Below are positions 1-64,000 of a DNA stretch of 64,000 nt, piece after piece. Location of the stretch: positions 1 through 64,000 of the forward strand of contig NZ_QCZF01000002.1 of the NCBI RefSeq assembly GCF_003075095.1, written 5' to 3'. Positions within the stretch are counted from its first letter, which is position 1, and every line of letters starts with the position of its first letter. The notes beneath the pieces are model-generated. The model was not told where the DNA came from. It did not search any database and saw only the letters and a list, made by a program, of their open reading frames with translations. The position numbers and the translations under genes are program-made. This DNA is from Blastococcus litoris (lineage in GTDB: Bacteria; Actinomycetota; Actinomycetes; Mycobacteriales; Geodermatophilaceae).

Positions 1-132
1 CTCACCGAACTCGCCCGCCGCCAGGCCCTACCCGGCTGGCTACACGAGTACAACCATCACCGGCCCCACACCGCGATCGGACGCCGCCCACCGATCACAC
101 GGCTGACCAACGTGTCTGGTCAGTACAGCTAG
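1..132 (+). CDS. IS481-family transposase, C-terminal fragment (cut by window edge)
   Basis: The open frame runs in from the left edge and ends at TAG 130-132. The last 43 residues contain the typical integrase tail of IS481-type DDE transposases: a W-L-x-E-Y-N-H-H-R-P-H-x-A-I-G core followed by R-P-P-I-T-R-L. The catalytic DDE residues lie upstream, outside the window, so I cannot say whether the element is intact. The stop codon shares the palindrome CTAG with the stop of the gene on the other strand (129-131), so the right end of the insertion must lie at or very near this point. The terminal inverted repeat cannot be defined without the left end. Confidence 0.85.
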   Translation, partial: LTELARRQALPGWLHEYNHHRPHTAIGRRPPITRLTNVSGQYS

Positions 133-569
133 CGCGACCACAGCCACGGGGGCGCCTCGACCAGCGGCGCCACCTCGCCGCCGGCCGCGAGGTGCAGGCT
201 CCAGGTGCCGTCGATCCGGCCGTCGTCCAGCGCTGTGGACAGGGCCGCGACCCACGCTTCGTCGTCCTCACGGAGGCCCGGGTCGCCGGGCCGGCACAGC
301 GCCATCGCGAAGTGCCCCTCGCCGCCCAGCCGGCTCTCGAAGAGCGAGTCGTGCAGCCGGGTCAGGTCTGCGAGCATCGCCGGCTCCGGCACCAGCGGGA
401 CGTCGTCGACCGGGAGAACGATCGGCAGCATGCGGCGGTCGGGGCCGAGCCACGCCAGCCAGAGGCTGCGGGCGCGGAAGACCGGTGGTTCGAGCAGCAG
501 CATCCAGCGGGCGGTCAGGTCGTCGGCGGAGCGGACGGGGACGTCGGCGAGCGGCGGGAGAGTCGTCAT
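129..569 (-). CDS. conserved hypothetical protein, 146 aa
   Basis: I do not recognise a named family. The protein is acidic, soluble and has no signal peptide or membrane segment. It contains repeated Trp and Pro positions (for example an E-A-P-P-W-L-W-S-R end). Codon use is strongly GC3-biased like its neighbours, which supports a real gene. It lies 54 nt downstream of the hydroquinone reductase gene on the same strand and may be co-transcribed with it. The ATG at 569 is the only good start. Its 3' end abuts the insertion sequence with overlapping stop codons, so the last residues may have been altered by the insertion. Confidence 0.65.
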   Translation of the reverse strand: MTTLPPLADVPVRSADDLTARWMLLLEPPVFRARSLWLAWLGPDRRMLPIVLPVDDVPLVPEPAMLADLTRLHDSLFESRLGGEGHFAMALCRPGDPGLREDDEAWVAALSTALDDGRIDGTWSLHLAAGGEVAPLVEAPPWLWSR

Positions 570-623
570 GCCGGGAACGGTGGCACTCCGGACCGACCCG
601 CCGAGCCGTTGTCCACAGGCGGC

Positions 624-1691
624 TCAGCGGTGCGGGATGCCTCCCGGCCCGTGGTCGGCCGGGACCTCCTCGCCCTCGACCACCGGCCCGGGCGGGGTGC
701 CCTCGCCGAACGGCCGGTCACCCAGCTGGTCGCGGTCGTGCGGGATCAGCCAGTGCGACGTGTCCGGGCCCGACGGGATGATCTGCGTCGGGTTGATGTC
801 CTTGTGGACGACGTAGTAGTGCTCCTTGATCTGCGGGAAGTCGATCGTGTCGCCGAACCCCGGCAGCTGGAACAGGTCGCGCGCATAGGCCCACAGCGTC
901 GGGAACTCGGTCAGCTTCTGCCGGTTGCACTTGAAGTGGCCGTGGTAGACGGCGTCGAACCGGGCGAGCGTCGTGAACAGGCGGACGTCGGCCTCCGTGA
1001 CCTGCCCGCCCATGAGGAAGCGCTGGTGCTCCAGGCGCTCCTCCAGCCAGTCGAGCGCGGTGAACAACCGCTGGTAGGCCTTGTCGTAGGCGCGCTGCGA
1101 GCCGGAGAAGCCGCAGCGGTACACGCCGTTGTTGACCTCCTGGTAGACCCGCTCCATGACCTCGTCCATCTCGTCACGCAGGTGCTCGGGGTAGAGGTCG
1201 GGCGCGCCCTCGCGGTGGTAGGCGGTCCACTGCGTGGAGAAGTCGAGGGTGATCTGCGGGAAGTCGTTGGTGACGACGGCGCCGCTCGGGACGTCGACGA
1301 TCGCCGGCACCGTGATGCCGCGCGAGTAGTCGGGGTCGCGGGCGAGGAAGGCCTCCTGCAGCCGCTCGTACCCGAGCACCGGGTCGCGGCCGCCGGGGTC
1401 GAGGTCGAAGGTCCAGCTGCGCTCGTCGTGCGTGGGCCCGGTCAGCCCCATCGAGATGACCGGCTCCAGGCCGAGCAGCCGCCGCACGATGATCGACCGG
1501 TTCGCCCACGGGCACGCCCGCGCGGCCACCAGCCGGTAGCGGCCGGGCTCCACGGGCCAGGCGCTCGACCCGTCGGAGGTGATCCGGTCGGAGATGTACT
1601 TGGAGTCGCGCTCGTACTCGGACTCGACGTAACCGGACCCGCTGTTGTCGTCACTCACCGTCTCAGCGTTCCCGATGCCCTCCGGGCTCAC
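624..1691 (-). CDS. glutathionyl/mycothiolyl-hydroquinone reductase (Xi-class GST fold, YqjG/ECM4 family)
   Basis: Members of this family reduce thiol-hydroquinone conjugates in the cytoplasm. In actinobacteria, which lack glutathione, the thiol is probably mycothiol. The thioredoxin-like N-terminal domain carries the family's catalytic A-C-P-W-A motif at about residues 59-63. It is followed by a V-P-A-I-V-D strand and turn and by an all-helical GST C domain with G-G-x-V-T-E-A-D-V-R-L-F at about residues 229-240. Length (355 aa from the GTG at 1691) fits the family at about 320-360. A second GTG twelve codons in (V-S-D-D-N) is an equally possible start, because neither has a convincing Shine-Dalgarno sequence. 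The C-terminal tail is rich in Gly, Pro and Glu. Confidence 0.9.
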   Translation of the reverse strand: MSPEGIGNAETVSDDNSGSGYVESEYERDSKYISDRITSDGSSAWPVEPGRYRLVAARACPWANRSIIVRRLLGLEPVISMGLTGPTHDERSWTFDLDPGGRDPVLGYERLQEAFLARDPDYSRGITVPAIVDVPSGAVVTNDFPQITLDFSTQWTAYHREGAPDLYPEHLRDEMDEVMERVYQEVNNGVYRCGFSGSQRAYDKAYQRLFTALDWLEERLEHQRFLMGGQVTEADVRLFTTLARFDAVYHGHFKCNRQKLTEFPTLWAYARDLFQLPGFGDTIDFPQIKEHYYVVHKDINPTQIIPSGPDTSHWLIPHDRDQLGDRPFGEGTPPGPVVEGEEVPADHGPGGIPHR

Positions 1692-1726
1692 ACGCCCGGG
1701 GCATTGCGATCAGGCTTCGGTCTTGC

Positions 1727-2461
1727 TCAGGCGGCCGGCGGGGCTCCCCGCAGGCGGACGACGGTCGCGCGGTAGTTGCGCCGGCCGACGACGCGCCAGG
1801 CGGTGCGGGTGGCCGGCGCGAGGCCGGCCATGAGGCGGGCGCGGTCGATGGCGCAGGCGTCCTCGAGGGCCAGGCCCAGCAGGATCAGCTGCTCGCGGCC
1901 CGACAGGTTCGTCGTCGCCGACCGGCTGACCGTCGTCCACTCGGCGGCGGTGAGGTAGCGGCCGAGCAGCGGGTGCAGGTCGCGCTCCTCGGCGGTCAGG
2001 TGTGCGTCCACCTGGTCGGCGAGGCGGGTGCAGGCGCGGGCGAAGGTGTTGCGCGAGGGCAGCGTCGGGGCGACCGCCCACTGGCGGGCGGCGGTGGAGA
2101 GGTCGCGGAGCATGTGGTCGAGGAGGGCCGCCCGGCTGGTCCAGTAGGCGATGGCGTCGCGGGCGGCGTCCTCCTCGCGTGCCGGCAGGCTGCGGAAGAG
2201 CGCCGGCCACAGCAGCTCGCGCTCGGTGGCCTGGTGCTGGAGCAGGACGCGGGCGAGCAGGTCGGCGTGCCCGGTGAGGTCGGCCGCGCGGGTCGCGTCC
2301 TCGGCCGGGGCCCAGGTCGCCAGCTCGGCGAGCATCCGGAACTCGCGACGCACGGCCTGGTGCAGCACCCGCTGGTAGGCGACTGCGGGGGAGTGGCGGG
2401 GCGCGTCCTCGATCGGCGTGCGCGGGCTCGGGATGGTCGGACGGGCGAGGACGGCGGTCAC
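1727..2461 (-). CDS. hemerythrin HHE-domain protein, 244 aa
   Basis: Hemerythrin-like four-helix proteins bind a di-iron or haem centre and are used for oxygen, NO or iron sensing. The sequence has spaced His and Glu residues on amphipathic helices (H-A-D-L, L-Q-H-Q-A-T-E-R-E, L-L-D-H-M, D-A-H-L-T-A-E-E-R-D-L-H-P), the usual HHE pattern over about residues 25-165. The start is a GTG preceded by an AGGTG Shine-Dalgarno. A TAGCGT -10-like hexamer lies about 38 nt further upstream. A second hemerythrin-like protein is encoded at 41925-42590. The ligand and physiological role cannot be told from sequence. Confidence 0.8.
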   Translation of the reverse strand: MTAVLARPTIPSPRTPIEDAPRHSPAVAYQRVLHQAVRREFRMLAELATWAPAEDATRAADLTGHADLLARVLLQHQATERELLWPALFRSLPAREEDAARDAIAYWTSRAALLDHMLRDLSTAARQWAVAPTLPSRNTFARACTRLADQVDAHLTAEERDLHPLLGRYLTAAEWTTVSRSATTNLSGREQLILLGLALEDACAIDRARLMAGLAPATRTAWRVVGRRNYRATVVRLRGAPPAA

Positions 2462-2498
2462 TGGGCACCTCGTGCTTCGGCTGGATCGGACGCGGTCG

Positions 2499-2504
2499 AC
2501 GCTA
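2499..2504 (-). promoter_or_regulatory. -10-like hexamer TAGCGT upstream of hemerythrin gene
   Basis: TAGCGT on the minus strand matches the actinobacterial SigA -10 consensus TANNNT. It sits about 38 nt before the GTG start, which leaves room for the AGGTG ribosome-binding site. No clear -35 element is visible. Confidence 0.4.
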
Positions 2505-2584
2505 GGAAGAGAGGTGTCCCGGGATCCAGATACAGGTGTCCCGCACTACCTGGGACGCTGCCCGTACGCGACCCGTACAGGTGG

Positions 2585-3004
2585 TCAGAGCCGGCTGGTC
2601 GTGGCCTCGTCCTCGGTTCCGCCGAAGTAGTGGTCGAGGACCTCGCGGAACACCGGCTCCTCGGGTGCCGCGTGGGCGAAGAGGGTCATCGACGAGCGGA
2701 GCTTCTGGGCGTCGACCGGCCCGAGGACCTGCTCGGCGTCCTCGGTGTCGAGCGCGGTGAGGGCCTTCGCGCACTCGACCAGTCGGCGGCCCAGCGTCGG
2801 GTGGTTCGCGTAGGCACGGGCCTCGTCGAGGCCGGAGATCGCGAAGCGCTGCGCCATGCCGCTGCGGCCGAGGCCGGCGATCTGCGGGAAGACGAACCAC
2901 ATCCAGTGGCTGCGCTTGCTGCCGGCGCGCAGCTCGGCGAGCGCCTGGTCGTAGGTGTGCGCCTGGGCGTCGACGAACCGCCGGAGGTCGAAGGGGTCGC
3001 TCAT
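2585..3004 (-). CDS. DUF1810 family protein, 139 aa
   Basis: This is a small soluble protein of the DUF1810 family (function unknown). The family signature is visible: an N-terminal D-L-R-R-F-V-D-A-Q segment, then S-H-W-M-W-F-V-F-P-Q-I-A-G-L-G, and later L-G-x-R-L-V-E-C and K-L-R-S-S-M-T-L-F. Its length equals that of typical members. It is transcribed divergently from the DinB-like gene at 3055, with only 50 nt between the two starts. No catalytic role is established for the family. Confidence 0.88.
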   Translation of the reverse strand: MSDPFDLRRFVDAQAHTYDQALAELRAGSKRSHWMWFVFPQIAGLGRSGMAQRFAISGLDEARAYANHPTLGRRLVECAKALTALDTEDAEQVLGPVDAQKLRSSMTLFAHAAPEEPVFREVLDHYFGGTEDEATTSRL

Positions 3005-3054
3005 CGGGCCAGCCTGCCCGATGACTTCACGACGGCGGCAGGGTCGTACCGGAC

Positions 3055-3639
3055 ATGCAGACGACGACCCTCGACCTCGGCCCGCAGACCGCCGAGGTCG
3101 CCCGCATCGTGGCCGCTGTCCGGGCCGACCAGCTGTGCCACCCGACGCCCTGCGGCGAGCTGAACGTGGCCGCGCTGCTCGACCACCTCGTCGGCCTCAC
3201 CCACGCCTTCCGCGAGGCGGCGGGGAAAGTGCCGCAGCCGCCCGGCCCGTACCCGGACGCGGCCAGGCTCGCCGAGGACTGGCGGACGCGTCTGCCGGAC
3301 CAGCTCGACGCGCTCGCAGCTGCCTGGCGCGAGCCGGGTGCCTGGGAGGGGCGGGCCGTGATCGCCGGCCTGGACCTGCCCGCGGGCGCGGTCGGCGTCA
3401 TCGCGCTCAACGAGGTGCTCGTGCACGGGTGGGACCTGGCTGCCGCGACGGGGCAGGAGTACCGGGCTGACCCGGCCAGCACGCAGGCGTGTCTCGAGTA
3501 CGCCGTCGACTTCGCAGCGAACGCACCCGAGATGCGCGACCAGATCTACGGGCCGGTGGTGCCCGTCCCCGACGACGCGCCGGTGCTGCACCGGCTGCTC
3601 GGTCAGACCGGCCGCGACCCCGGGTGGGCCTCCGCCTGA
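3055..3639 (+). CDS. TIGR03086-type metal-binding protein (DinB/mycothiol maleylpyruvate isomerase-like)
   Basis: DinB-superfamily four-helix bundles in actinobacteria bind a divalent metal, and several are mycothiol-dependent transferases. The TIGR03086 signature is present: P-T-P-C-G-E-L-N-V at about residue 29-37, D-H-L-V-G-L (first His) at about 45, and N-E-V-L-V-H-G-W-D (second metal His) at about 120-128. The length (194 aa) is normal. The 3' end overlaps the convergent DUF6308 gene by 37 nt (3603-3639). The substrate is unknown. Confidence 0.85.
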   Translation: MQTTTLDLGPQTAEVARIVAAVRADQLCHPTPCGELNVAALLDHLVGLTHAFREAAGKVPQPPGPYPDAARLAEDWRTRLPDQLDALAAAWREPGAWEGRAVIAGLDLPAGAVGVIALNEVLVHGWDLAAATGQEYRADPASTQACLEYAVDFAANAPEMRDQIYGPVVPVPDDAPVLHRLLGQTGRDPGWASA

Positions 3640-4382
3640 CCCAGTGCGACGGCGTGGTCCAGCCGCAGGGTGGCGGTGAGCCAGAGCAGGACGTCGTGCA
3701 GCCGGACGGCGCTCATCGCGATGTCTCGTTCAGCCAGGTCCGCCGCCAGCCGGGCGAACGCCGCGGCGTTGCCGCTGACCTCGCGGTGGACCACCGCCTC
3801 CACACCGCTGTCGCCCTCGCGCACGTGGGGGAGCAGCTGCCACCGGGTGGCGCGGACCAGGAGCGGGACCAGATCCGGACGGCGGTGGTGGAGGGCGGCG
3901 TTGACGTGCTTCGGCGACGCCGTCCTGTCGGTGGCCTCGCGCAGCCGGCGCAGGGCCGCACCCACCGTGCCCGGCTCGGCCAGCACGGAGAACTCGTCGT
4001 CCGGGAGGTTCTCCAACCGGCGCCCGGCGGCGGCCTCGGCGACGGCGTCGGCCAGCGGTCCGACGTCCGCGAGCGCTGTCTTCGTCGCCTGCCACGCCTC
4101 GCGATCGAGCCGGCCGTGCAGTCCCTCCGCGGTGAGGATGTCGGGCTCGCCGAGGGGACCGGTCGAGCGCGGACGGCGGTCGAACCGCTCGTAGCCGTAT
4201 GCGGGCAGCTCGACCCAGCGGCCGGTGCGGGCGTTGGCGGCGCGGTAGTAGAGAGGCCGCCGTCCCTGCGCGTAACCGACGACGGCGGCCAGCGCGGTGC
4301 CGAGCGGCAGCGGGTCGGGGCCGGCGCTGGGCAGCACCAGCTGGGCGTCGTCCACCGGGGCCTCCCTCGTCCGGGATCCCAT
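3603..4382 (-). CDS. DUF6308 family protein, 259 aa
   Basis: The protein matches my recollection of the actinobacterial DUF6308 family: an R-x-L-Y-Y-R-A-A-N-A-R-T-G-R segment early and N-L-P-D-D-E-F, then a K-H-V-N-A-A-L-H-H-R-R-P-D-L-V-P-L segment after residue 150. No transmembrane helix or signal peptide is visible, and no enzymatic motif stands out. The ATG at 4382 gives a sensible N-terminus. Function is unknown. Confidence 0.7.
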   Translation of the reverse strand: MGSRTREAPVDDAQLVLPSAGPDPLPLGTALAAVVGYAQGRRPLYYRAANARTGRWVELPAYGYERFDRRPRSTGPLGEPDILTAEGLHGRLDREAWQATKTALADVGPLADAVAEAAAGRRLENLPDDEFSVLAEPGTVGAALRRLREATDRTASPKHVNAALHHRRPDLVPLLVRATRWQLLPHVREGDSGVEAVVHREVSGNAAAFARLAADLAERDIAMSAVRLHDVLLWLTATLRLDHAVALGQAEAHPGSRPV

Positions 4383-4434
4383 CGTGGCAGCTGCGGCGCT
4401 CGCGGAGGCCTTCCGCCGGGAGGCGCGCGGCCCC

Positions 4435-4440
4435 TAGGTT
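4435..4440 (+). promoter_or_regulatory. leaderless-type -10 element TAGGTT
   Basis: TAGGTT ends 8 nt before the ATG at 4449 and fits TANNNT. No Shine-Dalgarno lies between, so the small gene downstream is probably translated from a leaderless or near-leaderless mRNA. This is one of about a dozen such arrangements in the window. Confidence 0.5.
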
Positions 4441-4448
4441 GTGCCGCC

Positions 4449-4622
4449 ATGGACGCCGAGGCCGCAGGCGAGCGGCTGCGCGCGGCGACGCCGTCCGGGC
4501 AGTGGGGCGCCGTCCTCGCGGAGGTGAAGCGGCTCCAGCACGAGCTGCACCTCTCGCCGCTGGCCGCGCTGCAGGCCGTCCACGACAAGCTCGCCGCCGG
4601 CTGGGTGCCGCCCGCCCGCTAG
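4449..4622 (+). CDS. small conserved hypothetical protein, 57 aa
   Basis: A short frame begins M-D-A-E-A-A-G-E-R-L and ends L-A-A-G-W-V-P-P-A-R. It is predicted mostly helical (K-R-L-Q-H-E-L-H-L-S-P-L-A-A-L) with no membrane segment. Support is the strong codon bias, a TAGGTT -10 element 8 nt before the ATG, and the abrupt fall in GC just after its stop, where the PIN-like gene begins. No family is recognised. Confidence 0.6.
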   Translation: MDAEAAGERLRAATPSGQWGAVLAEVKRLQHELHLSPLAALQAVHDKLAAGWVPPAR

Positions 4623-4642
4623 GACTCCAGTCGCCGCTCGAA

Positions 4643-6007
4643 TCACGTGCGGGTGAGGATCTCAACGACCTGCTGAGGGATTTCGAACGCATTGGCCTGC
4701 ACGCCGTGGTCGTACCGCGGGCTGAGCATTTCAGGCGCGTTCAACTCGAGGGCGCCCTTCTCCTGAAGTAACCGGGACATTCGGCGCACAGGTCGCGTGA
4801 AGCCGCGCAGCATCCGCTTGGGGCTGTAGCCACCGAGGCGGTATACCTCCCGCCGATCAACACTCCCGCCGTTCGCGGCGGCGGCGCGGATCACGGCTGC
4901 CTGGACGGGGGCTTGGACAGCCAACTGCTCCAGGAGTTGGTGAACCGCCGCTTCCGTCCACGAGCCGCTGTTCTCCGCTGGAAGCTCTTCATCACCGTCA
5001 TCTGATGCCTCATGACGCTCAAGCTCAGCGAGCGCCTGATCGGAGACGTCCCCACCGAGCGCGCTGTACCTGCGAATGAACTCCAGGGGCGTCATCAGCA
5101 TGAGGCGCTTGCCCGTGGCGTCGAAGAACTCCTTCGTGAGTTCCGTGCGAGGGCCGATCACTGTGTCCCAAGACCGCCAGTACCAGTCTTCCTTCTCATC
5201 CGCCGTTACGAGCAGCAAGTCGAGACTGCGCTGCTTCGCCTCTGCGATCGACTGCAACCACACCAAGTAGTCGCCCGCGACGCCTTCAGGCAGGTGAGCC
5301 TTCGCGGCTGCCTTCTCCTTGTACCCGGGAGGCTCTTCAGCGGCGTGGCGGCGTTGTCCCTCCACGACTGCCGCATCGAAATCCGGCTTGGGCATTGGTC
5401 GGCCCACCTTGCCTTCTAGCAGCGTCTCGAGCTGCTGGACGATTGGATCCTCGCTCGGCGAGGGGTAGTTCTCGACGTCGTCACGGTGGTTGTCGGACAC
5501 CAATTTCCGGAGGACGTCGAACTGTCGTGCGACCAAAAGGCGTGCTTGCTCGAGATCGTCTTCGTCGATGGCAATCTTCTTGGCCCAGGTATGAAGGGCG
5601 TCGAGGACGGCAGATTCCCTCGCGCTGAGCTGCTTCTCGACCTCGTCGCGTGCCTTCGATCGGTCGGCAAGGACCGACGTCCTGTTGCGCCAGAACTCCC
5701 TCATCGCCTGGTGGCTCACAAATACTCTTTCTGCGAAGGCGTCCAACGCTTCGAGGAGTGCGCTGCTGACCTCGTCGGGATACCTGTAAAGACCAAGCAA
5801 GACGTTGGCGTCGAGCGAGATGAGCGACGCCGCAAGGCCCTGCGTCAACTCCTCATCGGTCGCGACTCGTTGACCTTCAAAGCCGTGAAAGAGCCCGCCG
5901 AGTACATGTGAATGTGAGTCGTACGCCACGGCCGGGATGCTGCCAGCAAACGCCGTCCGGCAACAGGAGCACGCCGCCCGCTGTGCCCCTATCCTGGGGC
6001 AAAGCAA
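4643..6007 (-). CDS. PIN-like domain protein (DUF4935 type)
   Basis: PIN-like domains are metal-dependent ribonuclease folds. The first acidic motif is seen in S-L-D-A-N-V-L-L-G-L-Y-R-Y near residue 68, followed by V-F-V-S-H-Q-A-M-R-E-F-W-R-N-R. Further acidic positions lie in D-L-L-L-V-T-A-D-E-K-E-D-W-Y-W, and P-L-E-F-I-R-R-Y closes the domain near residue 315. A C-terminal region of about 120 residues looks like a winged-helix (V-H-Q-L-L-E-Q-L through R-M-S-R-L-L-Q-E-K-G-A-L). Base composition is clearly more AT-rich than flanking genes, suggesting transfer. The start is uncertain: the GTG at 5929 removes a cysteine-rich leader of 26 residues that looks untranslated. Related proteins occur in defence loci, but that role is inferred here. 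Confidence 0.75.
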   Translation of the reverse strand: MLCPRIGAQRAACSCCRTAFAGSIPAVAYDSHSHVLGGLFHGFEGQRVATDEELTQGLAASLISLDANVLLGLYRYPDEVSSALLEALDAFAERVFVSHQAMREFWRNRTSVLADRSKARDEVEKQLSARESAVLDALHTWAKKIAIDEDDLEQARLLVARQFDVLRKLVSDNHRDDVENYPSPSEDPIVQQLETLLEGKVGRPMPKPDFDAAVVEGQRRHAAEEPPGYKEKAAAKAHLPEGVAGDYLVWLQSIAEAKQRSLDLLLVTADEKEDWYWRSWDTVIGPRTELTKEFFDATGKRLMLMTPLEFIRRYSALGGDVSDQALAELERHEASDDGDEELPAENSGSWTEAAVHQLLEQLAVQAPVQAAVIRAAAANGGSVDRREVYRLGGYSPKRMLRGFTRPVRRMSRLLQEKGALELNAPEMLSPRYDHGVQANAFEIPQQVVEILTRT

Positions 6008-6029
6008 GTGCCGCTCGGAGCCGTCGTCG

Positions 6030-6659
6030 TCAGACCGTCTCGGGCACCCGGAGGTGCGCCAGCGCGACGTCGAACTCCGCGACCTCGCCGATCTGCATGC
6101 CGAGGTGGGTGGTGAACTCCTCGCGCATCGCCTGCGCCTGGCCCTTGGCGCGGTTCATCGTCTGGCGGTCCTCGTAGACGGTGGTGATCGCGCAGCGGCC
6201 GTTCTCGCGGTTGACGAAGAGGCTGATGCTGCAGAAGCCGGCGAGCTCGTGCACCCGCGGGACGATGTGGCTGCGGAAGCGCTCGACGATGCGGTCGGCC
6301 GCGCCCAGCGGGCCCTTCGTCCAGATCACGCGGGCGGCAGCGTGCTGCGGCGTCCCGAGCATGCGGTGCAGGACGCCGACCTCCCACTCGGCCACCTCGG
6401 CCTCGTCCACCGCGCCCTCGAGCGTCCGGACCATGAGGTCGCGGATGCCGCCGATCGTCTCGGCGCTGCTCTGCATGGCGTCGGCGTCGTCCCAGGAGGT
6501 GGTGACGACGCACCGGCCGGTGTGCCGGTCGACGAGCATCGACAGGCCGACGCACCCCTGCATCTGCGAGACGACGGGCAGGACGTCGTCCCGGACGTGG
6601 GCGATGCCGGTGTCGAGCGCACCGGGCAGGCCGCGGAAGGTGGTCGATCGGGCGTGCAT
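6030..6659 (-). CDS. ABM-like (antibiotic biosynthesis monooxygenase fold) protein, paralogue 1
   Basis: The 209-residue protein consists of two tandem dimeric alpha/beta-barrel (ABM-type) repeats. Each has a conserved G-L-S-M-L/G-F-C-S-I-S strand, then R-x-G-R-C-V-V-T-T-S-W or R-C-A-I-T-T-V-Y-E-D, and ends in an A-E-W-E-V or A-E-F-D-V strand. It aligns along its length with the product of 10150-10770. That alignment and a GGGAG Shine-Dalgarno place the start at 6659; a longer frame upstream is non-coding in character. Enzymatic activity is not assured, since many such proteins are haem-binding, stress-related or unknown. Confidence 0.75.
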   Translation of the reverse strand: MHARSTTFRGLPGALDTGIAHVRDDVLPVVSQMQGCVGLSMLVDRHTGRCVVTTSWDDADAMQSSAETIGGIRDLMVRTLEGAVDEAEVAEWEVGVLHRMLGTPQHAAARVIWTKGPLGAADRIVERFRSHIVPRVHELAGFCSISLFVNRENGRCAITTVYEDRQTMNRAKGQAQAMREEFTTHLGMQIGEVAEFDVALAHLRVPETV

Positions 6660-6860
6660 GCGGTGCTCCCCCTCGCGCGGACGGCGCCGTTGCCGTCGTC
6701 GTCCACTGTGCTGGACAGGGGAGCCGCTGGGAACGGGTTCCGGCACGACGACGGCCGCTTCCGCGAGATGGCTCACGTCCCGGCCGGCCGGCCGGCTGCC
6801 GATAACTGCAGCTGAGGCGACGGTCATCCGCTACCCCGCCGTCTCGGGGGTGCACAGACT

Positions 6861-8252
6861 TTGAGGTTCCGACGAGGGCGGATCGGCAACTGGCTGGCCG
6901 TGCTGGCCGGCGCGCGGCCCGACGTGCTGGAGGCGGCGCCGGGTGCCCGCGCCAAGTTCGTGGCGCTGGGCGGCGTGCTGCTGAGCACCGGTGGGCTGGC
7001 GCTGGTGTCGATGGCCTTCGCGGTGCACATGGCCCTCGGCGCGTGGTGGCCGCTGGCGCTGGTGATCGGCCTGGGCTGGGGCCTCGTCGTCGTCAACCTG
7101 GACCGGATGCTGATGGTCGGGATGGCGCACGACTCGTCGCTGAAGCGGAACCTGGTGCTCGCCGTCCCGCGGGTGGGGCTGGCGCTGGTGCTCGGCGTGG
7201 TGATCGCGACGCCGCTGACCATGCAGATCTTCGCGAAGGAGATCGACACCGAGATCGTGACGATGCAGGCCGAGCAGGGCGACGCCTACCGCGCCTCGCT
7301 GTCCGACGACGCCCGTTTCGCGCACCTGCCGGAGCTCGAGGAGCGGATCGCGCAGTCGGAGGCGGTCGTCGCCAGCGGGGGAGTGGCCGACACCGGGCTC
7401 GCGGTGGTGCGGGCCGACGTGACGGCGAAGCAGACGGCGCTGGACGCCGAGATCGCGACCGCGCGCGAGCTGGACGCCAAGGCGCAGTGCGAGCTCGACG
7501 GCTCATGCGGCACCGGTGACGCCGGGACCGGGCAGGCCTACATCGAGGCGCGGCAGGCGGCGGATGCCCAGGCCGCGGTCGTGGTGGCGGCCCGTTCCGC
7601 GCTGGACGACGCCGTCGAGGCGGCATCCGCAGCCGAGTCTCGCAGCGCGTCGCTGGCGGCGTCGTCGCTGGAGACCGACCGGGCCGAGCTGGAGCGGCTG
7701 ACCGCCGAGCAGGACCGGCTGCAGGCGCAGTTCGACGCGACCAACACCGGGAGCGGCGGGCTGCTCATGCGGCTGGAGGCTCTGGACCGCCTCGGGGACG
7801 AGAACGGCACGATGGCTGCGGCCCAGTTCATGCTCTCGCTGCTGTTCATGAGCGTGGAGATCCTCCCGGTGCTCATGAAGATGCTGCTCAACTTCAGCCC
7901 GCCGACCGCCTACGACAAGCTCGCCGCCCTGCGCGACACCGGCGACGTCGAGATCGAGGAGCTGGCGCAGGAGTCGCGCAAGACCGTCGCCATCGCCAAG
8001 GAAGAGCTGCTGGTGATGGCCGAGAAGGAGCGGGTCGACCGGCAGAAGGAGGCGATCCTCGCGCGGCGCCGTGCGGCGCTGGCCGAGGTCGCCGCCCGGA
8101 CGCAGGCACCTGCGGCTCAGGTGCCGGCCGCCGTCGAGGAGCCCTCGCGGCCGATCTTCGACACCGGCCCGATCCGCGAGCTGGCCCGCAACGCCGCGAT
8201 CCGGACCGTGCGGACCGTGCGCCGCCGTCCCGAGGTGCCGACCTCGGTCTGA
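6861..8252 (+). CDS. DUF4407 membrane protein with central coiled coil
   Basis: This inner-membrane protein belongs to family DUF4407 (function unknown). The N-terminal W-L-A-V-L-A-G-A-R-P-D-V-L segment is followed by three hydrophobic helices at about residues 33-58, 62-80 and 97-117. A long charged, Ala/Glu-rich coiled coil comes next (about 130-310) with many E-L, A-A-D and T-A-E-Q-D heptads, then a last membrane helix at about 320-343 and a basic cytoplasmic tail. Family alignment supports the TTG at 6861, because no ATG or GTG lies in frame before the family's conserved start. It is divergent from the ABM gene at 6659. Confidence 0.85.
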   Translation: MRFRRGRIGNWLAVLAGARPDVLEAAPGARAKFVALGGVLLSTGGLALVSMAFAVHMALGAWWPLALVIGLGWGLVVVNLDRMLMVGMAHDSSLKRNLVLAVPRVGLALVLGVVIATPLTMQIFAKEIDTEIVTMQAEQGDAYRASLSDDARFAHLPELEERIAQSEAVVASGGVADTGLAVVRADVTAKQTALDAEIATARELDAKAQCELDGSCGTGDAGTGQAYIEARQAADAQAAVVVAARSALDDAVEAASAAESRSASLAASSLETDRAELERLTAEQDRLQAQFDATNTGSGGLLMRLEALDRLGDENGTMAAAQFMLSLLFMSVEILPVLMKMLLNFSPPTAYDKLAALRDTGDVEIEELAQESRKTVAIAKEELLVMAEKERVDRQKEAILARRRAALAEVAARTQAPAAQVPAAVEEPSRPIFDTGPIRELARNAAIRTVRTVRRRPEVPTSV

Positions 8253-8366
8253 CGGCCACGCCCCTGAGCTGGGTCGACGGCGGGCGCTGATGCGCAGGTG
8301 CGCGCCTCGGAAGTGCGCATCCGCGCCCACTGTCGGCGGCTGTCCGGCCCGCGAGGGCTTCTGAGG

Positions 8367-8372
8367 TAGACA
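8367..8372 (+). promoter_or_regulatory. possible leaderless -10 (TAGACA) before the NUDIX-like gene
   Basis: TAGACA ends exactly 6 nt before the ATG at 8379, the same spacing as the other leaderless-type promoters here. The sixth base is A instead of T, so it is a weaker match. Confidence 0.35.
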
Positions 8373-8378
8373 GTCCCC

Positions 8379-8912
8379 ATGACCGAGCTGAACACGGCGA
8401 CCGGCGGCGGCATGCTCTCCCGCGAGGAGATGGACGCCGCGCGCGAGCGGCTGCCCATCGTCTACGTAGACGTCGTCCCGGTGCGGGTCGACGACCACGG
8501 CACCGTGATCGCCGTCGGTCTGCTGCTGCGGGCCGGTGAGGACGGGCAGATCAAGCGCGCGCTGGTGTCCGGCCGGGTGCTGTACCACGAGCGGGTCCGC
8601 GCGGCGCTGCTGCGGCACATGGAGAAGGACCTCGGCCCGCTGGCGCTGCCACGGATCCCGGCCGCGCCGCAGCCGTTCACCGTCGCCGAGTACTTCCCGA
8701 CGCCGGGCGTGACGCCGTTCCACGACCCGCGTCAGCACGCGGTGTCGCTGGCCTACGTCGTACCGGTCGAGGGCGACTGCGCGCCGCAGCAGGACGCGCT
8801 GGAGCTGACCTGGTTCTCGCCGCTCGAGGCGCGCGACCCCGTGGTGCTCGGCGAGCTGATGAACGGTCAGGCGACCTTGCTGATGCAGGCGCTGGCCCAC
8901 CTCGGCGTCTGA
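8379..8912 (+). CDS. NUDIX-fold family protein (DUF4916), 177 aa
   Basis: The protein belongs to the actinobacterial DUF4916 group, described as NUDIX-fold but lacking a canonical Nudix box. Visible landmarks are L-P-I-V-Y-V-D-V-V-P-V-R near residue 30, a G-R-V-L-Y-H-E-R-V-R segment, P-F-T-V-A-E-Y-F-P near 103, and H-A-V-S-L-A-Y-V-V-P near 126. I see no G-x5-E-x7-R-E-x2-E-E motif, so hydrolase activity is doubtful. The gene stands alone between the DUF4407 gene and a convergent membrane-protein gene. Confidence 0.8.
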   Translation: MTELNTATGGGMLSREEMDAARERLPIVYVDVVPVRVDDHGTVIAVGLLLRAGEDGQIKRALVSGRVLYHERVRAALLRHMEKDLGPLALPRIPAAPQPFTVAEYFPTPGVTPFHDPRQHAVSLAYVVPVEGDCAPQQDALELTWFSPLEARDPVVLGELMNGQATLLMQALAHLGV

Positions 8913-8930
8913 CGACCGTCCCGGATCAGC

Positions 8931-9878
8931 TCAGTCGGCGAGCGTCGGCTTCCACTGCTCGAGCGTCTCCGACGCGAAGGGGTTCCACCAGATCATCTCG
9001 TAGGCGTCGGCGGCGCTGCTCGCCTGCGCGGTATCGGGGTCGAAGCCGCCGGTGTACGACGCGATCCAGTGCTCTTCTTCCTTCTCGGGGATCGTGGTCA
9101 GGAAGTAGTCGTCGCCGTGCTCGTCGATGAACGCCTGCATCGTCGAGAAGGCTTCCGCTTCGGCGATCTCGGGGTCCGTGACGACGTCGACTAGCAGATC
9201 GGCGGTGCCGTTCTGGCGCGCGAGGTCCTCGACGATCAGCCGGATCTGGTTCTTGTAGTCGTCCGTCGAGTAGTCGAACGGGGCGGTCAGCACCCAGTAC
9301 CGGGTGAGTCCGGCGTTGGTCACGTCCTCGTCGACCACGACGATCTCGTACTGCGGGCCCGCGTAGCTGTACGCCTCGGGCGCGGCCACCGCCGTCGGGG
9401 GCGCCACGAACGGCGTCTCACCCGCGGTGTCCGCGGCCGGCTGCTCGCTGGGGGCGGACTCGGTCGGGGCTGCGGCCGCCTGGGTGGATCCGCTGCCCAG
9501 CACGCCGGCCGTCACGACGGCGCCGACCAGGACGAGCACGACGAGGGCGCCCGCCGCCGCGAGGGCGAACTGCTGCGTCGTCGACGTCAGGCGGCCGAAG
9601 GCGGACCAGTGCGCGGCGACGAACGCCACGAACTGCTGCCAGGGGTTCTTGGGCTTCACCCGGCGGAAGGTCAGCTCCGTCCGCACCGTCCCCACGTCCC
9701 GGGTGTGCAGTTCCCAGCCGTCCCTCGCCCACTTCGCGATGGTCCGGGCCTCCAGGCCGCGGAGTGCGCGTGCGGTTGTGAACTCGTACTGCACGTCGTC
9801 GCCGGCGGTGGGCTGCGCGGAGCGGGAATCGATGTCGTCGGCCGTGAACACCGCGGGAGCGTAGGCACGGCATCGCAC
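8931..9878 (-). CDS. single-pass membrane protein of unknown function
   Basis: The N-terminal cytoplasmic part (about 100 residues) contains a compact Q-Y-E-F-T-T-A-R-A-L segment and W-A-R-D-G-W-E-L-H-T-R. These resemble small DUF4177-like folds. One transmembrane helix follows at about residues 105-130, then a Thr/Ala/Pro-rich linker (about 135-170) and an acidic extracytoplasmic domain rich in Tyr and Trp. The ATG at 9878 lacks a clear ribosome-binding site, and a GTG about ten codons in (V-F-T-A-D-D) is an alternative. I do not recognise the family of the outer domain. Confidence 0.7.
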   Translation of the reverse strand: MRCRAYAPAVFTADDIDSRSAQPTAGDDVQYEFTTARALRGLEARTIAKWARDGWELHTRDVGTVRTELTFRRVKPKNPWQQFVAFVAAHWSAFGRLTSTTQQFALAAAGALVVLVLVGAVVTAGVLGSGSTQAAAAPTESAPSEQPAADTAGETPFVAPPTAVAAPEAYSYAGPQYEIVVVDEDVTNAGLTRYWVLTAPFDYSTDDYKNQIRLIVEDLARQNGTADLLVDVVTDPEIAEAEAFSTMQAFIDEHGDDYFLTTIPEKEEEHWIASYTGGFDPDTAQASSAADAYEMIWWNPFASETLEQWKPTLAD

Positions 9879-10149
9879 CGTTCCGGGGACTTCGGGCGAG
9901 CGCCCCTACCTGTCGATGGGGAGCGCGGTGGACTCCGGTGACCGACAGTGGCGCCTCTTCCCCGGTCGCGGGAGGGCAGTGAACCGGTGGGTCTCCTGGG
10001 AGCCGCGCAAGTGCGGAACGTGAGATTGCCGGAAGTGGGACGGGTGGTAAAGGAGGGTTGCCCGGGTTCCGCGACACCGTGACCCCTACGGTCATCGAGG
10101 CTGAGACCGCGAGCCGGCGCGGGCCGCACACCCGCGCCGACCGCCGTCC

Positions 10150-10770
10150 TCAGGCCATCTCGGGGACGCGCAGGTGGTGGATGGCCAGCTCCATCTCGGC
10201 CATGTCGGTGACCTCCAGGCCCAGCTGCTGGGTGAACTGCTCGCGCATGCCACGGACCGAGTCGGCGGAGGCCTCCAGGGCGGCCCGGTCGTCGTAGGTG
10301 GCGGTCAGCACCCTCATCCCGGACTGCCGGTCGCCCATCATGCTGACGCTGCAGAAGCCCGCGATGTCGTCCAGGCGGGGGATGATGCCGGTGCGGAAGG
10401 TCTCGGTCATCTCGTCCATCCGGGCGCCGTCCCCGTGGGTCCAGGTGAGACGGCAGCACGCCCCCTCGGGCGCCTGGTGCGCCCGGTGCAGGACGAGGAT
10501 CTCCCACTCCTGGACGTCGAAGCCGCCGCCCATCACGTCCTTGGCACGGTCGCGCATGGGCATCACCGCGTCCCTGCTGGCGCTCATCGACTCCTCGGAG
10601 TCCCAGCTGGTGGTGACGATGCAGCGGCCGGAGCTGCGGTCGCAGAGCATGGACAGACCCATGCAGCCGGGCATGCTCTGCACCGCCGGCATGACCTCGT
10701 CGCGGATGTAGGCGATGCCGTCGTCGATCCGCTGCGGGTCGGCGTGGACGGTGGTGGATCGGGCGTACAT
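10150..10770 (-). CDS. ABM-like protein, paralogue 2
   Basis: This is a 206-residue tandem-repeat ABM-type barrel protein, homologous end to end to the product of 6030-6659. Shared blocks are A-R-S-T-T at the N-terminus, G-L-S-M-L-x-D-R, G-R-C-I/V-V-T-T-S-W-D, A-G-F-C-S-x-S and H-L-R-V-P-E at the C-terminus. An excellent GGAGG Shine-Dalgarno lies 5 nt before the ATG at 10770. Met-rich strands (C-M-G-L-S-M-L, V-S-M-M) distinguish it from paralogue 1. Function is unknown; the pair may be the product of local duplication. Confidence 0.78.
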   Translation of the reverse strand: MYARSTTVHADPQRIDDGIAYIRDEVMPAVQSMPGCMGLSMLCDRSSGRCIVTTSWDSEESMSASRDAVMPMRDRAKDVMGGGFDVQEWEILVLHRAHQAPEGACCRLTWTHGDGARMDEMTETFRTGIIPRLDDIAGFCSVSMMGDRQSGMRVLTATYDDRAALEASADSVRGMREQFTQQLGLEVTDMAEMELAIHHLRVPEMA

Positions 10771-10871
10771 GCCGCCCTCCTCTCGGATGGCGGGCGGCGC
10801 CCGGGCGGCGTCGCCGCGACCGCCATGCTGCTCCGCTGCCCAGCCGTGTCAACGGGCACGGGCGCGGCGGC

Positions 10872-12119
10872 TCAGGCGTCGACGAGCTCCCGCTCCGGCT
10901 CGGCCGGCTGCTCGGCCTTCGCCCGGTGGGCGAGCCCGGCGGCGACGACGAGCGCGGCCGCGAGGGCGGGCAGCGCCAGCGCGGTCTCCGCGCCGAACCG
11001 GTCGACGACGGCACCGGTGACGGCGGAGGCGACCGCCTGTCCGACGACGACGGCGGAGCCGAGAAGCGTCATGGTGGTCGCCGAACGGCCCGCCGGGCTG
11101 AGCGCAGCGGCGAGGCTGTAGAGCGCCACAAGCGTGGGCCCGATGCCGAGCCCGAGGACGGCGAGGGCGATCACGAGACCGGCCTCGGAGCGGGCCGTGG
11201 CGTAGCCGATCGCCGCGGCCAGCAGCAGCGAGCCGAAGACAAGCCAGCGCGCTCGTGCGGTGAACCGCTGGGGGAGGGCGGCCGAGCCGAGGGCCAGCGC
11301 CGCGGAGCCGATGCCCATGACGCCGTAGAGGAGGCCGGCGCGGTCGCCGTCGCCGGTGGCGGCGAGGAAGCCGGTGAGGCTGGTGAGGGTGGCGCCGAAG
11401 AAGATGCCGACGCCGAGGGTGCCGGCGACGACGGTCATCAGCGGCGCTCTGAGCAGCTCGCGGGCCGGGGCCTGCGCCGTGTGCTGCCCGTCGGTCCGGA
11501 GCTGGAGCCGGCCGGTCGGGTGGAGGGCGAAGGCGGTGACGAAGACGGCGGTGAGGACGGCGGCACCGGCGATGGCCACCCACGGGGCGATCGCGCTGGC
11601 CAGGATCCCGACGAGGAACGGGCCGACGATGAAGACCATCTCGTCGGCGGCGGACTCGTAGGCCATGGTGCCGGTGAGCAGCTTCTCCCGGCGGTTCGGA
11701 GCGACGTGCCGCGTGATGATCGCGACCAGCCGGGTGCGGGACAGCGGGGCGACCTGCGGGGCGCTGGCGCCGATGAGCACCGACAGAGCCAGGACGGCGA
11801 GGTCGGGGGCGCTGCTGCCGACGACGAGCACGAAGGCGCCGAGCAGCACGGCATTGAGCAGGCCGAGCGGGACCAGGACGCGGCGCTGGCCGAGCCGGTC
11901 GACGGCGGCGCCCAGCAGCGGGCCGGCGAGCGCGGTGCCGATGCCGGCGACGGCGGCGTTGAGCCCGCCGAGGGCCACGGAGTCGCGCTCGGCGACGACG
12001 AGGGTGAGCAGGCCGACGACCATCATCGCGAACGGCAGCCGCGCGATGAAGGCGATCGGGAAGTAGGCGGAGCCCGCGGAGCGGACGAGCGGGGACTCGG
12101 TGAGTCGGGGGAGCGTCAT
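10872..12119 (-). CDS. major facilitator superfamily transporter, 415 aa
   Basis: This is a 12-helix MFS permease of the plasma membrane, probably an exporter by general resemblance. Alternating hydrophobic helices span the length. The intracellular loop between helices 2 and 3 shows the MFS A-like motif G-A-A-V-D-R-L-G-Q-R-R, with a pseudo-repeat G-A-V-V-D-R-F-G-A near residue 370. A central hydrophilic loop (H-P-T-G-R-L-Q-L to A-P-A-R-E-L-L-R, about 195-225) separates the two six-helix halves. The substrate cannot be predicted, and no regulator is adjacent. Confidence 0.88.
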   Translation of the reverse strand: MTLPRLTESPLVRSAGSAYFPIAFIARLPFAMMVVGLLTLVVAERDSVALGGLNAAVAGIGTALAGPLLGAAVDRLGQRRVLVPLGLLNAVLLGAFVLVVGSSAPDLAVLALSVLIGASAPQVAPLSRTRLVAIITRHVAPNRREKLLTGTMAYESAADEMVFIVGPFLVGILASAIAPWVAIAGAAVLTAVFVTAFALHPTGRLQLRTDGQHTAQAPARELLRAPLMTVVAGTLGVGIFFGATLTSLTGFLAATGDGDRAGLLYGVMGIGSAALALGSAALPQRFTARARWLVFGSLLLAAAIGYATARSEAGLVIALAVLGLGIGPTLVALYSLAAALSPAGRSATTMTLLGSAVVVGQAVASAVTGAVVDRFGAETALALPALAAALVVAAGLAHRAKAEQPAEPERELVDA

Positions 12120-12311
12120 GACCTCGGTGCTTCTGCGGATCCGGCGTGCCGCCTTGATCCGCCGGCGAGGCCGACAGCAGGTAGTTACACGTTCTGAACG
12201 CCGACGAGTCTACTGCGACGGTGGGTGTCACCCCGGTCGGACGTCCGTGATGCCGTGCCCGTCGTGCAGGCGACTGCTCGGCAAGCCGCCTGACGGAGGT
12301 CGGTGTCGGCG

Positions 12312-13217
12312 TCAGGTGAGCTGCTCGTGCCGGAAGCTCTCGCCGTGCGGGTAGATGAGCTCGACCTCGAAGCTGTCCGCGGCGACGTGCTCGAGGAAGC
12401 CGCGCGCGGTCCCGGTGGGTGCCTTCGGGAGCAGGACCGCGATGGACTCGACGGTGGCCCGGTCGTCGAGGGCGGAGGTGTTCGCTGCGTACCGGTAGGC
12501 GGCTGCCTGAGCCCACGCGTGCGCGACGGTCACGACGTCCGCAGCGGCCTTCGCCTCCACGATGCGCCGGACCGTCGGCTCGTAGACGTCGACCCGCAGG
12601 TCGCCGATCGGGTATTCGGGGACGTAGCGGTGCGGGAGGGTGGCGACGTACGCGGCGACGAGGTCTCTTTCGAGCTGTCGGCGCGCGGGTGAGTCCTTCG
12701 GCTGGACGGCAACGGCGTCGGCACGCTGGGCGAAGCGGCCGGCTCGGTCGAAGCGTGACGGCAGATCCGTCCGCTGCCAGTAGACCCGGCTGCTCTTGAG
12801 TTCGTGACCCTTCAGCAGGGTGTGCATGGCCTCGTAGACGTCGCAGTGCCGGTAATTGCCCTCGAGCTCGTCGAAGGCCTCCCAGATGGACCGGCTGCCG
12901 CCCGGTCGGTCGTTGCGGGTGCAGGGCCACGGCAGGGACAGGATCGCGGCGGCGACCTCGGGCAGGGGTGCGGGTGGTGCGTCGCCGGGCCGGGGGCGGC
13001 GGATGCCCTCGCGGGCGTAGAAGATGGCGTCGGTGCGCTCGAGGTCGAGCACGGCGCGAGTGACCGCCACGGTGGCCTCGTCGGCGTAGCCGCCCGCCTT
13101 GAGATGGTCGATGACCTCGTTCCACTGCAGCGGATCGTCCCCCAGGTGCCGCTCGATGTAGCGGGTCGCGACGGCGGTGATGTGGTCGAGGTTCTGCGAG
13201 GCGGAGGCGGTGCTCAT
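12312..13217 (-). CDS. unknown protein with PD-(D/E)XK-like motif, 301 aa
   Basis: I do not recognise the family. In the C-terminal half a R-V-D-V-Y strand is followed eleven residues later by I-V-E-A-K and then by A-W-A-Q-A-A-A-Y-R-Y. This is the D...E-x-K...Q-x-x-x-Y layout of PD-(D/E)XK nucleases and their inactive relatives, and it is a hypothesis from motif spacing only. The N-terminal half (M-S-T-A-S-A-S-Q-N-L-D-H-I) is helical. The start at 13217 is fixed by a leaderless-type TAGCGT 8 nt upstream, and a longer upstream frame has no support. The gene is divergent from the Cas4/RecB-like nuclease-helicase at 13600. Confidence 0.7.
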   Translation of the reverse strand: MSTASASQNLDHITAVATRYIERHLGDDPLQWNEVIDHLKAGGYADEATVAVTRAVLDLERTDAIFYAREGIRRPRPGDAPPAPLPEVAAAILSLPWPCTRNDRPGGSRSIWEAFDELEGNYRHCDVYEAMHTLLKGHELKSSRVYWQRTDLPSRFDRAGRFAQRADAVAVQPKDSPARRQLERDLVAAYVATLPHRYVPEYPIGDLRVDVYEPTVRRIVEAKAAADVVTVAHAWAQAAAYRYAANTSALDDRATVESIAVLLPKAPTGTARGFLEHVAADSFEVELIYPHGESFRHEQLT

Positions 13218-13599
13218 GACCACGGACGCTAGTGGCCTGGACCGCCGGGCCAGTCGAATGTCCGGGCCCGCGCCGGGTCTGCACGGACCGGAACGGTGGT
13301 GCCGGGCCACGCTCGAGCTACCGCGTCGCGGAAATGTGGCCGCGCTGCGGGTCGTCGCCCCCCGCCGTCGACGACTGCGAGACACCGTCCCGTCGCGGAC
13401 CCCCCAGCCGGGCGCCGGTTGGCCCGGGGTCCGGTTCGAGAGGACGGGCAGCTGATTCACTGCCCGGACGGGTGATGCTGTGGCCGCTGCACCCGTGACG
13501 GCGGCTGTCGTGTCAGTGGTCTCCGTTACGCCTGGCGCCAGGCAGGGTGGTGGTCCAGAGACGTCCCCCGGGACGACGGCGATCGGGAAGGCGCGGGCG
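13218..13599. other. 382-nt divergent intergenic region
   Basis: This is the region between the divergent starts at 13217 and 13600. Apart from the TAGCGT hexamer at 13226-13231 and a purine-rich GGGAAGG ribosome-binding site at about 13586-13592, I see no gene. Frames here lack coding character on both strands, and no strong hairpin was noticed. Confidence 0.6.
13226..13231 (-). promoter_or_regulatory. leaderless-type -10 element TAGCGT
   Basis: The minus-strand hexamer TAGCGT ends 8 nt before the ATG at 13217, with no Shine-Dalgarno between. It decides the start of the 301-residue protein. Confidence 0.5.
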
Positions 13600-16500
13600 A
13601 TGCAGCGACTCGACGGGCGGCTGGTGCTGAGCCCGACCGACCTGACCGCCCACCAGGAGTGCCGGCACCTGACCCGGCTCGACCTCGGCGTGGCCGCGGG
13701 GGAGTGGGCGGCACCCGACGTCGAGACGACGGAGGAGCTGCGGTTCGTCTTCGACCGCGGCATGGCGCACGAGAGGAAGTACCTGGACTCGCTGAAGGCC
13801 GAGGGCCGGACGGTCGCGGAGATCGCGACGGTCTTCGACGCGGAGGTACGACGTCGAGCCGAGGTGGAGACGGTCGAGGCGATGCGCCGCGGATTCGACG
13901 TCGTCTATCAGGGGACGTTCTTCGACGGCGCGTGGGGCGGGCAGGCCGACTTCCTGCTCCGCGTTGATCGGCCGTCCCCGGCCTTCGGCGACTGGTCGTA
14001 CGAGATCGCCGACACCAAGCTGGCGCGGAAGCTGAAGGTCGCCGCGCTGCTCCAGATGGCCACCTACGCCGAGCGGCTCAGCGTGCTGCAGGGCGTGGCG
14101 CCGGAGCGGATCCACGTCGTCACCGGCGACGGCGAGTCGCGGCCGTGGCGGCTGATCGACGTCGCTGCCTACGCCCGCCGGGCACGGGCCAGGCTGGAGA
14201 CCTTCGTCGACGCGCCGCCGACGACAGGTCCCTCGCCGACCGGCTACTGCGAGCAGTGCCGCTGGGCCGACCGCTGCAACGGTGAACTGCGGCAGGCCGA
14301 CGACCTCGGCCTGGTCGCCGGCATGCGCGGCGACCACCGCGACCTGCTGCGGGCGGCGGGCATCCCGACGCTGGAGGCGCTGGCGACGGCGTCGCCCGAG
14401 CAGCTGAAGGCGTCGGGCATCGGTGCCGACGCGCGCACCCGGCTGCAGCAGCAGGCGGCCGAGCAGCTTCGCGAGCGGAGGACGGGGGAGTCGTCGCGGA
14501 CGCTGCTCGTCCCGGTCGCCGGCCTGGGGCTCCTCCGGCTGCCGCCGCCTTCGCCGGGCGACCTCTACCTCGACTTCGAGGGCGACCCATGGTTCGAGGA
14601 CGGCGCGGGCATCGAGTACCTCGCCGGGCTGGGCGACCGGTCGGGCGGGTTCACGCCGCTGTGGGCGCACGACCGGCCGGCGGAGAAGCGGATGGTCGCC
14701 GACCTCATCGACCGGATCGTCGCCGCCGCGCAGGCCGACTCGGCGATGCACGTCTACCACTACGCGCCTTACGAGGTGACGGCGCTCAAGAAGCTGACCG
14801 GCGGCTACGGCGTCCGCGAGGCGGAGCTCGACCAGCTGCTGCGCGAGGAGCGTTTCGTCGACCTCTATCCCGTCGTCCGACAGTCGATGCGGATCAGCAA
14901 GGAGTCGTACTCGATCAAGAAGGTCGAGGCGTTCTACGGCCGGTCGCACGAGGGCGAGGTGGCCAGCGGGCTCGGCAGCGTGCTCGTCTACGAGCGGTGG
15001 CTGGCCGACGGCGACGCCGCGAAGCTGGCCGCGATCGAGTCGTACAACAAGGAGGACGTCGACTCGACCCGCGAGCTGCACGACTGGCTGGAGCAGCAGC
15101 GCGCCGAGCTGGAGGCGCTGCACGGCTCGTTGCCGCGACCGGTGGTCGAGCTGAAGGCGCCGGACGCGAAGGTCACGGCGGCTCAGGCGGTCGAGCAGGA
15201 GCTGACCGACCGGCTGCACGAGGCTGGGCACGAGCTGCTGGGCGACCTGGTCGGCTGGCACCGCCGCGAGGACCGGCCGGCCTGGTGGGAGGTCTACCGC
15301 CTGCAGGACCTCGACGCCGAGGAGCTCGTGGGCGACGGGACGGCGCTGGGCGGGCTGACGTTCGAGCGGTACCTGGGGCCGGAGAAGCGGAGCCACCTGT
15401 ACGAGTACTCGTTCCCGGTGCAGGACACGAAGGTGTCGGCCGGTGAGGACGCGTTCGACGTGGACACCGCCAAGCGGGCCGGCACGGTGCGGGAGCTCGA
15501 CATCGCGACATGTCGACTCGTCCTCAAGACGACAGCCGCCGAGCCGCCGCGGCTGCGCGGTCTGGGGCCGGCCGGCCCGCTGACCACCACGAGCCTTCGC
15601 GAGGCGATCCAGGCGACGGGCGAGGACGTGCTGGCCGACCGCGACTGTCTGGGCCAGGCGCTGGTCGAGCGCCGCGTCCCCCCTGGAACGCCGCTGCGCG
15701 AGGGCGAGACGACGACCGACGCGATCGTGCGGCTCGGTCTGGCGCTGGACGGCGAGGTGCTGGCGATCCAGGGCTCGCCGGGGAGCGGCAAGACGACCGC
15801 GGCGGCCGAGCTGATCCGGCAGCTGCTGGACGCCGGGAAGAAGGTGGGCGTCACTGCCACCTCGCACGCGGTCATCGGCAACCTGCTGAAGGCGGTCGGC
15901 CAGCCGGCGCTGCAGAAGTGTGACGAAAGCCAGCACTGCGGTTCCGACGACGTGGCGTGGTCGTCGGACAACGAGTTCGTCGCCGACCGGCTTCTGGCTG
16001 GCGACGTGAGCCTGGTCGGTGGGACGGCATGGTTCTGGACGCGGGCGGACGTGGCCGAGGCCCTCGACGCGCTGGTGGTCGACGAGGCCGGCCAGTTCTC
16101 GCTGGCCAACGCCGTGGCGGTTGCCCGGTGTGCTCGGTCGCTCGTGCTGCTGGGGGATCCGCAGCAGCTGGCCCAGCCGAGCCAGGCGGTGCACCCGGGG
16201 GAGTCGGGAGCGTCGGCGCTGGAGCACCTGCTCGACGGTCACGCCACCATCCCGCCGGAGCGCGGAGTGTTCCTCGACCGCTCGTACCGGATGCACCCGG
16301 ACATCCGCCGGTTCGTCTCCCACCTGGCGTACGAGGGCCGGCTCGAGTCGGCGGACGGTCGCGAGGGGGTGGCGGTGCTGGGGGAGGGGCCGCTGGCGGG
16401 GAGCGGGCTGCGGGTGCTGCCGGTCGACCACGTGATGACGTGCGCGGACAAGAGCCAGCAGGAGGCCGACGTCGTCGCGCGGCTCTGGGGGTCGGTGCAG

Positions 16501-16893
16501 GGCTCCACGTGGCGCAACTACCTCGGCGAGGAGGCGCGGATCGGGCCGGAGCAGGTGCTGGTCGTCGCGCCGTACAACGCCCAGGTAGCGCTGATCAAGG
16601 CGTCGCTGCCCGCCGGCGCCCGGGTCGGCACCGTGGACAAGTTCCAGGGCCAGGAGGCGCCGGTGGTCATCTACTCGATGACAAGCACCAGCGCCGACGA
16701 CGCTCCGCGGGGCGTCGGGTTCCTCTACGACCTGAACCGGCTGAACGTGGCGGTGTCGCGGGCGCAGGCGCTGGCGTGCGTGGTGCTGAGCCCACTGCTG
16801 CTCGACGCTCCGGTGCGGACGCCGGACCAGCTGCGCAAGGTGAACGCGCTGTGCCGGCTGGTGGAGTCGGCGGCGGTGGGCTCGGAGGCCTGA
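13600..16893 (+). CDS. TM0106-type RecB/Cas4-like nuclease fused to SF1 helicase, 1097 aa
   Basis: The N-terminal nuclease domain has one early Cys (Q-E-C-R-H-L, about residue 21) and three later Cys in C-x2-C-x5-C (about 217-225), the Fe-S staple of Cas4/AddB-type nucleases. Between them lie G-Q-A-D-F-L-L, A-D-T-K and Q-M-A-T-Y, matching the GxxD, E/D-x-K and QxxxY motifs. A middle RNase H-like segment starts D-F-E-G-D-P-W (about 326). The helicase has Walker A G-S-P-G-S-G-K-T-T near 726, V-D-E-A-G-Q near 827, G-D-P-Q-Q-L, and a Upf1-like end with V-D-K-F-Q-G-Q-E and N-V-A-V-S-R-A. It probably acts in DNA repair or recombination. The ATG at 13600 has a GGGAAGG ribosome-binding site. Confidence 0.88.
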   Translation: MQRLDGRLVLSPTDLTAHQECRHLTRLDLGVAAGEWAAPDVETTEELRFVFDRGMAHERKYLDSLKAEGRTVAEIATVFDAEVRRRAEVETVEAMRRGFDVVYQGTFFDGAWGGQADFLLRVDRPSPAFGDWSYEIADTKLARKLKVAALLQMATYAERLSVLQGVAPERIHVVTGDGESRPWRLIDVAAYARRARARLETFVDAPPTTGPSPTGYCEQCRWADRCNGELRQADDLGLVAGMRGDHRDLLRAAGIPTLEALATASPEQLKASGIGADARTRLQQQAAEQLRERRTGESSRTLLVPVAGLGLLRLPPPSPGDLYLDFEGDPWFEDGAGIEYLAGLGDRSGGFTPLWAHDRPAEKRMVADLIDRIVAAAQADSAMHVYHYAPYEVTALKKLTGGYGVREAELDQLLREERFVDLYPVVRQSMRISKESYSIKKVEAFYGRSHEGEVASGLGSVLVYERWLADGDAAKLAAIESYNKEDVDSTRELHDWLEQQRAELEALHGSLPRPVVELKAPDAKVTAAQAVEQELTDRLHEAGHELLGDLVGWHRREDRPAWWEVYRLQDLDAEELVGDGTALGGLTFERYLGPEKRSHLYEYSFPVQDTKVSAGEDAFDVDTAKRAGTVRELDIATCRLVLKTTAAEPPRLRGLGPAGPLTTTSLREAIQATGEDVLADRDCLGQALVERRVPPGTPLREGETTTDAIVRLGLALDGEVLAIQGSPGSGKTTAAAELIRQLLDAGKKVGVTATSHAVIGNLLKAVGQPALQKCDESQHCGSDDVAWSSDNEFVADRLLAGDVSLVGGTAWFWTRADVAEALDALVVDEAGQFSLANAVAVARCARSLVLLGDPQQLAQPSQAVHPGESGASALEHLLDGHATIPPERGVFLDRSYRMHPDIRRFVSHLAYEGRLESADGREGVAVLGEGPLAGSGLRVLPVDHVMTCADKSQQEADVVARLWGSVQGSTWRNYLGEEARIGPEQVLVVAPYNAQVALIKASLPAGARVGTVDKFQGQEAPVVIYSMTSTSADDAPRGVGFLYDLNRLNVAVSRAQALACVVLSPLLLDAPVRTPDQLRKVNALCRLVESAAVGSEA

Positions 16894-16988
16894 CCGAGTG
16901 GGCGGGGCGGTGCGGGCGCGTGGTCTGATGCCTGTCAGAGAGGTGGTGCCGGCGTCGGGGCCGGCCCGCTCGGCAGGAAGGTGGGCTC

Positions 16989-17735
16989 GTGGCCGGATCC
17001 GGTGAAGTGCTGCTCGAGGTGGACGGCGGCGTCGCGATCGTGACGCTGAACGCCCCGGACCGGCGCAACGCGCTGACGCCGGCGATGGCCGACGAGCTGA
17101 TCGCGACGTTCGACGAGGTGGATGCCAAGCCGGAGGTCGGCGCCCTGGTGATCCGCGCGGTCGGGAAGTCGTTCTGCGCAGGCGGCGACATCGCGACCCT
17201 GACCTCGGCCGGCAAGGATCCGGCCGCGCCCGACGCCTTCGACGGCATGGGCAAGATCTACGACTCCTTCTACCGGCTCGGCCAGGTGAAGGTGCCGACG
17301 GTGGCGGCTGTGCGCGGCTCCGCGGTGGGCGCCGGCATGAACATGCTGCTGGCCGCGGACCTGCGGATCGTGGCAAAGGACGCCCGTCTGCTGGCCGGCT
17401 TCCTCAAGCGCGGGATGCACCCGGGCGGCGGCCACTTCGTGATCCTGTCCCGGCTGATCGGCCGCGAGGCGGCGGCAGCGATGGCGCTGTTCGGCGAGGA
17501 GATCAACGGCGACAAGGCCGTCGAGCTCGGGCTGGCGTGGCAGTCGCTGGACGACGCCGCGGTCGAGGACCGAGCGGTCGAGCTGGCCCAGCGGGTGGCG
17601 GCGGATCCGGAGCTGGCTCGCGTAGCCGTGGGCAACTTCCGCAAGGAGGTCGTCAACGGCGCCGTGGCTTGGGATGTGGCCATGCACTCCGAGCGCCCCG
17701 CCCAGATGTGGTCGATGCGCCGCTCGGCCCAGTAG
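16989..17735 (+). CDS. enoyl-CoA hydratase/isomerase family protein, 248 aa
   Basis: Crotonase-fold enzymes act on acyl-CoA thioesters, commonly adding water to 2-enoyl-CoA in beta-oxidation. The oxyanion-hole motifs are clear: S-F-C-A-G-G-D-I at about residues 59-66 and R-G-S-A-V-G-A-G-M-N at about 107-116. The usual catalytic Glu pair is not obvious: K-R-G-M-H-P-G-G-G-H replaces the common G-x-x-P-x-x-G context, so the exact reaction is uncertain. The start is GTG with GGAAGG 8 nt before it. The last 30 codons recur as a decayed copy 1828 nt downstream (19468-19557). Confidence 0.88.
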   Translation: MAGSGEVLLEVDGGVAIVTLNAPDRRNALTPAMADELIATFDEVDAKPEVGALVIRAVGKSFCAGGDIATLTSAGKDPAAPDAFDGMGKIYDSFYRLGQVKVPTVAAVRGSAVGAGMNMLLAADLRIVAKDARLLAGFLKRGMHPGGGHFVILSRLIGREAAAAMALFGEEINGDKAVELGLAWQSLDDAAVEDRAVELAQRVAADPELARVAVGNFRKEVVNGAVAWDVAMHSERPAQMWSMRRSAQ

Positions 17736-17759
17736 GCGAAGCGCGCTGGGCGCTGCCCC

Positions 17760-17765
17760 TAGGGT
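17760..17765 (+). promoter_or_regulatory. leaderless-type -10 element TAGGGT
   Basis: TAGGGT ends exactly 6 nt before the ATG at 17772, and no Shine-Dalgarno is present. The mRNA is predicted to start at or next to the A of the start codon. Confidence 0.55.
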
Positions 17766-17771
17766 GCACTC

Positions 17772-18419
17772 ATGGCCGGCTGGGAGGACCTCGTTTTCGA
17801 TGGCCTGGTCGGCGCCCTCACGGGCAGCATGATTGGTGGCGCCATTGCTGGCCTGGTCGCTTACAAGACGGTCGACTGGACGCAAAAGGGCGACCGCGCG
17901 GCGGCAGTGGCCGCTATCGCAGAGCGAGCAGCCGAGTCGCTAGTTCGCGCCACGACACTCGCGATCCGAGAGATCGCGCCCGCCCTAATCGATCACAATG
18001 CGCTGGGCGTGCGGCTGCTCGACACTTGGGCCGTGGAGATGGAGGTGCAGCGCCCATTCCTTGAGGGGACGCGGGCCTGGGCCTGGGTCGAGCGCTTCCA
18101 CCGTGGCGCTGAACAGATGCTCACCCTCGCGACCGTGGCGTGGGAGTCAGAGCGAGATGCCTTCAACGCTGGCAATGTCACCTACGACCCCGTCACCGGG
18201 GAAGCCGACGTACCGATGGCCTACAGCCACAACTCGTGGAGGCGTGAAGCTCGGGTGGAGCTCGAGCTACTGGCCTGGAGGGCAATTGCGGAGCTGCAAC
18301 AGCTAAGAGGAGTACCGGAGCAGACCAAGTCAAGCAGGGATCCGGAGCTGCCTGACCAACTCATCACCGACGGCGCAGTCGACGCCGTACGGCGCGAGTT
18401 TAGGCAACCCCCGGCGTAG
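17772..18419 (+). CDS. uncharacterised protein with one N-terminal membrane helix, 215 aa
   Basis: I do not recognise a family. Residues 12-32 form a Gly/Ala-rich hydrophobic helix (G-A-L-T-G-S-M-I-G-G-A-I-A-G-L-V-A), followed by a soluble helical domain of about 180 residues with many Trp, Glu and Arg (T-R-A-W-A-W-V-E-R-F-H and W-R-R-E-A-R-V-E-L-E-L). Base composition is lower in GC than the echA gene just before it, suggesting the gene was acquired. It is transcribed in the same direction as the second membrane protein at 18506, each with its own leaderless-type promoter. Location next to a restriction-modification locus suggests, but does not show, a defence role. Confidence 0.7.
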   Translation: MAGWEDLVFDGLVGALTGSMIGGAIAGLVAYKTVDWTQKGDRAAAVAAIAERAAESLVRATTLAIREIAPALIDHNALGVRLLDTWAVEMEVQRPFLEGTRAWAWVERFHRGAEQMLTLATVAWESERDAFNAGNVTYDPVTGEADVPMAYSHNSWRREARVELELLAWRAIAELQQLRGVPEQTKSSRDPELPDQLITDGAVDAVRREFRQPPA

Positions 18420-18493
18420 ACAGACGCGGCCCTTCTAAGCGAGCGTTGACCGCCCTTAGGCTGCCCCTCTCGAAGTCGCGGACAAGGGACGAC

Positions 18494-18499
18494 TAGCGT
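18494..18499 (+). promoter_or_regulatory. leaderless-type -10 element TAGCGT
   Basis: TAGCGT ends 6 nt before the GTG at 18506 and supports that GTG rather than the one overlapping at 18504. Confidence 0.55.
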
Positions 18500-18505
18500 C
18501 GCTGT

Positions 18506-19267
18506 GTGCACAGACGCAGTTGGAGCCTTATCGTCGGCGTCGCGGGCCTCACACTCGCCGGAAGTGTCATCGCGCTGCGAGCAGCTCGCGGAGATGGTGG
18601 GTGGGGCTCTAACGACCGGGCTTGGTTTGACGACGTCTTCTGGATGGAGACGGTCACCCAGCTGTTCAGCGCTGGCCTCGCTGCGTTCGTGGCGGTCACC
18701 CTCTACCTGCGAGGTCAGCGACATCAGCAAGATCTTGTTGTCGCGGAGCGACAGGAGGAGCAGCGCCAGAACGAGCAGGGGCAACGCGACCTCGTCGCCG
18801 CGGAAATCATGGACGTCCTCTTAGACCTTCGACCACACGTCATCGAGCAGATGGATCACGGCGAGCCCCGGGCCGAGTCACTGAATGCCATCAGGGACCT
18901 CTCTAACCAGCTGGATCGGGTCGGCAGTAGGCTCGTTGGAACTCCCTTCGGCGACCTTCCCCTGCATCTCGCTCGGGATATTCGCGGCTGGGTCGCGTTC
19001 GCTGGCTACCGACAGCCGGGATCACCTCTTCCAGCGCCGGACCTGGTGGAGTACACCCTCCAGCTGGAGGAGTACTTGGAAGCAGCGCCAGCCCACGTGG
19101 GCCAATGGCGCGCAGGCAACGGATTCACCATCGCGGAACCGATATGGGAAACGCAACGAAAAGAACGCGTGGCAGACTTCAAGGAAAGTCGACGGACCCG
19201 AAATAATGCACGAAAAGCAGCTGACGCCGCGAAGAGCTCTCAACACGACAAGGCAGAAGGTAAGTAA
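18506..19267 (+). CDS. uncharacterised two-helix membrane protein with basic tail, 253 aa
   Basis: No named family is recognised. Two hydrophobic helices are predicted at about residues 6-24 (S-L-I-V-G-V-A-G-L-T-L) and 47-68 (L-F-S-A-G-L-A-A-F-V-A-V-T-L-Y). A charged, coiled-coil-like Gln/Glu-rich segment follows (about 70-100: E-R-Q-E-E-Q-R-Q-N-E-Q), then a soluble helical domain and a strongly basic C-terminus (R-R-T-R-N-N-A-R-K-A-A-D-A-A-K). The start is GTG with a TAGCGT element 6 nt before it. GC content is lower than in the core genes. It lies between the intact and decayed echA 3' ends and probably arrived with the gene at 17772. Confidence 0.7.
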   Translation: MHRRSWSLIVGVAGLTLAGSVIALRAARGDGGWGSNDRAWFDDVFWMETVTQLFSAGLAAFVAVTLYLRGQRHQQDLVVAERQEEQRQNEQGQRDLVAAEIMDVLLDLRPHVIEQMDHGEPRAESLNAIRDLSNQLDRVGSRLVGTPFGDLPLHLARDIRGWVAFAGYRQPGSPLPAPDLVEYTLQLEEYLEAAPAHVGQWRAGNGFTIAEPIWETQRKERVADFKESRRTRNNARKAADAAKSSQHDKAEGK

Positions 19268-19467
19268 ACCGAAAGTCTAGGCGCTCCGAGAGCCTCGCGG
19301 TTCGATGTACCTAGGATGGCTCCCCGCGGTGGTCCTGCCTCCGCACCCTCCCCGGCGGGGCGCCTGTGATACATAAAGGCTTCCCTGGCCGCACCCCTCT
19401 GACGACGGACGGTGCGTGTCATCGTTGTGCTACCGGATAAACGGCATAGGACTGGGCATCGACGGCC
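19268..19467. other. non-coding stretch before the echA relic
   Basis: Part of a 306-nt gap between the stop at 19267 and the gene ending at 19574. I see no open frame with coding bias in this first 200 nt. A modest GC-rich imperfect inverted repeat around 19321-19361 could act as a terminator for the membrane-protein gene, but it is not convincing. Confidence 0.4.
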
Positions 19468-19557
19468 CGCAGGGAGCTCGTCTACGCCCCCATTCCGTGA
19501 GACGTAGCGATGCAGTGCGAGCGCCCAGCTCAGATGTGCTCCTTGCGCCGGAGTGCG
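19468..19557 (+). pseudogene. decayed enoyl-CoA hydratase 3' end
   Basis: Thirty consecutive codons align without gaps to codons 218-247 of the intact gene at 16989-17735, at a constant offset of 1828 nt. The intact copy reads D-V-A-M-H-S-E-R-P-A-Q-M-W-S-M-R-R-S-A and the relic D-V-A-M-Q-C-E-R-P-A-Q-M-C-S-L-R-R-S-A. A Trp codon TGG is replaced by the stop TGA at 19498-19500. No matching sequence for the rest of the enzyme was noticed upstream. It is either the tail of a lost paralogue or an old duplication left by insertion of the two membrane-protein genes. Confidence 0.75.
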
Positions 19558-19573
19558 AGCAATCAGCCATCAG

Positions 19574-20122
19574 CTAGCGGATCACGATAGCCAGGGTTGG
19601 AACGAGCGCCTTGGTGTCTGTGAGGTCCCGTTCCAGGGCTGCCGTGTTGGCGATGTGATTGTCCGGATCGTATATGAGGGCCAGTATCCCTCGGCAGTCT
19701 GGGTGGCGCTTGTATCGCCCCCAGTCGACCAGGAGCTCTTCGCCGATCTTTCGATCTGTTAGGCCAGGCCTTGTCATCTTCGTCTCGACTAGGACACCGC
19801 TCTCAGCGAGAAAGAAATCCACCCTCGAGCCGGCGCCAGCAAACTGAGACACGAAGTCTTCTTCTCTGACATCCTCGTAAAGCAGGCGCAGGATTGCGTG
19901 GACAGCGACCTGAAAACCCTTCTCATTAGTTAGCGCAAGGGGAGGAGCCTGCGAGCTGTTATAGCGCTGCAAGGTGCGGACGTAATCCGGGAAGCGACCC
20001 TGACCCTGGAGAGTTCGTTGAGAACTGCTTCGATGGGTGAGCTCGAGTGAAGGATGTCGGTATGGATCTGCCTCTGCCCCAAGATCGAAGGAGCAACCGC
20101 TGTGTCGAACGGGTGTTGCCAA
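19574..20122 (-). pseudogene. DpnII/MboI-like PD-(D/E)XK nuclease domain (probably 3' part of a frameshifted gene)
   Basis: The C-terminal half matches the restriction-endonuclease-like domain called REase DpnII-MboI: G-A-G-S-R-V-D-F-F-L-A-E near residue 95, then V-L-V-E-T-K-M-T-R-P-G-L (the E-x-K motif), G-E-E-L-L-V-D-W-G-R-Y, and H-P-D-C-R-G-I-L-A-L-I-Y-D-P. Active-site residues D, E and K are intact. The listed TTG start at 20122 is arbitrary, because the frame stays open upstream into the neighbouring ORF with no ATG or GTG. That upstream ORF (20158-20424) looks like the N-terminal part of the same family, so a frameshift near 20158 probably split one gene. Confidence 0.65.
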
Positions 20123-20157
20123 GGAGAAATTAGAAGATTGTCCTGGCCCGCCTGGTA

Positions 20158-20424
20158 TTACGCGCTGGGCTTGCGAGGGTTGGCGAGGTAGCCCTTGATG
20201 CGGGTGATGAAGGAGTCGCCCTCATAATAGTTGCGGAAGCGGGCGGCGTCAGAATCGGGAACATGGCGCAGGGCGCGGGCATACCATTGTTGATAGCGAT
20301 CCTGAGCCCGCCTTATCTGGGCCGGGGTGGCTTTCTCCACCTGAAGGGCCTGAAGCTCGTCTGAGATCGCCTCGGACTCGCGAACCAGCTCCTCGATCTC
20401 TGCCAACTGGGCGGCGCTAGACAC
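20158..20424 (-). pseudogene. N-terminal part of the split DpnII-like protein, 88 aa
   Basis: A helical stretch E-I-E-E-L-V-R-E-S-E-A-I is followed by Q-D-R-Y-Q-Q-W-Y-A-R-A-L, R-F-R-N-Y-Y-E-G-D-S-F-I-T-R-I-K-G-Y-L. From memory, this R-Y-x-x-W-Y...F-x-x-x-Y-E-G...K-I-x-x-F-L pattern typically precedes the nuclease domain in DpnII/MboI-type solitary nuclease proteins. The frame stops at TAA 20158-20160, while the nuclease domain continues in another frame. The GTG at 20424 is the likely start, 20 nt after the hsdR stop, which makes it the fourth gene of the hsd operon. A small stand-alone protein is the alternative reading. Confidence 0.6.
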
Positions 20425-20443
20425 GACTTGGGATTCTAGCCTT

Positions 20444-23400
20444 CTAGCCCGTGGGGGACGCGTGCTTGCGGCGAGCAGCCTTCCAGGTTTCCGTGCTGAT
20501 GATCTTCTGGACGGCGTCAGCAAAGAATTCATTCTCCAGGAGTGCCTTGAGGAGCTTGTTGGAGCTTTCCTGGTTCTGGAAGAGGGCGCCGGCGATGTCG
20601 TCCTTCTTGATGGTCAGCGAGAACTGTTCCTCGGTGTTGTCCGCGGCCCGCTGCTGCACGTCCTCGTCGTCCGACAGGTGGCTGGGGACGCCGACGTAGA
20701 TGAGCAGGCTCTCGGCCTGGCTGAGGTCGATGCCGTGCGCGGCGTTGAAGGTGCTGATGAGCTGGGAGAGCTTCACCAACAGCGCCTCTTCGACAGTGCC
20801 GCCACGGCCTTCGCCCGTGAAGCTCTCGATTTCGCCGCTGCTCTCACCGGCAGTGTTGCTGCCGCTGGACGCCAGGCCGGCCTGGTGGCCGATGAAGGCC
20901 AGAGCGGTGTCGCCTAGGTCGATGGATCCGGACTCAGTGGGGGATTCCTTGAGCTTTGCGAGCAGCAGCTTCCCGTAGAGGTAGAGGCTCTCCAGCTCCT
21001 CGTCGGTGAACTTCATGACCTGGCCGAGGAAGGCGTAGGCGCGGACGAAGGCCTTGAGGGCGTCGCGCAGGTCGGTGAGCTCGTGCTCGGGCAGGTTGCC
21101 CGCGCGGAGGACGGCGGGGTCGACGTTCGCCGACACCGTCGCGTGCGTGGCCGAGTTGCCCAGCAGGAATGCCGTCACCGCCTTCTGCTGCTCCTCCGGA
21201 TCGATGACGTGGTGATTCTCGATGCGGGTCTGCAGGTTGTAGAGCAGGTTAGGGTCGCTCTCCTCCGTCCAGCTGCTCTCGTAGAACGGCGCGAACTGCT
21301 CGCGCATCTCCTCGGCGGTGTTCCGGAAGTCGAGGACGAAGGTGTCCTCCTTGCCGGCGTGGATGCGGTTGAGTCGGGAGAGGGTCTGCACCGCCTTCAC
21401 GCCCTCGAGCTTCTTGTCCACATACATCGTGTGCAGCAGTGGCTCGTCGAAGCCAGTCTGGTACTTCTCCGCGACGATCAGCAGCTGCCCCTCGTCGTGG
21501 AAACGCTGCTTGGTCTGGGTCTCGGGGAAACCGTTGAGAATGCTCTCGGTCACGCCGTCACCGGGGACGTCGGGATCGACAAGGCTGCCGGAGAACGCCA
21601 CCATCGCGCGGATGCCGGTGAGCTGCTTCTTCTCCAAGTACCGCTGGACGGCGGCGAGGTAGCGGACGGCGTGGAGCCGGCTGCCGGTCACCACCATCGC
21701 CTTGGCCTGCCCGCCGATCTTGCCGGCGGTCACGGTGCGGAAGTGCTCGATGATGATCTCGGCGCGCTGGTCGAGGTTGGAGGGGTGCAGGTCGACGAAG
21801 CGGGCGAGCGCGACCGCGGCCTTGCCCTTCTCCACCTCGGGGTCGTCGCTGGTGAGCCCGTTGGCCAGCCGGTAGTAGCGCTTGTAGGTCACGTAGTTGG
21901 CCAGGACGTCGAGGATGAAGCCCTCCTCGATCGCCTGCCGCATTGAGTAGAGGTGGAACGGCTCGTAGACCGTGGTGCCGGCCTCCTGGCGCGGGGTGCC
22001 GAACAGCTGGAGGGTCTTGCCCTTCGGCGTGGCCGTGAAGGCGAAGAACGACAGGTTCGGGCTGCGGCCACGCGACTCCGCGGATCCGGTGAGCACGGCG
22101 GCCAGGACGTCCTGGCCGTCGGGCTGCGCGGCCTCGGCGCTGGTTGCCTCGGTCTCCGCGGCGGCGAGCGGGTCCGCGCCGGCTCCGAGGACCTTCTTCA
22201 GTTTCTGGGCGGCCTCACCGGTCTGCGAGGAATGCGCCTCGTCGACGATCACCGCGACCCGCTTACCGACGACGGCGGCGTCCTGGGCGATCACCGGGAA
22301 CTTCTGCAGCGTGGTGATGATGATCTTCGTCTGGGTGTCGGCGAGCGCTGCCTTGAGCTGCTGGGAGTCCTCGTTGATGCGCTTCAGCAGGCCCTGGACG
22401 TGCTCGAAGCCGGAGATCGTGGCCTGCAGCTGTGCATCGAGGACGCGCCGGTCCGTGATGACGACGACCTTGTCGAAGACCAGCTCGTCGGTGCCGATCC
22501 CGGCACCGGGGGCGAGCTGTGCGGCGTCGCCGGGGGAGTGCAGGTCGGCGAGGCGGTGCGCCAGCCAGGCGATCGAGTTGGACTTGCCCGAGCCGGCGGA
22601 GTGCTGCAGCAGGTAGCTCTGCCCGGCGCCATGGACGGCGGCGTGCGACGTCAGCCGCTCCACGACGTCCCACTGGTGGTAGCGCGGGAACAGGATGGAG
22701 CGGCCGCCCTGCTTGGGCACGTCTTCTTGGACGTAGCGGTGCAGCAGGTCCAGCCAGGTGTCGCGCGCCCACACCTGCTCCCACAGGTAGGCAGTGCGGT
22801 GGCCGTGCGGGTTGACCGGATTGCCCTTGCCGCCCTTGCGGCCAGGACCGTCCGAGCCCTGGTTGAACGGCAGGAACACCGTCTTCGACCCGTTGAGCTT
22901 CGTGGTCATGAAGACCACGTCGGGGTCGACGGCGAAGTGCGCCAGCGCCCGGCGGGCGAAGATCCGGTCGGCGGGATTGCGCTGCTTGGAATCCCGGTAC
23001 TGCTTCTTCGCGTGCTCGACGGTCTGGCCGGTGAAGTGGTTCTTCAGCTCGGCGGTGGCGACCGGGATGCCGTTGACGGCGAGCATCAGGTCCAGCGACT
23101 GGTGCGGGCTGGTCTCGCTGTGGTGCAGCTGCCGGTAGATCAGCAGCCGGTTCTTCGCGTAGTTGGCGACCAGCTCCGGGCTGAGGCCGTGGGTGGGGCG
23201 GAAGAAGGCGAGCTGGATGCGCTGGCCGCGCTCCTTGACCCCGCGGCGGAGTACCTGGATGACACCGTGCGCGTCGATCTCGTCGGCGATCCGCTTGGTC
23301 ACCTTGGCGACGACGGCTGACCCGTGCTGCTGCGTGAGGTTCGCCCAGACCTTCGGCTGGGTCACCTGGACGAACTCGACAAGCTGTACCGGGTCGAGCC

Positions 23401-23503
23401 CGAGCGGGACGTCGTAGTCGGTGGGGGAGCCGTGCCGCCAGCCGTGGGCAAGGAGATGAACCTCGATCGCTGCCTCGAAGTCCGATTCCGTGTGCCCTGC
23501 CAT
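20444..23503 (-). CDS. hsdR: type I restriction enzyme, R subunit
   Basis: HsdR is the ATP-dependent translocase and nuclease of type I restriction-modification. The N-terminal PD-(D/E)XK domain shows D-L-M-L-A-V-N-G-I-P-V and A-T-A-E-L-K-N near residues 140-155. The SF2 motor has Walker A H-S-A-G-S-G-K-S-N-S near 308, D-E-A-H-S-S-Q near 421, the motif III-like F-A-F-T-A-T-P near 480, and later A-E-K-Y-Q-T-G-F-D-E-P and Q-T-L-S-R-L-N-R motifs. A helical C-terminal region contacts HsdM. Length 1019 is normal. Its ATG overlaps the hsdS stop as ATGA (23501-23505), indicating coupled translation. All core residues look intact. Confidence 0.95.
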   Translation of the reverse strand: MAGHTESDFEAAIEVHLLAHGWRHGSPTDYDVPLGLDPVQLVEFVQVTQPKVWANLTQQHGSAVVAKVTKRIADEIDAHGVIQVLRRGVKERGQRIQLAFFRPTHGLSPELVANYAKNRLLIYRQLHHSETSPHQSLDLMLAVNGIPVATAELKNHFTGQTVEHAKKQYRDSKQRNPADRIFARRALAHFAVDPDVVFMTTKLNGSKTVFLPFNQGSDGPGRKGGKGNPVNPHGHRTAYLWEQVWARDTWLDLLHRYVQEDVPKQGGRSILFPRYHQWDVVERLTSHAAVHGAGQSYLLQHSAGSGKSNSIAWLAHRLADLHSPGDAAQLAPGAGIGTDELVFDKVVVITDRRVLDAQLQATISGFEHVQGLLKRINEDSQQLKAALADTQTKIIITTLQKFPVIAQDAAVVGKRVAVIVDEAHSSQTGEAAQKLKKVLGAGADPLAAAETEATSAEAAQPDGQDVLAAVLTGSAESRGRSPNLSFFAFTATPKGKTLQLFGTPRQEAGTTVYEPFHLYSMRQAIEEGFILDVLANYVTYKRYYRLANGLTSDDPEVEKGKAAVALARFVDLHPSNLDQRAEIIIEHFRTVTAGKIGGQAKAMVVTGSRLHAVRYLAAVQRYLEKKQLTGIRAMVAFSGSLVDPDVPGDGVTESILNGFPETQTKQRFHDEGQLLIVAEKYQTGFDEPLLHTMYVDKKLEGVKAVQTLSRLNRIHAGKEDTFVLDFRNTAEEMREQFAPFYESSWTEESDPNLLYNLQTRIENHHVIDPEEQQKAVTAFLLGNSATHATVSANVDPAVLRAGNLPEHELTDLRDALKAFVRAYAFLGQVMKFTDEELESLYLYGKLLLAKLKESPTESGSIDLGDTALAFIGHQAGLASSGSNTAGESSGEIESFTGEGRGGTVEEALLVKLSQLISTFNAAHGIDLSQAESLLIYVGVPSHLSDDEDVQQRAADNTEEQFSLTIKKDDIAGALFQNQESSNKLLKALLENEFFADAVQKIISTETWKAARRKHASPTG

Positions 23504-24726
23504 CAGGCCACCCCTCGAGCCGTGGTCACGTCGAACTGCCCGGTCACCGCGGCGGTGATCAGTGCCTGTTTTCGTTCTTGCAGCACGGCTTCCCGGGCGG
23601 TCAGCAGTCCCCGGAGCCGCATGTTCTCCTTATCCAGCCTGGAGGCGGCCTTTTCGCGGGCCTCCTGCTCGTCCTGGCTCACGTCAGGGATGCGCAGGCC
23701 GAGCAGATTGCCCTCGTTCAAACTCGGCATGGTGGCCCCTATAGATCGCTGTAGTAACTGTTCTCGGCTCACCGGGAGACGCAGCAGTGCTTGCAGGAAG
23801 CGGGGGCGAATCCTCGCGTGACCGAGCTGGATCGCTATGGAATCGCTTCCGCAGATCCAGCCGTCAGCCTGATCGTTCACGAGAGCGGACCGTCCGATGT
23901 CGCCCTTCCGGCTGACGACCAGGTCACCACTTCCCAAACGGTGACGACGCAACCGGTCTGCCACGTGCCGGGGGATGGTCTCGGTGTGGCTCGGGTGTAG
24001 CCGGCCGTCCCTGATGTGTGACGGGTTGATGATTGGGACGCCTCCATCGACGTACTCGCTCGCGGCGAGGACTGTGCCGAACGGACCAGTGGTAACTCGA
24101 GCCCCTAGCCATCTGATGGGGACGCGGACTTCCTCCTCACCGATCAGTGCCGAGGTCATCTCGCTGATGGACGCTTGGTCAGTCAGTTCGAGTTGTCTGT
24201 GCCCCAGGGCGATGGCGCGATCGAGGCGGTTGACCTGGTCGTTGAGGAAGTCTGCAATCCGCCGCTGTTCGGTCCTCTCGGGAGGGTCGAAGGAGAGCGC
24301 GCGGACGCGCTCGCCTCCCAAGTGCCAGATCGCTAGACCCTGAGACGCCTCGGCATACAGTCCAGAGACGAAGGCGTGCCGGGACCACCAGTAAAGGAAA
24401 CGCGGCTCGACGTGCGGGCGTGCGCGCAGCCGCAAGAGGGTGTTCTGGAACATCATGGGGCTCGGTGAGCCAACCCATGCCGCCGAAGCGCCCACAGTCG
24501 ACCTACTGCCCGAGCCTTCCGTCACGAGAACGTCGCCGGGTTCCAACGCGTAGCGCAATTGCTCAGATGGCGAAAAGTTCATCGTCTTGATGTCGTCCAG
24601 AATCAGTTCGCCGTCGCCCACGTTGGCCGCGCGTAGGTACGGCGTCATGTGCTCGCCGGCAGCGTTCTCCGGGCTCCGCATGCGACCGAGTAGCACGTCG
24701 GCGCCCGAGCGAAGGGCGGGACTCAT
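23503..24726 (-). CDS. hsdS: type I restriction enzyme, specificity subunit
   Basis: HsdS recognises the bipartite DNA target for methylation and cleavage. Two target-recognition domains are seen, about residues 10-150 (ending P-P-E-R-T-E-Q-R-R-I-A-D-F-L) and about 200-345, each followed by a conserved coiled-coil spacer. The first spacer is N-D-Q-V-N-R-L-D-R-A-I and the second R-L-D-K-E-N-M-R-L-R-G-L with E-R-K-Q-A-L-I-T-A-A-V-T-G-Q. Both ends overlap neighbours by four nt (ATGA with hsdM upstream and hsdR downstream). GC is slightly lower than hsdM, as expected for a rapidly exchanged specificity gene. The recognition sequence cannot be predicted. Confidence 0.94.
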   Translation of the reverse strand: MSPALRSGADVLLGRMRSPENAAGEHMTPYLRAANVGDGELILDDIKTMNFSPSEQLRYALEPGDVLVTEGSGSRSTVGASAAWVGSPSPMMFQNTLLRLRARPHVEPRFLYWWSRHAFVSGLYAEASQGLAIWHLGGERVRALSFDPPERTEQRRIADFLNDQVNRLDRAIALGHRQLELTDQASISEMTSALIGEEEVRVPIRWLGARVTTGPFGTVLAASEYVDGGVPIINPSHIRDGRLHPSHTETIPRHVADRLRRHRLGSGDLVVSRKGDIGRSALVNDQADGWICGSDSIAIQLGHARIRPRFLQALLRLPVSREQLLQRSIGATMPSLNEGNLLGLRIPDVSQDEQEAREKAASRLDKENMRLRGLLTAREAVLQERKQALITAAVTGQFDVTTARGVA

Positions 24727-26702
24727 CTCTTCAGTCCTGCCAGCACCCGCTGGATCTCCGCTTCAACCGCTTCCAACTCGGCATCGATCTCGGCGAGCGG
24801 TCGCGGCGGGACGTACTTGTAGAAGAACCGGGTGAAGGGGATCTCGTAGCCGATCTTGGTCTTGGTGTGGTCGACCCAGGCATCGGGGACGTGCGGCAGC
24901 ACCTCGCGCTCGACGTAGGCGTCAACGTCCTCGACCAGCGGCACGTTCTCGTTGTCGCGCAGGTCGGGGTCGGGGAGCGGGTCGCCCTTCTTGTCCGTGA
25001 CAACCGGCGCCTCCGGGTCGGCGACCGCGGCCGCGGCGAGCACGGCTTTCTTCAGCGCCGGCGTCAGGCCGACCTGCTTGCGCGCGGTGCAGGCGTTGAG
25101 CAACTGCTTGGTGAACGCCTTTTCGTCCTCCTCGGTCACGCCGACCAGGTCTCGCAGCGTGGCGAGCAATGCGTCGCGGGTGCGCCGCGCGTCGTCGTCC
25201 CCAGCAGTGAGGGCGACCACCGGCTTGGCCGCTGAGACCTGCTCGATCGTCTCTTCGGTCACGACGTAGCGGCGGCGCAGCGGCCGCTCCACGGTGATGC
25301 GGCGGAAGCCGAAGGTGTCGTTGTCGAAGACCTTCACCCGCTCATCGGTGTACGCCAGTTCCGGCGCGTCGTGGTAGAGCCGGGTGACCTGGGCGATGTG
25401 GTCGTCGTCGAGATACTTGCGTTTGTCGCCGAGGCTCTTGCGCATCTTCGACCACTCGCCGCGGGCGTCGATCAGAGCCACCTTGCCCTCGCGCTCGGGG
25501 CGCTTGCGGTTGGTGACGATCCAGACGTAGGTGCTGATGCCGGTGTTGTAGAAGAGCTGGTCGGGCAGCGCGACGATGCCCTCAAGCCAGTCGTTCTCGA
25601 TGATCCAGCGGCGGATGTTCGACTCGCCGGACTCGGCAGCGCCGGCGAACAGCGGGCTGCCGGAGAAGACGATGGCGATGCGGCTGCCGCCGTCCTCGGC
25701 CGGCTTCATCCGGGCGATCATCTGCTGGAGGAACAGCAGCGAGCCGTCGGAGACCCGGGGGAGCCCCGCGGAGAACCGGCCGCCGGGCTGAGCGGCCTCG
25801 GCGCGGATCGCCGCCGCCGACTTGTTCCAGTCGACACCGAACGGCGGGTTGGCAAGCAGGTAATCGAAGCGCTTGTCGGCGTGGCCGTCGTCAGTGAGCG
25901 TGTTGCCCAGGACGATGCGCTCGGGGTCCTGGCCCTGGATGAGCAAGTCCGACCGCGCGATTGCCCACGTCTCGGGGTTGAGCTCCTGGCCGAACATCTC
26001 CAGCCGGGCCTTCGGGTTGAGCCTGGTCAGCCACTGGTCGGCGATGTTGAGCATGCCGCCGGTGCCGCAGGCCGGGTCGTAGATGGATCGGACCGGCGCG
26101 GTGCCGGTGAGCACCTCGGAGTCTTCACCGAACAGCAGGTTGACGATCAGCCGGATGACCTCGCGCGGGGTGAAGTGCTCACCGGCCGTCTCGTTTGAGA
26201 GCTCGGAGAAGCGTCGCAGCAGTTCCTCGAAGATGTAGCCCATCGCGTGGTTGGGCACGACCTCCGGCCGCAGGTCGAGGTCGGCAAACTTGCCAAGCAC
26301 CAGGTAGAGCAGCCCGGCGTCGTCGAGTCGGGTGATCTGCTCGTCGAACCGGTACTTCTCCAGCACCTGCGCCGCGCCCGGCGAGAAGGCGCCGATGTAG
26401 GCGCGGAGTTGCTGAGCCAGGTTGTTAGGGGAGTCCAGCAGCTTGCTGAACGTCAGCGGGCTGACGTTGTAGAAGGGGACACCGGCCGCCTGGCGCAGCA
26501 GGAGGTCCGGATTGTCGGTTACGCCCTTGAGCTGCTCGGCGCGCTCGAGCACCTTCGGTTTGGTCTCCTCCAGGACGGCGTCCAGTCGGCGCAGCACCAG
26601 CAGCGGAAGGATGACCCCGCGATACTCAGCCGGTTTGTAATCGCCCCGAAGCAGGTCAGCGACCTGCCAGACGAACTGAACTTTGCCTTCGAAACCCTGC
26701 AA
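24723..26702 (-). CDS. hsdM: type I restriction enzyme, methyltransferase subunit
   Basis: HsdM is an N6-adenine methyltransferase and partner of HsdS. The helical N-terminal domain (about residues 10-150) is followed by the SAM-binding motif Y-D-P-A-C-G-T-G-G-M near residue 210 and the catalytic N-P-P-F-G motif near 285. At 659 aa it is longer than many HsdM proteins because of a C-terminal extension ending in a coiled coil (L-A-E-I-D-A-E-L-E-A-V-E). The start is TTG at 26702, preceded by a good AGAGG ribosome-binding site. It is the first gene of the hsdM-hsdS-hsdR operon. Confidence 0.94.
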   Translation of the reverse strand: MQGFEGKVQFVWQVADLLRGDYKPAEYRGVILPLLVLRRLDAVLEETKPKVLERAEQLKGVTDNPDLLLRQAAGVPFYNVSPLTFSKLLDSPNNLAQQLRAYIGAFSPGAAQVLEKYRFDEQITRLDDAGLLYLVLGKFADLDLRPEVVPNHAMGYIFEELLRRFSELSNETAGEHFTPREVIRLIVNLLFGEDSEVLTGTAPVRSIYDPACGTGGMLNIADQWLTRLNPKARLEMFGQELNPETWAIARSDLLIQGQDPERIVLGNTLTDDGHADKRFDYLLANPPFGVDWNKSAAAIRAEAAQPGGRFSAGLPRVSDGSLLFLQQMIARMKPAEDGGSRIAIVFSGSPLFAGAAESGESNIRRWIIENDWLEGIVALPDQLFYNTGISTYVWIVTNRKRPEREGKVALIDARGEWSKMRKSLGDKRKYLDDDHIAQVTRLYHDAPELAYTDERVKVFDNDTFGFRRITVERPLRRRYVVTEETIEQVSAAKPVVALTAGDDDARRTRDALLATLRDLVGVTEEDEKAFTKQLLNACTARKQVGLTPALKKAVLAAAAVADPEAPVVTDKKGDPLPDPDLRDNENVPLVEDVDAYVEREVLPHVPDAWVDHTKTKIGYEIPFTRFFYKYVPPRPLAEIDAELEAVEAEIQRVLAGLKR

Positions 26703-26833
26703 GACGTACCTCTCGTCCCTGACCGAGTCACACCGTGACGGTCGCGTCTCAGAAGTCTCGCCTGTCGTCAGGGTCCTGTCACCGACCGGGTGATGCCCGA
26801 GTGGCAGCGCGAGCCGGAAGGGACTCGCCGCCC

Positions 26834-26839
26834 TAGCGT
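26834..26839 (+). promoter_or_regulatory. leaderless-type -10 element TAGCGT
   Basis: TAGCGT ends exactly 6 nt before ATG 26846. A GTG at 26840 directly touches the hexamer and cannot be the start if this is the promoter. Confidence 0.55.
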
Positions 26840-26845
26840 GTGGCC

Positions 26846-27328
26846 ATGGGCGACGCCATCGGGGTAGTGATGCCGCGCGCTAACTGGTCGCCGTGGATCG
26901 CGCTGACCCAAGCTGCGCTCGTCGCGCCGCCTCGACCGGGCGTCTACCTAGCGCGACGGGGTGCTGCGGGAGAGCTGCTTTACGTGGGCCATGCCGGGGA
27001 GCGGGCACGTAGCCAGCCGGGACTCCGCGGCCGCCTCGGTGTGTACGCGAGGGGCAGAGGTGCCGTCAGTGGTCTCGGCGAGGCCGCCCTCGATCGGGCT
27101 CTGGGGGATCCACTATTTGTTCGCCACCGGTTGCATCTATTAGAGGCAGGGCGACCTGAACGGGCGAAGGACTGGGCTCGTGCGGCGCTGGCTTGGGCGA
27201 ATGTGCACGTCTGCTGGTCGGAGCGAAGCACTAAGGCCGACGCAATCTTGTTCGAGGACGAGTTGCTCGCGTTGCTGGAGGCTCACGACCTGTGGAACCG
27301 CAAGCGACCGACTAGCGCGCGAGCGTGA
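26846..27328 (+). CDS. GIY-YIG-like nuclease-fold protein, 160 aa
   Basis: The strand pair P-G-V-Y-L-A-R-R and E-L-L-Y-V-G-H-A-G is the GIY...YIG signature near residues 32-50. It is followed by a G-L-R-G-R-L-G-V-Y-A-R helix with the usual Arg, a Glu-rich region (L-F-E-D-E-L-L-A-L-L-E) and the terminal L-W-N-R-K motif that carries the family's Asn. The protein is therefore a probable endonuclease or DNA-binding relative. Start ATG 26846 is chosen because of the leaderless -10 6 nt upstream. It is divergent from hsdM, and lower GC and position place it in the restriction island. Confidence 0.75.
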   Translation: MGDAIGVVMPRANWSPWIALTQAALVAPPRPGVYLARRGAAGELLYVGHAGERARSQPGLRGRLGVYARGRGAVSGLGEAALDRALGDPLFVRHRLHLLEAGRPERAKDWARAALAWANVHVCWSERSTKADAILFEDELLALLEAHDLWNRKRPTSARA

Positions 27329-27441
27329 GCACGCCCAAGCCAAGCAGTGGCGCGTCTAGAAGGCGCCGTGAATGGCTGCGGTTCGAGCCATGACGCGGCG
27401 TTGCTCCGTGGGGGCTGGTCTGGACAGCGAGGGCGTTTCGT

Positions 27442-28365
27442 TCAGCTGGCGCTACGAAATTCTTCGTACCGCTGCTCCAGTCTCTCGCGATGCGGCTGCG
27501 CTGCCCGCTGGGTCGGCACGGTCAGTCGCTGGCCCGACATCTCTTGGATCCCGTGACGCAGCATGGGTCCGTCCTTCTCCAGCAGAACGTCGGGCCGGAC
27601 CTCGATCACCAGGTCGGGTCGGATCCCGATGATGTTGCGGTCGTAAGCAGCATGATGGATCTTGCACAGTGATAGGCCGTTGGGTACGACCGCATGGCCG
27701 GTCGCATCGGTGTCGCGGATGATGTGCGCTGCGTCCAGAAGATCAGTGTGCTGGAGGTGGCAGACGGCGCACTGCTTACGGTAAGCCCGCAGAACCTGTG
27801 CTCGGAAAAGCGGTTGATGCAGGCGCGTGCGTACGAGTCGCTCGAGATACGAACGGCGGTCTGGCGTCAGAGCCTCGATGAGGGCTGGATCGATCAGCCT
27901 CTGCGCTTCTTCGATGGCTATCAAGAAGGCCCGCTCCGCCGGCCGCTCGGCAACGACGTGGACCGGGAAGTGGACCTGATAGACGCTCTTCGCGACACCC
28001 ACAAAGTAGGCCAATGGCTTCTCTTGCTCGAGGGCGGCGCGAAGGGCTCTGTTGTCGGACCTTTGCGGGTCGGTCCCCTGGTACGCGTACTTGAGCAGTC
28101 CGCCGCCCACGAGCGCATCGTCGTAGGGCGGCGCCTGATCGGGAGCCGTGTAGGTCGTCCGGATTGTCAGCGCTGCCTGAAGGTCGGCGGGCTTCCAGAT
28201 GCCAGGCTGAACCACCAGCTTGAGCGGCCGATCATTTACTACGAAGCGGTTGATATCTGACGATTTGATGCCTTCTGGGTACAGAGCCGCCAGGTTACCG
28301 AGGTGGACGAACATCGCGGTGCGAACCTGATCGTCGTCCAACACTGTCAGGTGCCCCCGCCCCAT
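27442..28365 (-). CDS. HNH endonuclease, putative modification-dependent restriction enzyme
   Basis: The C-terminal HNH domain is clear: C-A-V-C-H (zinc pair) at about residue 190, L-L-D-A-A-H-I-I near 204, and N-G-L-S-L-C-K-I-H-H-A-A-Y-D near 225. The catalytic His, Asn and His are present. The N-terminal 150 residues contain R-T-T-Y-T-A-P and P-Y-D-D-A-L-V-G-G-G-L-L-K-Y-A-Y-Q-G, which resembles the putative restriction endonuclease family (COG3440) that reads modified DNA. The gene is monocistronic, convergent with the GIY-YIG gene, and ends the island. Modified-base specificity is inferred from the family. Confidence 0.85.
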   Translation of the reverse strand: MGRGHLTVLDDDQVRTAMFVHLGNLAALYPEGIKSSDINRFVVNDRPLKLVVQPGIWKPADLQAALTIRTTYTAPDQAPPYDDALVGGGLLKYAYQGTDPQRSDNRALRAALEQEKPLAYFVGVAKSVYQVHFPVHVVAERPAERAFLIAIEEAQRLIDPALIEALTPDRRSYLERLVRTRLHQPLFRAQVLRAYRKQCAVCHLQHTDLLDAAHIIRDTDATGHAVVPNGLSLCKIHHAAYDRNIIGIRPDLVIEVRPDVLLEKDGPMLRHGIQEMSGQRLTVPTQRAAQPHRERLEQRYEEFRSAS

Positions 28366-28511
28366 CCGGTTCCGCCTTGGGCTACGTCCTTGCTGACCGT
28401 CTCATGCTGACGGCCGTTGACGCGGCAACTACGCGGCGGCTCCGACAAGGGGGCTAGTTCTCTCGCCGCAGGCGTACCTCCGTCCCGAACTGCCGACCGA
28501 AGGCTCAATGG

Positions 28512-29915
28512 CTAGCGAGCCTCTGGATTCTGACTCAGACGCATACGCGAGAGGGCGGCGGTGAAGCTGGCATTCCAGAGGCCGAGGTGCGGCCAGCGCT
28601 CGGCGACGTGCGGTGTCGCCTCATCCGGTGTCATGCCTTCCTCGCGAATCAGCCAGGCTCGCAGCACCAGGCCGGTCCGCGAGGCACCGCCGTGGCAGTG
28701 CACCAGCAATCGGTGACCCTCGGCCTGCAGCGCTGCCATGTCGTCGAGGACGTCGGCCAGCACGGCGTCCAGGTCGCTGTTGTGCTCGTTGTCGGCGATG
28801 TAGGCCATCCGCTGCAGCTCGTGCTCGAACGGCTCACCCAGCCGGCACAGTGAGATGACGGCGAAGTCGGTCTCGCTGTACCGGGCGCCGTCGAGGTTCG
28901 CCGCCCAGATGCCGGGCAGCACCTCCTTCGGCCCGATCCGCGGGATGACGCCGGGGTCGTAGTTCTGCTGCACCCCGCCGTCCAGCGCGGCGGCCAGCTG
29001 CTGCAGGTCGGCCACCCGCCACACCTTGTCGCCGTGCCCCGGCACCCGCCCGTGCACCGCCGACGACCAGCGCATCGGGATGCCGCCCATCCCGAACACC
29101 GCACCGGCGAGACCACCGGCCACGCACGCCACCGTGTCGGTGTCGCCGCCCAGGTCGACGACCAGCCGCAGCACCTCCGCGAAGTCGCACCCGCGCCGCA
29201 GCGCCCACACCGCCGAGCCCAGCGTCGGCCACACCGCCCCGCTCGACTCGGTGGCGTCGTCCGGCGTCCACGACGGCGCCAGCACGGCCGCCCACCGCTC
29301 CCGGTGCACGTCAGGCACCAGCGCCAGCGCCGAGGGAACCGCCGCCAGCGGATCCCCGCCGTCCAGTGCCACCCGCATCAGCTCGTGGAAGATCGCGCAG
29401 CCCTCGCCGGCCGCCGGGTCGCCGTGCGTCAGCGCCGAGATCCGCCGGGCGGCGTCCGTCGTCGCCTCGGTGCCGGCGCGCGAGAAGAAGATCGCAGCCG
29501 GCGTCGTCCGCATCAGCGAGCCGTTGCCCGCCGCGTGCCCCGACTCGGCGAAGTGCTCGGCCGCGGCGACATCCCACGGCCGGCCCGACCGCAGCACCGC
29601 CCTCGTCTGGTTGCCGATGTCCGGCGGCTCGGCCTCGGCCCAGCGCACGAACCGGTCGAACAGGTCTGCCTCGTCCAGCCCGCCCTGCCCCAGCAACGAG
29701 GCAGCCACGATCAGCGCCATCTGGGTGTCGTCGGTGAACTCGCCCGGCTCCCAGCCCAGCGACCCGCCGCCGCACATCTCCGTCTTCGCGCCCCGCGCCG
29801 GAACCGGGAACCGGGCGGAGAACTGGCCAGTAGGGCCGAACTCGAACGGCGCACCGAGCGCATCGCCGACGGCGGAGCCGACCAGCGCGCCGGCCACACG
29901 GTGGGAGCGGTGCAT
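28512..29915 (-). CDS. ADP-ribosylglycohydrolase fused to dual-specificity phosphatase, 467 aa
   Basis: The N-terminal domain (about 1-300) is a DraG/ARH-type ADP-ribosylglycohydrolase that removes ADP-ribose from proteins or nucleic acids. It shows G-A-L-V-G-S-A-V-G-D-A-L-G, then F-T-D-D-T-Q-M (metal ligands) near residue 70, G-N-G-S-L-M-R near 143, and G-G-D-T-D-T-V near 267. The C-terminal domain (about 310-465) is a Cys-based phosphatase with L-L-V-H-C-H-G-G-A-S-R-T-G, the H-C-x5-R active loop. Both active sites look intact. The start M-H-R-S-H-R at 29915 fits the DraG family, and ten more codons upstream are possible. A decayed copy of the phosphatase end lies at 33795-33980. Confidence 0.88.
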   Translation of the reverse strand: MHRSHRVAGALVGSAVGDALGAPFEFGPTGQFSARFPVPARGAKTEMCGGGSLGWEPGEFTDDTQMALIVAASLLGQGGLDEADLFDRFVRWAEAEPPDIGNQTRAVLRSGRPWDVAAAEHFAESGHAAGNGSLMRTTPAAIFFSRAGTEATTDAARRISALTHGDPAAGEGCAIFHELMRVALDGGDPLAAVPSALALVPDVHRERWAAVLAPSWTPDDATESSGAVWPTLGSAVWALRRGCDFAEVLRLVVDLGGDTDTVACVAGGLAGAVFGMGGIPMRWSSAVHGRVPGHGDKVWRVADLQQLAAALDGGVQQNYDPGVIPRIGPKEVLPGIWAANLDGARYSETDFAVISLCRLGEPFEHELQRMAYIADNEHNSDLDAVLADVLDDMAALQAEGHRLLVHCHGGASRTGLVLRAWLIREEGMTPDEATPHVAERWPHLGLWNASFTAALSRMRLSQNPEAR

Positions 29916-29982
29916 GCCCCTCACAGTGCCAGGCAGTGAGAGCACGCCGAGAGCGGCGGCGCCCCGCCTGCAGAGGGACCCG

Positions 29983-30627
29983 TCACCTCCGCCAGAAGAT
30001 GTGGTGCACCACGCCGCTCGGGCTGGGGACCACCTCCAGGTGGAAGCGGTCGGTCAGCTCGTCGGGCGACTCCCAGAGCCGCACCCCCGATCCGAGCGTC
30101 ACCCCCGGCACGACCGCTACGTGCATCGTGTCGACGAGGTCGGCGTCGAGGAACTCGCGGATGGTGGTCACCCCGCCACCGAGCCGGACGTCCTTGCCCG
30201 CGGCGGCCGCCCGCGCCTGCTCGAGCACGTCGGCCGGCTCGCCGGACACGAAATGGAACGTGGTGTCGGATAGCGTGAGCGACGGCCGCTCGAAGTGCGT
30301 CAGCACGAACACCGGCGTGTCGAACGGCGGGTTGTCGCCCCACCAGCCCTGCCACTCGAGGTCGTGCGGCCCGCGGTAGGGGCTGAACTTGTTGCGGCCC
30401 ATGATCTCGGCGCCGATGTTGTGCGAGAAGTCGCGGGTGAAGTAGTCGTCGAGCCCGCGGCTCCCTCCCGGGTCGGTGCGGTTGGGCCAGCTCGCCGTGG
30501 CGCCGGCCCACGCAGCCAGCTCCATCGGGTTCGCGTGGCCGAACGGCCGCTCCAGGCTCTGCCCCTCGCCGGCTCCGAACCCGTCACTCGACAGGAACAG
30601 GTTCTGGACCTTCAGCAGCTGCGTCAC
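29983..30627 (-). CDS. dihydrofolate reductase-like (RibD C-terminal type) protein, 214 aa
   Basis: The fold is the DHFR/RibD-C reductase family, which uses NADPH; most actinobacterial members have unknown substrates. Landmarks are V-Q-N-L-F-L-S-S-D-G at the start, I-M-G-R-N-K-F near residue 76, P-V-F-V-L-T-H near 105, and D-V-R-L-G-G-G-V-T-T-I-R-E-F near 147. The GTG start has AGGAG four nt upstream. It is the first gene of a possible two-gene unit with the ADP-ribosylglycohydrolase fusion downstream (67 nt gap). True dihydrofolate reduction is unlikely because the sequence is not FolA-like. Confidence 0.85.
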   Translation of the reverse strand: MTQLLKVQNLFLSSDGFGAGEGQSLERPFGHANPMELAAWAGATASWPNRTDPGGSRGLDDYFTRDFSHNIGAEIMGRNKFSPYRGPHDLEWQGWWGDNPPFDTPVFVLTHFERPSLTLSDTTFHFVSGEPADVLEQARAAAAGKDVRLGGGVTTIREFLDADLVDTMHVAVVPGVTLGSGVRLWESPDELTDRFHLEVVPSPSGVVHHIFWRR

Positions 30628-30694
30628 GGTGCTCCTTGCTCGGGTTGGTCGACGAGGGTCAGACCACCCGGGGGAGGCGGACTCATCGGAGAAC

Positions 30695-30700
30695 TAGTGT
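30695..30700 (+). promoter_or_regulatory. -10 element TAGTGT before the CocE-like hydrolase
   Basis: TAGTGT fits TANNNT and lies 38 nt before the GTG at 30739, giving a short leader that contains the AGGAG ribosome-binding site. Confidence 0.45.
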
Positions 30701-30738
30701 CCAGGCCGATCCCCGGCCCGACCAGCCCAGGAGCGCCC

Positions 30739-32430
30739 GTGCGCCTGCTCGACCGCCGTCCTCCGGCAGGGGGCGCACCCCTGTCCCGTGCCGCCCGGCT
30801 CGCCACGTCCGCGCTGGCCCGGCGGTGGGGCCTGCCCGAGGCGACTAACGAGGTCCGCGTGATGCGCGGCGTCGACGTCCCCATGCGCGACGGCACCACT
30901 CTGCGGGCCGACGTCTACCTGCCGACCGGCACGGGCCCGCACCCCACCGTGCTGCTGCGCTCCCCGTACGGCCGCGGCGCCGGGTTCGCCTTCCCCATGA
31001 CGGTGCCGTACGCCGAACGCGGCTACGCGGTCGTGCTGCAGAGCGTCCGCGGCACGTTCGGCTCCGGCGGCGACTTCACCCCCGTCGTCAACGAGGAGCA
31101 CGACGGGCAGGACACCGTCGCCTGGCTGCGCGAGCAGGAGTGGTTCGACGGCCGGCTCGCCACCCTCGGGCCCAGCTACCTCGGCTACACGCAGTGGGCG
31201 CTGGCCCTCGACCCGCCGCCCGAGCTCAAGGCGATGGTGCTGCACATCGGCCCGCACGACCTCGCGCAGGCCGGGATGATCGACGGCGCCTTCCAGCTCA
31301 CCAACCTCTCCATCTGGACCGACCTCGTCGCCCACCAGGAGAAGGTCGGCTTCCTGCGCGGACTCGTTCGGCTGGCGACGGCGGAACGGCGGCTGGCCCC
31401 CTACCTCGGCGAGCTCCCGCTGCAGGGCCTGGCCGAGCGCTTCGGCGGCAACCCGGCGCCGTGGTTCGACGAGTGGCTGGCCCACCCCGACCTGTCCGAC
31501 CCCTACTGGGATCGCTACCGCGCCACGCCCGCCGTCCACTCGAGCACGGTCCCGACGCTGCTCATCGGCGGCTGGCAGGACTGGTTCCTCGAGCAGACGC
31601 TCTACCAGTACGCCGCCCTGCGCGACCGCGGCGTCGACGTCGGCCTCACCGTCGGCCCGTGGGCGCACCTGGGCATCGATCCGGCGGTGACGACGCCGGA
31701 GAGCCTCGCCTGGCTGAACGCACACCTGCCCGTCGACGGCGCCTCGCCCGCCGCGCCACGTCCCGGTCGCGTCCGGGTGTACGAAACCGGTGCGCGCACC
31801 TGGCGCACGATGCCCGACTGGCCGCCGGCCACCACCGACCGCACCTGGTACCTCGCGACTCACGGCCGGCTGGTCGACGACGCACCGGCCGAGCCCGGGG
31901 TCACGACCGTCCACTACGACCCGATGGACCCCACGCCCTCGGTCGGCGGCCGGGTGCTCGCCGGCAGCGCGGGCCAGCGCGACAACACCGAGCTGGAGGC
32001 GCGCGACGACGTCGTCACCTTCACCACCGGCCCGCTCCGGAAGCCGGTGGAGCTGCTCGGCGGCGCGCGCGTCCAGCTGGCCGTCGAGTCGGACAACCCG
32101 TACTCCGACGTCTTCGTTCGACTGTGCGACGTCCAACCCAACGGGAAGTCGATCAACATCACCGACCGGCTGGTCCGGCTCGACCCGGCGCCCGGCGAGG
32201 AGCCGACGGCGGGGGAGCGGACGGTCGAGACGACGTTGCCCGACACCGCGCACCTGTTCCGCGCCGGCCACCGGATCCGGCTGCAGGTGTCCGGCGGCGC
32301 CCACCCGCGCTACGCCCGCAACCTCGGCACCGGCGAGCCGCCCGGCGAGGCGACCCACGGCGTGCCGGTGAGGCACCGGATCTGCTCCGGAGGCACCCAG
32401 CCGTCGTCGGTCACGCTGCCCGCCGGCTGA
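30739..32430 (+). CDS. CocE/NonD-type S15 hydrolase (X-Pro dipeptidyl-peptidase-like), 563 aa
   Basis: S15-type alpha/beta hydrolases cleave esters, acyl bonds or N-terminal dipeptides. The start region has D-V-P-M-R-D-G-T-T-L-R-A-D-V-Y-L-P near residue 45. The nucleophile elbow G-P-S-Y-L-G-Y lies near residue 143, the acid in G-G-W-Q-D-W-F near 276, and the His in G-P-W-A-H-L-G near 306. A C-terminal jelly-roll domain follows (about 330-563). GTG 30739 is preceded by AGGAG. No signal peptide is visible, so it is probably cytoplasmic. The substrate is unknown. Confidence 0.88.
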   Translation: MRLLDRRPPAGGAPLSRAARLATSALARRWGLPEATNEVRVMRGVDVPMRDGTTLRADVYLPTGTGPHPTVLLRSPYGRGAGFAFPMTVPYAERGYAVVLQSVRGTFGSGGDFTPVVNEEHDGQDTVAWLREQEWFDGRLATLGPSYLGYTQWALALDPPPELKAMVLHIGPHDLAQAGMIDGAFQLTNLSIWTDLVAHQEKVGFLRGLVRLATAERRLAPYLGELPLQGLAERFGGNPAPWFDEWLAHPDLSDPYWDRYRATPAVHSSTVPTLLIGGWQDWFLEQTLYQYAALRDRGVDVGLTVGPWAHLGIDPAVTTPESLAWLNAHLPVDGASPAAPRPGRVRVYETGARTWRTMPDWPPATTDRTWYLATHGRLVDDAPAEPGVTTVHYDPMDPTPSVGGRVLAGSAGQRDNTELEARDDVVTFTTGPLRKPVELLGGARVQLAVESDNPYSDVFVRLCDVQPNGKSINITDRLVRLDPAPGEEPTAGERTVETTLPDTAHLFRAGHRIRLQVSGGAHPRYARNLGTGEPPGEATHGVPVRHRICSGGTQPSSVTLPAG

Positions 32431-32553
32431 GGGCCGCCTCGAGGGCGACAGGGCGACCTGTCGAGAAGTCGACTTGTCGACCACATCCGCCCCGCCCGCA
32501 CCACCCGCCTGTGACGCCTCACTCGGGTCCCGCATCGAGCCCGTTCCGTTTCC

Positions 32554-32559
32554 TACGGT
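32554..32559 (+). promoter_or_regulatory. leaderless-type -10 element TACGGT
   Basis: TACGGT ends exactly 6 nt before the GTG at 32566 and is the main support for the small gene that follows. Confidence 0.5.
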
Positions 32560-32565
32560 GGCGTC

Positions 32566-32736
32566 GTGGCCAAGCACCTGCACGACGAGACCGCCGAATT
32601 CAAGCTGCCCGTGATCGGGCGGCACGCTGCAGCCGACACCGGCGAGCTGGAGATGACCCAGCGTTTCGACCCCGGCTTCTCCCGGCCGCGACCGGCCGTG
32701 CCGGCCGTTCCGCCGCGGGACGACGAGACCCGCTGA
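32566..32736 (+). CDS. small acidic/proline-rich protein, 56 aa
   Basis: A short frame begins V-A-K-H-L-H-D-E-T-A-E-F-K-L-P and ends P-P-R-D-D-E-T-R. It has no hydrophobic segment and looks intrinsically disordered toward the C-terminus. Evidence is the leaderless-type promoter 6 nt upstream, strong GC3 bias and a position filling an otherwise empty gap. No family is recognised. Confidence 0.55.
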   Translation: MAKHLHDETAEFKLPVIGRHAAADTGELEMTQRFDPGFSRPRPAVPAVPPRDDETR

Positions 32737-32839
32737 CTCGGGTCGGCCACGGCCTCTCCAGGCCGATACCCAGGTGACCCTGGCGGCGACGCATCACTGC
32801 TCCGTCGCCCCAACCCAGTCCAGACACGGGGGATGAAGC

Positions 32840-33553
32840 ATGTCCACGAACCAGAACAGCCTGACCGCCACGAGGACGCCGGTCGCCGAGCCGACGATCG
32901 ATCCCGCCGAGCTCGAGCCGACTGCGGATGGCACCAGCGACCAGGGCGCCACGGTCCAGCGGCTCGTCGACGCCATCCTGTCGCGCGGGGTCGAGGGCTT
33001 CGGCCCGCTCAAGAGCGCTGAGGCGTTCGCCGAGGAGCACCTCGCTCAGCACGGTGATGTCGAGAAGGCGATCGACCGAGTCATCGCGACGCACACCCGG
33101 CTCGTGGCCGCTTCCGGCTTCGCCACCGGACTGGGTGGACCGATCACGATGGTCGTCGGCATCCCGACCGACGTGACCGTCTTCTACGCCCTCTCGGCCC
33201 GGTGCGTGGCCGCCGTCGCGCACCTGCGTGGCTATGACACCGCCTCCGACGAGGTGCGCAGCGTCGTCCTGCTGTCCCTGCTGGGTGCCGGCGGGGCCGG
33301 GCTGGCCGCCGACTTCGGGGCCACGCTGGGCACGAAGGCGGCGATGGCGGCGCTGAAGAAGCTGCCGGGCAAGACGCTCATCGAGATCAACAAGAAGGTC
33401 GGCTTCCGGTTGTTCACGAAGTTCGGCACGAAGGGTCTCGTCAACCTCAGCAAGTGGGTGCCCGTCGTCGGTGGGGGAGTGGGCGCAGGCGTCAACGTCG
33501 CGGCCATGCGCACGGCCGGCCGGTACGCCAAGAGCAACTTCCCGGCCAGCTGA
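32840..33553 (+). CDS. EcsC family protein, 237 aa
   Basis: The EcsC family (function unknown, often membrane-associated) is recognised by a Gly/Ala-rich central region with G-F-A-T-G-L-G-G-P-I-T-M-V-V-G-I-P-T-D, L-S-A-R-C-V-A-A-V-A-H-L-R-G-Y and the C-terminal V-P-V-V-G-G-G-V-G-A-G-V-N. Glycine-rich hydrophobic stretches could insert in membranes. The N-terminal 45 residues are acidic and probably disordered. GGGGGAT lies 6 nt before the ATG. The small gene at 33634 follows closely. Confidence 0.85.
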   Translation: MSTNQNSLTATRTPVAEPTIDPAELEPTADGTSDQGATVQRLVDAILSRGVEGFGPLKSAEAFAEEHLAQHGDVEKAIDRVIATHTRLVAASGFATGLGGPITMVVGIPTDVTVFYALSARCVAAVAHLRGYDTASDEVRSVVLLSLLGAGGAGLAADFGATLGTKAAMAALKKLPGKTLIEINKKVGFRLFTKFGTKGLVNLSKWVPVVGGGVGAGVNVAAMRTAGRYAKSNFPAS

Positions 33554-33633
33554 CCCATCCACTTCCACGGGCTGACTCCGGTTCTGCGCTGCGGCGCGAC
33601 GGGCCAGCTCTCTGCACCGGGAGGACACCCTCG

Positions 33634-33768
33634 ATGTCGAAGGACGAGAAGCAGGAGAAGAAGCCCTACACCGTCGTCGACGCTGCCGTGGACGTCGGCA
33701 AGGTCGTCGTCGTGGCCCCTGTCTGGTGGCTGCTCGACGTCACCGTCGGATGGATGCTCGACGCCTGA
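33634..33768 (+). CDS. small protein with hydrophobic C-terminus, 44 aa
   Basis: The sequence starts with a charged K-D-E-K-Q-E-K-K stretch and continues into a hydrophobic A-V-D-V-G-K-V-V-V-V-A-P-V-W-W-L-L-D segment that could be a membrane helix. A GGGAGG Shine-Dalgarno lies 9 nt before the ATG. It follows the EcsC gene by 80 nt on the same strand and may be co-transcribed. No family is recognised. Confidence 0.6.
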   Translation: MSKDEKQEKKPYTVVDAAVDVGKVVVVAPVWWLLDVTVGWMLDA

Positions 33769-33794
33769 CCGCGCGCGTCGCCGTGTCGGCGAAC

Positions 33795-33980
33795 GCGAGG
33801 TGCGGCCAGCGTTCGGTGACGTGAGCCGTCGTCCCCTCGACCGACATCCGCTCTCTCGCCCCAGCCGGCCGCGCAACACCCGGCCGGTGCGCGAGACACG
33901 CCGTGGCTGTGCGACTTCCGTCCGGCCGGCCCGCGGGATCACGCCGGGCGATAGCACACCAGCGGTTGCCCTCAGGCGCC
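33795..33980 (-). pseudogene. relic of a dual-specificity phosphatase domain
   Basis: The DNA aligns with the C-terminal phosphatase region of the fusion gene at 28583-28735. The first 27 nt are almost identical, and the match continues with small indels through the active-site region. Broken reading frames preserve fragments such as S-R-T-G-R-V-L-R-G-R-L (compare S-R-T-G-L-V-L-R-A-W-L) and T-A-H-V-T-E-R-W-P-H-L (compare T-P-H-V-A-E-R-W-P-H-L). An insertion of about 40 nt separates it from the part matching V-H-C. It cannot encode a functional protein. Confidence 0.75.
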
Positions 33981-34002
33981 GCGAGCTCCCGTCCCGAACA
34001 GG

Positions 34003-35088
34003 TCAGGCAGTGCCCTCCGCGGCGATCAGCTCGGTGACCTCCTCGGGTGCGCTCGAGCAGTCGTCGTCCGAGGGTGGCTGATCGGAGGCGAGCCCCTCGA
34101 TGCCGACGTCCTCGACCGGCTGGAAGCCCAGCCGGTCGAGCCACGGCGGCACCCGGTTCTGCGCGTTGACCACGTGCGAGCGGGACAGCCAGCCCAGGCC
34201 GTCGTCCACGTCGAAGTCCAGGCCCCCGCCGGGGGCGCGCTGGACGTGGCCGGGGGAGGGGAGCAGGCCGGCCAGTTGCACGGCCTCGGCGACCGAGAGC
34301 TCGCCGGGCGGGGTGTCGAAGTAGTACCAACTGGCCGCGCAGACGCCGTAGATCGTCGGTCCGAACTGCGCGTAGTTCACGTACAGCTCGAGCATGCGGC
34401 GGTCGTCGATCAGCAGAGCCATCTCCATGGAGATCCCCGCCTCGACCGCCTTCCGCCAGGCGCTGAGCTCCTGGTTGAGGAACATGTTCTTGGCGACCTG
34501 CTGCGGGATCGTCGAGCCCGACGCGTCCTCCTCGCCGGAGATGTGCGCGAGCGCTCGCGCCCACATCACGTGCCAGTCGAAGGCGCCGGAGCGGTAGGGC
34601 AACTGGGCGTCCTCGTGCGCGATCACCGCCGCCAGGAAGTTGCGGGACACGTGCTCGACCGGCACCGACTGCTGGATGGAGCCGTCGGGGTTGGCCGCCA
34701 TGAACGCCGTCGTCGGCGGGTCCACCCAGCGCAGCGACAGCACCAGCAGCGCCTGGACGACGAACAGCGCGGCCAGCACCCGCAGCACCCGACCGAGCAG
34801 CCGACGGCGGGGACGAAGGCCGGCCCCGTCGCGGCGACGGCGGAACCCGCGGCGGCCCCGCGGGTCGGGGTACTCGGGCGGAGGCGGCGGGAACGGGCCT
34901 TGGGGAGCCCACGGCTGGTGCTGCGGCGGCGGGCTGGCAGGGCCGGGTGGGGCGCCGTACCAGTCGTTCGCGGCGGGCGGCGGCCGGTCGAAGCGGGGAC
35001 GGCGGGGCGGCTCGACCTGCGGCTGCGGCTCGGTGGGCCGGCGGCGGAACCGGCGGCTCGTCCGGTCGTCCGGGTCGAAGGAGGCCAT
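34003..35088 (-). CDS. monofunctional peptidoglycan glycosyltransferase (GT51), 361 aa
   Basis: GT51 enzymes polymerise lipid II into glycan strands outside the membrane. The protein has a long Pro/Arg-rich cytoplasmic N-terminus (about 1-95), one transmembrane helix (about 97-120) and the transglycosylase domain. Catalytic E is in A-H-E-D-A-Q near residue 157. The G-S-T-I-P-Q-Q-V-A-K-N-M-F-L motif lies near 191 and R-R-M-L-E-L-Y-V-N near 229. There is no transpeptidase domain, so it is MtgA-like rather than a class A PBP. The acidic C-terminal tail is not part of the family core. Confidence 0.9.
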   Translation of the reverse strand: MASFDPDDRTSRRFRRRPTEPQPQVEPPRRPRFDRPPPAANDWYGAPPGPASPPPQHQPWAPQGPFPPPPPEYPDPRGRRGFRRRRDGAGLRPRRRLLGRVLRVLAALFVVQALLVLSLRWVDPPTTAFMAANPDGSIQQSVPVEHVSRNFLAAVIAHEDAQLPYRSGAFDWHVMWARALAHISGEEDASGSTIPQQVAKNMFLNQELSAWRKAVEAGISMEMALLIDDRRMLELYVNYAQFGPTIYGVCAASWYYFDTPPGELSVAEAVQLAGLLPSPGHVQRAPGGGLDFDVDDGLGWLSRSHVVNAQNRVPPWLDRLGFQPVEDVGIEGLASDQPPSDDDCSSAPEEVTELIAAEGTA

Positions 35089-35270
35089 GCGAGAGGTGCT
35101 CCCGTGGTCTGCGGCGGACAGCCAGGCTACGGCGCGTTCCTGTGAGCGTCCCGGATCAGCCGACCTCGGGTCACTCGCGACGTCGATGAGTGCACTGTGG
35201 ATCCCGCCGCTTCATCCACAGATGCCCGCAGCCGGCCTCCACCCGAGCGTCACACGGGAAGGGTCGGCGC

Positions 35271-36203
35271 ATGTCCCGTTCCCGGCATCGCCCACAGCCT
35301 CACCTGGTCCCCCCCGCACCGCATGACGTGCGCATCTCCGTGCCGTCGCTCGCAGCCGTCGCCTCGTCGACGTCCTGCGAACTTCCACCCGCTGGCCGGC
35401 TTCGCATCGGGGACGTCGACCTCGGTACCGGCCGGCCTGCCGTCGCGCGACGTCTCCATGGTGAGGCGGCCACCAACCCGCCGGCCCTCTGGTTGGCCGA
35501 TCGCGGCAGGCCCGACGCATCGGCCGTGTGGCACCGGCTGGTCGGCGGCTTCACCGCGACGCACCTGTGGCCGCTCGTGCTGACCGGCCTCGGCCGCGAG
35601 TACGCGGACCGCCCCTGGGAGTCCGGTGAACTCGAGCCGGTGGCGGTGACCGACGTCGACGCGCTGCACCCCGGCGCGGTGCTGGCCGCGGGCTGGGCGG
35701 ACGGCCTCGTCCCGATGGGGCCAGATCCGTACGTCGAGCACCTGCGGCCCTTCGGTGCCGAGTTCCCGGGCCTGGCGCCCCCGCTGTCGCCCACGGGTGA
35801 CCCCGCCACCGTGGCGGCTGACGCGCTCGGGATGTGGGGGAGAGGGCGGATCGGCCTGGTGGCGTGCAACCGCCCGGCCGACGCGATCGCCTCGATCGGC
35901 TGGCTCGGTGCCATCAACAGCCGCACACCGGCGCAGGTGTCCGCGGTCCTCCGGACGTGGGAGGACCGCTTCGGCGTCGTCCTCGCGGGGCTCGGCTTCG
36001 CCACGATGACGCTGCTCGTGCCGCGTCCGCCCGAGGAAGAATCCGTGGCCCTGTCCGTTGCGGCGGAGATCGCCTCGCTCTGCCCTGACGTGCTGGCACA
36101 GGACGGTCCGGTGGACGGCTTCGGCTACGAGGCGGGCGGCACCATCGCAGGCCTGGCGCGGCTGCTCGTCGGCCGAACCTCCTGGACGCTGTGGTGGGAC
36201 TGA
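35271..36203 (+). CDS. DUF4253 family protein, 310 aa
   Basis: The protein matches DUF4253 (function unknown). Its C-terminal half has I-G-L-V-A-C-N-R-P-A-D-A-I near residue 194, then S-A-V-L-R-T-W-E-D-R-F-G-V-V-L and A-E-I-A-S-L-C-P-D-V. The start is the ATG at 35271 with GGGAAGGG 8 nt upstream, and the in-frame extension before it is not coding-like. No membrane or signal segment is visible. The hairpin at 36216-36240 just after its stop probably terminates it. Confidence 0.8.
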   Translation: MSRSRHRPQPHLVPPAPHDVRISVPSLAAVASSTSCELPPAGRLRIGDVDLGTGRPAVARRLHGEAATNPPALWLADRGRPDASAVWHRLVGGFTATHLWPLVLTGLGREYADRPWESGELEPVAVTDVDALHPGAVLAAGWADGLVPMGPDPYVEHLRPFGAEFPGLAPPLSPTGDPATVAADALGMWGRGRIGLVACNRPADAIASIGWLGAINSRTPAQVSAVLRTWEDRFGVVLAGLGFATMTLLVPRPPEEESVALSVAAEIASLCPDVLAQDGPVDGFGYEAGGTIAGLARLLVGRTSWTLWWD

Positions 36204-36215
36204 CGCATGCGGGGT

Positions 36216-36240
36216 CGCCAGCGGCTCATCGCCGCTGGCG
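36216..36240 (+). terminator. hairpin after DUF4253 gene
   Basis: A perfect 10-bp stem (CGCCAGCGGC paired with GCCGCTGGCG) with a 5-nt loop lies 12 nt after the stop at 36203. It has no U-tract, which is common in high-GC actinobacteria. It also insulates the toxin-antitoxin promoter at 36262. Confidence 0.6.
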
Positions 36241-36261
36241 GCAGACTGCAGGCGGTGCTGC

Positions 36262-36267
36262 TAATCT
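36262..36267 (+). promoter_or_regulatory. leaderless-type -10 element TAATCT of the toxin-antitoxin operon
   Basis: TAATCT ends exactly 6 nt before the GTG at 36274 and selects this GTG over those at 36272 and 36280. Confidence 0.55.
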
Positions 36268-36273
36268 GCATGT

Positions 36274-36510
36274 GTGCCCGTGTCGATGACGATCCGCGAC
36301 GTCCCTGACGAGACCCGCGACGAGCTGGCTGCACGCGCCGCGCGAGCCGGGCAGTCCCTCCAGGAGTACGTACGCACGCAGCTGATGGCGCTCGCCGAGC
36401 GGCCCAGCCCGGAAGCGCTGTGGGACCGCGTGCAGCACCGAGTGCTCGCCACAGGGAGCCGACTCTCCGGTGAGTCGATCCAGGAACTGCGGGACGCCGA
36501 ACGCCGATGA
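36274..36510 (+). CDS. VapB/FitA-type ribbon-helix-helix antitoxin, 78 aa
   Basis: Antitoxins of this group bind operator DNA through an N-terminal ribbon-helix-helix and neutralise the PIN toxin through the C-terminus. The strand M-T-I-R-D-V-P and the two helices E-T-R-D-E-L-A-A-R-A-A-R-A and S-L-Q-E-Y-V-R-T-Q-L fit the fold. The acidic/basic tail (about 55-78) would wrap the toxin. It starts at GTG 36274 without a leader. Its stop overlaps the toxin ATG as ATGA, which couples translation. Confidence 0.88.
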   Translation: MPVSMTIRDVPDETRDELAARAARAGQSLQEYVRTQLMALAERPSPEALWDRVQHRVLATGSRLSGESIQELRDAERR

Positions 36511-36905
36511 CCATCGTCGTCGACGCATCCGTGGTCGTCGCGGCGCTGGTCGACGGCGGGCGTGACGGGACGTGGGCGCGGGCCGGCCTGCGCAACGACG
36601 ACCTGGCTGCGCCGGCACACCTGCACGTCGAGGTGTCGAACGTGCTCCGGCGCGCGGTCCTCGGCCGTCGGCTCGACGCCGGCACGGCCGCGCTGGCCCA
36701 CCGCGACCTCGTCGACCTGCCACTGGGGGTCTTCCCCTTCGGTCCGCTGGCCGACCGCGTCTGGGAACTGCACCCGGGAGTCACCGCCCACGACGCGTCC
36801 TACGTCGCCCTCGCCGAGGTGCTCGACGCCCCGCTCTGGACGCTCGACCGACGTCTGGCGACGGCGCCGGGTCCGCGCTGCGCATTCACCCTGCCGTCGA
36901 CCTGA
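36507..36905 (+). CDS. vapC: VapC-family PIN-domain toxin, 132 aa
   Basis: VapC toxins are Mg2+-dependent ribonucleases that cleave tRNA or rRNA. All expected acidic residues are present: V-V-D-A-S near residue 6, H-V-E-V-S-N-V-L near 41, H-D-A-S-Y-V-A-L-A near 96, and T-L-D-R-R-L-A near 114. Length and position directly after the antitoxin with a 4-nt overlap are typical. The specific RNA target is not predictable. The toxin appears intact. Confidence 0.93.
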   Translation: MTIVVDASVVVAALVDGGRDGTWARAGLRNDDLAAPAHLHVEVSNVLRRAVLGRRLDAGTAALAHRDLVDLPLGVFPFGPLADRVWELHPGVTAHDASYVALAEVLDAPLWTLDRRLATAPGPRCAFTLPST

Positions 36906-36930
36906 CGTGCCCTGTGGCCCGCGGCCCCGC

Positions 36931-37461
36931 TCACTGTGCGCGCGGTGCGACGAGCCAGGCCTCCACCTGGTCCAGCTCGGCGTGCGTGAGCCCGGTGCCG
37001 AAGTCCGGCGCCACCACGAGCACGTCGCCGTGCGCGGCCAGCCACTCGCTGGTGTCCTCCGCCTGCTCGGCGAGGTCGTCGTCGATCCACACGATCCGCC
37101 GTCCGGGCTCCGCCTCGGCCACCGCCCGCGCGGCGGCCAGCACCCACCACCCGGAGATACCGCGCCGCTCGCCGCCGAACCCGGTCGGCAGGACGTCGTA
37201 CCGGTCGTGGGTGCGCAGGCCGCGGGGGAGCCCCATCGGCTCGGCGAGCAGCTCGTCGGCCAGCCGCGTCCAGGTGGTCAGCCACTGGAGCTCCACCCGG
37301 CCTGACTCGTGCAGCTCCCGCAGGCGAGCGACGACGGTGGGGTCCCACGACAGCACGTAGCCGTTGAAGGTCCCGCGTCGCCATCCCTCCGGCAGATCGC
37401 GACGGACGGCGTTGAGCACGCCGTCGACGTCCAGCAGCAGGACAGGCGGAACAGCGGTCAC
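36931..37461 (-). CDS. HAD-fold hydrolase, 176 aa
   Basis: The N-terminal motif L-L-L-D-V-D-G-V-L-N carries both HAD aspartates (D-x-D). Motif II is in W-L-T-T-W near residue 58, and the acidic motif IV in I-V-W-I-D-D-D near 126. The family resembles the HAD domains of Swiss-army-knife RNA-repair proteins, found singly in actinobacteria. The GTG at 37461 (V-T-A-V-P-P) is preferred over a longer arginine-rich start, because a TAGGCC hexamer lies 7 nt before it. A phosphatase role is likely, the substrate unknown. Confidence 0.82.
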   Translation of the reverse strand: MTAVPPVLLLDVDGVLNAVRRDLPEGWRRGTFNGYVLSWDPTVVARLRELHESGRVELQWLTTWTRLADELLAEPMGLPRGLRTHDRYDVLPTGFGGERRGISGWWVLAAARAVAEAEPGRRIVWIDDDLAEQAEDTSEWLAAHGDVLVVAPDFGTGLTHAELDQVEAWLVAPRAQ

Positions 37462-37637
37462 AGGTACAGGCCTACCCGACGCGCGTCGCCGGCACCGCAC
37501 CAGCGGCACTCCGCGTGGTTGCGCCGGCGATCAGGCTGCTGGCGGCCGAGCGCGCGACCCCTGGTCGGCCGGCACCGACCTCAATAGCCTCGGGCCTCAT
37601 CGGCGCGGGGGACCCCGAGCACGAGGGAGGCGGCGAC

Positions 37638-37874
37638 ATGGGCGAGAAGAGCGCGAAGGGAGTCAAGGAGAGCGGGCGCAAGGGCGGGCCTGGGCAGGGC
37701 GGAGGCGGGAGCCCCGTCTACGGGCTCGGATTCATCGGCGCCGTGGTCTGGCACTGGCAGCACGCCGACACCCCGCAGGAGAAGGCGCTGGCGGTGCTCA
37801 AGTCGGCGGTCTGGCCGGCGTTCCTGGTCTACGGCGCCTTCCGGGCGCTGGACCAGGCGTCGGTGGAGGTCTGA
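37638..37874 (+). CDS. small membrane-associated protein, 78 aa
   Basis: The N-terminal 27 residues are Lys/Gly-rich (K-S-A-K-G-V-K-E-S-G-R-K-G-G). They are followed by L-G-F-I-G-A-V-V-W-H-W-Q-H-A and a hydrophobic V-W-P-A-F-L-V-Y-G-A-F helix. This Y-G-x-x-F-I-G-A-x-V-W-x-W region is widespread in small actinobacterial proteins of unknown function. A strong GAGGGAGG ribosome-binding site precedes the ATG. Confidence 0.75.
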   Translation: MGEKSAKGVKESGRKGGPGQGGGGSPVYGLGFIGAVVWHWQHADTPQEKALAVLKSAVWPAFLVYGAFRALDQASVEV

Positions 37875-37883
37875 CCGTCCGAT

Positions 37884-38783
37884 TCAGGGCAGGCCGGCAT
37901 GGGGGACGGCGACCTGCGTGCTGACGAGGACCGCCTCGCGGACGGGTGCCCGCGTGTGCTCGTAGAAGTCGGGCGCGCAGCACAGCAGCAGCTCACGGCC
38001 GTCGTCCCCGCCGAGCGCGCAGGCGTAGACACCCATGCCGTCCGGACCGGCGACCTCGTCGACGATGGCGCCGCCCGGCGCCACCCGGATCGCCCGAGAG
38101 CCGAAGCCGTCGGCGACCCAGACGTGCCCCTCGGCGTCCAGGGTGCAGCCGTCGGGAGCGATGACCACCTGGCCCATGAGCTCCTCGATCGAGCCGCCCT
38201 CGGGCACGGCGCCGAGCTCGGCCCAGACCCGTCGGTTGCTCAGCGAGCCGTCGGCGGCGATGTCGAAGGCGGAGAAGCGGTTGCCCCAGGTCTCGCCGAC
38301 GATCAGGGTGCCGCCGTCCGGAGTGATGACCGAGCCGTTCGGGAACCGCAGGCCGTCGGCGACGACGGTCACGGTCCCGTCGGGGTCGACGCGCTTCAGC
38401 GACGCGGCCGTCGGCGCACCGCCGCCCATGAGGTCGAAGCCGAAGTCGCCGACGAACGCCCGTCCCTGCGCGTCCACGACCATGTCGTTGACGTGCCCGC
38501 CGCAGACGGCGGAGAGGTCGGCGTGCGTCGTGACCTCGCCGTCGGCGAGGCGGAGCAGCCGCTGGTCCTTCATCGAGACGACGAGCAGGTCGCCGTTCGG
38601 CAGCCACCCCAGGCCGGAGGGCTGGTTCTCGACCTCGAGGACGACGGTCTCGCCGCCCCCGGGGTTCACCCGGCTGACGGTGTGCCGGTAGAAGTCCGAC
38701 GCCCACCAGGTGCCCTCGTGCCACCGCGGGCCCTCGAAGAAGGAGCCGCCCTCCAGCACCGTCCGGAACTCTCGATCCGCCAT
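37884..38783 (-). CDS. SMP-30/gluconolactonase-like protein, 299 aa
   Basis: The fold is a six-bladed beta-propeller that hydrolyses lactones (gluconolactonase, senescence marker 30). The metal-site Glu is in F-F-E-G-P-R-W near residue 17, D-M-V-V-D-A-Q-G-R near 98, and F-P-N-G-S-V-I-T-P-D-G with the metal Asn near 142. A final D-G-F-G-S-R strand follows. The start at 38783 has a TAACGT -10-like element 8 nt upstream and no ribosome-binding site. The 3' end is convergent with the small gene ending at 37874, 9 nt away. The lactone substrate is unknown. Confidence 0.88.
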   Translation of the reverse strand: MADREFRTVLEGGSFFEGPRWHEGTWWASDFYRHTVSRVNPGGGETVVLEVENQPSGLGWLPNGDLLVVSMKDQRLLRLADGEVTTHADLSAVCGGHVNDMVVDAQGRAFVGDFGFDLMGGGAPTAASLKRVDPDGTVTVVADGLRFPNGSVITPDGGTLIVGETWGNRFSAFDIAADGSLSNRRVWAELGAVPEGGSIEELMGQVVIAPDGCTLDAEGHVWVADGFGSRAIRVAPGGAIVDEVAGPDGMGVYACALGGDDGRELLLCCAPDFYEHTRAPVREAVLVSTQVAVPHAGLP

Positions 38784-38791
38784 GGAACCGG

Positions 38792-38797
38792 ACGTTA
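38792..38797 (-). promoter_or_regulatory. leaderless-type -10 element TAACGT
   Basis: The minus-strand TAACGT ends 8 nt before the ATG at 38783, with no Shine-Dalgarno between. Confidence 0.5.
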
Positions 38798-38904
38798 CGG
38801 GTAGCGCGGGCGCTCCACGAGAGATCGCCCGATCGGACGGGAGCGTGGTTGGCCCGCCGTTCGTTCGGGCAAGCAGAGTGCAAGCAACCCGAAGGAGGCC
38901 ACTC

Positions 38905-39060
38905 ATGGCAGGCATGTTCCGCAAGCTCATCGCGTCCGGTGTCGCGGCGAAGGTGATCCAGGAAGCCCGCAAGCCGCAGAACCAGGCGAAGATCAAGAAG
39001 ATGATCTCCGACTTCCAGGCCAAGCAGAAGGGTGGCAGCGGCCGCTCCCGCGGCTACTGA
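38905..39060 (+). CDS. small basic protein, 51 aa
   Basis: The sequence M-A-G-M-F-R-K-L-I-A-S-G-V-A-A-K is followed by a Lys/Gln-rich helix (K-P-Q-N-Q-A-K-I-K-K-M) and ends in a Gly/Arg/Ser-rich tail. The strong net positive charge suggests nucleic-acid or membrane contact. It has an excellent GAAGGAGG ribosome-binding site 6 nt before the ATG and a 15-bp terminator directly after. No family is recognised. Confidence 0.7.
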   Translation: MAGMFRKLIASGVAAKVIQEARKPQNQAKIKKMISDFQAKQKGGSGRSRGY

Positions 39061-39074
39061 CCCCAGCTGGCCCG

Positions 39075-39109
39075 ACGGCCCCTGCCCGCATCCCGCGGGC
39101 GGGGGCCGT
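39075..39109 (+). terminator. strong GC-rich hairpin terminator
   Basis: A 15-bp stem (39075-39089 with 39095-39109, one G-T pair) and a 5-nt loop lie 14 nt after the stop of the 51-residue gene. They are followed by TTGTCGT rather than a clean U-tract. Confidence 0.75.
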
Positions 39110-39140
39110 TGTCGTCGGGCGTCCGCCCGGATTCCCGGGC

Positions 39141-39146
39141 TAGCGT
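39141..39146 (+). promoter_or_regulatory. leaderless-type -10 element TAGCGT
   Basis: TAGCGT ends 8 nt before the GTG at 39155 and decides the start of the voltage-sensor-like gene. Confidence 0.5.
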
Positions 39147-39154
39147 GGACCACG

Positions 39155-39793
39155 GTGACGACACGGGAGGAGCGCTGGCAGGAGCGGCTGGCCCTCCCCG
39201 TGCTGGTCGCGGCACTCGCCTCCATCCCGGCGATGTTCCTGACCGTCGCCGAGGGCGCGCTCGGCACCGCCGGCCACGCCATCGACATCGCCAGCGGCGC
39301 CGTACTCGTTGCCGAGACCGTCGTCCTGCTCGCCGTCGCGGAGAGCAAGCGGGCCTGGATCCGCGGCCACCTCGGCCTCATCGCGCTCACCGTCGCGGTG
39401 ATCGTCGCCGTCGTCTTCGCCCTGGGGCCGGTGCAGGTCCTCCGGCTGGTCCGCACCGTCGGAGCGCTGCGCATCCTGCGCGCCGGGCGCATCGTGAAGG
39501 CCGCGCGCTCGATCGGGAGCCGGCACGGTTCCACGGGCCGGCTCGCCCAGGCACTCGCCGCAGGCGCTGGCGTGCTCGTCGCCGTCTTCGTCGGCGTGGT
39601 GCTGGCAGATCCCACCTCGCGGTCCCGGGACCTGCTGACCGCGGTCCTCGGTGACGTCGGCACTCCCGTGATCGTCACCCTGTCCGGCGTCGCCGGCGTC
39701 GTCCTGGGCGTGGCCACGTACCTGCTCGCCGGCGACCGGGGCTCCGACGCCGACGCCGAGGAGGGCAGCGGTCCACCACCGGCACGCTCGTAG
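39155..39793 (+). CDS. voltage-sensor-like membrane protein without an evident pore, 212 aa
   Basis: Four hydrophobic segments occupy about residues 10-32, 38-58, 70-88 and 155-185. The segment near 93-115 has Arg or Lys at regular spacing (R-L-V-R-T-V-G-A-L-R-I-L-R-A-G-R-I-V-K), the hallmark of an S4 voltage-sensing helix in ion channels. No selectivity-filter motif such as T-V-G-Y-G is seen. It could be a lone voltage-sensor domain (proton channel type) or a degenerate channel. The leaderless GTG start is set by TAGCGT 8 nt upstream. The C-terminal tail is acidic. Confidence 0.72.
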   Translation: MTTREERWQERLALPVLVAALASIPAMFLTVAEGALGTAGHAIDIASGAVLVAETVVLLAVAESKRAWIRGHLGLIALTVAVIVAVVFALGPVQVLRLVRTVGALRILRAGRIVKAARSIGSRHGSTGRLAQALAAGAGVLVAVFVGVVLADPTSRSRDLLTAVLGDVGTPVIVTLSGVAGVVLGVATYLLAGDRGSDADAEEGSGPPPARS

Positions 39794-39815
39794 CGGCTGT
39801 AGTAGACCCACACGC

Positions 39816-40772
39816 ATGCATCGGATCGCCGTCCTCGACGACTACCAGTCCGTCGCCGCCCACTACTGCGACTGGTCGCAGGTGCCGGGCGAGATCGAGG
39901 TCGTCGAGTTCCACGACCACGTCGGCGACGAGGACGCCGCGGCCGCCCGCCTCGCGCCCTTCGACGTCGTCATCGCCATGCGCGAGCGCACCGAGTTCCG
40001 GCGCCCCCTCCTCGAGCGGCTGCCGAACCTGAAGCTTCTGGTCACCACCGGCATGCGGAACAAGTCGATCGACGTCGAGGCGGCCACCGAGCGGGACATC
40101 ACCGTCTGCGGCACCGGCATCCTCGGCACCGGCACGGCCGAGCTCACCTGGGGCCTGATCCTCGCCGTCGCCCGGCACATCCCGCAGGAACACGAGTCGG
40201 TCCGGGCCGGGGGCTGGCAGCAGACCATCGGCCTGGACCTGCACGGCGCCCGCCTCGGCATCGTCGGCCTCGGCCGGCTCGGGACCCAGATCGCCGGAGT
40301 CGGTCAGGCGTTCGGGATGGACGTCGTCGCCTGGAGCGAGAACCTCACCGTCGAGCGCGCCGCCGAGTACGGCGTCCGCCGCGTCGACAAGGACGAGCTG
40401 TTCAGCACCTCGGACGTCGTCACCATCCACACGCTGCTGTCCAAGCGCACCCGCGGCCTGATCGGCGCCGACGACCTCGGCCGCATGAAGCCGACCGCGA
40501 TCCTGGTCAACACCAGCCGCGGCCCGATCGTCGACCAGCAGGCACTGCTCGACGCGCTCCACAAGAAGCAGATCGGCGGCGCCGGGCTCGACGTCTTCGA
40601 CCAGGAGCCGCTGCCCCGGGACCACCCGCTGCGGACGGCGCCCCGCACGGTGCTGACCCCGCACCTGGGCTACGTCACCCGCGACACCTACGAGGTCTTC
40701 TACCGGGAGGCGGTCGAGGACGTCGCCGCGTGGATCGCCGGAGAACCGCTGAGGGTCATCCAGCCCGGCTGA
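39816..40772 (+). CDS. D-2-hydroxyacid dehydrogenase (NAD-dependent), 318 aa
   Basis: The enzyme reduces 2-keto acids with NAD(P)H or runs the reverse. The Rossmann motif G-L-G-R-L-G lies near residue 152. Catalytic Arg is in N-T-S-R-G-P-I-V-D near 232, Glu in D-V-F-D-Q-E-P near 262, and His in L-T-P-H-L-G-Y-V-T near 284. Gene length and domain order match the family. It is 22 nt downstream of the voltage-sensor-like gene and may share its transcript. The specific substrate (glyoxylate, phosphoglycerate or other) cannot be assigned. Confidence 0.9.
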   Translation: MHRIAVLDDYQSVAAHYCDWSQVPGEIEVVEFHDHVGDEDAAAARLAPFDVVIAMRERTEFRRPLLERLPNLKLLVTTGMRNKSIDVEAATERDITVCGTGILGTGTAELTWGLILAVARHIPQEHESVRAGGWQQTIGLDLHGARLGIVGLGRLGTQIAGVGQAFGMDVVAWSENLTVERAAEYGVRRVDKDELFSTSDVVTIHTLLSKRTRGLIGADDLGRMKPTAILVNTSRGPIVDQQALLDALHKKQIGGAGLDVFDQEPLPRDHPLRTAPRTVLTPHLGYVTRDTYEVFYREAVEDVAAWIAGEPLRVIQPG

Positions 40773-40861
40773 GCAGAGGCCCCCAGCGGGCACGGGAGCG
40801 CCGCCCTCCTGTCGGACCTCGTCGCTACGTTCGCGATCGACGCAGTGGGGGATCGAGGGGC

Positions 40862-41098
40862 GGGCGTGGTGTCGTCGAGCTCGTCCCGCCCGCCGTCCAG
40901 ACCGACCTGATGCCGGCGCTGCGCACCGCCGAGCACGCCATGCCGCTCGACGAGTTCCTCGACGAGGTCGTGCAGATCCTCAGCACGCAGCCCGACGTCG
41001 AGGAGGTGCTCGTCGACCGCGTGCGCTTCCTGCGCTTCGCCGAGCGCGAGGGCCGCACCGCCGACGTCCTCGCCATGCTGGCCGCTCGCGGCGACTGA
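40862..41098 (+). pseudogene. C-terminal remnant of a DltE-type short-chain dehydrogenase
   Basis: About 78 codons match the end of DltE-like SDR oxidoreductases: V-V-E-L-V-P-P-A-V-Q-T-D-L-M, then A-M-P-L-D-E-F-L-D-E-V and E-V-L-V-D-R-V-R-F-L-R-F-A-E. The Rossmann nucleotide-binding domain and catalytic Tyr/Lys, about 170 residues, are missing, so the remnant cannot be an active dehydrogenase. The upstream 90 nt show no homologous sequence. Codon bias is preserved, suggesting recent truncation or expression of a short piece. Confidence 0.75.
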
Positions 41099-41105
41099 AC
41101 GCGCA

Positions 41106-41137
41106 GGAGCCGGCGCCCGAGAACGGGCGCCGGCTCC
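41106..41137. terminator. bidirectional terminator hairpin
   Basis: A perfect 13-bp inverted repeat (GGAGCCGGCGCCC with its complement at 41125-41137) and a 6-nt loop sit between two convergent 3' ends, 41098 (+) and 41151 (-). Confidence 0.8.
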
Positions 41138-41150
41138 GGGGAGGTACGGA

Positions 41151-41765
41151 TCACTCGCTGCGGGACAGCCAGCCGGCGGCGGCGATGCCGATCCCGAAGA
41201 GCACGGTGCCCGGGATGATCCCGTAGCCCTCCTTGGGCAGCACCGGGTAGAGCAGCGCGCCGACGGTGATGCCGGGGATGGCGAGCGCGGCCCACAGCGG
41301 CAGCAGCCGGTGGCGGATCGCGGCGATGGCGATCAGCGCCGGGCCGACGAGGTTCGAGGTGCCGGCCAGCATCGTGTACGCCAGCGACGCCTCCTCGACG
41401 GCGGCGAACCCGTGGTGGTCCATGAGCGGCCGCACCCAGGCCTCCATCACCACGCCGCCGGGGATCAGCACCATGCCGAGCCAGGTGATGCCGAGCCCGA
41501 CGAGGCCGGTGCGGGAGGCGGCGAAGCGGCGGGTGAGCACGGTCATCCCGGCCGCGATCAGCACGGCGCCGATCCCGAAGAGCACGTGGGCGGCGACCCA
41601 GGTCGGGTACTCGTGCGCGGTGTCGCTGTGCTCCAGCGGGTGCAGCAGGTTGCCGACGGCGAACAACGCGCCGCCGGCGACGAGGGTCAGGCTGCGGACG
41701 TTCGCGGACGGGCGGAAGTCACGGGTCGGGGCGGTGGTGGGGAGCGGGGCCTGCAGCGTGGTCAC
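41151..41765 (-). CDS. multi-pass membrane protein of unknown function, 204 aa
   Basis: Six hydrophobic helices are visible from about residue 28 on, including L-T-L-V-A-G-G-A-L-F-A-V-G-N-L-L-H-P and G-V-V-M-E-A-W-V-R-P. His-Pro and His-containing loops (H-P-L-E-H-S-D-T-A-H) are present. The GTG at 41765 has a GAGGA ribosome-binding site 7 nt upstream, and a larger frame beyond it is antisense to the hemerythrin gene. It is divergent from the hemerythrin-like gene at 41925. No named family is recognised. Confidence 0.8.
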   Translation of the reverse strand: MTTLQAPLPTTAPTRDFRPSANVRSLTLVAGGALFAVGNLLHPLEHSDTAHEYPTWVAAHVLFGIGAVLIAAGMTVLTRRFAASRTGLVGLGITWLGMVLIPGGVVMEAWVRPLMDHHGFAAVEEASLAYTMLAGTSNLVGPALIAIAAIRHRLLPLWAALAIPGITVGALLYPVLPKEGYGIIPGTVLFGIGIAAAGWLSRSE

Positions 41766-41924
41766 GTCGTCGTCCTCTGGGTGGGTCGGTCCGGTCGGGC
41801 GACCGGTTCGGCGAGGACGTTCGCGGGCCGCACTTACGAAGCTCTTGCCGCCGCACGACAAGTGACCGGCAAGAGCACGGGGCGAGGGTCGGCGCCGACC
41901 CGAACGACCCCGAGAGGACACCCG

Positions 41925-42590
41925 ATGACCACCGTCACGCCCCGGCAGGCCGGCGACCCGCGACCCGACACCCTGGGCATGCGCCTGGCCCACCGCGCGA
42001 TGCTCAAGGACTGCCACCGGCTGACCGCGCTGCTCCAGCAGCTGGCCGCCGAGCCGGTGGAGCCGCCCCGCGCGGCCGCCGTCGCCGCCTACGTCGGCGA
42101 CTTCTGCGACTCGATCCACCACCACCACTCCGCCGAGGACGACGTCCTGTGGCCGGTCCTCGCCGCGTCGGCCGGCCCGCACGTCGACCTCGCCGAGCTC
42201 TCCGACGACCACGCCGCCCTCGACCCGCTGCTGACCCGCATCCGCGCGGGCGCCACCGCCTTCGCCGCCCGCCCCGCCGACGAGGACACCGCCACCGCGC
42301 TCGCCGTCGACCTCGCCGAACTCCGCGACACCCTCGACGAGCACATCGCCGACGAGGAGGCCTCCGTGCTGCCGGCCATCGAGGAGTACGTGAGCGTCAC
42401 GGACTGGGCCGCCGTCGAGGGCGAGATCCGCACGCGCGCGAAGCTGACGTTCGAGGCGCCGCGCGTCGTCGCCGTCGTCACCCCGGACGAGTACGCCGCC
42501 CTCGCGAAGGAGGGCGGCGTGATGCTGCGTCTCCTGCTCGCCGTGCTCGTGCCGCCGTTCCGGCGCCGCGAGCGCCGCGTCTTCGGGTGA
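41925..42590 (+). CDS. hemerythrin HHE-domain protein, 221 aa
   Basis: The di-iron-type pattern is clear: H-R-A-M-L-K-D-C-H-R-L near residue 23, S-I-H-H-H-H-S-A-E-D-D-V-L-W-P near 66, D-D-H-A-A-L-D-P-L near 91, and L-D-E-H-I-A-D-E-E-A-S-V-L-P near 137. The last 50 residues form an extra helix with a hydrophobic L-R-L-L-L-A-V-L-V segment that could be a membrane anchor. GAGAGGA precedes the ATG at 41925. It is probably an oxygen, NO or iron sensor or carrier by family analogy. Confidence 0.88.
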   Translation: MTTVTPRQAGDPRPDTLGMRLAHRAMLKDCHRLTALLQQLAAEPVEPPRAAAVAAYVGDFCDSIHHHHSAEDDVLWPVLAASAGPHVDLAELSDDHAALDPLLTRIRAGATAFAARPADEDTATALAVDLAELRDTLDEHIADEEASVLPAIEEYVSVTDWAAVEGEIRTRAKLTFEAPRVVAVVTPDEYAALAKEGGVMLRLLLAVLVPPFRRRERRVFG

Positions 42591-42592
42591 GC

Positions 42593-42628
42593 CCGTCGGG
42601 CGCCCGCCACCGAGCGGGCGCCCGACGG
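42593..42628. terminator. bidirectional terminator hairpin
   Basis: A perfect 15-bp inverted repeat with a 6-nt loop lies exactly between the hemerythrin stop (42590) and the ABC permease stop (42630) on opposite strands. Confidence 0.85.
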
Positions 42629-42629
42629 T

Positions 42630-43421
42630 TCAGCCGGCGTCCCGGCGCAGCAGCGACCAGCCACCGACCGCCAGCGCGGCCCCGGACCAGCCGACCAGCA
42701 GCGTGGCCGCCTGCCCGGCGCTCATCTCCGGCTCGCCGAGCAGGGTCCAGATCGCCGCCGAGCCCGGCAGCAGCTCGCCGAGGTCGGCCATCCACTGCAC
42801 GCCGAACGCCGGCAGCATCGCGGGCAGCACCAGCTGCAGCAGGAACACCACGGCCAGCGCCCCGGCGGTGCTGCGGAGGAACAGCCCCAGGCCGACGGCG
42901 AGCGCCCCGCCGGCCAGCAGGACGGCGGCGATGCCGCCCGCGCTGTCGAGCAGGTCGCCGGTCGAGAAGGTCAGCGACGGCGCCATCAGCGCGGCGGTGA
43001 CGTCGGCCGCCACGGCGAGCACGACGCCGACGACGGCCGCGCACACCACGGGGACGGCGACCCGCGCGGCCAGCAGCACCCCGCGGCGCGGCGTCCACTG
43101 CAGCGTCGGGCCGATCGCCCCGCTGGCGTACTCCTGCGTCACCGCGAGCAGCACGAGCACGAGCAGCGCGAACTGCCCGATCATGACGCCGTACTGACCC
43201 GCGAGGGTCGCCGATGCCGTGGACCCGGAGGCGTCGGCCATCTCCGCCTCGTCGACGGCGGTCGCCACTCCGATCCCGATGACGGCGACCGCGGCGGCCA
43301 GGAGGCACCACCACGTCGAGCGCACGGTGCGCAGCCGCAGCCACTCGGCCGACGCCGCGCGGGTGGACACCGCGACCGTGCCCGGCTCGTGGACGGCCGG
43401 GGCGTGGACGGTGGCGGTCAT
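42630..43421 (-). CDS. ABC transporter permease (ABC-2 type), 263 aa
   Basis: Six hydrophobic segments begin near residue 35 (W-W-C-L-L-A-A-A-V-A-V-I-G). T-Q-E-Y-A-S-G-A-I near residue 96 and W-T-P-R-R-G near 110 form the cytoplasmic loop conserved in ABC-2-like permeases. It forms the membrane part of an exporter with the ATPase encoded immediately upstream, whose stop overlaps this ATG as ATGA. It is probably controlled by the divergent two-component system. The transported compound is unknown. Confidence 0.88.
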   Translation of the reverse strand: MTATVHAPAVHEPGTVAVSTRAASAEWLRLRTVRSTWWCLLAAAVAVIGIGVATAVDEAEMADASGSTASATLAGQYGVMIGQFALLVLVLLAVTQEYASGAIGPTLQWTPRRGVLLAARVAVPVVCAAVVGVVLAVAADVTAALMAPSLTFSTGDLLDSAGGIAAVLLAGGALAVGLGLFLRSTAGALAVVFLLQLVLPAMLPAFGVQWMADLGELLPGSAAIWTLLGEPEMSAGQAATLLVGWSGAALAVGGWSLLRRDAG

Positions 43422-44347
43422 GAGCGCACCAGCTCCTTCTCGGACGAGACCTTGTACTGGACGCTGTCGCCGGTCAGGTCGAGGTAGACCTGCTCCAGCG
43501 ACGTGTGCTCCTCGGCGAGGCGGTGCACCGCGACACCCACCTCGAGCGCGATGTCGCCGACCGTCTCGGCCGACGCACCCTCGACCAGCAGGTCGCCGTC
43601 GTCGGTGGGGTGCACGCGGAGCTTCCGGCGAAGCAGCGCGCCGGCCAGGTCGTCGAGGGACGGCGTGCGGACCCGGACCTTGCGCGCCGCACCGGTGCCG
43701 GCCAGCACCTCGGCAATCGGGGCGTCGGCGATCAGCCGGCCGCGGCCGATGATCACCAGGTGGTCGGCGGTCTGCTCCATCTCGCTCATGAGGTGGCTGG
43801 ACAGCAGCACGGTGCGGCCCTCGTCGGCCAGCTCGCGCACCAGTCGCCGGATCCACCGGACGCCGTCGAGGTCGAGGCCGTTCATCGGCTCGTCGAACAG
43901 CAGGACGGCGGGGTCGCCGAGCAGCGCCGTGGCGATGCCGAGCCGCTGCCGCATGCCGAGCGAGTAGCCCTTCACCCGCCGGCGCGCGGCCGGGCCGAGG
44001 CCGACCTGCTCGATCACCTCGTCGACCCGGCGGACCGCGATGCCCTGCGTGCGGGCGGCCACCCGCAGGTGGTCGCGACCACTGCGTCCGGGATGCACGG
44101 CCTGCGCGTCGAGCAGCGCCCCGGCGACCCGGAGCGGCTCGCCGAGCCGGTCGAACGGCCGGCCGGCAACCAGCGCGCGGCCCGCCGTCGGCCGGTCGAG
44201 GCCCAGGATCATCCGCATCGTGGTGGACTTGCCGGCGCCGTTCGGACCGAGGAAACCGGTCACCGTGCCGGGCGCCACGTCGAAGGTCAGGTCGTCGACG
44301 GCGCGCACGGCGCCGTACTGCTTCGTGAGCCCGCGGACCTCGATCAT
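43418..44347 (-). CDS. ABC transporter ATP-binding protein, 309 aa
   Basis: The nucleotide-binding domain has Walker A G-P-N-G-A-G-K-S-T-T near residue 38, the signature Y-S-L-G-M-R-Q-R near 132, and Walker B L-L-F-D-E-P near 153, followed by the switch His in L-L-S-S-H. The C-terminal 90 residues are the DUF4162-like domain found in drug or lantibiotic exporters (A-R-K-V-R-V-R-T-P to H-T-S-L-E-Q-V-Y-L-D-L). It is co-transcribed with the permease and divergent from the histidine kinase by 162 nt. Confidence 0.93.
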   Translation of the reverse strand: MIEVRGLTKQYGAVRAVDDLTFDVAPGTVTGFLGPNGAGKSTTMRMILGLDRPTAGRALVAGRPFDRLGEPLRVAGALLDAQAVHPGRSGRDHLRVAARTQGIAVRRVDEVIEQVGLGPAARRRVKGYSLGMRQRLGIATALLGDPAVLLFDEPMNGLDLDGVRWIRRLVRELADEGRTVLLSSHLMSEMEQTADHLVIIGRGRLIADAPIAEVLAGTGAARKVRVRTPSLDDLAGALLRRKLRVHPTDDGDLLVEGASAETVGDIALEVGVAVHRLAEEHTSLEQVYLDLTGDSVQYKVSSEKELVRS

Positions 44348-44509
44348 CGGGCCCGCCGGCGGAGGGGTGGAGTCATGGCAGGAAGCCTGTCGGGGGTGCG
44401 GCCGCCGGCGGATCACCCCGCAGCGCCCACTTGGGTCCCCCGCGCGGGGGAGGGCGGAAGTGCCCGCACGGGGGAACCGCCCCGCCCGGTGGTCGGTCAG
44501 GATCAGTCC

Positions 44510-45790
44510 GTGCCATCGACGACGTTCCCGCACTCCGGGCCCGAGCTCGCCACCCGCGTGCGGGAACTGCTCATCGCCGCCCGCCCCGGCTGGCCCGGCC
44601 GCGCCATCTACGCCCTGGCCAGCGTGCCGGTCGGCGTCCTCAGCCTGGCTCTGTACTTCGCGCTGTTCGGCTCGGTGTTCGCCGTCATCTACGGCGTGGG
44701 GCTGCTGCTGATCCTGCTCGTGCTCGCGATGATCCGCGGTTTCGCCGGCGTCGAGCGCCAACTGGCCGGCATCCTGCTCGGCGTCGACATCCCCGTCGGC
44801 GAGCGCATCCGTCACCAGCCGGGCGTCATCCGCAGGGTGCGGCGGCTCGTGCAGTCGGCCGGCACGTGGCGGGCGGTCGGCTGGTTCGGCGCGCGGGTGC
44901 TCATGGGCGCGGCGACGGTGACCACCTGGTTCTTCGGCGCACTCGGGTTCGCCTACCTCGGCTGGGGCGCGGACTGGAACGCGCTCACCGCGCTGCCGCT
45001 GCTGGCGCTCATGGTCGGCGACGTCGTCCTGACCCTGGTCGTGCTCGAGCTCCTGGTGCGGCTGGCCGCCTCCGTCGCCCCCCGCCTGCTCGGTGCCTCG
45101 CCCGAGCAGCAGATCGCCGCGCTGCAGCACAGCGGCCGCCGGCTGGCCGACCGCAACCGGCTGGCTCGCGACCTGCACGACACCATCGGGCACGCGCTGA
45201 CCGCGAGCCTGCTCCAGGCCACCGCCGCCCGCCGCACGCTCACCCCGCCCGAGGGCACGCCGCTGCAGCCGGATTTCGCGCGCCAGGCGCTCCAGCACAT
45301 CGAGACCAACACCCGCACCGCGCTCGCCGAGCTCGACCGGGTGCTCACCGTGCTGCGCGCCGAGGACGACGGCCGTGACCCCGCCCCGTTCGCGGCGCCC
45401 TCGCTCGCCGACCTGGAGGAGCTGCTGTCCGGGCTCCGGGACGGCGGGCTGCCGGTCGCGCTGGTCCTCGACGGCGACGTCGACGACGTGCCGCTCGGGG
45501 TGCAGGAGCTGGCCTACCGGGTGGTCCAGGAGGGGACGACGAACGTGCTGCGGCACGCCGGGACCCCGCTGACCGTCGCGCAGGTCGCGCGCAGCGGGGA
45601 CACCCTCGTCGTCCGCGTGTGCAACGAGCGGGCGTCGTCCCTGGAGAGCCGCCCCGGCCCGGGCGGCGGCCGCGGGCTGGCCGGGCTGCGCGAGCGGGCG
45701 GCCGCCGCAGGCGGAACGCTGTCCGCCGAGCCCACGCCGTCCGGCGGGTTCGAGCTGTGCGCGACCCTGCCGCTGGCGGGCGCCGCGTGA
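44510..45790 (+). CDS. sensor histidine kinase (HisKA_3 type), 426 aa
   Basis: Four or more transmembrane helices in the first 200 residues form the membrane sensor. The phosphoacceptor His lies in [11 protein letters not shown] near residue 221. The ATPase domain has the N-box [13 protein letters not shown] near 346 and [12 protein letters not shown] near 388. The GTG at 44510 is preceded by CAGGAT and exactly 6 nt, a near match to the leaderless promoter type. The stop overlaps the response regulator start (GTGA). The divergent ABC exporter is the likely regulon. Confidence 0.92.
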
Positions 45791-46434
45791 CACTGCGGTT
45801 GCTGCTGGTCGACGACGACGTCCTCGTCCGCTCCGGTCTGCGGGTGATCCTGGAGAGCGAGCCCGACCTGACCGTCGTGGGCGACGCCGGCACCGGCCGC
45901 GAGGCGCTGGAGGTGGCCGCCGGCACCGACCCGGACGTCGTGCTGATGGACGTCCGCATGCCCGACATGGACGGCATCGCGGCCACCCGCGAGATGGTCG
46001 CCCGCAACCCCGAGCGGCCGCGCGTGCTGGTGCTGACCACGTTCGAGGACGACGACTACCTGTTCCGCTCGCTGCAGGCCGGCGCGAGCGGGTTCGCGCT
46101 CAAGCGCTCCGACCCCGACGAGCTGGTCGACGCGATCCGGGTGGTCGCGCGCGGCACCTCGCTCGTGCTCCCCGATCTCACCCGCCGGCTGATCGCCGCA
46201 CACGCGCCGTCCCGGGCACGGGGGGACGCCGCCCTGCCGGTGCTGACCGGCCGGGAGGCCGACGTGCTGCGCCTGGTCGCCGGCGGGCTGTCGAACGCCG
46301 AGATCGCCACCGAGCTGTTCCTCAGCCGCGAGACGGTGAAGACGCACGTGAGCAGCGTGCTGCTCAAGCTGGGCGCGCGGGACCGCACGCAGGCCGTGAT
46401 CGCCGCCTACGAGAGCGGCTTCATGACGGCCTAG
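45787..46434 (+). CDS. NarL/LuxR-family response regulator, 215 aa
   Basis: The receiver domain has the acidic pocket V-D-D-D near residue 8, the phosphorylation site in V-L-M-D-V-R-M-P-D near 54, and T-T-F near 83. The LuxR-type HTH at about 150-210 shows [15 protein letters not shown] and S-R-E-T-V-K-T-H-V. It is translationally coupled to the histidine kinase. Its stop shares CTAG (46431-46434) with the stop of the convergent BTAD regulator. Confidence 0.94.
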
Positions 46435-49400
46435 AGGCCGAGCGCGGCGAGCTGCTCGGCGAGGTGGCTCCTCGTCGCCGCGGCCCCCCGCCGGTGCTCG
46501 TCGGCCGCGGCGGCGTCGCCGGTGAGCTCCGCGACCTCGGCGAGGGCGTCGTCGACCGGACCGACCACGAGCGTCCCCGAGTCCAGCCCGGCGATCCGGC
46601 CGGTCCACGGGAGCAGCGCGTCGCGGGTGGCCAGCGCGACCTCGACGTCCCCGAGCCTCGCAGCCGCGTGCGCGCGCAGCGTCGTCGTCACCAGCCAGTA
46701 GTAGTCGCGGGCGATCGGACGGCGGTTGGCCCACACGCGGCGGGCGTCGTCCACCCGGCCGGCGTCGAGGAAGGTGAGGACGACGGCGTCGCCGAGCGCT
46801 CCGGGCATGACGCCGTCGAGCCACTCGACGTCGGGCACCGACGGGGTCAGGTTGCCGCGGGCGAAGCCGGCGACGAAGCGGCCGATCATGGCCATCAGCC
46901 CGCCGTTGGTCTGCCCCGTCTCCACCAGCCGCTGGGCGATCTGCTCGTAGCGCGCGAGGCCCTCGTCGACCCGCCCGGCCAGCACCAGCAGCGCGCCGGA
47001 GTGGATGCCGAGGGCGCCGAGCACGTGCCCGAGCTGGCCGCTGCCCGAGAGCGCCAACGCCTGGTCGCCCTGCCGGCGGGACTCGACCAGGTCGGTGCGG
47101 GCGGACGCGGCGAGGAACAGCAGCCAGTGCGCGACCGCCTGGTGGTCGGTGGCCCCGGCGGCGGTGGCGACCGCCCGCAGCTCCTCGGCGAGCTCCTCGC
47201 GCCGGTCGGCCAGGTCGGGGCCGAGCGCCGCGTACGCGCGGGCGTTGAGCGCGGCGCAGAGCAGCCGCCGGTCGTCGGTGCGGCGGGCCAGCCGCAGCGC
47301 CTCGGCCGACGCCCGTTCGCTGCGGGCGTCGTCCACGCCCTCCACCTCGCGGAACAGCGCGACGAACAGGCGGGCGCGGACGTCGTCGGGCAGGTCCTCG
47401 CCGGCCGGCGTCTCCAGCAGCTCGAGCAGCGGGTCGAGCAGCTCGGGGTCCTGCGCGCCGTCGTCGCGGACCGTCCACACCAGCGGGGCGTCCCACTCGG
47501 CGAGCGCGGCGACGTGCAGGTCGCGCCGGCCCAGCCGGGCGGCGGCCCGCACCGCCAGCCGTTGCTGCTCGCGGGCGACGACGGCGTTGCCGCTCCGGGC
47601 GTGCGCCGAGATCGACGGCAGGAGGAGGGCGAGCAGCGCCTCGTCACCGCCCGACCGCGGCCCGGCCAGCTCGTGCAGCCGCAGGGCCGTCGCCCCCTGG
47701 CGCGCGGCGTCGGCGTGGGCGCCCAGCTGCTCGGCCTCGCGCGCCGCGGCGACGACGTACGGGACGGCGTCGGCGGCAGTGGCCGGGCCGGCGGCGGCGA
47801 CGGCGTGGTGGGCGAGGGCGGTCGCGTCGCCGCCCCGCTCGCGCAGCACCTGCAGCGCCGCCGAGTGCACGCGGGCACGGCGCATGAGCGGCAGGTTCTC
47901 GTACAGGGTGTCGCGCACCAGGGCGTGGCTGAACCGCACCTGCCCCGGCGCGGGCTCGTCGAGCAGCCCGGCCAGCACCGCGGTCTCCAGCGCGTCGAGC
48001 AGCTCGTCGGGGTCCCGGCCGGCGACGGCGGCCAGCAGGTCGACGTCGACGTCGCGGCCGAGCACCGCCGCCTGGCGGAGTGCCGTGACCGCGGTCGCCG
48101 GGAGCCGCTCGACGCGGCGGCGGAGGACCTCGCGCACGCCGACCGGCACCGTCGTCCGACCCGCGGCGGTGCCCTCCGAGACGATCAGCCGGGTCAGCTC
48201 GCGGACGAAGAGCGGGTTGCCGCCGGTGCGCTCCCGCAGGAGGGCGACCACGTCGTCGGTCGGGTCGAGGCCGGAGTCGCGGGCGATGAGGGCGACGCCC
48301 GCCTCGTCGAGCCCGGTCAGCGAGAGGTGCGCGGCGCTGGCCGTGGTGAGCGCCGCGCGGGTGGCGGCCAGCGCGTCGCCGTCCTCGGTCGGGCGGTAGG
48401 TGGCCAGCAGCAGGACCGGAGAGCCGGCCAGCTCGCCGATCACCTGGCGCAGCAGCTGCAGGGTGAGCCCGTCGGCACGGTGCACGTCGTCGAGGACGAT
48501 CAGCAGCGGGTGCTGCCGGGCGCGGTCGGTGAGCCGCTCGGCGGCGGCGCGGGCGAGCCAGAACGCGCTGTCGGCCTCGGGCAGCTCACCGAGCACCTCG
48601 TGCCACGGCCAGGCCGGAGGAGCGCCCTCGACCTCCGGGCAGCGGCCCCAGGCGACATCCCAGCCCTGCTGCCGGAGCGCGGTGGCCGTGGCCTCGACCA
48701 GGGTCGTCTTGCCGGCGCCGGCCTCGCCGTCGATCCAGACCACGCGCACGCCGGAGCCGCCCGCGACGCCCAGCAGCTGGTCGAGCTCGGCGGAGCGGCC
48801 GACCTCGACGGACCGCACCGTCGCCGCGGGCGGTGCGGGCGTCGGCACCACGGCCGGGGTCGCGTCGAGGGACGGGTCGTGGTCGAGCAGCGCCGCCTCC
48901 AGCTCGCGCAGCTCGCGGCCGGGGTCGACCCCCAACTCGTCGGCCAGCCAGTCGCGCGCGCGGCGCAGGGCGGCGAGCGCGTCGCCCTGCCGGCCGCTGC
49001 GGTACAGCGCCAGGGCGAGCAGGCGCACGGCGTGCTCGCGGCCGGGGTGGTCGTGCAGCAGCCGTTCGAGCTCGGGGACCGCGGCGCCCGCCCGCCCCAG
49101 CTCGAGGTCGGCCTCGGCCCGGCTCTCGCGGGCGACCAGCCGCAGCTCGTCGAGCCGCGCCACCTCCGGCGCGGCCCAGGAGGTGTCGGCGACCTCGGCG
49201 TACGCGGGGCCCGACCAGCAGGCCAGCGCCTCGTCGAGCAGCCGGCGGCGCTCGACGGGGTCAGTGGTGGCCTGCGCGGCGGCCACCAGGTCCTCGAAGC
49301 GCCACGCGTCGACCGCCTCCCGCGGGAGCTGGAGCGCGTAACCCGGGGGCCGGCTGACCAGCACCGAGGCCGCCGACCGGGTGCGGCGGTCGGGTTCGAG

Positions 49401-49646
49401 CGCCCGCCGCAGGTGCGAGACGTGGACCTGCAGCGAGGCCAGCGCCTTGGGCGGCGGTTCACCCTCCCAGAGGTCGTCGATGACCCGGTCGGTCGAGACG
49501 ACGTGGCCACCGGCGGCGGCGAGCCGGGCCAGCACCGACCGCTGCCGCGGACCGCCGAGCTGGGCGGGCACGCCGCCCACCGTCACCTGCAGCGGCCCGA
49601 GGACCGACACCCGGACGGCGGGGGAGTCGGAGTCGGTCTGGGGCAT
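46431..49646 (-). CDS. BTAD/AAA transcriptional regulator (AfsR/SARP-LAL-like), 1071 aa
   Basis: The N-terminal OmpR-type winged helix (about 10-100: [19 protein letters not shown]) is followed by a bacterial transcriptional activation domain (about 105-245). The AAA/NB-ARC-like ATPase has Walker [10 protein letters not shown] near residue 309 and Walker [10 protein letters not shown] near 385. The last 500 residues are helical TPR-like repeats. Such proteins activate secondary-metabolite or stress genes. The ATG at 49646 lies 13 nt after the DUF1524 gene stop. A TAGGTT hexamer spans that junction, so it may have its own promoter. No biosynthetic cluster is adjacent. Confidence 0.9.
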
Positions 49647-49659
49647 GGCGGGGGAGAAC

Positions 49660-50949
49660 CTACTCGCAACCGACCCCGTCGCCGTCCCGGTCGAGGTGCG
49701 GGGCGTACCCCGGCTGCCCGGCCCGGATCGGAGCAGCGCCGGCGGCACGCACCGCGTCGCAGTTCTTGTAGGAGACGCCGACAGGGGGAGCAGGAGCCGG
49801 GGCCGGGGCGGGTGCGGGTACGGGTGCAGGCGCGGGAGCAGGTTTCGGCGCGGGAGCCGGCGCGGGCGCCGGGGTGGGCGTCGGCTGGACGGGCTCGGGC
49901 ACCTGGGCGACCACGCCACCGGGCAGCGGCTCGCCCGGGCAGGCGCTGAGCACCGTCGCGATCGCGTTCTTCTCCGCCTGCGTCATCCAGAGCCCGTAGC
50001 TCACCTTCACCGCGACCTGGCGCGCAACGTACGCGCACCTGTAACCACGGTTCGGGGGCAGCCACGAGGCCGCGTCGCCGTCGCCCTTCTGCATGTTGAG
50101 CGGACCGTCGACAGCCAGCAGGTTGAGCGGGTCGTTGGCGAACGCGGTCCGCTGTCCTGCGGTCAGGGCCTGTGCGCCCTTCTGCCAGGCGTCCGAGAGC
50201 GCGACGACGTGGTCGATCTGGACGTCGTCGCTGGTGCTCTGGCCGCGCTGGAAGGCAATGGCCCGGCCGGAGTACGGATCGGCGAGATTCCCGGTGAGGA
50301 CGACGCAGTTGCGCGTCCCGGGCTTGAACGTCTCGCCCTCCAGGTCGCGAGCGAGGACGTCGTTGCGGGTGTCGCAGCCGTTGCGGTCGGTGTCCACCCA
50401 GCCCGAGCCGAAGTTGTCCCGGTCGTAGCCGGTGCGCGGCGCCCGGCCCTTGACCTCCACGGCGGCGAGCGCGGCCAGCGCGGTAGTTCGTCCCGCGTTC
50501 TCGACGGCCGCCTGGGCGGCGGTGTCGGTCAGCAGCCCCGCGCCGGCCAGGGCGTCGACCTGTGCCGCCGACTCGGCCGTCTCGGCATCGGCGAGCGCAG
50601 CTTCCGCGGCTTCCAGATCCGCCTCGCTCGGGGTGGGGGTTGACGACGTCGTGGCGGGGGCCGGTGTGGACTCGCTCGCGGCGGGCGCGGTCGGGGTCTC
50701 CGGCATGAGCGCACCGCCGACGACCGCCGCCGCGAGCCCGGCGGCCGCGACCGCACCGGCGACGGTGCGACCAGCCAGGGCCCACTGCATCCGGCCGCGC
50801 AATGCGGCGCCGCCCACCACGAGCGCGATCAGCCCGGCCATCAGCAGGCCGCCGGCAGCGCCGTTGCTGCCGATGCCCCCCGCGATGAAGACCACCGCGA
50901 CGGCGGCGAGGATGCCGAGCCGCGTGTGCACCGACGGACCAGCAGCCAT
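49660..50949 (-). CDS. DUF1524 HNH-like nuclease with Excalibur domain, 429 aa
   Basis: Three hydrophobic segments occupy about residues 10-27, 31-48 and 60-81, then a Thr/Ala/Pro-rich linker. The DUF1524 (GmrSD-type HNH) nuclease domain follows at about 150-325. It has Q-I-D-H-V-V-A-L-S-D-A-W near residue 245 and N-D-P-L-N-L-L-A-V near 272, with the catalytic His and Asn. A Pro-Ala repeat (about 355-387) leads to the C-terminal Excalibur calcium-binding domain (Y-K-N-C-D-A-V-R-A-A-G and D-R-D-G-D-G-V-G-C-E). It is probably anchored and facing outside, perhaps a nutrient or competitive nuclease. Confidence 0.88.
   Translation of the reverse strand: MAAGPSVHTRLGILAAVAVVFIAGGIGSNGAAGGLLMAGLIALVVGGAALRGRMQWALAGRTVAGAVAAAGLAAAVVGGALMPETPTAPAASESTPAPATTSSTPTPSEADLEAAEAALADAETAESAAQVDALAGAGLLTDTAAQAAVENAGRTTALAALAAVEVKGRAPRTGYDRDNFGSGWVDTDRNGCDTRNDVLARDLEGETFKPGTRNCVVLTGNLADPYSGRAIAFQRGQSTSDDVQIDHVVALSDAWQKGAQALTAGQRTAFANDPLNLLAVDGPLNMQKGDGDAASWLPPNRGYRCAYVARQVAVKVSYGLWMTQAEKNAIATVLSACPGEPLPGGVVAQVPEPVQPTPTPAPAPAPAPKPAPAPAPVPAPAPAPAPAPPVGVSYKNCDAVRAAGAAPIRAGQPGYAPHLDRDGDGVGCE
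49787..49884 (-). repeat. Pro-Ala coding repeat inside the DUF1524 gene
   Basis: Degenerate GC-rich hexamer-type repeats encode alternating Pro and Ala with occasional Lys or Val (A-P-A-P-A-P-A-P-K-P-A-P). They form a flexible spacer before the Excalibur domain. Slippage here could change the linker length. Confidence 0.7.
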
Positions 50950-51081
50950 CAGAACCCCCGTAACGGAACGACCAGATGTCGGAAGCTATGGCTGGCCTGA
51001 TCTTCTGACCTGCTGCGACACGGTGGGCGGCCACCGGGGCCCCACCCGGAACAGCAGCCCCGCGCGGGCGGATCGGTGATC

Positions 51082-51087
51082 TAGGTT
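51082..51087 (+). promoter_or_regulatory. leaderless-type -10 element TAGGTT
   Basis: TAGGTT ends exactly 6 nt before the GTG at 51094. Confidence 0.55.
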
Positions 51088-51093
51088 CGCTGC

Positions 51094-51777
51094 GTGACGG
51101 AGCAGCAGCGGCAGTGGTGGACCGACGGCGAGCGGGTCGTCGCGGACCTGATCAGCGGGTTGAGCGACGACGAGCTGCGCGCCGACTCCGCCCTCCCCGC
51201 CTGGTCGCGTGCGCACGTCGTCGCGCACCTGGCCCGCAACGCCGACGCGCTGGTCAACCTGCTCACCTGGGCGCAGACCGGCGTCGAGACGCCCATGTAC
51301 CCGTCCCGCGAGGCGCGCGACGCCGCCATCGAGCAGACCGCCGCGCTGCCGGCCGCCGAGCTGCGCGGCTACTACACCGCGGCCGCCCGCCGGCTGGCGC
51401 AGGAGGCCGACGGGATGCCGGACGACGCGTGGGACGTCGAGGTGCGCAACGGCCAGGGCGTTCCCGTGCCCGTGGCCCTGGTGCCGTGGATGCGCGCCAA
51501 GGAGGTGTGGGTGCACGGCACCGACCTCCGCGCCGGCCTCGCGTTCGCCGATCTGCGGGCCGACCTCTGCGAGGCCCTGGTCGACGACGTCCTCGGGCTC
51601 TTCGCCTCGCGCAGCCAGACCCCGGACCTCACGCTGGTCGCGACCGACGTGGACCGGACGTGGGGGAGCGGCGAGACGGAGATCGAGGGTCCGGTGGCGG
51701 CGATCGCCGCGTGGCTGACCCGCGGTGAGCGCGACGGGCTCACCGGCGACGTCCCGCCACCGCCGGCCTGGCTCTGA
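51094..51777 (+). CDS. maleylpyruvate isomerase-family mycothiol-dependent protein, 227 aa
   Basis: The N-terminal DinB/MDMPI four-helix domain has S-A-L-P-A-W-S-R-A-H-V-V-A-H-L-A-R-N-A near residue 32, with the first metal His. The second metal site is V-W-V-H-G-T-D-L near 138. A small MDMPI C-terminal domain follows (about 165-227). Members use mycothiol as cofactor for isomerisation or detoxification. The start is GTG with the leaderless promoter. The substrate is unknown. Confidence 0.88.
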   Translation: MTEQQRQWWTDGERVVADLISGLSDDELRADSALPAWSRAHVVAHLARNADALVNLLTWAQTGVETPMYPSREARDAAIEQTAALPAAELRGYYTAAARRLAQEADGMPDDAWDVEVRNGQGVPVPVALVPWMRAKEVWVHGTDLRAGLAFADLRADLCEALVDDVLGLFASRSQTPDLTLVATDVDRTWGSGETEIEGPVAAIAAWLTRGERDGLTGDVPPPPAWL

Positions 51778-51809
51778 GATCCGGGGCGTCTTCGCCCCCG
51801 TAACTGCCG

Positions 51810-53069
51810 ATGTTCTCTGCCGTGCGACGTGGAACCGATGACCGTGCCCGGCGGACGAGCCGGGGACGCGCCTTCGCGTGCGCCGTCCTGCTGGCTGTCC
51901 TGCCCGTGCTGGCGGGGTGCGGGGACGACGCGGTGCGCATGCCGGACCTGGTCGGGCAGCGGCTCGACACGGCGGAGGCGACGCTTCTCGCAGCGGGGTT
52001 CGACGACATCGACACCGACCACATCGTCGGCTGGGTCTTCGTGGTCGACGAGGACCAGTGGGTGGTCGTGGCCCAGGAGCCGACGGCGGGGACGCGCGTC
52101 GATCCCGGGGAGCCGGTGAACCTCGGGGCGGGCCCGCTCGACGACGTCCGGACTCTCCGGGCGCTGCCCTCCGACGCCGTCCTCGGTGCGGAGGTGCGCC
52201 AGCCGCTCGCCGAGCTGCGGGCGGAGAAGGAGGCGGAAGAGGCCAGGCGCGCGGCCGAGGAGGCCGAGGAGGCGGCCTCCGAGCAGATCGACCCCGCGGA
52301 GATGGGTCTGCCCGTGGACTACGCACCGGACCACGGCGAGGACCTCGACGACCAGCCCCGCCCGCGGACGCTGCGCACGGATCTGGCGGAGTACCTGGTC
52401 GCCGTCCGGGAGGTCGACCCGGCGACGGCCGATGGCATCGCGCCGGCGCTGCGGGTCGTGCCGGCTGCCTGGTGCAGCCTGTGGCTCCCGGAGCACACGG
52501 GTGCGGAACTCGACGCCTGGGTCGCCGAGGCGGACGCTTCCGCCGCGGCGATGGCTCAGGCGCTCGGGGTGGGCTACACGTCCTCGACCACGCCCGCCGT
52601 CGCCGCGGTGATGGCCGCGGCCCGTGCCGAGGCGGGGGAGCGCTTCTGCCCGGAGCAGGCCGCCCGGCCCGGTGAGGACGTCGACGCGTCCCCCGAGGGC
52701 GCGGGGCGCTTCTCCCGGCGCGACGCGCGGGTCAGGATGACCGACACGTTGATGGACTACTACTGGTTCTCCAACTCGTGGGGCGGCGAGGACATCGCGA
52801 TCCAGCGAACCGAGATCGAGCTCGCCTACCTGGACCTGCTCGGGCAGCCTGCCCAGTTCCGCTCCCACAAGTGGTGGCCGGTCGTGATGGAGTGCGACTT
52901 CTACGCGAAGGTCGTCTCCGGTGAGAGCCGCGACGACACCGTCGAGACCATGCTGCGGAACAACACGGTGTTCGAGGTCCACGATCGCGCCGAGAGGGAG
53001 CGGACCGCGCTCTGGCAGGCGGGCTTCTTCCTCGACGCCCGCGCGGGCCAGGTCGTCGAGGGCTGCTGA
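51810..53069 (+). CDS. lipoprotein with N-terminal PASTA-like domain, 419 aa
   Basis: A basic N-region and hydrophobic segment end in the lipobox V-L-A-G-C, with the lipidation Cys near residue 37. The PASTA-like domain follows immediately (M-P-D-L-V-G-Q-R-L-D-T-A-E-A-T-L-L-A-A-G-F, then E-P-T-A-G-T-R-V-D-P-G). An acidic coiled coil E-E-A-R-R-A-A-E-E-A-E-E-A lies near 145. The remaining 250 residues are of unknown fold with several Cys and Trp. The single PASTA repeat may bind peptidoglycan. The gene is convergent with ilvA, the two stops being 2 nt apart. Confidence 0.82.
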   Translation: MFSAVRRGTDDRARRTSRGRAFACAVLLAVLPVLAGCGDDAVRMPDLVGQRLDTAEATLLAAGFDDIDTDHIVGWVFVVDEDQWVVVAQEPTAGTRVDPGEPVNLGAGPLDDVRTLRALPSDAVLGAEVRQPLAELRAEKEAEEARRAAEEAEEAASEQIDPAEMGLPVDYAPDHGEDLDDQPRPRTLRTDLAEYLVAVREVDPATADGIAPALRVVPAAWCSLWLPEHTGAELDAWVAEADASAAAMAQALGVGYTSSTTPAVAAVMAAARAEAGERFCPEQAARPGEDVDASPEGAGRFSRRDARVRMTDTLMDYYWFSNSWGGEDIAIQRTEIELAYLDLLGQPAQFRSHKWWPVVMECDFYAKVVSGESRDDTVETMLRNNTVFEVHDRAERERTALWQAGFFLDARAGQVVEGC

Positions 53070-53071
53070 CC

Positions 53072-54331
53072 TCAGACGAGGAAGCGGTAGGCCGTCGTCC
53101 CCGGGGCGACGTGCTGGATGCGCAGCGGGCTCGCCTCGATGCGGGCGAGCAGCCCGGCCAGCCCGTCGGCCGACCCCAGCTCGATGCCCGTCAGCGCCGC
53201 CCCGGTCTCCCGGTTGTCGCGCTTCACGTACTCGAACAGGACGATGTCGTCGTCCGGGCCGAGCACCTCGTCGAGGAACCGGCGCAGCGCGCCGGGCTCC
53301 TGCGGGAACTCGACGAGGAAGTAGTGCTTCAGCCCGCGGTGCACCAGCGAGCGCTCCACCACCTCGGCGTACCGGCTGACGTCGTTGTTGCCGCCCGACA
53401 GCAGGCAGACCACCGTCTGACCCGGCTCGACCGTCACCAGACCGCCGCTCAGCGCAGCCGTCGCGAGCGCGCCCGCGGGCTCGGCGATGATCCCGTCGGT
53501 CTGGTACAGCTCCAGCATCTCGGTGCAGATCTGCCCCTCCGGGACGGCGAGCAGCTCGGCGCCCGAGTCGCGCACCAGCGGGAACGTCACCGCCCCCGCC
53601 CGGCGCACCGCCGCGCCGTCCACGAACGTGTCGATCTCCGGCAGGTCCACCGGCCCGCCGGCGGCCAGCGCCGCCGCCATGCTCGCCGCACCGGCCGGCT
53701 CCACCCCGACCAGCCGCGTCGAGGGCACGACCGCCCGCAACCACGTCCCGCACCCGGCCAGCAGGCCACCACCGCCGACCGGCAGGACGACGACGTCCGG
53801 CGCCGCCCCCAGCTGCTCGAGGACCTCGACGGCGACCGTCGCCTGACCGGTCACGGTGGGCAGCGCGTCGAAGGCCGGCACGAGGGTCGCGCCGGTCATC
53901 CGCGCCGACGCGTCCGCGGCGGCCGCCGCCTCGTCGTAGGAGTCGCCGGTGACCACCAGCTCCACCATGTCGCCGCCCAGCGAGGCGATCCGCTCGCGCT
54001 TCTGCCGCGGCGTCGTGCCCGGAACGAACACCCGGCCGCGTACCTGGAGCGCCCGGCACGCGTAGGCGACGCCCTGCCCGTGGTTGCCGGCGCTCGCGCA
54101 CACCACGCCCGCGGCCCGGGCGTCGTCGGGGAGCCGGCTGATCGTGTTGTAGGCGCCGCGGATCTTGTACGAGCGGCCGACCTGCAGGTCCTCCCGCTTG
54201 AGCCACACGTCGGCGCCGGTCAGCGCGGACAGCCGGGCGTTGCGCTGCAACGGCGTCCGCTCGGCCACCCCGGCCAGCCGGCGGCCGGCGTCCTCGACGT
54301 CGGCGGGGAAGGAGGCGCTCACCCGAGCCAT
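53072..54331 (-). CDS. ilvA: threonine deaminase (threonine ammonia-lyase), PLP-dependent
   Basis: The enzyme converts threonine to 2-oxobutanoate, the first step of isoleucine synthesis. The PLP lysine is in S-Y-K-I-R-G-A-Y-N near residue 55, and S-A-G-N-H-G-Q-G near 79 binds substrate. The Gly-rich phosphate loop is G-G-G-G-L-L-A-G near 186 and S-G-G-N-N-D near 314. A single C-terminal ACT-like regulatory domain (about 335-419: H-Y-F-L-V-E-F-P-Q-E-P-G-A-L) suggests the short biosynthetic actinobacterial form. It is a stand-alone gene, as often seen in actinobacteria. Confidence 0.92.
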   Translation of the reverse strand: MARVSASFPADVEDAGRRLAGVAERTPLQRNARLSALTGADVWLKREDLQVGRSYKIRGAYNTISRLPDDARAAGVVCASAGNHGQGVAYACRALQVRGRVFVPGTTPRQKRERIASLGGDMVELVVTGDSYDEAAAAADASARMTGATLVPAFDALPTVTGQATVAVEVLEQLGAAPDVVVLPVGGGGLLAGCGTWLRAVVPSTRLVGVEPAGAASMAAALAAGGPVDLPEIDTFVDGAAVRRAGAVTFPLVRDSGAELLAVPEGQICTEMLELYQTDGIIAEPAGALATAALSGGLVTVEPGQTVVCLLSGGNNDVSRYAEVVERSLVHRGLKHYFLVEFPQEPGALRRFLDEVLGPDDDIVLFEYVKRDNRETGAALTGIELGSADGLAGLLARIEASPLRIQHVAPGTTAYRFLV

Positions 54332-54430
54332 CCAAGACGACGGCGCCCGACGCCGCCGCGCGGCCCCGGACGAGCCCGTCGACGTCGGCTCCTGAGGACG
54401 CGAACCGCCCCACGGACGGGGATCCGGCTC

Positions 54431-54436
54431 TACCGT
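54431..54436 (+). promoter_or_regulatory. possible -10 element TACCGT before the flavodoxin-like gene
   Basis: TACCGT fits TANNNT and lies 32 nt before the ATG at 54469. The leader holds a weak purine-rich stretch (GAGGCGGTGAG). Confidence 0.35.
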
Positions 54437-54468
54437 CGGACCCCCGGTCGCGAGGCGGTGAGCGAGCC

Positions 54469-55008
54469 ATGGCCCGAGCCCTGGTCGTCTACGAGTCGGT
54501 GTTCGGTGACGCGAAGGCGATCGCCATGGCGATCGCGGAGGGCCTGGCGAGCCGCCTGCCGGTGGACGTCGCCTCCGCCCGCGACGCCCCGATCCAGGTG
54601 TCCGGCGACGTCCGGCTGCTCGTCGTCGGAGGCCCCAACCACGCCTTCGGCATGCCCCGTCAGTCCACCCGCGAGGGCGCGGTCAGGGACCAGGGCGCCG
54701 ACATCCCCGACACGCACTACGGCCTGCACGAGTGGCTCGACCGCGTCCAGCTGCCGCGGATCATCAACGCGGCCGCCTTCGACACGCGGATGGACCACCC
54801 GAAGCTGATCACCAGGCTCGACCACGCCGCGAAGTCGGAGGAGAAGCTGCTGCGCGGGCTCGGCGCGACCCTCGCGGCGCCGGCCGAGCACTTCTTCGTC
54901 GTCGACACGAAGGGCCCGCTCGCCGACGGCGAGGAGGACCGCGCCCGCCGGTGGGGCCACGCGCTGGGCGAGCTGGTCGCCGCCCGCCCGGCCAACGCCA
55001 GCGGCTAG
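54469..55008 (+). CDS. flavodoxin-family protein, 179 aa
   Basis: The FMN phosphate loop is seen at the start in V-V-Y-E-S-V-F-G-D-A-K (in place of the classical T-x-T-G-N). V-V-G-G-P-N-H-A-F-G-M-P near residue 62 and a third loop near D-T-R-M-D-H-P follow. Length and topology fit flavodoxin-like electron carriers. The partner is unknown. Its 3' end is convergent with the RsbW-like gene, 1 nt apart. Confidence 0.85.
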   Translation: MARALVVYESVFGDAKAIAMAIAEGLASRLPVDVASARDAPIQVSGDVRLLVVGGPNHAFGMPRQSTREGAVRDQGADIPDTHYGLHEWLDRVQLPRIINAAAFDTRMDHPKLITRLDHAAKSEEKLLRGLGATLAAPAEHFFVVDTKGPLADGEEDRARRWGHALGELVAARPANASG

Positions 55009-55009
55009 C

Positions 55010-55438
55010 TCAGGTCGGCAGCAGTCGCAGTCGCGGGGAGGTGACCAGCTGCTTCTCCAGGTGGACGCCGTGCCGGCCGTCCTCGGTGTGCGCGAAGTCG
55101 AGCCGGTCCACCAGCGCCTGCATGAGCACCAGCCCGCGGCCGCCGTCCAGCGGGGAGTTCGGCCGCGCCGCGGCGGCCGCCGCCACGTCGAAACCGTCAC
55201 CGTCGTCGAGCACGGTGATCCGGCAGACGTGGTCGTCGATCGTCACGTCGACCTGGTACTCCTCGTGCTCCCCGGCGTGCTGGACGACGTTGGCGCACGC
55301 CTCCGACAGCGCGAGGAGCACCTCGTCGATCCCGGAGGCGACCACCCCGAGGTACTGGAGCGCTTGCCGGAGCAGTCCGCGCACCAGCGGGACGCTCTGC
55401 GCGTCCACCGGAAGACGGACGCTGAAAGCGACGTTCAC
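55010..55438 (-). CDS. RsbW-like anti-sigma factor / serine kinase (GHKL ATPase), 142 aa
   Basis: The single GHKL domain has the N-box A-L-S-E-A-C-A-N-V-V-Q-H-A near residue 44, D-D-G-D-G-F-D near 80, and the lid G-G-R-G-L-V-L-M near 101. In partner switching such kinases hold a sigma factor or phosphorylate a STAS antagonist. The GTG at 55438 is fixed by a perfect GGAGGTGA ribosome-binding site. The gene is divergent from the STAS and phytochrome-phosphatase genes, with only 73 nt between, and no sigma factor gene is nearby. Confidence 0.9.
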   Translation of the reverse strand: MNVAFSVRLPVDAQSVPLVRGLLRQALQYLGVVASGIDEVLLALSEACANVVQHAGEHEEYQVDVTIDDHVCRITVLDDGDGFDVAAAAAARPNSPLDGGRGLVLMQALVDRLDFAHTEDGRHGVHLEKQLVTSPRLRLLPT

Positions 55439-55511
55439 CGGCAGCTCACCTCCTCGAGATCGTTGCCCGTACCCTCGTGCCAGCAGTGTGCCGCCGACGA
55501 GGGAGCTGTCC

Positions 55512-55871
55512 GTGCTGTTCGACGTGGAGCGGACGACCCTCGCGGGGCGTCCGGCGCTCACGGTACGGGGTGAGCTCGACCTGTCGACGGCCCCCGAGCT
55601 CGGCGCCGCCGTCGACGCGCAGCTCGCGGGCGCGCCGTCCTCGCTCGTCGTCGACCTGACCGACACCTACTTCCTGGACTCCTCGGGCGCCCGGCAGCTG
55701 GTCCGCATCTCCCGCGCGGCCGCCGCGCAGGGGGTCGCGCTGCACGTCGTGGTGCCGCACGAGAACGGGCCGGTGCGGCTGACCATCGACCTGCTGGAGC
55801 TGGGAGCGGTCGTCCCGCTCGTCGAGTCGGTGGCGCAGATCGGGTTCGGCGAGCGGGACGCCCGCACGTGA
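55512..55871 (+). CDS. STAS-domain anti-anti-sigma factor, 119 aa
   Basis: The STAS fold is seen as L-T-V-R-G-E-L-D-L-S-T-A-P-E-L, followed by S-S-L-V-V-D-L-T-D-T-Y-F-L-D-S-S-G-A-R. The phosphorylatable Ser of the D-S-S-G motif lies near residue 58. It should be the phosphorylation target of the RsbW-like kinase and substrate of the phytochrome-SpoIIE phosphatase that begins 10 nt downstream. GTG 55512 has GAGGGAG 6 nt upstream. Confidence 0.92.
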   Translation: MLFDVERTTLAGRPALTVRGELDLSTAPELGAAVDAQLAGAPSSLVVDLTDTYFLDSSGARQLVRISRAAAAQGVALHVVVPHENGPVRLTIDLLELGAVVPLVESVAQIGFGERDART

Positions 55872-55881
55872 CGTCGCCGCG

Positions 55882-58077
55882 GTGACCTCCGCCGAACCTC
55901 TCGCCGTCAGCGAGGAGGCGCTGCTGCGCTGCGCCGACGAGCCGATCGCTATCCCCGGTGCGATCCAGCCGCACGGCGTCCTCCTGGCGGTCACCGAGCC
56001 GGACCTCGCGGTCGTCGTCGCGTCCGGGAACGCCGCCCGGCTGTTCGGCCGGCCGGTGGCGGGCGCCTCCCTCGACGAGCTGCTGGGGGCCGACGACACC
56101 GCCCGCCTGCGGGCCGCCCTCGCCGGCGACCTCGCGGAGGCCAACCCGCTGCGCGTGCTGGACGGCGTCGACCTCGTGCTGCACCGCGCCGACGGCCTGC
56201 TGGTCACCGAGTGGGAGCCGGTCGCCGGGGCGGGGGACGCCGGCGCCGAGTGGCACCGCCGGCTGCCCACCGTGCTCCAGCGGCTGTCGGCGACGACGAC
56301 CCTCGACGAGCTCACCGACGTGCTCGCCCGCGACGTCCGCGCGCTCACCGGCTTCGACCGCGTCATGGTCTACCGGTTCGACGCCGACTGGAACGGCGAG
56401 GTGATCGCCGAGGCCCGCCGCGACGACCTCGAGCCCTTCCTCGGCCTCTGGTACCCGGCCAGCGACATCCCGGCGCAGGCCCGCGCGCTCTACGCGACCA
56501 ACTGGATGCGGCTCATCCCGGACGCCGGCTACCAGCGGGTCCCGCTCGATCCACCGACGGTCGGCGGCCGCCCGCTCGACCTCTCCGGCGCCATGCTGCG
56601 CAGCGTCTCGCCGGTGCACCTGGAGTACCTGGCCAACATGGGCGTCGTCTCCTCGATGTCGGTCTCGCTGATCGACGACGGCCGGCTCTGGGGCCTGATC
56701 GCCTGCCACCACTACGCCGGCCCGCACCGCCCGTCCTACGCCGACCGCGTGGCCGCCGAGTTCCTCGGCCGCACCGCCTCGCTGCTGCTGCCCACGAAGG
56801 TCGCGGCGGGGGAGCAGTCCGGCGTCGTCGAGGTGGCGCACCGGCAGGCCCAGCTGGCGGCGGTCGTCGGCCGGACGCCGCGGGAACTCGCGGCAGCACT
56901 GTCCGACGGCGACGTGACGGCGCTGGACCTCGTGCCGGCCGCCGGCGCCGCCGTCCGCATCGACGGCCAGCTGCGGCTGCTCGGGACGACGCCGCCGGCC
57001 GAGCGGGTCGAGCCGCTGGTGCGCGAACTGCTCGCGGCGGGGGTGTCGGTGACCGACGCGGTCAGCCGCGTGCTGCCGCACGCCGCCGACCTCGCGGACA
57101 CCGCCAGCGGCGTGCTCGCCGTCGAGGTTCCCGGCGGGCGCGACGACTACCTCGCCTGGTTCCGGCCCGAGACGATCCGCGAGGTCACCTGGGGGGGCAA
57201 CCCGTACACCTCGAAGACGGCGCAGACCGACGCCGGACCCCGGCTGAGCCCGCGCCGGTCGTTCGACGCCTGGAGCGAGACGGTGCGCGAGACCGCGCAG
57301 CCGTGGCGGCCGCACGAGGTGGCGGCCGCCCGCACGCTCGCCGCCGACCTCACCGATGCCGCGCTCAGCCGGGCGGCCGAGGACAACCGGCTGGTCACCG
57401 CCCTGCAGCGCACCCTGCTCCTCGACGAGCTGCCGAAGGTCGCCGGGTTCGACCTGGCGGCCCGCTACCTGCCCAGCGCGCAGGACGTCGTCGGCGGCGA
57501 CTGGTACGACCTCGTGCCGCTGCCCGGGGGCCGGATCTCGATCGTGCTCGGCGACGTCGCCGGCCACGGGCTGGCCGCGGCCGCGATCACCGCGCAGCTC
57601 CGGCACGCCCTCCGGGCCCACCTGCTGCGGGCGTCCGGGCCGGGCGTGGCGCTGGACGGCCTCAACCAGGTGATCGCCGCGCTCCTGCCGGGGGAGATGG
57701 CGACGGCCGTCGTCGTCGAGCTGGACCCGGCGACCGGCGAGGTGGTCGTCGCCAACGCCGGGCACCTGCCGGTGCTGCACGCCACCGCCGGCGGCGCCGA
57801 CTACCTGACCGCGGCCCGCGGGCCGGCGCTCGGGCTGCTCGACGCCGCGGGGTACCGGGAGACGCGGCTGCGGCTGGCGGCCGACGACCGGCTGCTGCTG
57901 TTCAGCGACGGCCTGGTGGAGCGCGGCCGGGAGGGCATGGCCGCCGGGCTGGAGCACCTCCGCTCGGCCGCCGCGGCGGCGCCGGCCGATCCGCAGGAGC
58001 TGCTCGACGCGGTGCTGACGGCGCTCGACCCGCCGGCCACCGACGACGTCACCCTGCTCGGCATCGCGCGAACCTGA
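55882..58077 (+). CDS. bacteriophytochrome with SpoIIE/PP2C phosphatase output, 731 aa
   Basis: The photosensory part is PAS2-GAF-PHY. Biliverdin-attachment Cys is near residue 17 in L-L-R-C-A-D-E-P, followed by I-P-G-A-I-Q-P-H-G. The GAF pocket has Y-P-A-S-D-I-P near 192, with the conserved Asp, and A-C-H-H-Y near 274. The PHY tongue has T-W-G-G-N-P near 436 and S-P-R-R-S-F near 456. The output is a PP2C-type phosphatase (about 510-731) with G-G-D-W-Y-D near 537 and D-V-A-G-H-G near 557. There is no histidine kinase, so red or far-red light should control dephosphorylation of a STAS protein. GTG start, 10 nt after the STAS gene. Confidence 0.93.
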   Translation: MTSAEPLAVSEEALLRCADEPIAIPGAIQPHGVLLAVTEPDLAVVVASGNAARLFGRPVAGASLDELLGADDTARLRAALAGDLAEANPLRVLDGVDLVLHRADGLLVTEWEPVAGAGDAGAEWHRRLPTVLQRLSATTTLDELTDVLARDVRALTGFDRVMVYRFDADWNGEVIAEARRDDLEPFLGLWYPASDIPAQARALYATNWMRLIPDAGYQRVPLDPPTVGGRPLDLSGAMLRSVSPVHLEYLANMGVVSSMSVSLIDDGRLWGLIACHHYAGPHRPSYADRVAAEFLGRTASLLLPTKVAAGEQSGVVEVAHRQAQLAAVVGRTPRELAAALSDGDVTALDLVPAAGAAVRIDGQLRLLGTTPPAERVEPLVRELLAAGVSVTDAVSRVLPHAADLADTASGVLAVEVPGGRDDYLAWFRPETIREVTWGGNPYTSKTAQTDAGPRLSPRRSFDAWSETVRETAQPWRPHEVAAARTLAADLTDAALSRAAEDNRLVTALQRTLLLDELPKVAGFDLAARYLPSAQDVVGGDWYDLVPLPGGRISIVLGDVAGHGLAAAAITAQLRHALRAHLLRASGPGVALDGLNQVIAALLPGEMATAVVVELDPATGEVVVANAGHLPVLHATAGGADYLTAARGPALGLLDAAGYRETRLRLAADDRLLLFSDGLVERGREGMAAGLEHLRSAAAAAPADPQELLDAVLTALDPPATDDVTLLGIART

Positions 58078-58205
58078 CCGCTCCCGGCCGGAGCGGAGCA
58101 CCATCTCGCTGCGGCAGCGGTACCTCTTCGTCGCGGAACCGCCGATGACGTCATCGGCTGGGGCGCCGACCGGGACCTCCGCCGCTCGGCGGAGGGAGGT
58201 GCCCC

Positions 58206-59285
58206 GTGGACGGCTCTGCCCGGAGGACGCGCCCGCGCTCCCGCGGACGTCGACGCGCGGCCCAGGTGCTCGTGGTGGCGCTGCTGCTCGGTGTCGCGGT
58301 CGGCTGCGGTGCGAAGCCGCTCGCCGAGCCGGCGGCCGCCCCGTCGACCACGGCCCCGCCGCCACCGCCGCCCCCGCCGCCGGTCTACTGGCCGCTGCTC
58401 GGGGTGGAGAGCGGCCCGGTGCCCGACCGCCCGGCGCTCGCGGTGAAGATCGAGAACTCGGTCGATGCCCGCCCGCAGACCGGCCTCAACTCCGCCGACA
58501 TGGTGTGGGAGGAGGTCGTGGAGGGCGGGATCACCCGGTTCGTCGCCGTCTACCACTCGACCATCCCCGGTCAGATCGGCCCGATCCGCTCCGTCCGGCC
58601 GATGGACACCGCGATCGCGGCCCCGTTGCGCGGCCTCTTCGCGTTCTCCGGTGGGCAGCGGCCGTTCGTCGACGCGGTCGCCGCGGCCGGGCTCCAGGTG
58701 GTCAGCCACGACGGCGGTGCGGCGGGCTTCTACCGGCTGAACACGCGGTACGCGCCGCACAACGTCTACGCCGACCCCAACGCCTTCCTCGGCCAGGCCG
58801 ACCCCGCGCACCTGGCCCCGCCCGCGCCGCAGTTCGCCCACGCGACACCGGACCAGCAGCCGTCGGCGACGGTGGGCGGCGTCCCGACGGGCGTCGTGAA
58901 CCTGAAGCTGTCGGGCATGAGCCGCCCGTCGTGGACGTGGAGCGCGCCGACCGGCGCGTGGCTGCGCGCCGAGGGCAGCACGCCGGCCACGGAGTCCGAC
59001 GGCACGCCGCTGCGGGCGGCGAACGTCGTCGTGCTGCGGGTGCAGGTGGTCAACACCGCCTTCACCGACCCGGCGGGCAACCCGGTGCCCGAGACGCAGA
59101 TGGTCGGCTCGGGTGAGGCCCTGGTCGCGAGCGGCGGCGCGTCGATCGCGGCGAGCTGGTCGAAGGTGTCGGCCGACGCCCCCGTCGTCCTCACCGACGC
59201 CGCGGGTCAGCCGATCCTGCTGGCACCCGGGACCACCTGGGTCGAGCTCGTCCCGACCGGCACCGGCTCGGTCGCCGTCGGCTGA
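58206..59285 (+). CDS. DUF3048-type lipoprotein, 359 aa
   Basis: A basic N-terminus and hydrophobic helix end in the lipobox G-V-A-V-G-C-G (Cys near residue 34), followed by a Pro-rich linker (about 48-60). The DUF3048 domain has A-V-K-I-E-N-S-V-D-A-R-P-Q-T-G-L near 80 and G-P-I-R-S-V-R-P near 125. In Bacillus, YerB is of this type, but function is unknown. The GTG start has an outstanding GGAGGGAGG ribosome-binding site. It is probably anchored on the outer face of the membrane. Confidence 0.88.
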   Translation: MDGSARRTRPRSRGRRRAAQVLVVALLLGVAVGCGAKPLAEPAAAPSTTAPPPPPPPPPVYWPLLGVESGPVPDRPALAVKIENSVDARPQTGLNSADMVWEEVVEGGITRFVAVYHSTIPGQIGPIRSVRPMDTAIAAPLRGLFAFSGGQRPFVDAVAAAGLQVVSHDGGAAGFYRLNTRYAPHNVYADPNAFLGQADPAHLAPPAPQFAHATPDQQPSATVGGVPTGVVNLKLSGMSRPSWTWSAPTGAWLRAEGSTPATESDGTPLRAANVVVLRVQVVNTAFTDPAGNPVPETQMVGSGEALVASGGASIAASWSKVSADAPVVLTDAAGQPILLAPGTTWVELVPTGTGSVAVG

Positions 59286-59300
59286 CCGCCGTCGGGCCGT

Positions 59301-60119
59301 TCAGGCGCCGGTTCCGTCGCCACTCTCCTCATCGCCGCCTCCCCGTAGGCGCCACCGGCGCACGCTGACGGACGCTGGGGTGCGCCCCAGCCGGATCGCC
59401 GCTGCTTCCACCGTGCCGTTGACGACGTCGGCGTCTTCGGCGGCGGTCCACCGTCGAGCACCGGCGACGGGACGCGCTCGCATGTCTGCTGGTCTCGTCC
59501 ATGCGGCCACTCGCTTCGCGGCTGCGTGCTTCCTCTCGAGCGCGAGGCAGCCGTCCGGGTACAGCCATTCGGCGAAGGCCGCGGCAGGGTCTCCGGCGAC
59601 CATCGGGTTGAACACACCGTCGCGGGAGTTCCTGGCCGGGTTGCGTCGTGCCCCGCTGACAGCCGAGACCTGGGCGCAGAAGAAGCGCGCCAGGGCCTCG
59701 CTGGCGGTCACGAAGCTCACGAACGGTAGGCCGGTCCCTGTGAAGCCGACGCTGCCATCTCCGTCGACCAGGCCACGGGCGTAGTCCCGGACGCTGAAGG
59801 CAGTGATCGGGGGAGCCGCTGTCACGGCCTTGCGCCCCGGCGGCAGTCCGAGCTCGGTGAGCTCCCGACGGAACGCCAGGTCGCAGAGGGTCCACGTCGC
59901 GGATCGGTGGGCGCCGAAATTGGTGGTCCGCTGGCGGTAGGACACCCTCGAGTGGACGTCGAACAACGTGGTGAAGGTATGCAGCAACGCGTCGTCGCAC
60001 TCGGAGAGCTCGATGGTGAGGCGACCCCGCTGCCGGGTGCCTGCGTAGTGGCTGCCGTCGGTCTGGGCGAAGCCGAAGAAGTAGGCATGAGCTGGCTGGG
60101 TGAGGTCGAGATGCGGCAC
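59301..60119 (-). CDS. free-standing LAGLIDADG-type homing endonuclease-like protein, 272 aa
   Basis: Two LAGLIDADG-like helices are visible: Y-F-F-G-F-A-Q-T-D-G-S-H near residue 13 and Y-A-R-G-L-V-D-G-D-G-S-V-G near 115, each with the acidic catalytic residue. Each is followed by strands typical of the fold (R-L-T-I-E-L-S-E and S-F-V-T-A-S-E). The last 50 residues contain a SANT/Myb-like helix-turn-helix (R-R-W-T-A-A-E-D-A-D-V, then L-G-R-T-P-A-S-V-S-V-R). Start GTG 60119 is tentative, as no ribosome-binding site is clear. No intron or intein surrounds it. Confidence 0.78.
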   Translation of the reverse strand: MPHLDLTQPAHAYFFGFAQTDGSHYAGTRQRGRLTIELSECDDALLHTFTTLFDVHSRVSYRQRTTNFGAHRSATWTLCDLAFRRELTELGLPPGRKAVTAAPPITAFSVRDYARGLVDGDGSVGFTGTGLPFVSFVTASEALARFFCAQVSAVSGARRNPARNSRDGVFNPMVAGDPAAAFAEWLYPDGCLALERKHAAAKRVAAWTRPADMRARPVAGARRWTAAEDADVVNGTVEAAAIRLGRTPASVSVRRWRLRGGGDEESGDGTGA

Positions 60120-60199
60120 GGGGGCAGCATCTCGCCGACATCTGACAGAGAGCCCCGGCCCCCGCAGCCCCTGCGCGCTCGGGGAGCGACGCCGATCGT

Positions 60200-60267
60200 C
60201 GAGAAGGCAGTTGCGGTCGCCGACACGCGCGGACACGCCGTGCGGGGCGACCACGACTGCCTTCTCG
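60200..60267. repeat. 22-bp inverted repeat with 24-nt loop
   Basis: The arms at 60200-60221 and 60246-60267 are complementary at 20 of 22 positions. The structure lies between the stop of the large helicase gene (60283) and the start of the endonuclease gene (60119). It could be a terminator, an attenuator or a DNA recognition site. No U-tract follows on the minus strand. Confidence 0.7.
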
Positions 60268-60282
60268 GCAGCAGGGGAGGAC

Positions 60283-63200
60283 TCAGACCGTGAGCAGACC
60301 CGAGGGCTGCTCGGTGAGCTTGCCGCGGTGCAGGGCCAGCTTGAGCGCCGCCTCGAGGGCGGGCGTGATCGCCGGCGTCCGCCGCTTGTAGCCGAAGATC
60401 GCCGCCGCCTGGGTCAGCAGCTCGTCGGCCATCATCCCGGCGCTCGCCCGGCACAGCGCCACCATCGCGTTGCCGATCTCCTCCGGCGCCACGTGGTCGA
60501 TCGGCCGGTCGGTGCTCGACGTCTGGCGGCGGAAGCCCTCGTACGCGTCCGGCGTGACGCCCTCCGGCCACAGGTAGTCGCCGACCACCGCGGACGGCGG
60601 CAGCAGTGACAGCAGGGTGTTCTTGCGCGCCTCCGACGCCCGGTTGAGCCCGAACGCGTTCACCGTCAGCTTCGCCAGCCGGTCGACGTGGATCGGGCCC
60701 TCGGCCTTGACCCCCGCCGTCATCACCCGGCGCACCGGGCGGGCCGCCTTCGACGCGGGCAGCTCGTCGAGAACCGTCTTCTCCCCGGCCGGCTTGGGCA
60801 GCCACGGCACGAACGGCGTCTCGCCGTCCATCACCGCCGGCGCCGACGGCTTGCGAGGGGCGGGCGCCTTCGCCGGCTTCGGCGCGGCCGGCACGGCCAC
60901 CGACGCGGTCACCGACGACCGCAGCGCCGCCACGCCCTTGAACGACTCCTGCGCCGCCGTCGGCAGCTGGATCGGCTCGGCCACCGGCTCCGACGGGATC
61001 GCGTCGACCGCCTCCACCAGCCGCTCGAGCACCGCGTCGGGTGAAGCCAGCCACGAGGGCAGCCACACCCGCTCTACTACGGGCCAGCGCAGCATGTCGC
61101 CGAGCACCTCGACCGGCAGCCCGTCCCGGTCGCCGACCGTCCCGCGGCGCGCCCACGCCGGGCCGTCGAGCAGCACGGCCATCAGCGGGGTGTCCGGGTC
61201 GGCGACCCGCGCCACGGCGAGGTCGACCTTGAACTCCGACAGCCCGACGTCGGTGCGCACGACGAGCCCCCGGTCGCGCAGCGCGGCGGCGATCTCCTCG
61301 CGGTGCCGGTCGACCACCGCGGCCGACCGCGCGTCGCGGGGCAGCACGTCGGTGCCCTGCGCGGCCATGTCGAGGTAGGCCCGCAGGTGCTTGATGCCGA
61401 CCGACGACGTCTCCTCGGCCCGCAGCTGCTCCGGGTCGAAGGAGGAGAAGACGACGACCTGCCGCCGGGCGCGGGTGACGGCGACGTTCAGCCGCCGCTC
61501 GCCGCCGACCCGGTTGAGCGGGCCGAAGTTCAGCGGCAGCTCCCCGGAGGCGTTCGGCGAGAAGCCGGTGGAGAAGAGGACGACGTCGCGCTCGTCGCCC
61601 TGCACGTTCTCCAGGTTCTTGACGAACAGGCCCTCGCCGTCGGTGCGGTCCAGCGCCGCGGCCAGCCGCTCGTCGTCGGCGTCCCGGAGCAGCCCCTCGA
61701 TGTAGGCGCGCTGCTGGGCGTTGAACGTGACGACGCCGATCGAGGGCACCGCGTCCACGCCGTCCCACTTCGGCACCGCGTCGAACCGCCGGCGGATCTC
61801 GGCGACGATCGCCTTGGCCTCGATCGGGTTGGTGCGCAGCAGCCGGCCGGCGCCCGAGCGGTGGAAGGTGCCCGGCACCCGCACCAGCGCGACGCCGCGC
61901 CCGTCGGGCTCGGCCGAGGGCCGCCCGTGCGTCGGGGCCGGGAACGACGAGAGCCGGTTGCCGTAGTACTGGGCGTTGGAGAACGCGATCAGCGACTCGT
62001 CCTGGCTGCGGTAGTGCCAGGAGAGCCACTGCCGCGGCACCCGCGCCTGCACGCATTCGGAGAGGATCGACTCCTCGTCCTCGACCGCCGTCTCGGCCAG
62101 GTCGGCGGCGTCGTCGGAGACCGAGGACGGCTCGGCGAACGACGTCGGCGGCATCTGCTTCGAGTCGCCGACGACGACGGCCGCACGAGCACGACCCAGC
62201 GCACCCACCGCGTCGGCCACCCGGATCTGCGACGCCTCGTCGAACACCACCAGGTCGAACTGGTTCGACGCCGCCGGGAAGAACCGCGCCACCGAGTCCG
62301 GCGACACCAGCACGCACGGCATCACCTGGGTGATCAGCTCGCCGTACGTGGCCAGCAGCTGGCGCACGCCCAGGCCGCGCCGCTGCTTGGCCAGCTCCCG
62401 CTGCAGCGCGCCGACCTGGCCCGAGCCGGAGGTGGCGTCGAACGGCCGGGCGGCCAGCACGCGGGCCGGGAGCGCCGTGGTCAGGTGCTCGCGCACCGCG
62501 CGCGAGGCGCGGGTGAAGCGGCGGATCGCCTTCTCGTGCGCGCCGGCGTCGAACATGTCGAGCCCGGTCGCGTCGAGCCGCTCGGACACCGACGCCATCG
62601 CCAGTCCGCGGTCGAAGGCGCGCACGGCGTCGTCGGCCTTGATCTCGCCGGTGAGCAGCAGCACCCGGGCGTCGAAGAGGCCCGCGAAGCGCAGCGGCTC
62701 GAGCGTGTCGAGGAAGGAGACCCAGCGGCGCAGCGACATCAGCACCGAGCCGTCGCCGCCGCGCTCGGGGCGGGTCATCGACCAGCGCAGGACGAAGCCG
62801 TCCTCACCAGCCCAGCGGGCCAGCTGGTCGGAGCTGGTGCGGCACGCGGCGATCAGCTGGCGGACGGCGTCCCGGAGGTGCCCGACCGCCTGCGCCGCGG
62901 CCGGCCCGGCCGGGACGCCCGCGACGATCAGCTTGCGCAGCTGCACGTGGAAGAGCGACGAGCCGTCGACCGCCGCGCCGGCGGCGCGCAGCCAGTCGAC
63001 CTGGCGGGCGAGCAGGTCGCCGTCGGTGAACGGGTTCCAGCCCTCGGGCACCGACAGCCCGGAGATGGACTCGGCGCGGGTCGCGATCGCCTGCACGGCG
63101 GTCTGCACCCGCCACAGGTTCTCGACGACCGCGGGGACGTCCTTGGGCCGGACCTTGGCGTCGGGCCGCAGGTAGGGCGCGAGCGAGTCGCGGACGGCGA

Positions 63201-64000
63201 TCAGCTTGCGCCGCCGTCCCCACCAGGACGACGCCGCCGCGGTCTGGGCGGCCACGTAGATCTCGGCCAGCGGCAGCCGCAGCACCTCGGGCGTGCAGAC
63301 GTCGAGACCCGGGTGGCGGAACGCGGTGAAGGCGGCGATCTCGCCGAGCACGGCCGACGTCGCCGCCGTCCAGAACGCGCCGAAGGTCTCGTCGAGGACG
63401 TCGAGGCCGACGGGCGGGCCGCCGAGGACGTGCGCGAGCGCGTCCAGCTCCTCGACCGTGGACGTCCGGCGCAGGACGCCGGCCAGCTCCGGCACCGCCT
63501 GCACCTCGCGCACCGCGGCGTCGACGGCGGAGGCCGCGGCCTGGGTGGCGGGCAGGTCGATGTCGGGGGAGTCGACGAACGCCCACGGGTGCCGCGGCGA
63601 GGGCCGGGTCAGGTCGGCGATGTCGGGCAGCAGCGCGAGCTCCACCCGCACCGAGCGCAGCACCTCGGCCGGCGCGTTGGCAGCGAAGGGCAGCGGCACC
63701 GGCAGCGGCGCGACGTCGGTGCCGGCGGCGAGCTCGGAGGTCCGGGCCGAGTACAGCGACAGCCCGACGGCGTTCTGCTCGTGCAGCCGGTCGGCGTAGC
63801 GGGCCAGCAGCCGGCGGGCCGAGCGCAGCGACTCGCCGTCGGCGGCCATGCCCTGCTCGTCGACGGCGACCGCGTGCTCCAGCGCCAGCCGGATCTGTGC
63901 CCGCACCATCGAGGCGCGCGAGCCCTTGTCGTGCAGGTCGAGGGCGAACATGCCCATGCCGACCGCGTCCAGCCGGCGGGCGACGACGTCCAGCGCGGCC
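60283..64000 (-). CDS. large SF1 helicase-nuclease with DUF3320 (5' end outside window)
   Basis: The visible 1239 residues are the C-terminal part. The reading frame is open to the edge, so the start and Walker A lie beyond 64000. Helicase motif II is in L-V-V-F-D-E-A-S-Q-I-R, followed by V-V-G-D-S-K-Q-M-P-P-T-S-F. Later motifs are W-H-Y-R-S-Q-D-E-S-L and N-V-A-V-T-R-A-R-R-Q-V. A restriction-endonuclease-like region follows (L-R-D-R-G-L-V-V-R-T-D-V-G and F-K-V-D-L-A-V-A), then DUF3320 at the end (F-R-R-Q-T-S-S-T-D-R). This order resembles the DUF4011-helicase-DUF3320 proteins found in many genomic islands. A DNA-processing or defence role is inferred only. Confidence 0.88.
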   Translation of the reverse strand, partial: AALDVVARRLDAVGMGMFALDLHDKGSRASMVRAQIRLALEHAVAVDEQGMAADGESLRSARRLLARYADRLHEQNAVGLSLYSARTSELAAGTDVAPLPVPLPFAANAPAEVLRSVRVELALLPDIADLTRPSPRHPWAFVDSPDIDLPATQAAASAVDAAVREVQAVPELAGVLRRTSTVEELDALAHVLGGPPVGLDVLDETFGAFWTAATSAVLGEIAAFTAFRHPGLDVCTPEVLRLPLAEIYVAAQTAAASSWWGRRRKLIAVRDSLAPYLRPDAKVRPKDVPAVVENLWRVQTAVQAIATRAESISGLSVPEGWNPFTDGDLLARQVDWLRAAGAAVDGSSLFHVQLRKLIVAGVPAGPAAAQAVGHLRDAVRQLIAACRTSSDQLARWAGEDGFVLRWSMTRPERGGDGSVLMSLRRWVSFLDTLEPLRFAGLFDARVLLLTGEIKADDAVRAFDRGLAMASVSERLDATGLDMFDAGAHEKAIRRFTRASRAVREHLTTALPARVLAARPFDATSGSGQVGALQRELAKQRRGLGVRQLLATYGELITQVMPCVLVSPDSVARFFPAASNQFDLVVFDEASQIRVADAVGALGRARAAVVVGDSKQMPPTSFAEPSSVSDDAADLAETAVEDEESILSECVQARVPRQWLSWHYRSQDESLIAFSNAQYYGNRLSSFPAPTHGRPSAEPDGRGVALVRVPGTFHRSGAGRLLRTNPIEAKAIVAEIRRRFDAVPKWDGVDAVPSIGVVTFNAQQRAYIEGLLRDADDERLAAALDRTDGEGLFVKNLENVQGDERDVVLFSTGFSPNASGELPLNFGPLNRVGGERRLNVAVTRARRQVVVFSSFDPEQLRAEETSSVGIKHLRAYLDMAAQGTDVLPRDARSAAVVDRHREEIAAALRDRGLVVRTDVGLSEFKVDLAVARVADPDTPLMAVLLDGPAWARRGTVGDRDGLPVEVLGDMLRWPVVERVWLPSWLASPDAVLERLVEAVDAIPSEPVAEPIQLPTAAQESFKGVAALRSSVTASVAVPAAPKPAKAPAPRKPSAPAVMDGETPFVPWLPKPAGEKTVLDELPASKAARPVRRVMTAGVKAEGPIHVDRLAKLTVNAFGLNRASEARKNTLLSLLPPSAVVGDYLWPEGVTPDAYEGFRRQTSSTDRPIDHVAPEEIGNAMVALCRASAGMMADELLTQAAAIFGYKRRTPAITPALEAALKLALHRGKLTEQPSGLLTV

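What the first reader, a model, noticed from the sequence alone, without database searches (positions are those of the whole stretch)
55010..58077. Complete red-light partner-switching module: RsbW kinase, STAS protein, phytochrome-SpoIIE phosphatase
The phytochrome keeps the chromophore Cys and pocket motifs but has a PP2C output in place of a kinase. Its natural substrate, a D-S-S-G STAS protein, is encoded 10 nt upstream, and the antagonist kinase diverges 73 nt away. The three genes should convert light into release of a sigma factor or other RsbW client. No sigma gene lies nearby, so the client is unknown.
Basis: partly seen in the sequence, partly recalled or inferred. Interest (0 to 1): 0.8.

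Follow-up and report, generated by a model that had tools for sequence, protein, structure and literature searches.

The report
Red-light phosphatase cassette in Blastococcus
A soil and stone bacterium carries three neighbouring genes that probably let a red-light sensor switch a stress-control protein on or off; each part is of a known type, and I found no paper describing this combination in the open papers I searched.

Summary
The window (nearest named relatives: Blastococcus) holds an RsbW-type kinase (55010-55438, minus), a D-S-S-G STAS protein (55512-55871) and a PAS2-GAF-PHY-SpoIIE bacteriophytochrome (55882-58077), 73 and 10 nt apart.

It is a conserved unit: STAS lies beside the phytochrome in 35 of 35 Geodermatophilaceae loci, RsbW in 34. 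Among 76 family genomes the RsbW ortholog occurs only with this phytochrome (34 of 36, against 0 of 40). A heme oxygenase gene, next to a second phytochrome elsewhere, is in 36 of 36 such genomes; in nine, that second phytochrome is gone or decayed but the oxygenase stays. This argues for a working biliverdin photosensor.

No SigF-type gene is linked. The genome's SigF-linked anti-sigma lacks the catalytic Asn (29 of 29 homologs), while the cassette kinase keeps it. Best fit: an input cassette like M. smegmatis RsfB/RsbW2/RsfR, in which light sets STAS phosphorylation and STAS acts on the SigF anti-sigma. Bilin binding, enzyme activity, light direction and the SigF link are untested. New variant of a known kind.

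The parts
55010..55438 (-). RsbW/SpoIIAB-type GHKL serine kinase (142 aa) with intact N box (EACANVVQHA), G1 (DDGDG) and G2 (GGRGL)
   Evidence: PF13581 78.7 bits; RsbW 6m36 and SpoIIAB 1l0o/1til in PDB; box residues conserved in 35 orthologs including the window
55470..55475 (+). TACCCT, conserved TANNNT hexamer about 40 nt before the STAS start; likely -10 element of the STAS-phytochrome operon (housekeeping type by recall)
   Evidence: TANNNT in 35 of 36 intergenic regions at 36-45 nt from the STAS start; shuffles give mean 3.4, maximum 11 of 36
55512..55871 (+). STAS anti-sigma-antagonist-type protein (119 aa) with D-S-S-G; the first Ser is the likely phosphoacceptor (by recall of SpoIIAA)
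   Evidence: PF01740 46.8 bits; D-S-x-G invariant in 36 orthologs; RsfB 8ih8 among PDB hits
55882..58077 (+). Bacteriophytochrome phosphatase (731 aa): PAS2 17-114, GAF 141-299, PHY 333-497, SpoIIE/PP2C 548-729
   Evidence: Pfam; PDB alignment of the sensor and of the PP2C domain, best hit Rv1364c 3ke6 at 88 bits
55930..55932 (+). Codon of Cys17, the expected biliverdin attachment site
   Evidence: aligned to the conserved Cys of solved BphPs; at least 90% conserved in 39 homologs
57250..57495 (+). PRRSF (tongue) to the residue before GGDWYD: coupling segment of fixed length (81 residues from P457 to G538)
   Evidence: spacing 81 in 81 of 82 homologs; the 82nd (L053) could not be scored

Best explanation
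The three genes form a red/far-red input cassette for partner switching. The phytochrome binds biliverdin made by a BphO heme oxygenase encoded elsewhere and, in one of its light states, dephosphorylates the neighbouring STAS protein through its PP2C domain. The cassette RsbW re-phosphorylates STAS and is mainly a dedicated STAS kinase. Unphosphorylated STAS then displaces a sigma factor from an anti-sigma encoded elsewhere, most likely the kinase-dead RsbW1 that shares an operon-like locus with SigF, so that light tunes the general stress sigma factor. Shown by sequence: intact domains and motifs, gene linkage, co-occurrence, heme oxygenase retention, fixed coupling length, degenerate RsbW1. 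Inferred: bilin binding, light control, STAS as substrate, SigF as end target. Which light state is active is unknown.
For: Intact domains and motifs. STAS adjacent in 35 of 35 loci and RsbW in 34 of 35. RsbW ortholog in 34 of 36 genomes with this phytochrome and 0 of 40 without. BphO in 36 of 36, kept in 9 genomes whose second phytochrome is lost; remnants are seen in 3 of those 9. The SigF-linked RsbW1 lacks the catalytic Asn in 29 of 29 homologs and its D-x-G-x-G box is degenerate. RsbW1 is present in 16 of 16 genomes with the cassette in the 38-genome sample. The cassette STAS matches the STAS gene about 4 kb from sigF best of 11 other STAS stretches in the genome (41.6 bits). RsbW is absent in 2 of 36 while STAS and phytochrome stay. 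Precedent: RsfB/RsbW2/RsfR feeding SigF (PMC10950880, passages). Coupling by a fixed helix-like linker fits the PPM coiled-coil model (PMC12143880, passages).
Against: Nothing here shows binding, activity or light response. Several other kinases in the genome, including the SpoIIE-kinase-STAS fusion at the sigF locus, also keep the catalytic Asn, so the cassette kinase is not the only candidate. Run the other way, RsbW1's best match among the other kinases is the cassette kinase, though only at 14.7 bits. The sigF-locus STAS prefers two other STAS genes (77.8 and 60.0 bits) to the cassette STAS (41.3). No SigF-type promoter was recognised: the conserved element looks housekeeping. Outside the family, 33 of 45 loci showed no STAS or RsbW gene within about 3 kb with HMMs built from the family only.
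Confidence: 0.5

Rival explanations
1. One reading: the cassette RsbW is itself an anti-sigma or client-binding switch protein with a private client encoded elsewhere, released when STAS is dephosphorylated.
For: Classical RsbW and SpoIIAB are both kinase and anti-sigma; the cassette kinase matches RsbW 6m36 (37.5 bits) and SpoIIAB in PDB; RsbW1's best match among the genome's other kinases is the cassette kinase, weakly (14.7 bits).
Against: No SigF-type gene in the 35 loci. Where RsbW and STAS are separated by 3.7-8.1 kb the genes between look like P450s and a transporter, not a sigma factor (my reading). In M. smegmatis RsbW2 does not bind SigF (PMC10950880, passages). ECF-type sigma genes were not searched for in the loci.
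Confidence: 0.22
2. The STAS protein acts on something other than a sigma factor, or on several kinases of the genome's large partner-switching network, so light modulates a shared pool.
For: The genome has 20 places over the PF13581 cut-off (some are ordinary histidine kinases), 11 over the STAS cut-off and 16 matches to the phytochrome phosphatase protein. Two genomes keep STAS and phytochrome without the cassette RsbW.
Against: Strict genomic pairing of the cassette RsbW with this phytochrome (34 of 36 against 0 of 40).
Confidence: 0.15
3. The phytochrome is not a light sensor in life (apo form, redox or other ligand), although the phosphatase and STAS pair works.
For: No heme oxygenase in the cassette; the PF01126 genome search found none; photochemistry cannot be tested here.
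Against: A BphO over the PF01126 cut-off lies beside the second phytochrome and is in 36 of 36 genomes with this phytochrome, including 9 without an intact second one; Cys17 and chromophore-pocket motifs are kept.
Confidence: 0.1
4. Chance adjacency of unrelated regulators.
For: Partner-switching genes are numerous in this genome.
Against: Conserved in 34 of 35 loci with changing flanks and paired in 76 genomes.
Confidence: 0.02

Closest known systems
RsfB / RsbW2 / RsfR of Mycobacterium smegmatis (SigF input; PMC10950880, passages)
   Same: STAS protein, a kinase that phosphorylates it, and a PP2C phosphatase with its own sensor domain encoded next to each other, with a separate sigF-linked anti-sigma
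   Different: The sensor there is a receiver domain driven by a histidine kinase that reads respiration; here it is a bacteriophytochrome fused to the phosphatase, and the gene order differs
RsbU/RsbP-RsbV-RsbW partner switch of Bacillus (PMC12143880, passages)
   Same: PPM phosphatase, STAS antagonist, GHKL kinase; predicted helical coupling of sensor to PPM domain
   Different: There RsbW is the anti-sigma and sigB is in the operon (partly recalled); no phytochrome
Bacteriophytochromes with SpoIIE/PPM output (PMC9587094, figure legend)
   Same: Same domain architecture, already noted as an output class
   Different: The paper characterises cyclase outputs; the passages I saw name no STAS or RsbW partner
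LOV-stressosome control of SigB (Lmo0799/YtvA; PMC3019169, passages)
   Same: Light feeding a sigma factor through RsbU, RsbV and RsbW
   Different: Blue-light flavin receptor in a stressosome, with a separate phosphatase; the red-light route there is unknown
Rv1364c (PP2C-kinase-STAS fusion)
   Same: Closest solved PP2C domain, 88 bits; same three activities in one protein
   Different: PAS sensor and one polypeptide; this genome has its own such fusion at the sigF locus

Membership tests
Bacteriophytochrome | PAS2-GAF-PHY photosensory order | tested here: met
   Pfam PF08446, PF01590, PF00360 over cut-off, in order
Bacteriophytochrome | N-terminal Cys, DIP and PR.SF motifs, pocket His | tested here: met
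   Cys17 aligned to solved BphPs; D195 I196 P197, P457 R458 S460 F461, H246 and H276 invariant in 39 sequences; roles of the residues recalled
Bacteriophytochrome | Heme oxygenase in the genome | tested here: met
   PF01126 25.5 bits, cut-off 23; 36 of 36 genomes with this phytochrome. The PF01126 genome search itself missed it
Bacteriophytochrome | Biliverdin binding and red/far-red photoconversion | not testable with these tools
   needs purified protein
Bacteriophytochrome BphP (NCBIfam equivalog, kinase type) | Score over the NF041576 cut-off | tested here: not met
   308 against 1040 bits; expected, as the output is not a kinase
SpoIIE/RsbU-type PPM phosphatase domain | PF07228 with metal-site motifs | tested here: met
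   146.5 bits; D540, D558, D676, D721 invariant in 39 sequences
SpoIIE proper | TIGR02865 cut-off | tested here: not met
   18.2 against 490.8 bits
RsbW-type kinase fold | PF13581 with N, G1 and G2 boxes | tested here: met
RsbW (NCBIfam anti-sigma B equivalog) | PRK04069/TIGR01924 cut-off | tested here: not met
   48.3 against 145 and 40.6 against 155 bits
Anti-sigma antagonist (STAS) | STAS domain with phosphorylatable D-S-x-G | tested here: met
   TIGR00377 just below its cut-off, 47.5 against 53.45
Classical partner-switching operon | Cognate SigB/F/G-type sigma gene linked | tested here: not met
   no SigF hit in the 35 family loci with about 6 kb flanks where available; ECF types not searched
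RsfB/RsbW2/RsfR-like input cassette | Separate sigF-linked anti-sigma that appears unable to phosphorylate | tested here: met
   RsbW1 N-box Asn lost in 29 of 29, own included; that M. smegmatis RsbW1 is kinase-dead was not seen in the passages
RsfB/RsbW2/RsfR-like input cassette | Kinase does not bind sigma; STAS binds the anti-sigma | not testable with these tools
   needs binding assays

The most novel reading that the evidence does not exclude
A bacteriophytochrome gates the general stress sigma factor SigF in Geodermatophilaceae through a dedicated kinase-STAS-phosphatase cassette. The cassette is needed because the SigF-linked anti-sigma has lost its kinase activity, so red/far-red light sets stress readiness in sun-exposed soil and stone bacteria.
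Probability: 0.4. Interest if true: 0.75.

Novelty: new variant of a known kind. Interest (0 to 1): 0.52.

Why it matters
Bacteriophytochromes with phosphatase outputs are listed as a class, but the papers I saw give them no substrate. Here a substrate and a counter-acting kinase are encoded beside the sensor and kept together across a family, which gives a minimal three-protein system for in vitro reconstitution. If the SigF link holds, it would give a red-light route into a general stress sigma factor; the red-light route to SigB in Listeria was reported as unknown (PMC3019169, passages). The fixed coupling length also offers a natural test of how phytochromes drive PPM phosphatases.

Tried and rejected
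SigF promoter: the conserved element between RsbW and STAS could be read on the minus strand as GGGTA, but this holds in only 19 of 36 regions, and the GGGTA(C/T) form only in the window and L049, while a forward TANNNT holds in 35 of 36; rejected as a SigF signature.

Linked client: genes between RsbW and STAS in three genomes where they are apart were read; no sigma factor was recognised.

Mirror-tree test in 28 of 36 sequences (one without RsbW, three with broken frames and four without the control gene were dropped): RsbW and STAS distances correlate beyond phytochrome and a flanking gene (partial r 0.42, 0 of 2000 permutations). STAS correlates with sensor and PP2C alike (0.25 and 0.28, 11 of 2000 each), so the test is not specific, and it ignores relatedness.

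Heme oxygenase: the PF01126 genome search found none; reading the second phytochrome's neighbours found it.

No model was obtained, so the helical coupling rests on spacing and composition only.
Full report
What is there. Three intact genes fill 55010-58077: an RsbW-type kinase on the minus strand, then divergently a STAS gene and, 10 nt on, a bacteriophytochrome with a SpoIIE/PP2C output. The best solved relatives are BphP photosensory modules (374 bits), the PP2C domain of Rv1364c (88 bits), RsbW 6m36 (37.5 bits) and two anti-sigma antagonists, one of them RsfB. NCBIfam equivalog cut-offs for RsbW, SpoIIE and kinase-type BphP are not reached, and the general antagonist model TIGR00377 is just missed, so the proteins are of these kinds but not named members.

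Conservation. One scan of 84,980 species genomes gave 195 relatives, of which the best 80 were kept. I count 35 of the 80 as Geodermatophilaceae (L017-L049, L062, L065; L049 is labelled 'UNVERIFIED_ORG: Bacillus' but has the same neighbours). STAS is adjacent in 35 of 35 and the divergent RsbW in 34 of 35, missing in L021. The next genes out vary: the 179-aa ORF beside RsbW has a hit in 8 of 35, and the dehydratase-like gene is on the other side in 9. In 76 family genomes, the RsbW ortholog (E at most 1e-20) is in 34. The window-type phytochrome (69% identity or more, or over 500 bits; three genomes have broken or partial hits) is in 36. All 34 lie within the 36, and 0 of the other 40 have RsbW. 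By the coordinates, RsbW is within 0.8 kb of the phytochrome in 31 of 34 and 3.7 to 8.1 kb away in three of one genus. The p-value of 1e-19 treats related genomes as independent.

Outside the family, 12 of 45 loci have a STAS or RsbW gene within about 3 kb, in different arrangements: RsbW divergent without STAS (L050, L055, L060); STAS-BphO-phytochrome (L053); STAS on the opposite strand upstream (L071, L078, L079, L085); an RsbW-STAS pair facing the phytochrome's end (L076, L081, L091); STAS downstream (L090). The other 33 showed none, but the models were built from the family only and several contigs are short.

Chromophore supply. The second phytochrome phosphatase of the genome (45% identity) is preceded by a heme oxygenase (PF01126 25.5 bits, cut-off 23; HemO 1j77 in PDB). 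Over the 76 genomes this oxygenase is in 36 of 36 with the cassette phytochrome, 20 of 26 with only the second phytochrome, and in 1 of 14 with neither, there as a weak partial hit. Nine cassette genomes have no second phytochrome at E at most 1e-80 but keep an unbroken oxygenase gene; around it, remnants of the second phytochrome were found in 3 of 9 (L154, L157, L162) and none in 6. In the three loci whose ORFs I listed (L154, L157, L161) the flanking gene is the one beside the oxygenase in the window's genome. The oxygenase therefore outlives its neighbour, as expected if the cassette phytochrome needs biliverdin. A phytochrome of another output type below the 1e-80 threshold is not excluded.

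Coupling. From the PR.SF motif to GGDW the spacing is 81 residues in 81 of 82 homologs at 41-84% identity; the last could not be scored. Between them runs a stretch with few Pro or Gly and spaced hydrophobic positions. Passages of PMC9587094 tell that linker length is under strong selection in phytochrome cyclases, and of PMC12143880 that PPM phosphatases are switched through helical dimer linkers. A direct rotary or bending link fits, but no structure model was obtained.

Where the signal goes. The genome has one SigB/F/G-type sigma gene over the cut-off, G000:C2:361490-362161, with an RsbW-like gene just upstream, a SpoIIE-kinase-STAS fusion and another STAS gene nearby. The sigF-linked RsbW1 has Thr or Ile in place of the N-box Asn in 29 of 29 homologs (own included; 29 of 38 genomes searched had a match), no D-x-G-x-G box, and GFGW in place of GRGL. 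It is thus probably a sigma-binding but kinase-dead protein. The cassette kinase keeps these residues in 35 of 35 sequences. All 16 cassette genomes in that 38-genome sample have RsbW1. The cassette STAS is closer to the STAS gene about 4 kb from sigF (41.6 bits) than to the other ten STAS stretches, but that gene itself prefers two others (77.8 and 60.0 bits), and RsbW1's best kinase match is the cassette kinase (14.7 bits, weak). Other kinases, such as the fusion, also keep the Asn. Two genomes lack the cassette RsbW and keep STAS and phytochrome. Passages of PMC10950880 describe the same logic in M. smegmatis: RsbW2 phosphorylates RsfB without binding SigF, RsfR dephosphorylates it, and RsbW1 is the anti-SigF. 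I therefore prefer an input cassette acting on SigF in trans to a private client, at moderate odds.

Promoter. The 73-nt gap holds a forward TANNNT in 35 of 36 regions at 36-45 nt from the STAS start (shuffle mean 3.4, maximum 11). This suggests a housekeeping-type promoter for STAS-phytochrome and not SigF autoregulation.

Known or new. Ten full-text searches of an open-access library gave no paper that I could recognise from the listings as describing a phytochrome-PP2C with STAS and RsbW partners; subscription papers and preprints are not in it. PMC9587094 lists SpoIIE/PPM as a bacteriophytochrome output (figure legend). Passages of PMC4844311 and PMC10979010 mention SpoIIE and STAS in other light-receptor contexts. 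I file it as a new variant of a known kind.

Noticed in passing
L097:8023-10970 (G000:C4): Second bacteriophytochrome-SpoIIE of the genome with a heme oxygenase gene directly upstream; no STAS or RsbW hit in the 18-kb locus.
   Followed up: yes
G006, G017, G025, G032, G063, G067 (genus g7): Second-type phytochrome present without any heme oxygenase hit; the match to the query starts only at residue 103-132, so the Cys-bearing N-terminus may be missing or divergent.
   Followed up: no
L099:4456-4950 (-): SigF-linked anti-sigma with degenerate kinase boxes in all 29 homologs found.
   Followed up: yes
L119, L120, L121 (G001, G013, G021): RsbW and STAS pulled 3.7-8.1 kb apart by P450-like genes and, in L121, a transporter-like gene (my reading, no family search).
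   Followed up: partly
L053:5078-6011: A MAG locus with the order STAS, heme oxygenase, phytochrome.
   Followed up: partly
L076:8211-9306, also L081 and L091: Mycobacterium loci in which an RsbW-STAS pair faces the end of a phytochrome phosphatase gene.
   Followed up: partly
59301-60254 (-): Free-standing ORF with a weak LAGLIDADG_3 match just below cut-off (21.1 against 22.5 bits).
   Followed up: partly
49660-50949 (-): ORF with a GmrSD_C nuclease-like domain and a C-terminal Excalibur domain.
   Followed up: partly
G053, G058, L047, L049, L065: Window-type phytochrome genes that appear in more than one piece; frameshift or assembly error not resolved.
   Followed up: no
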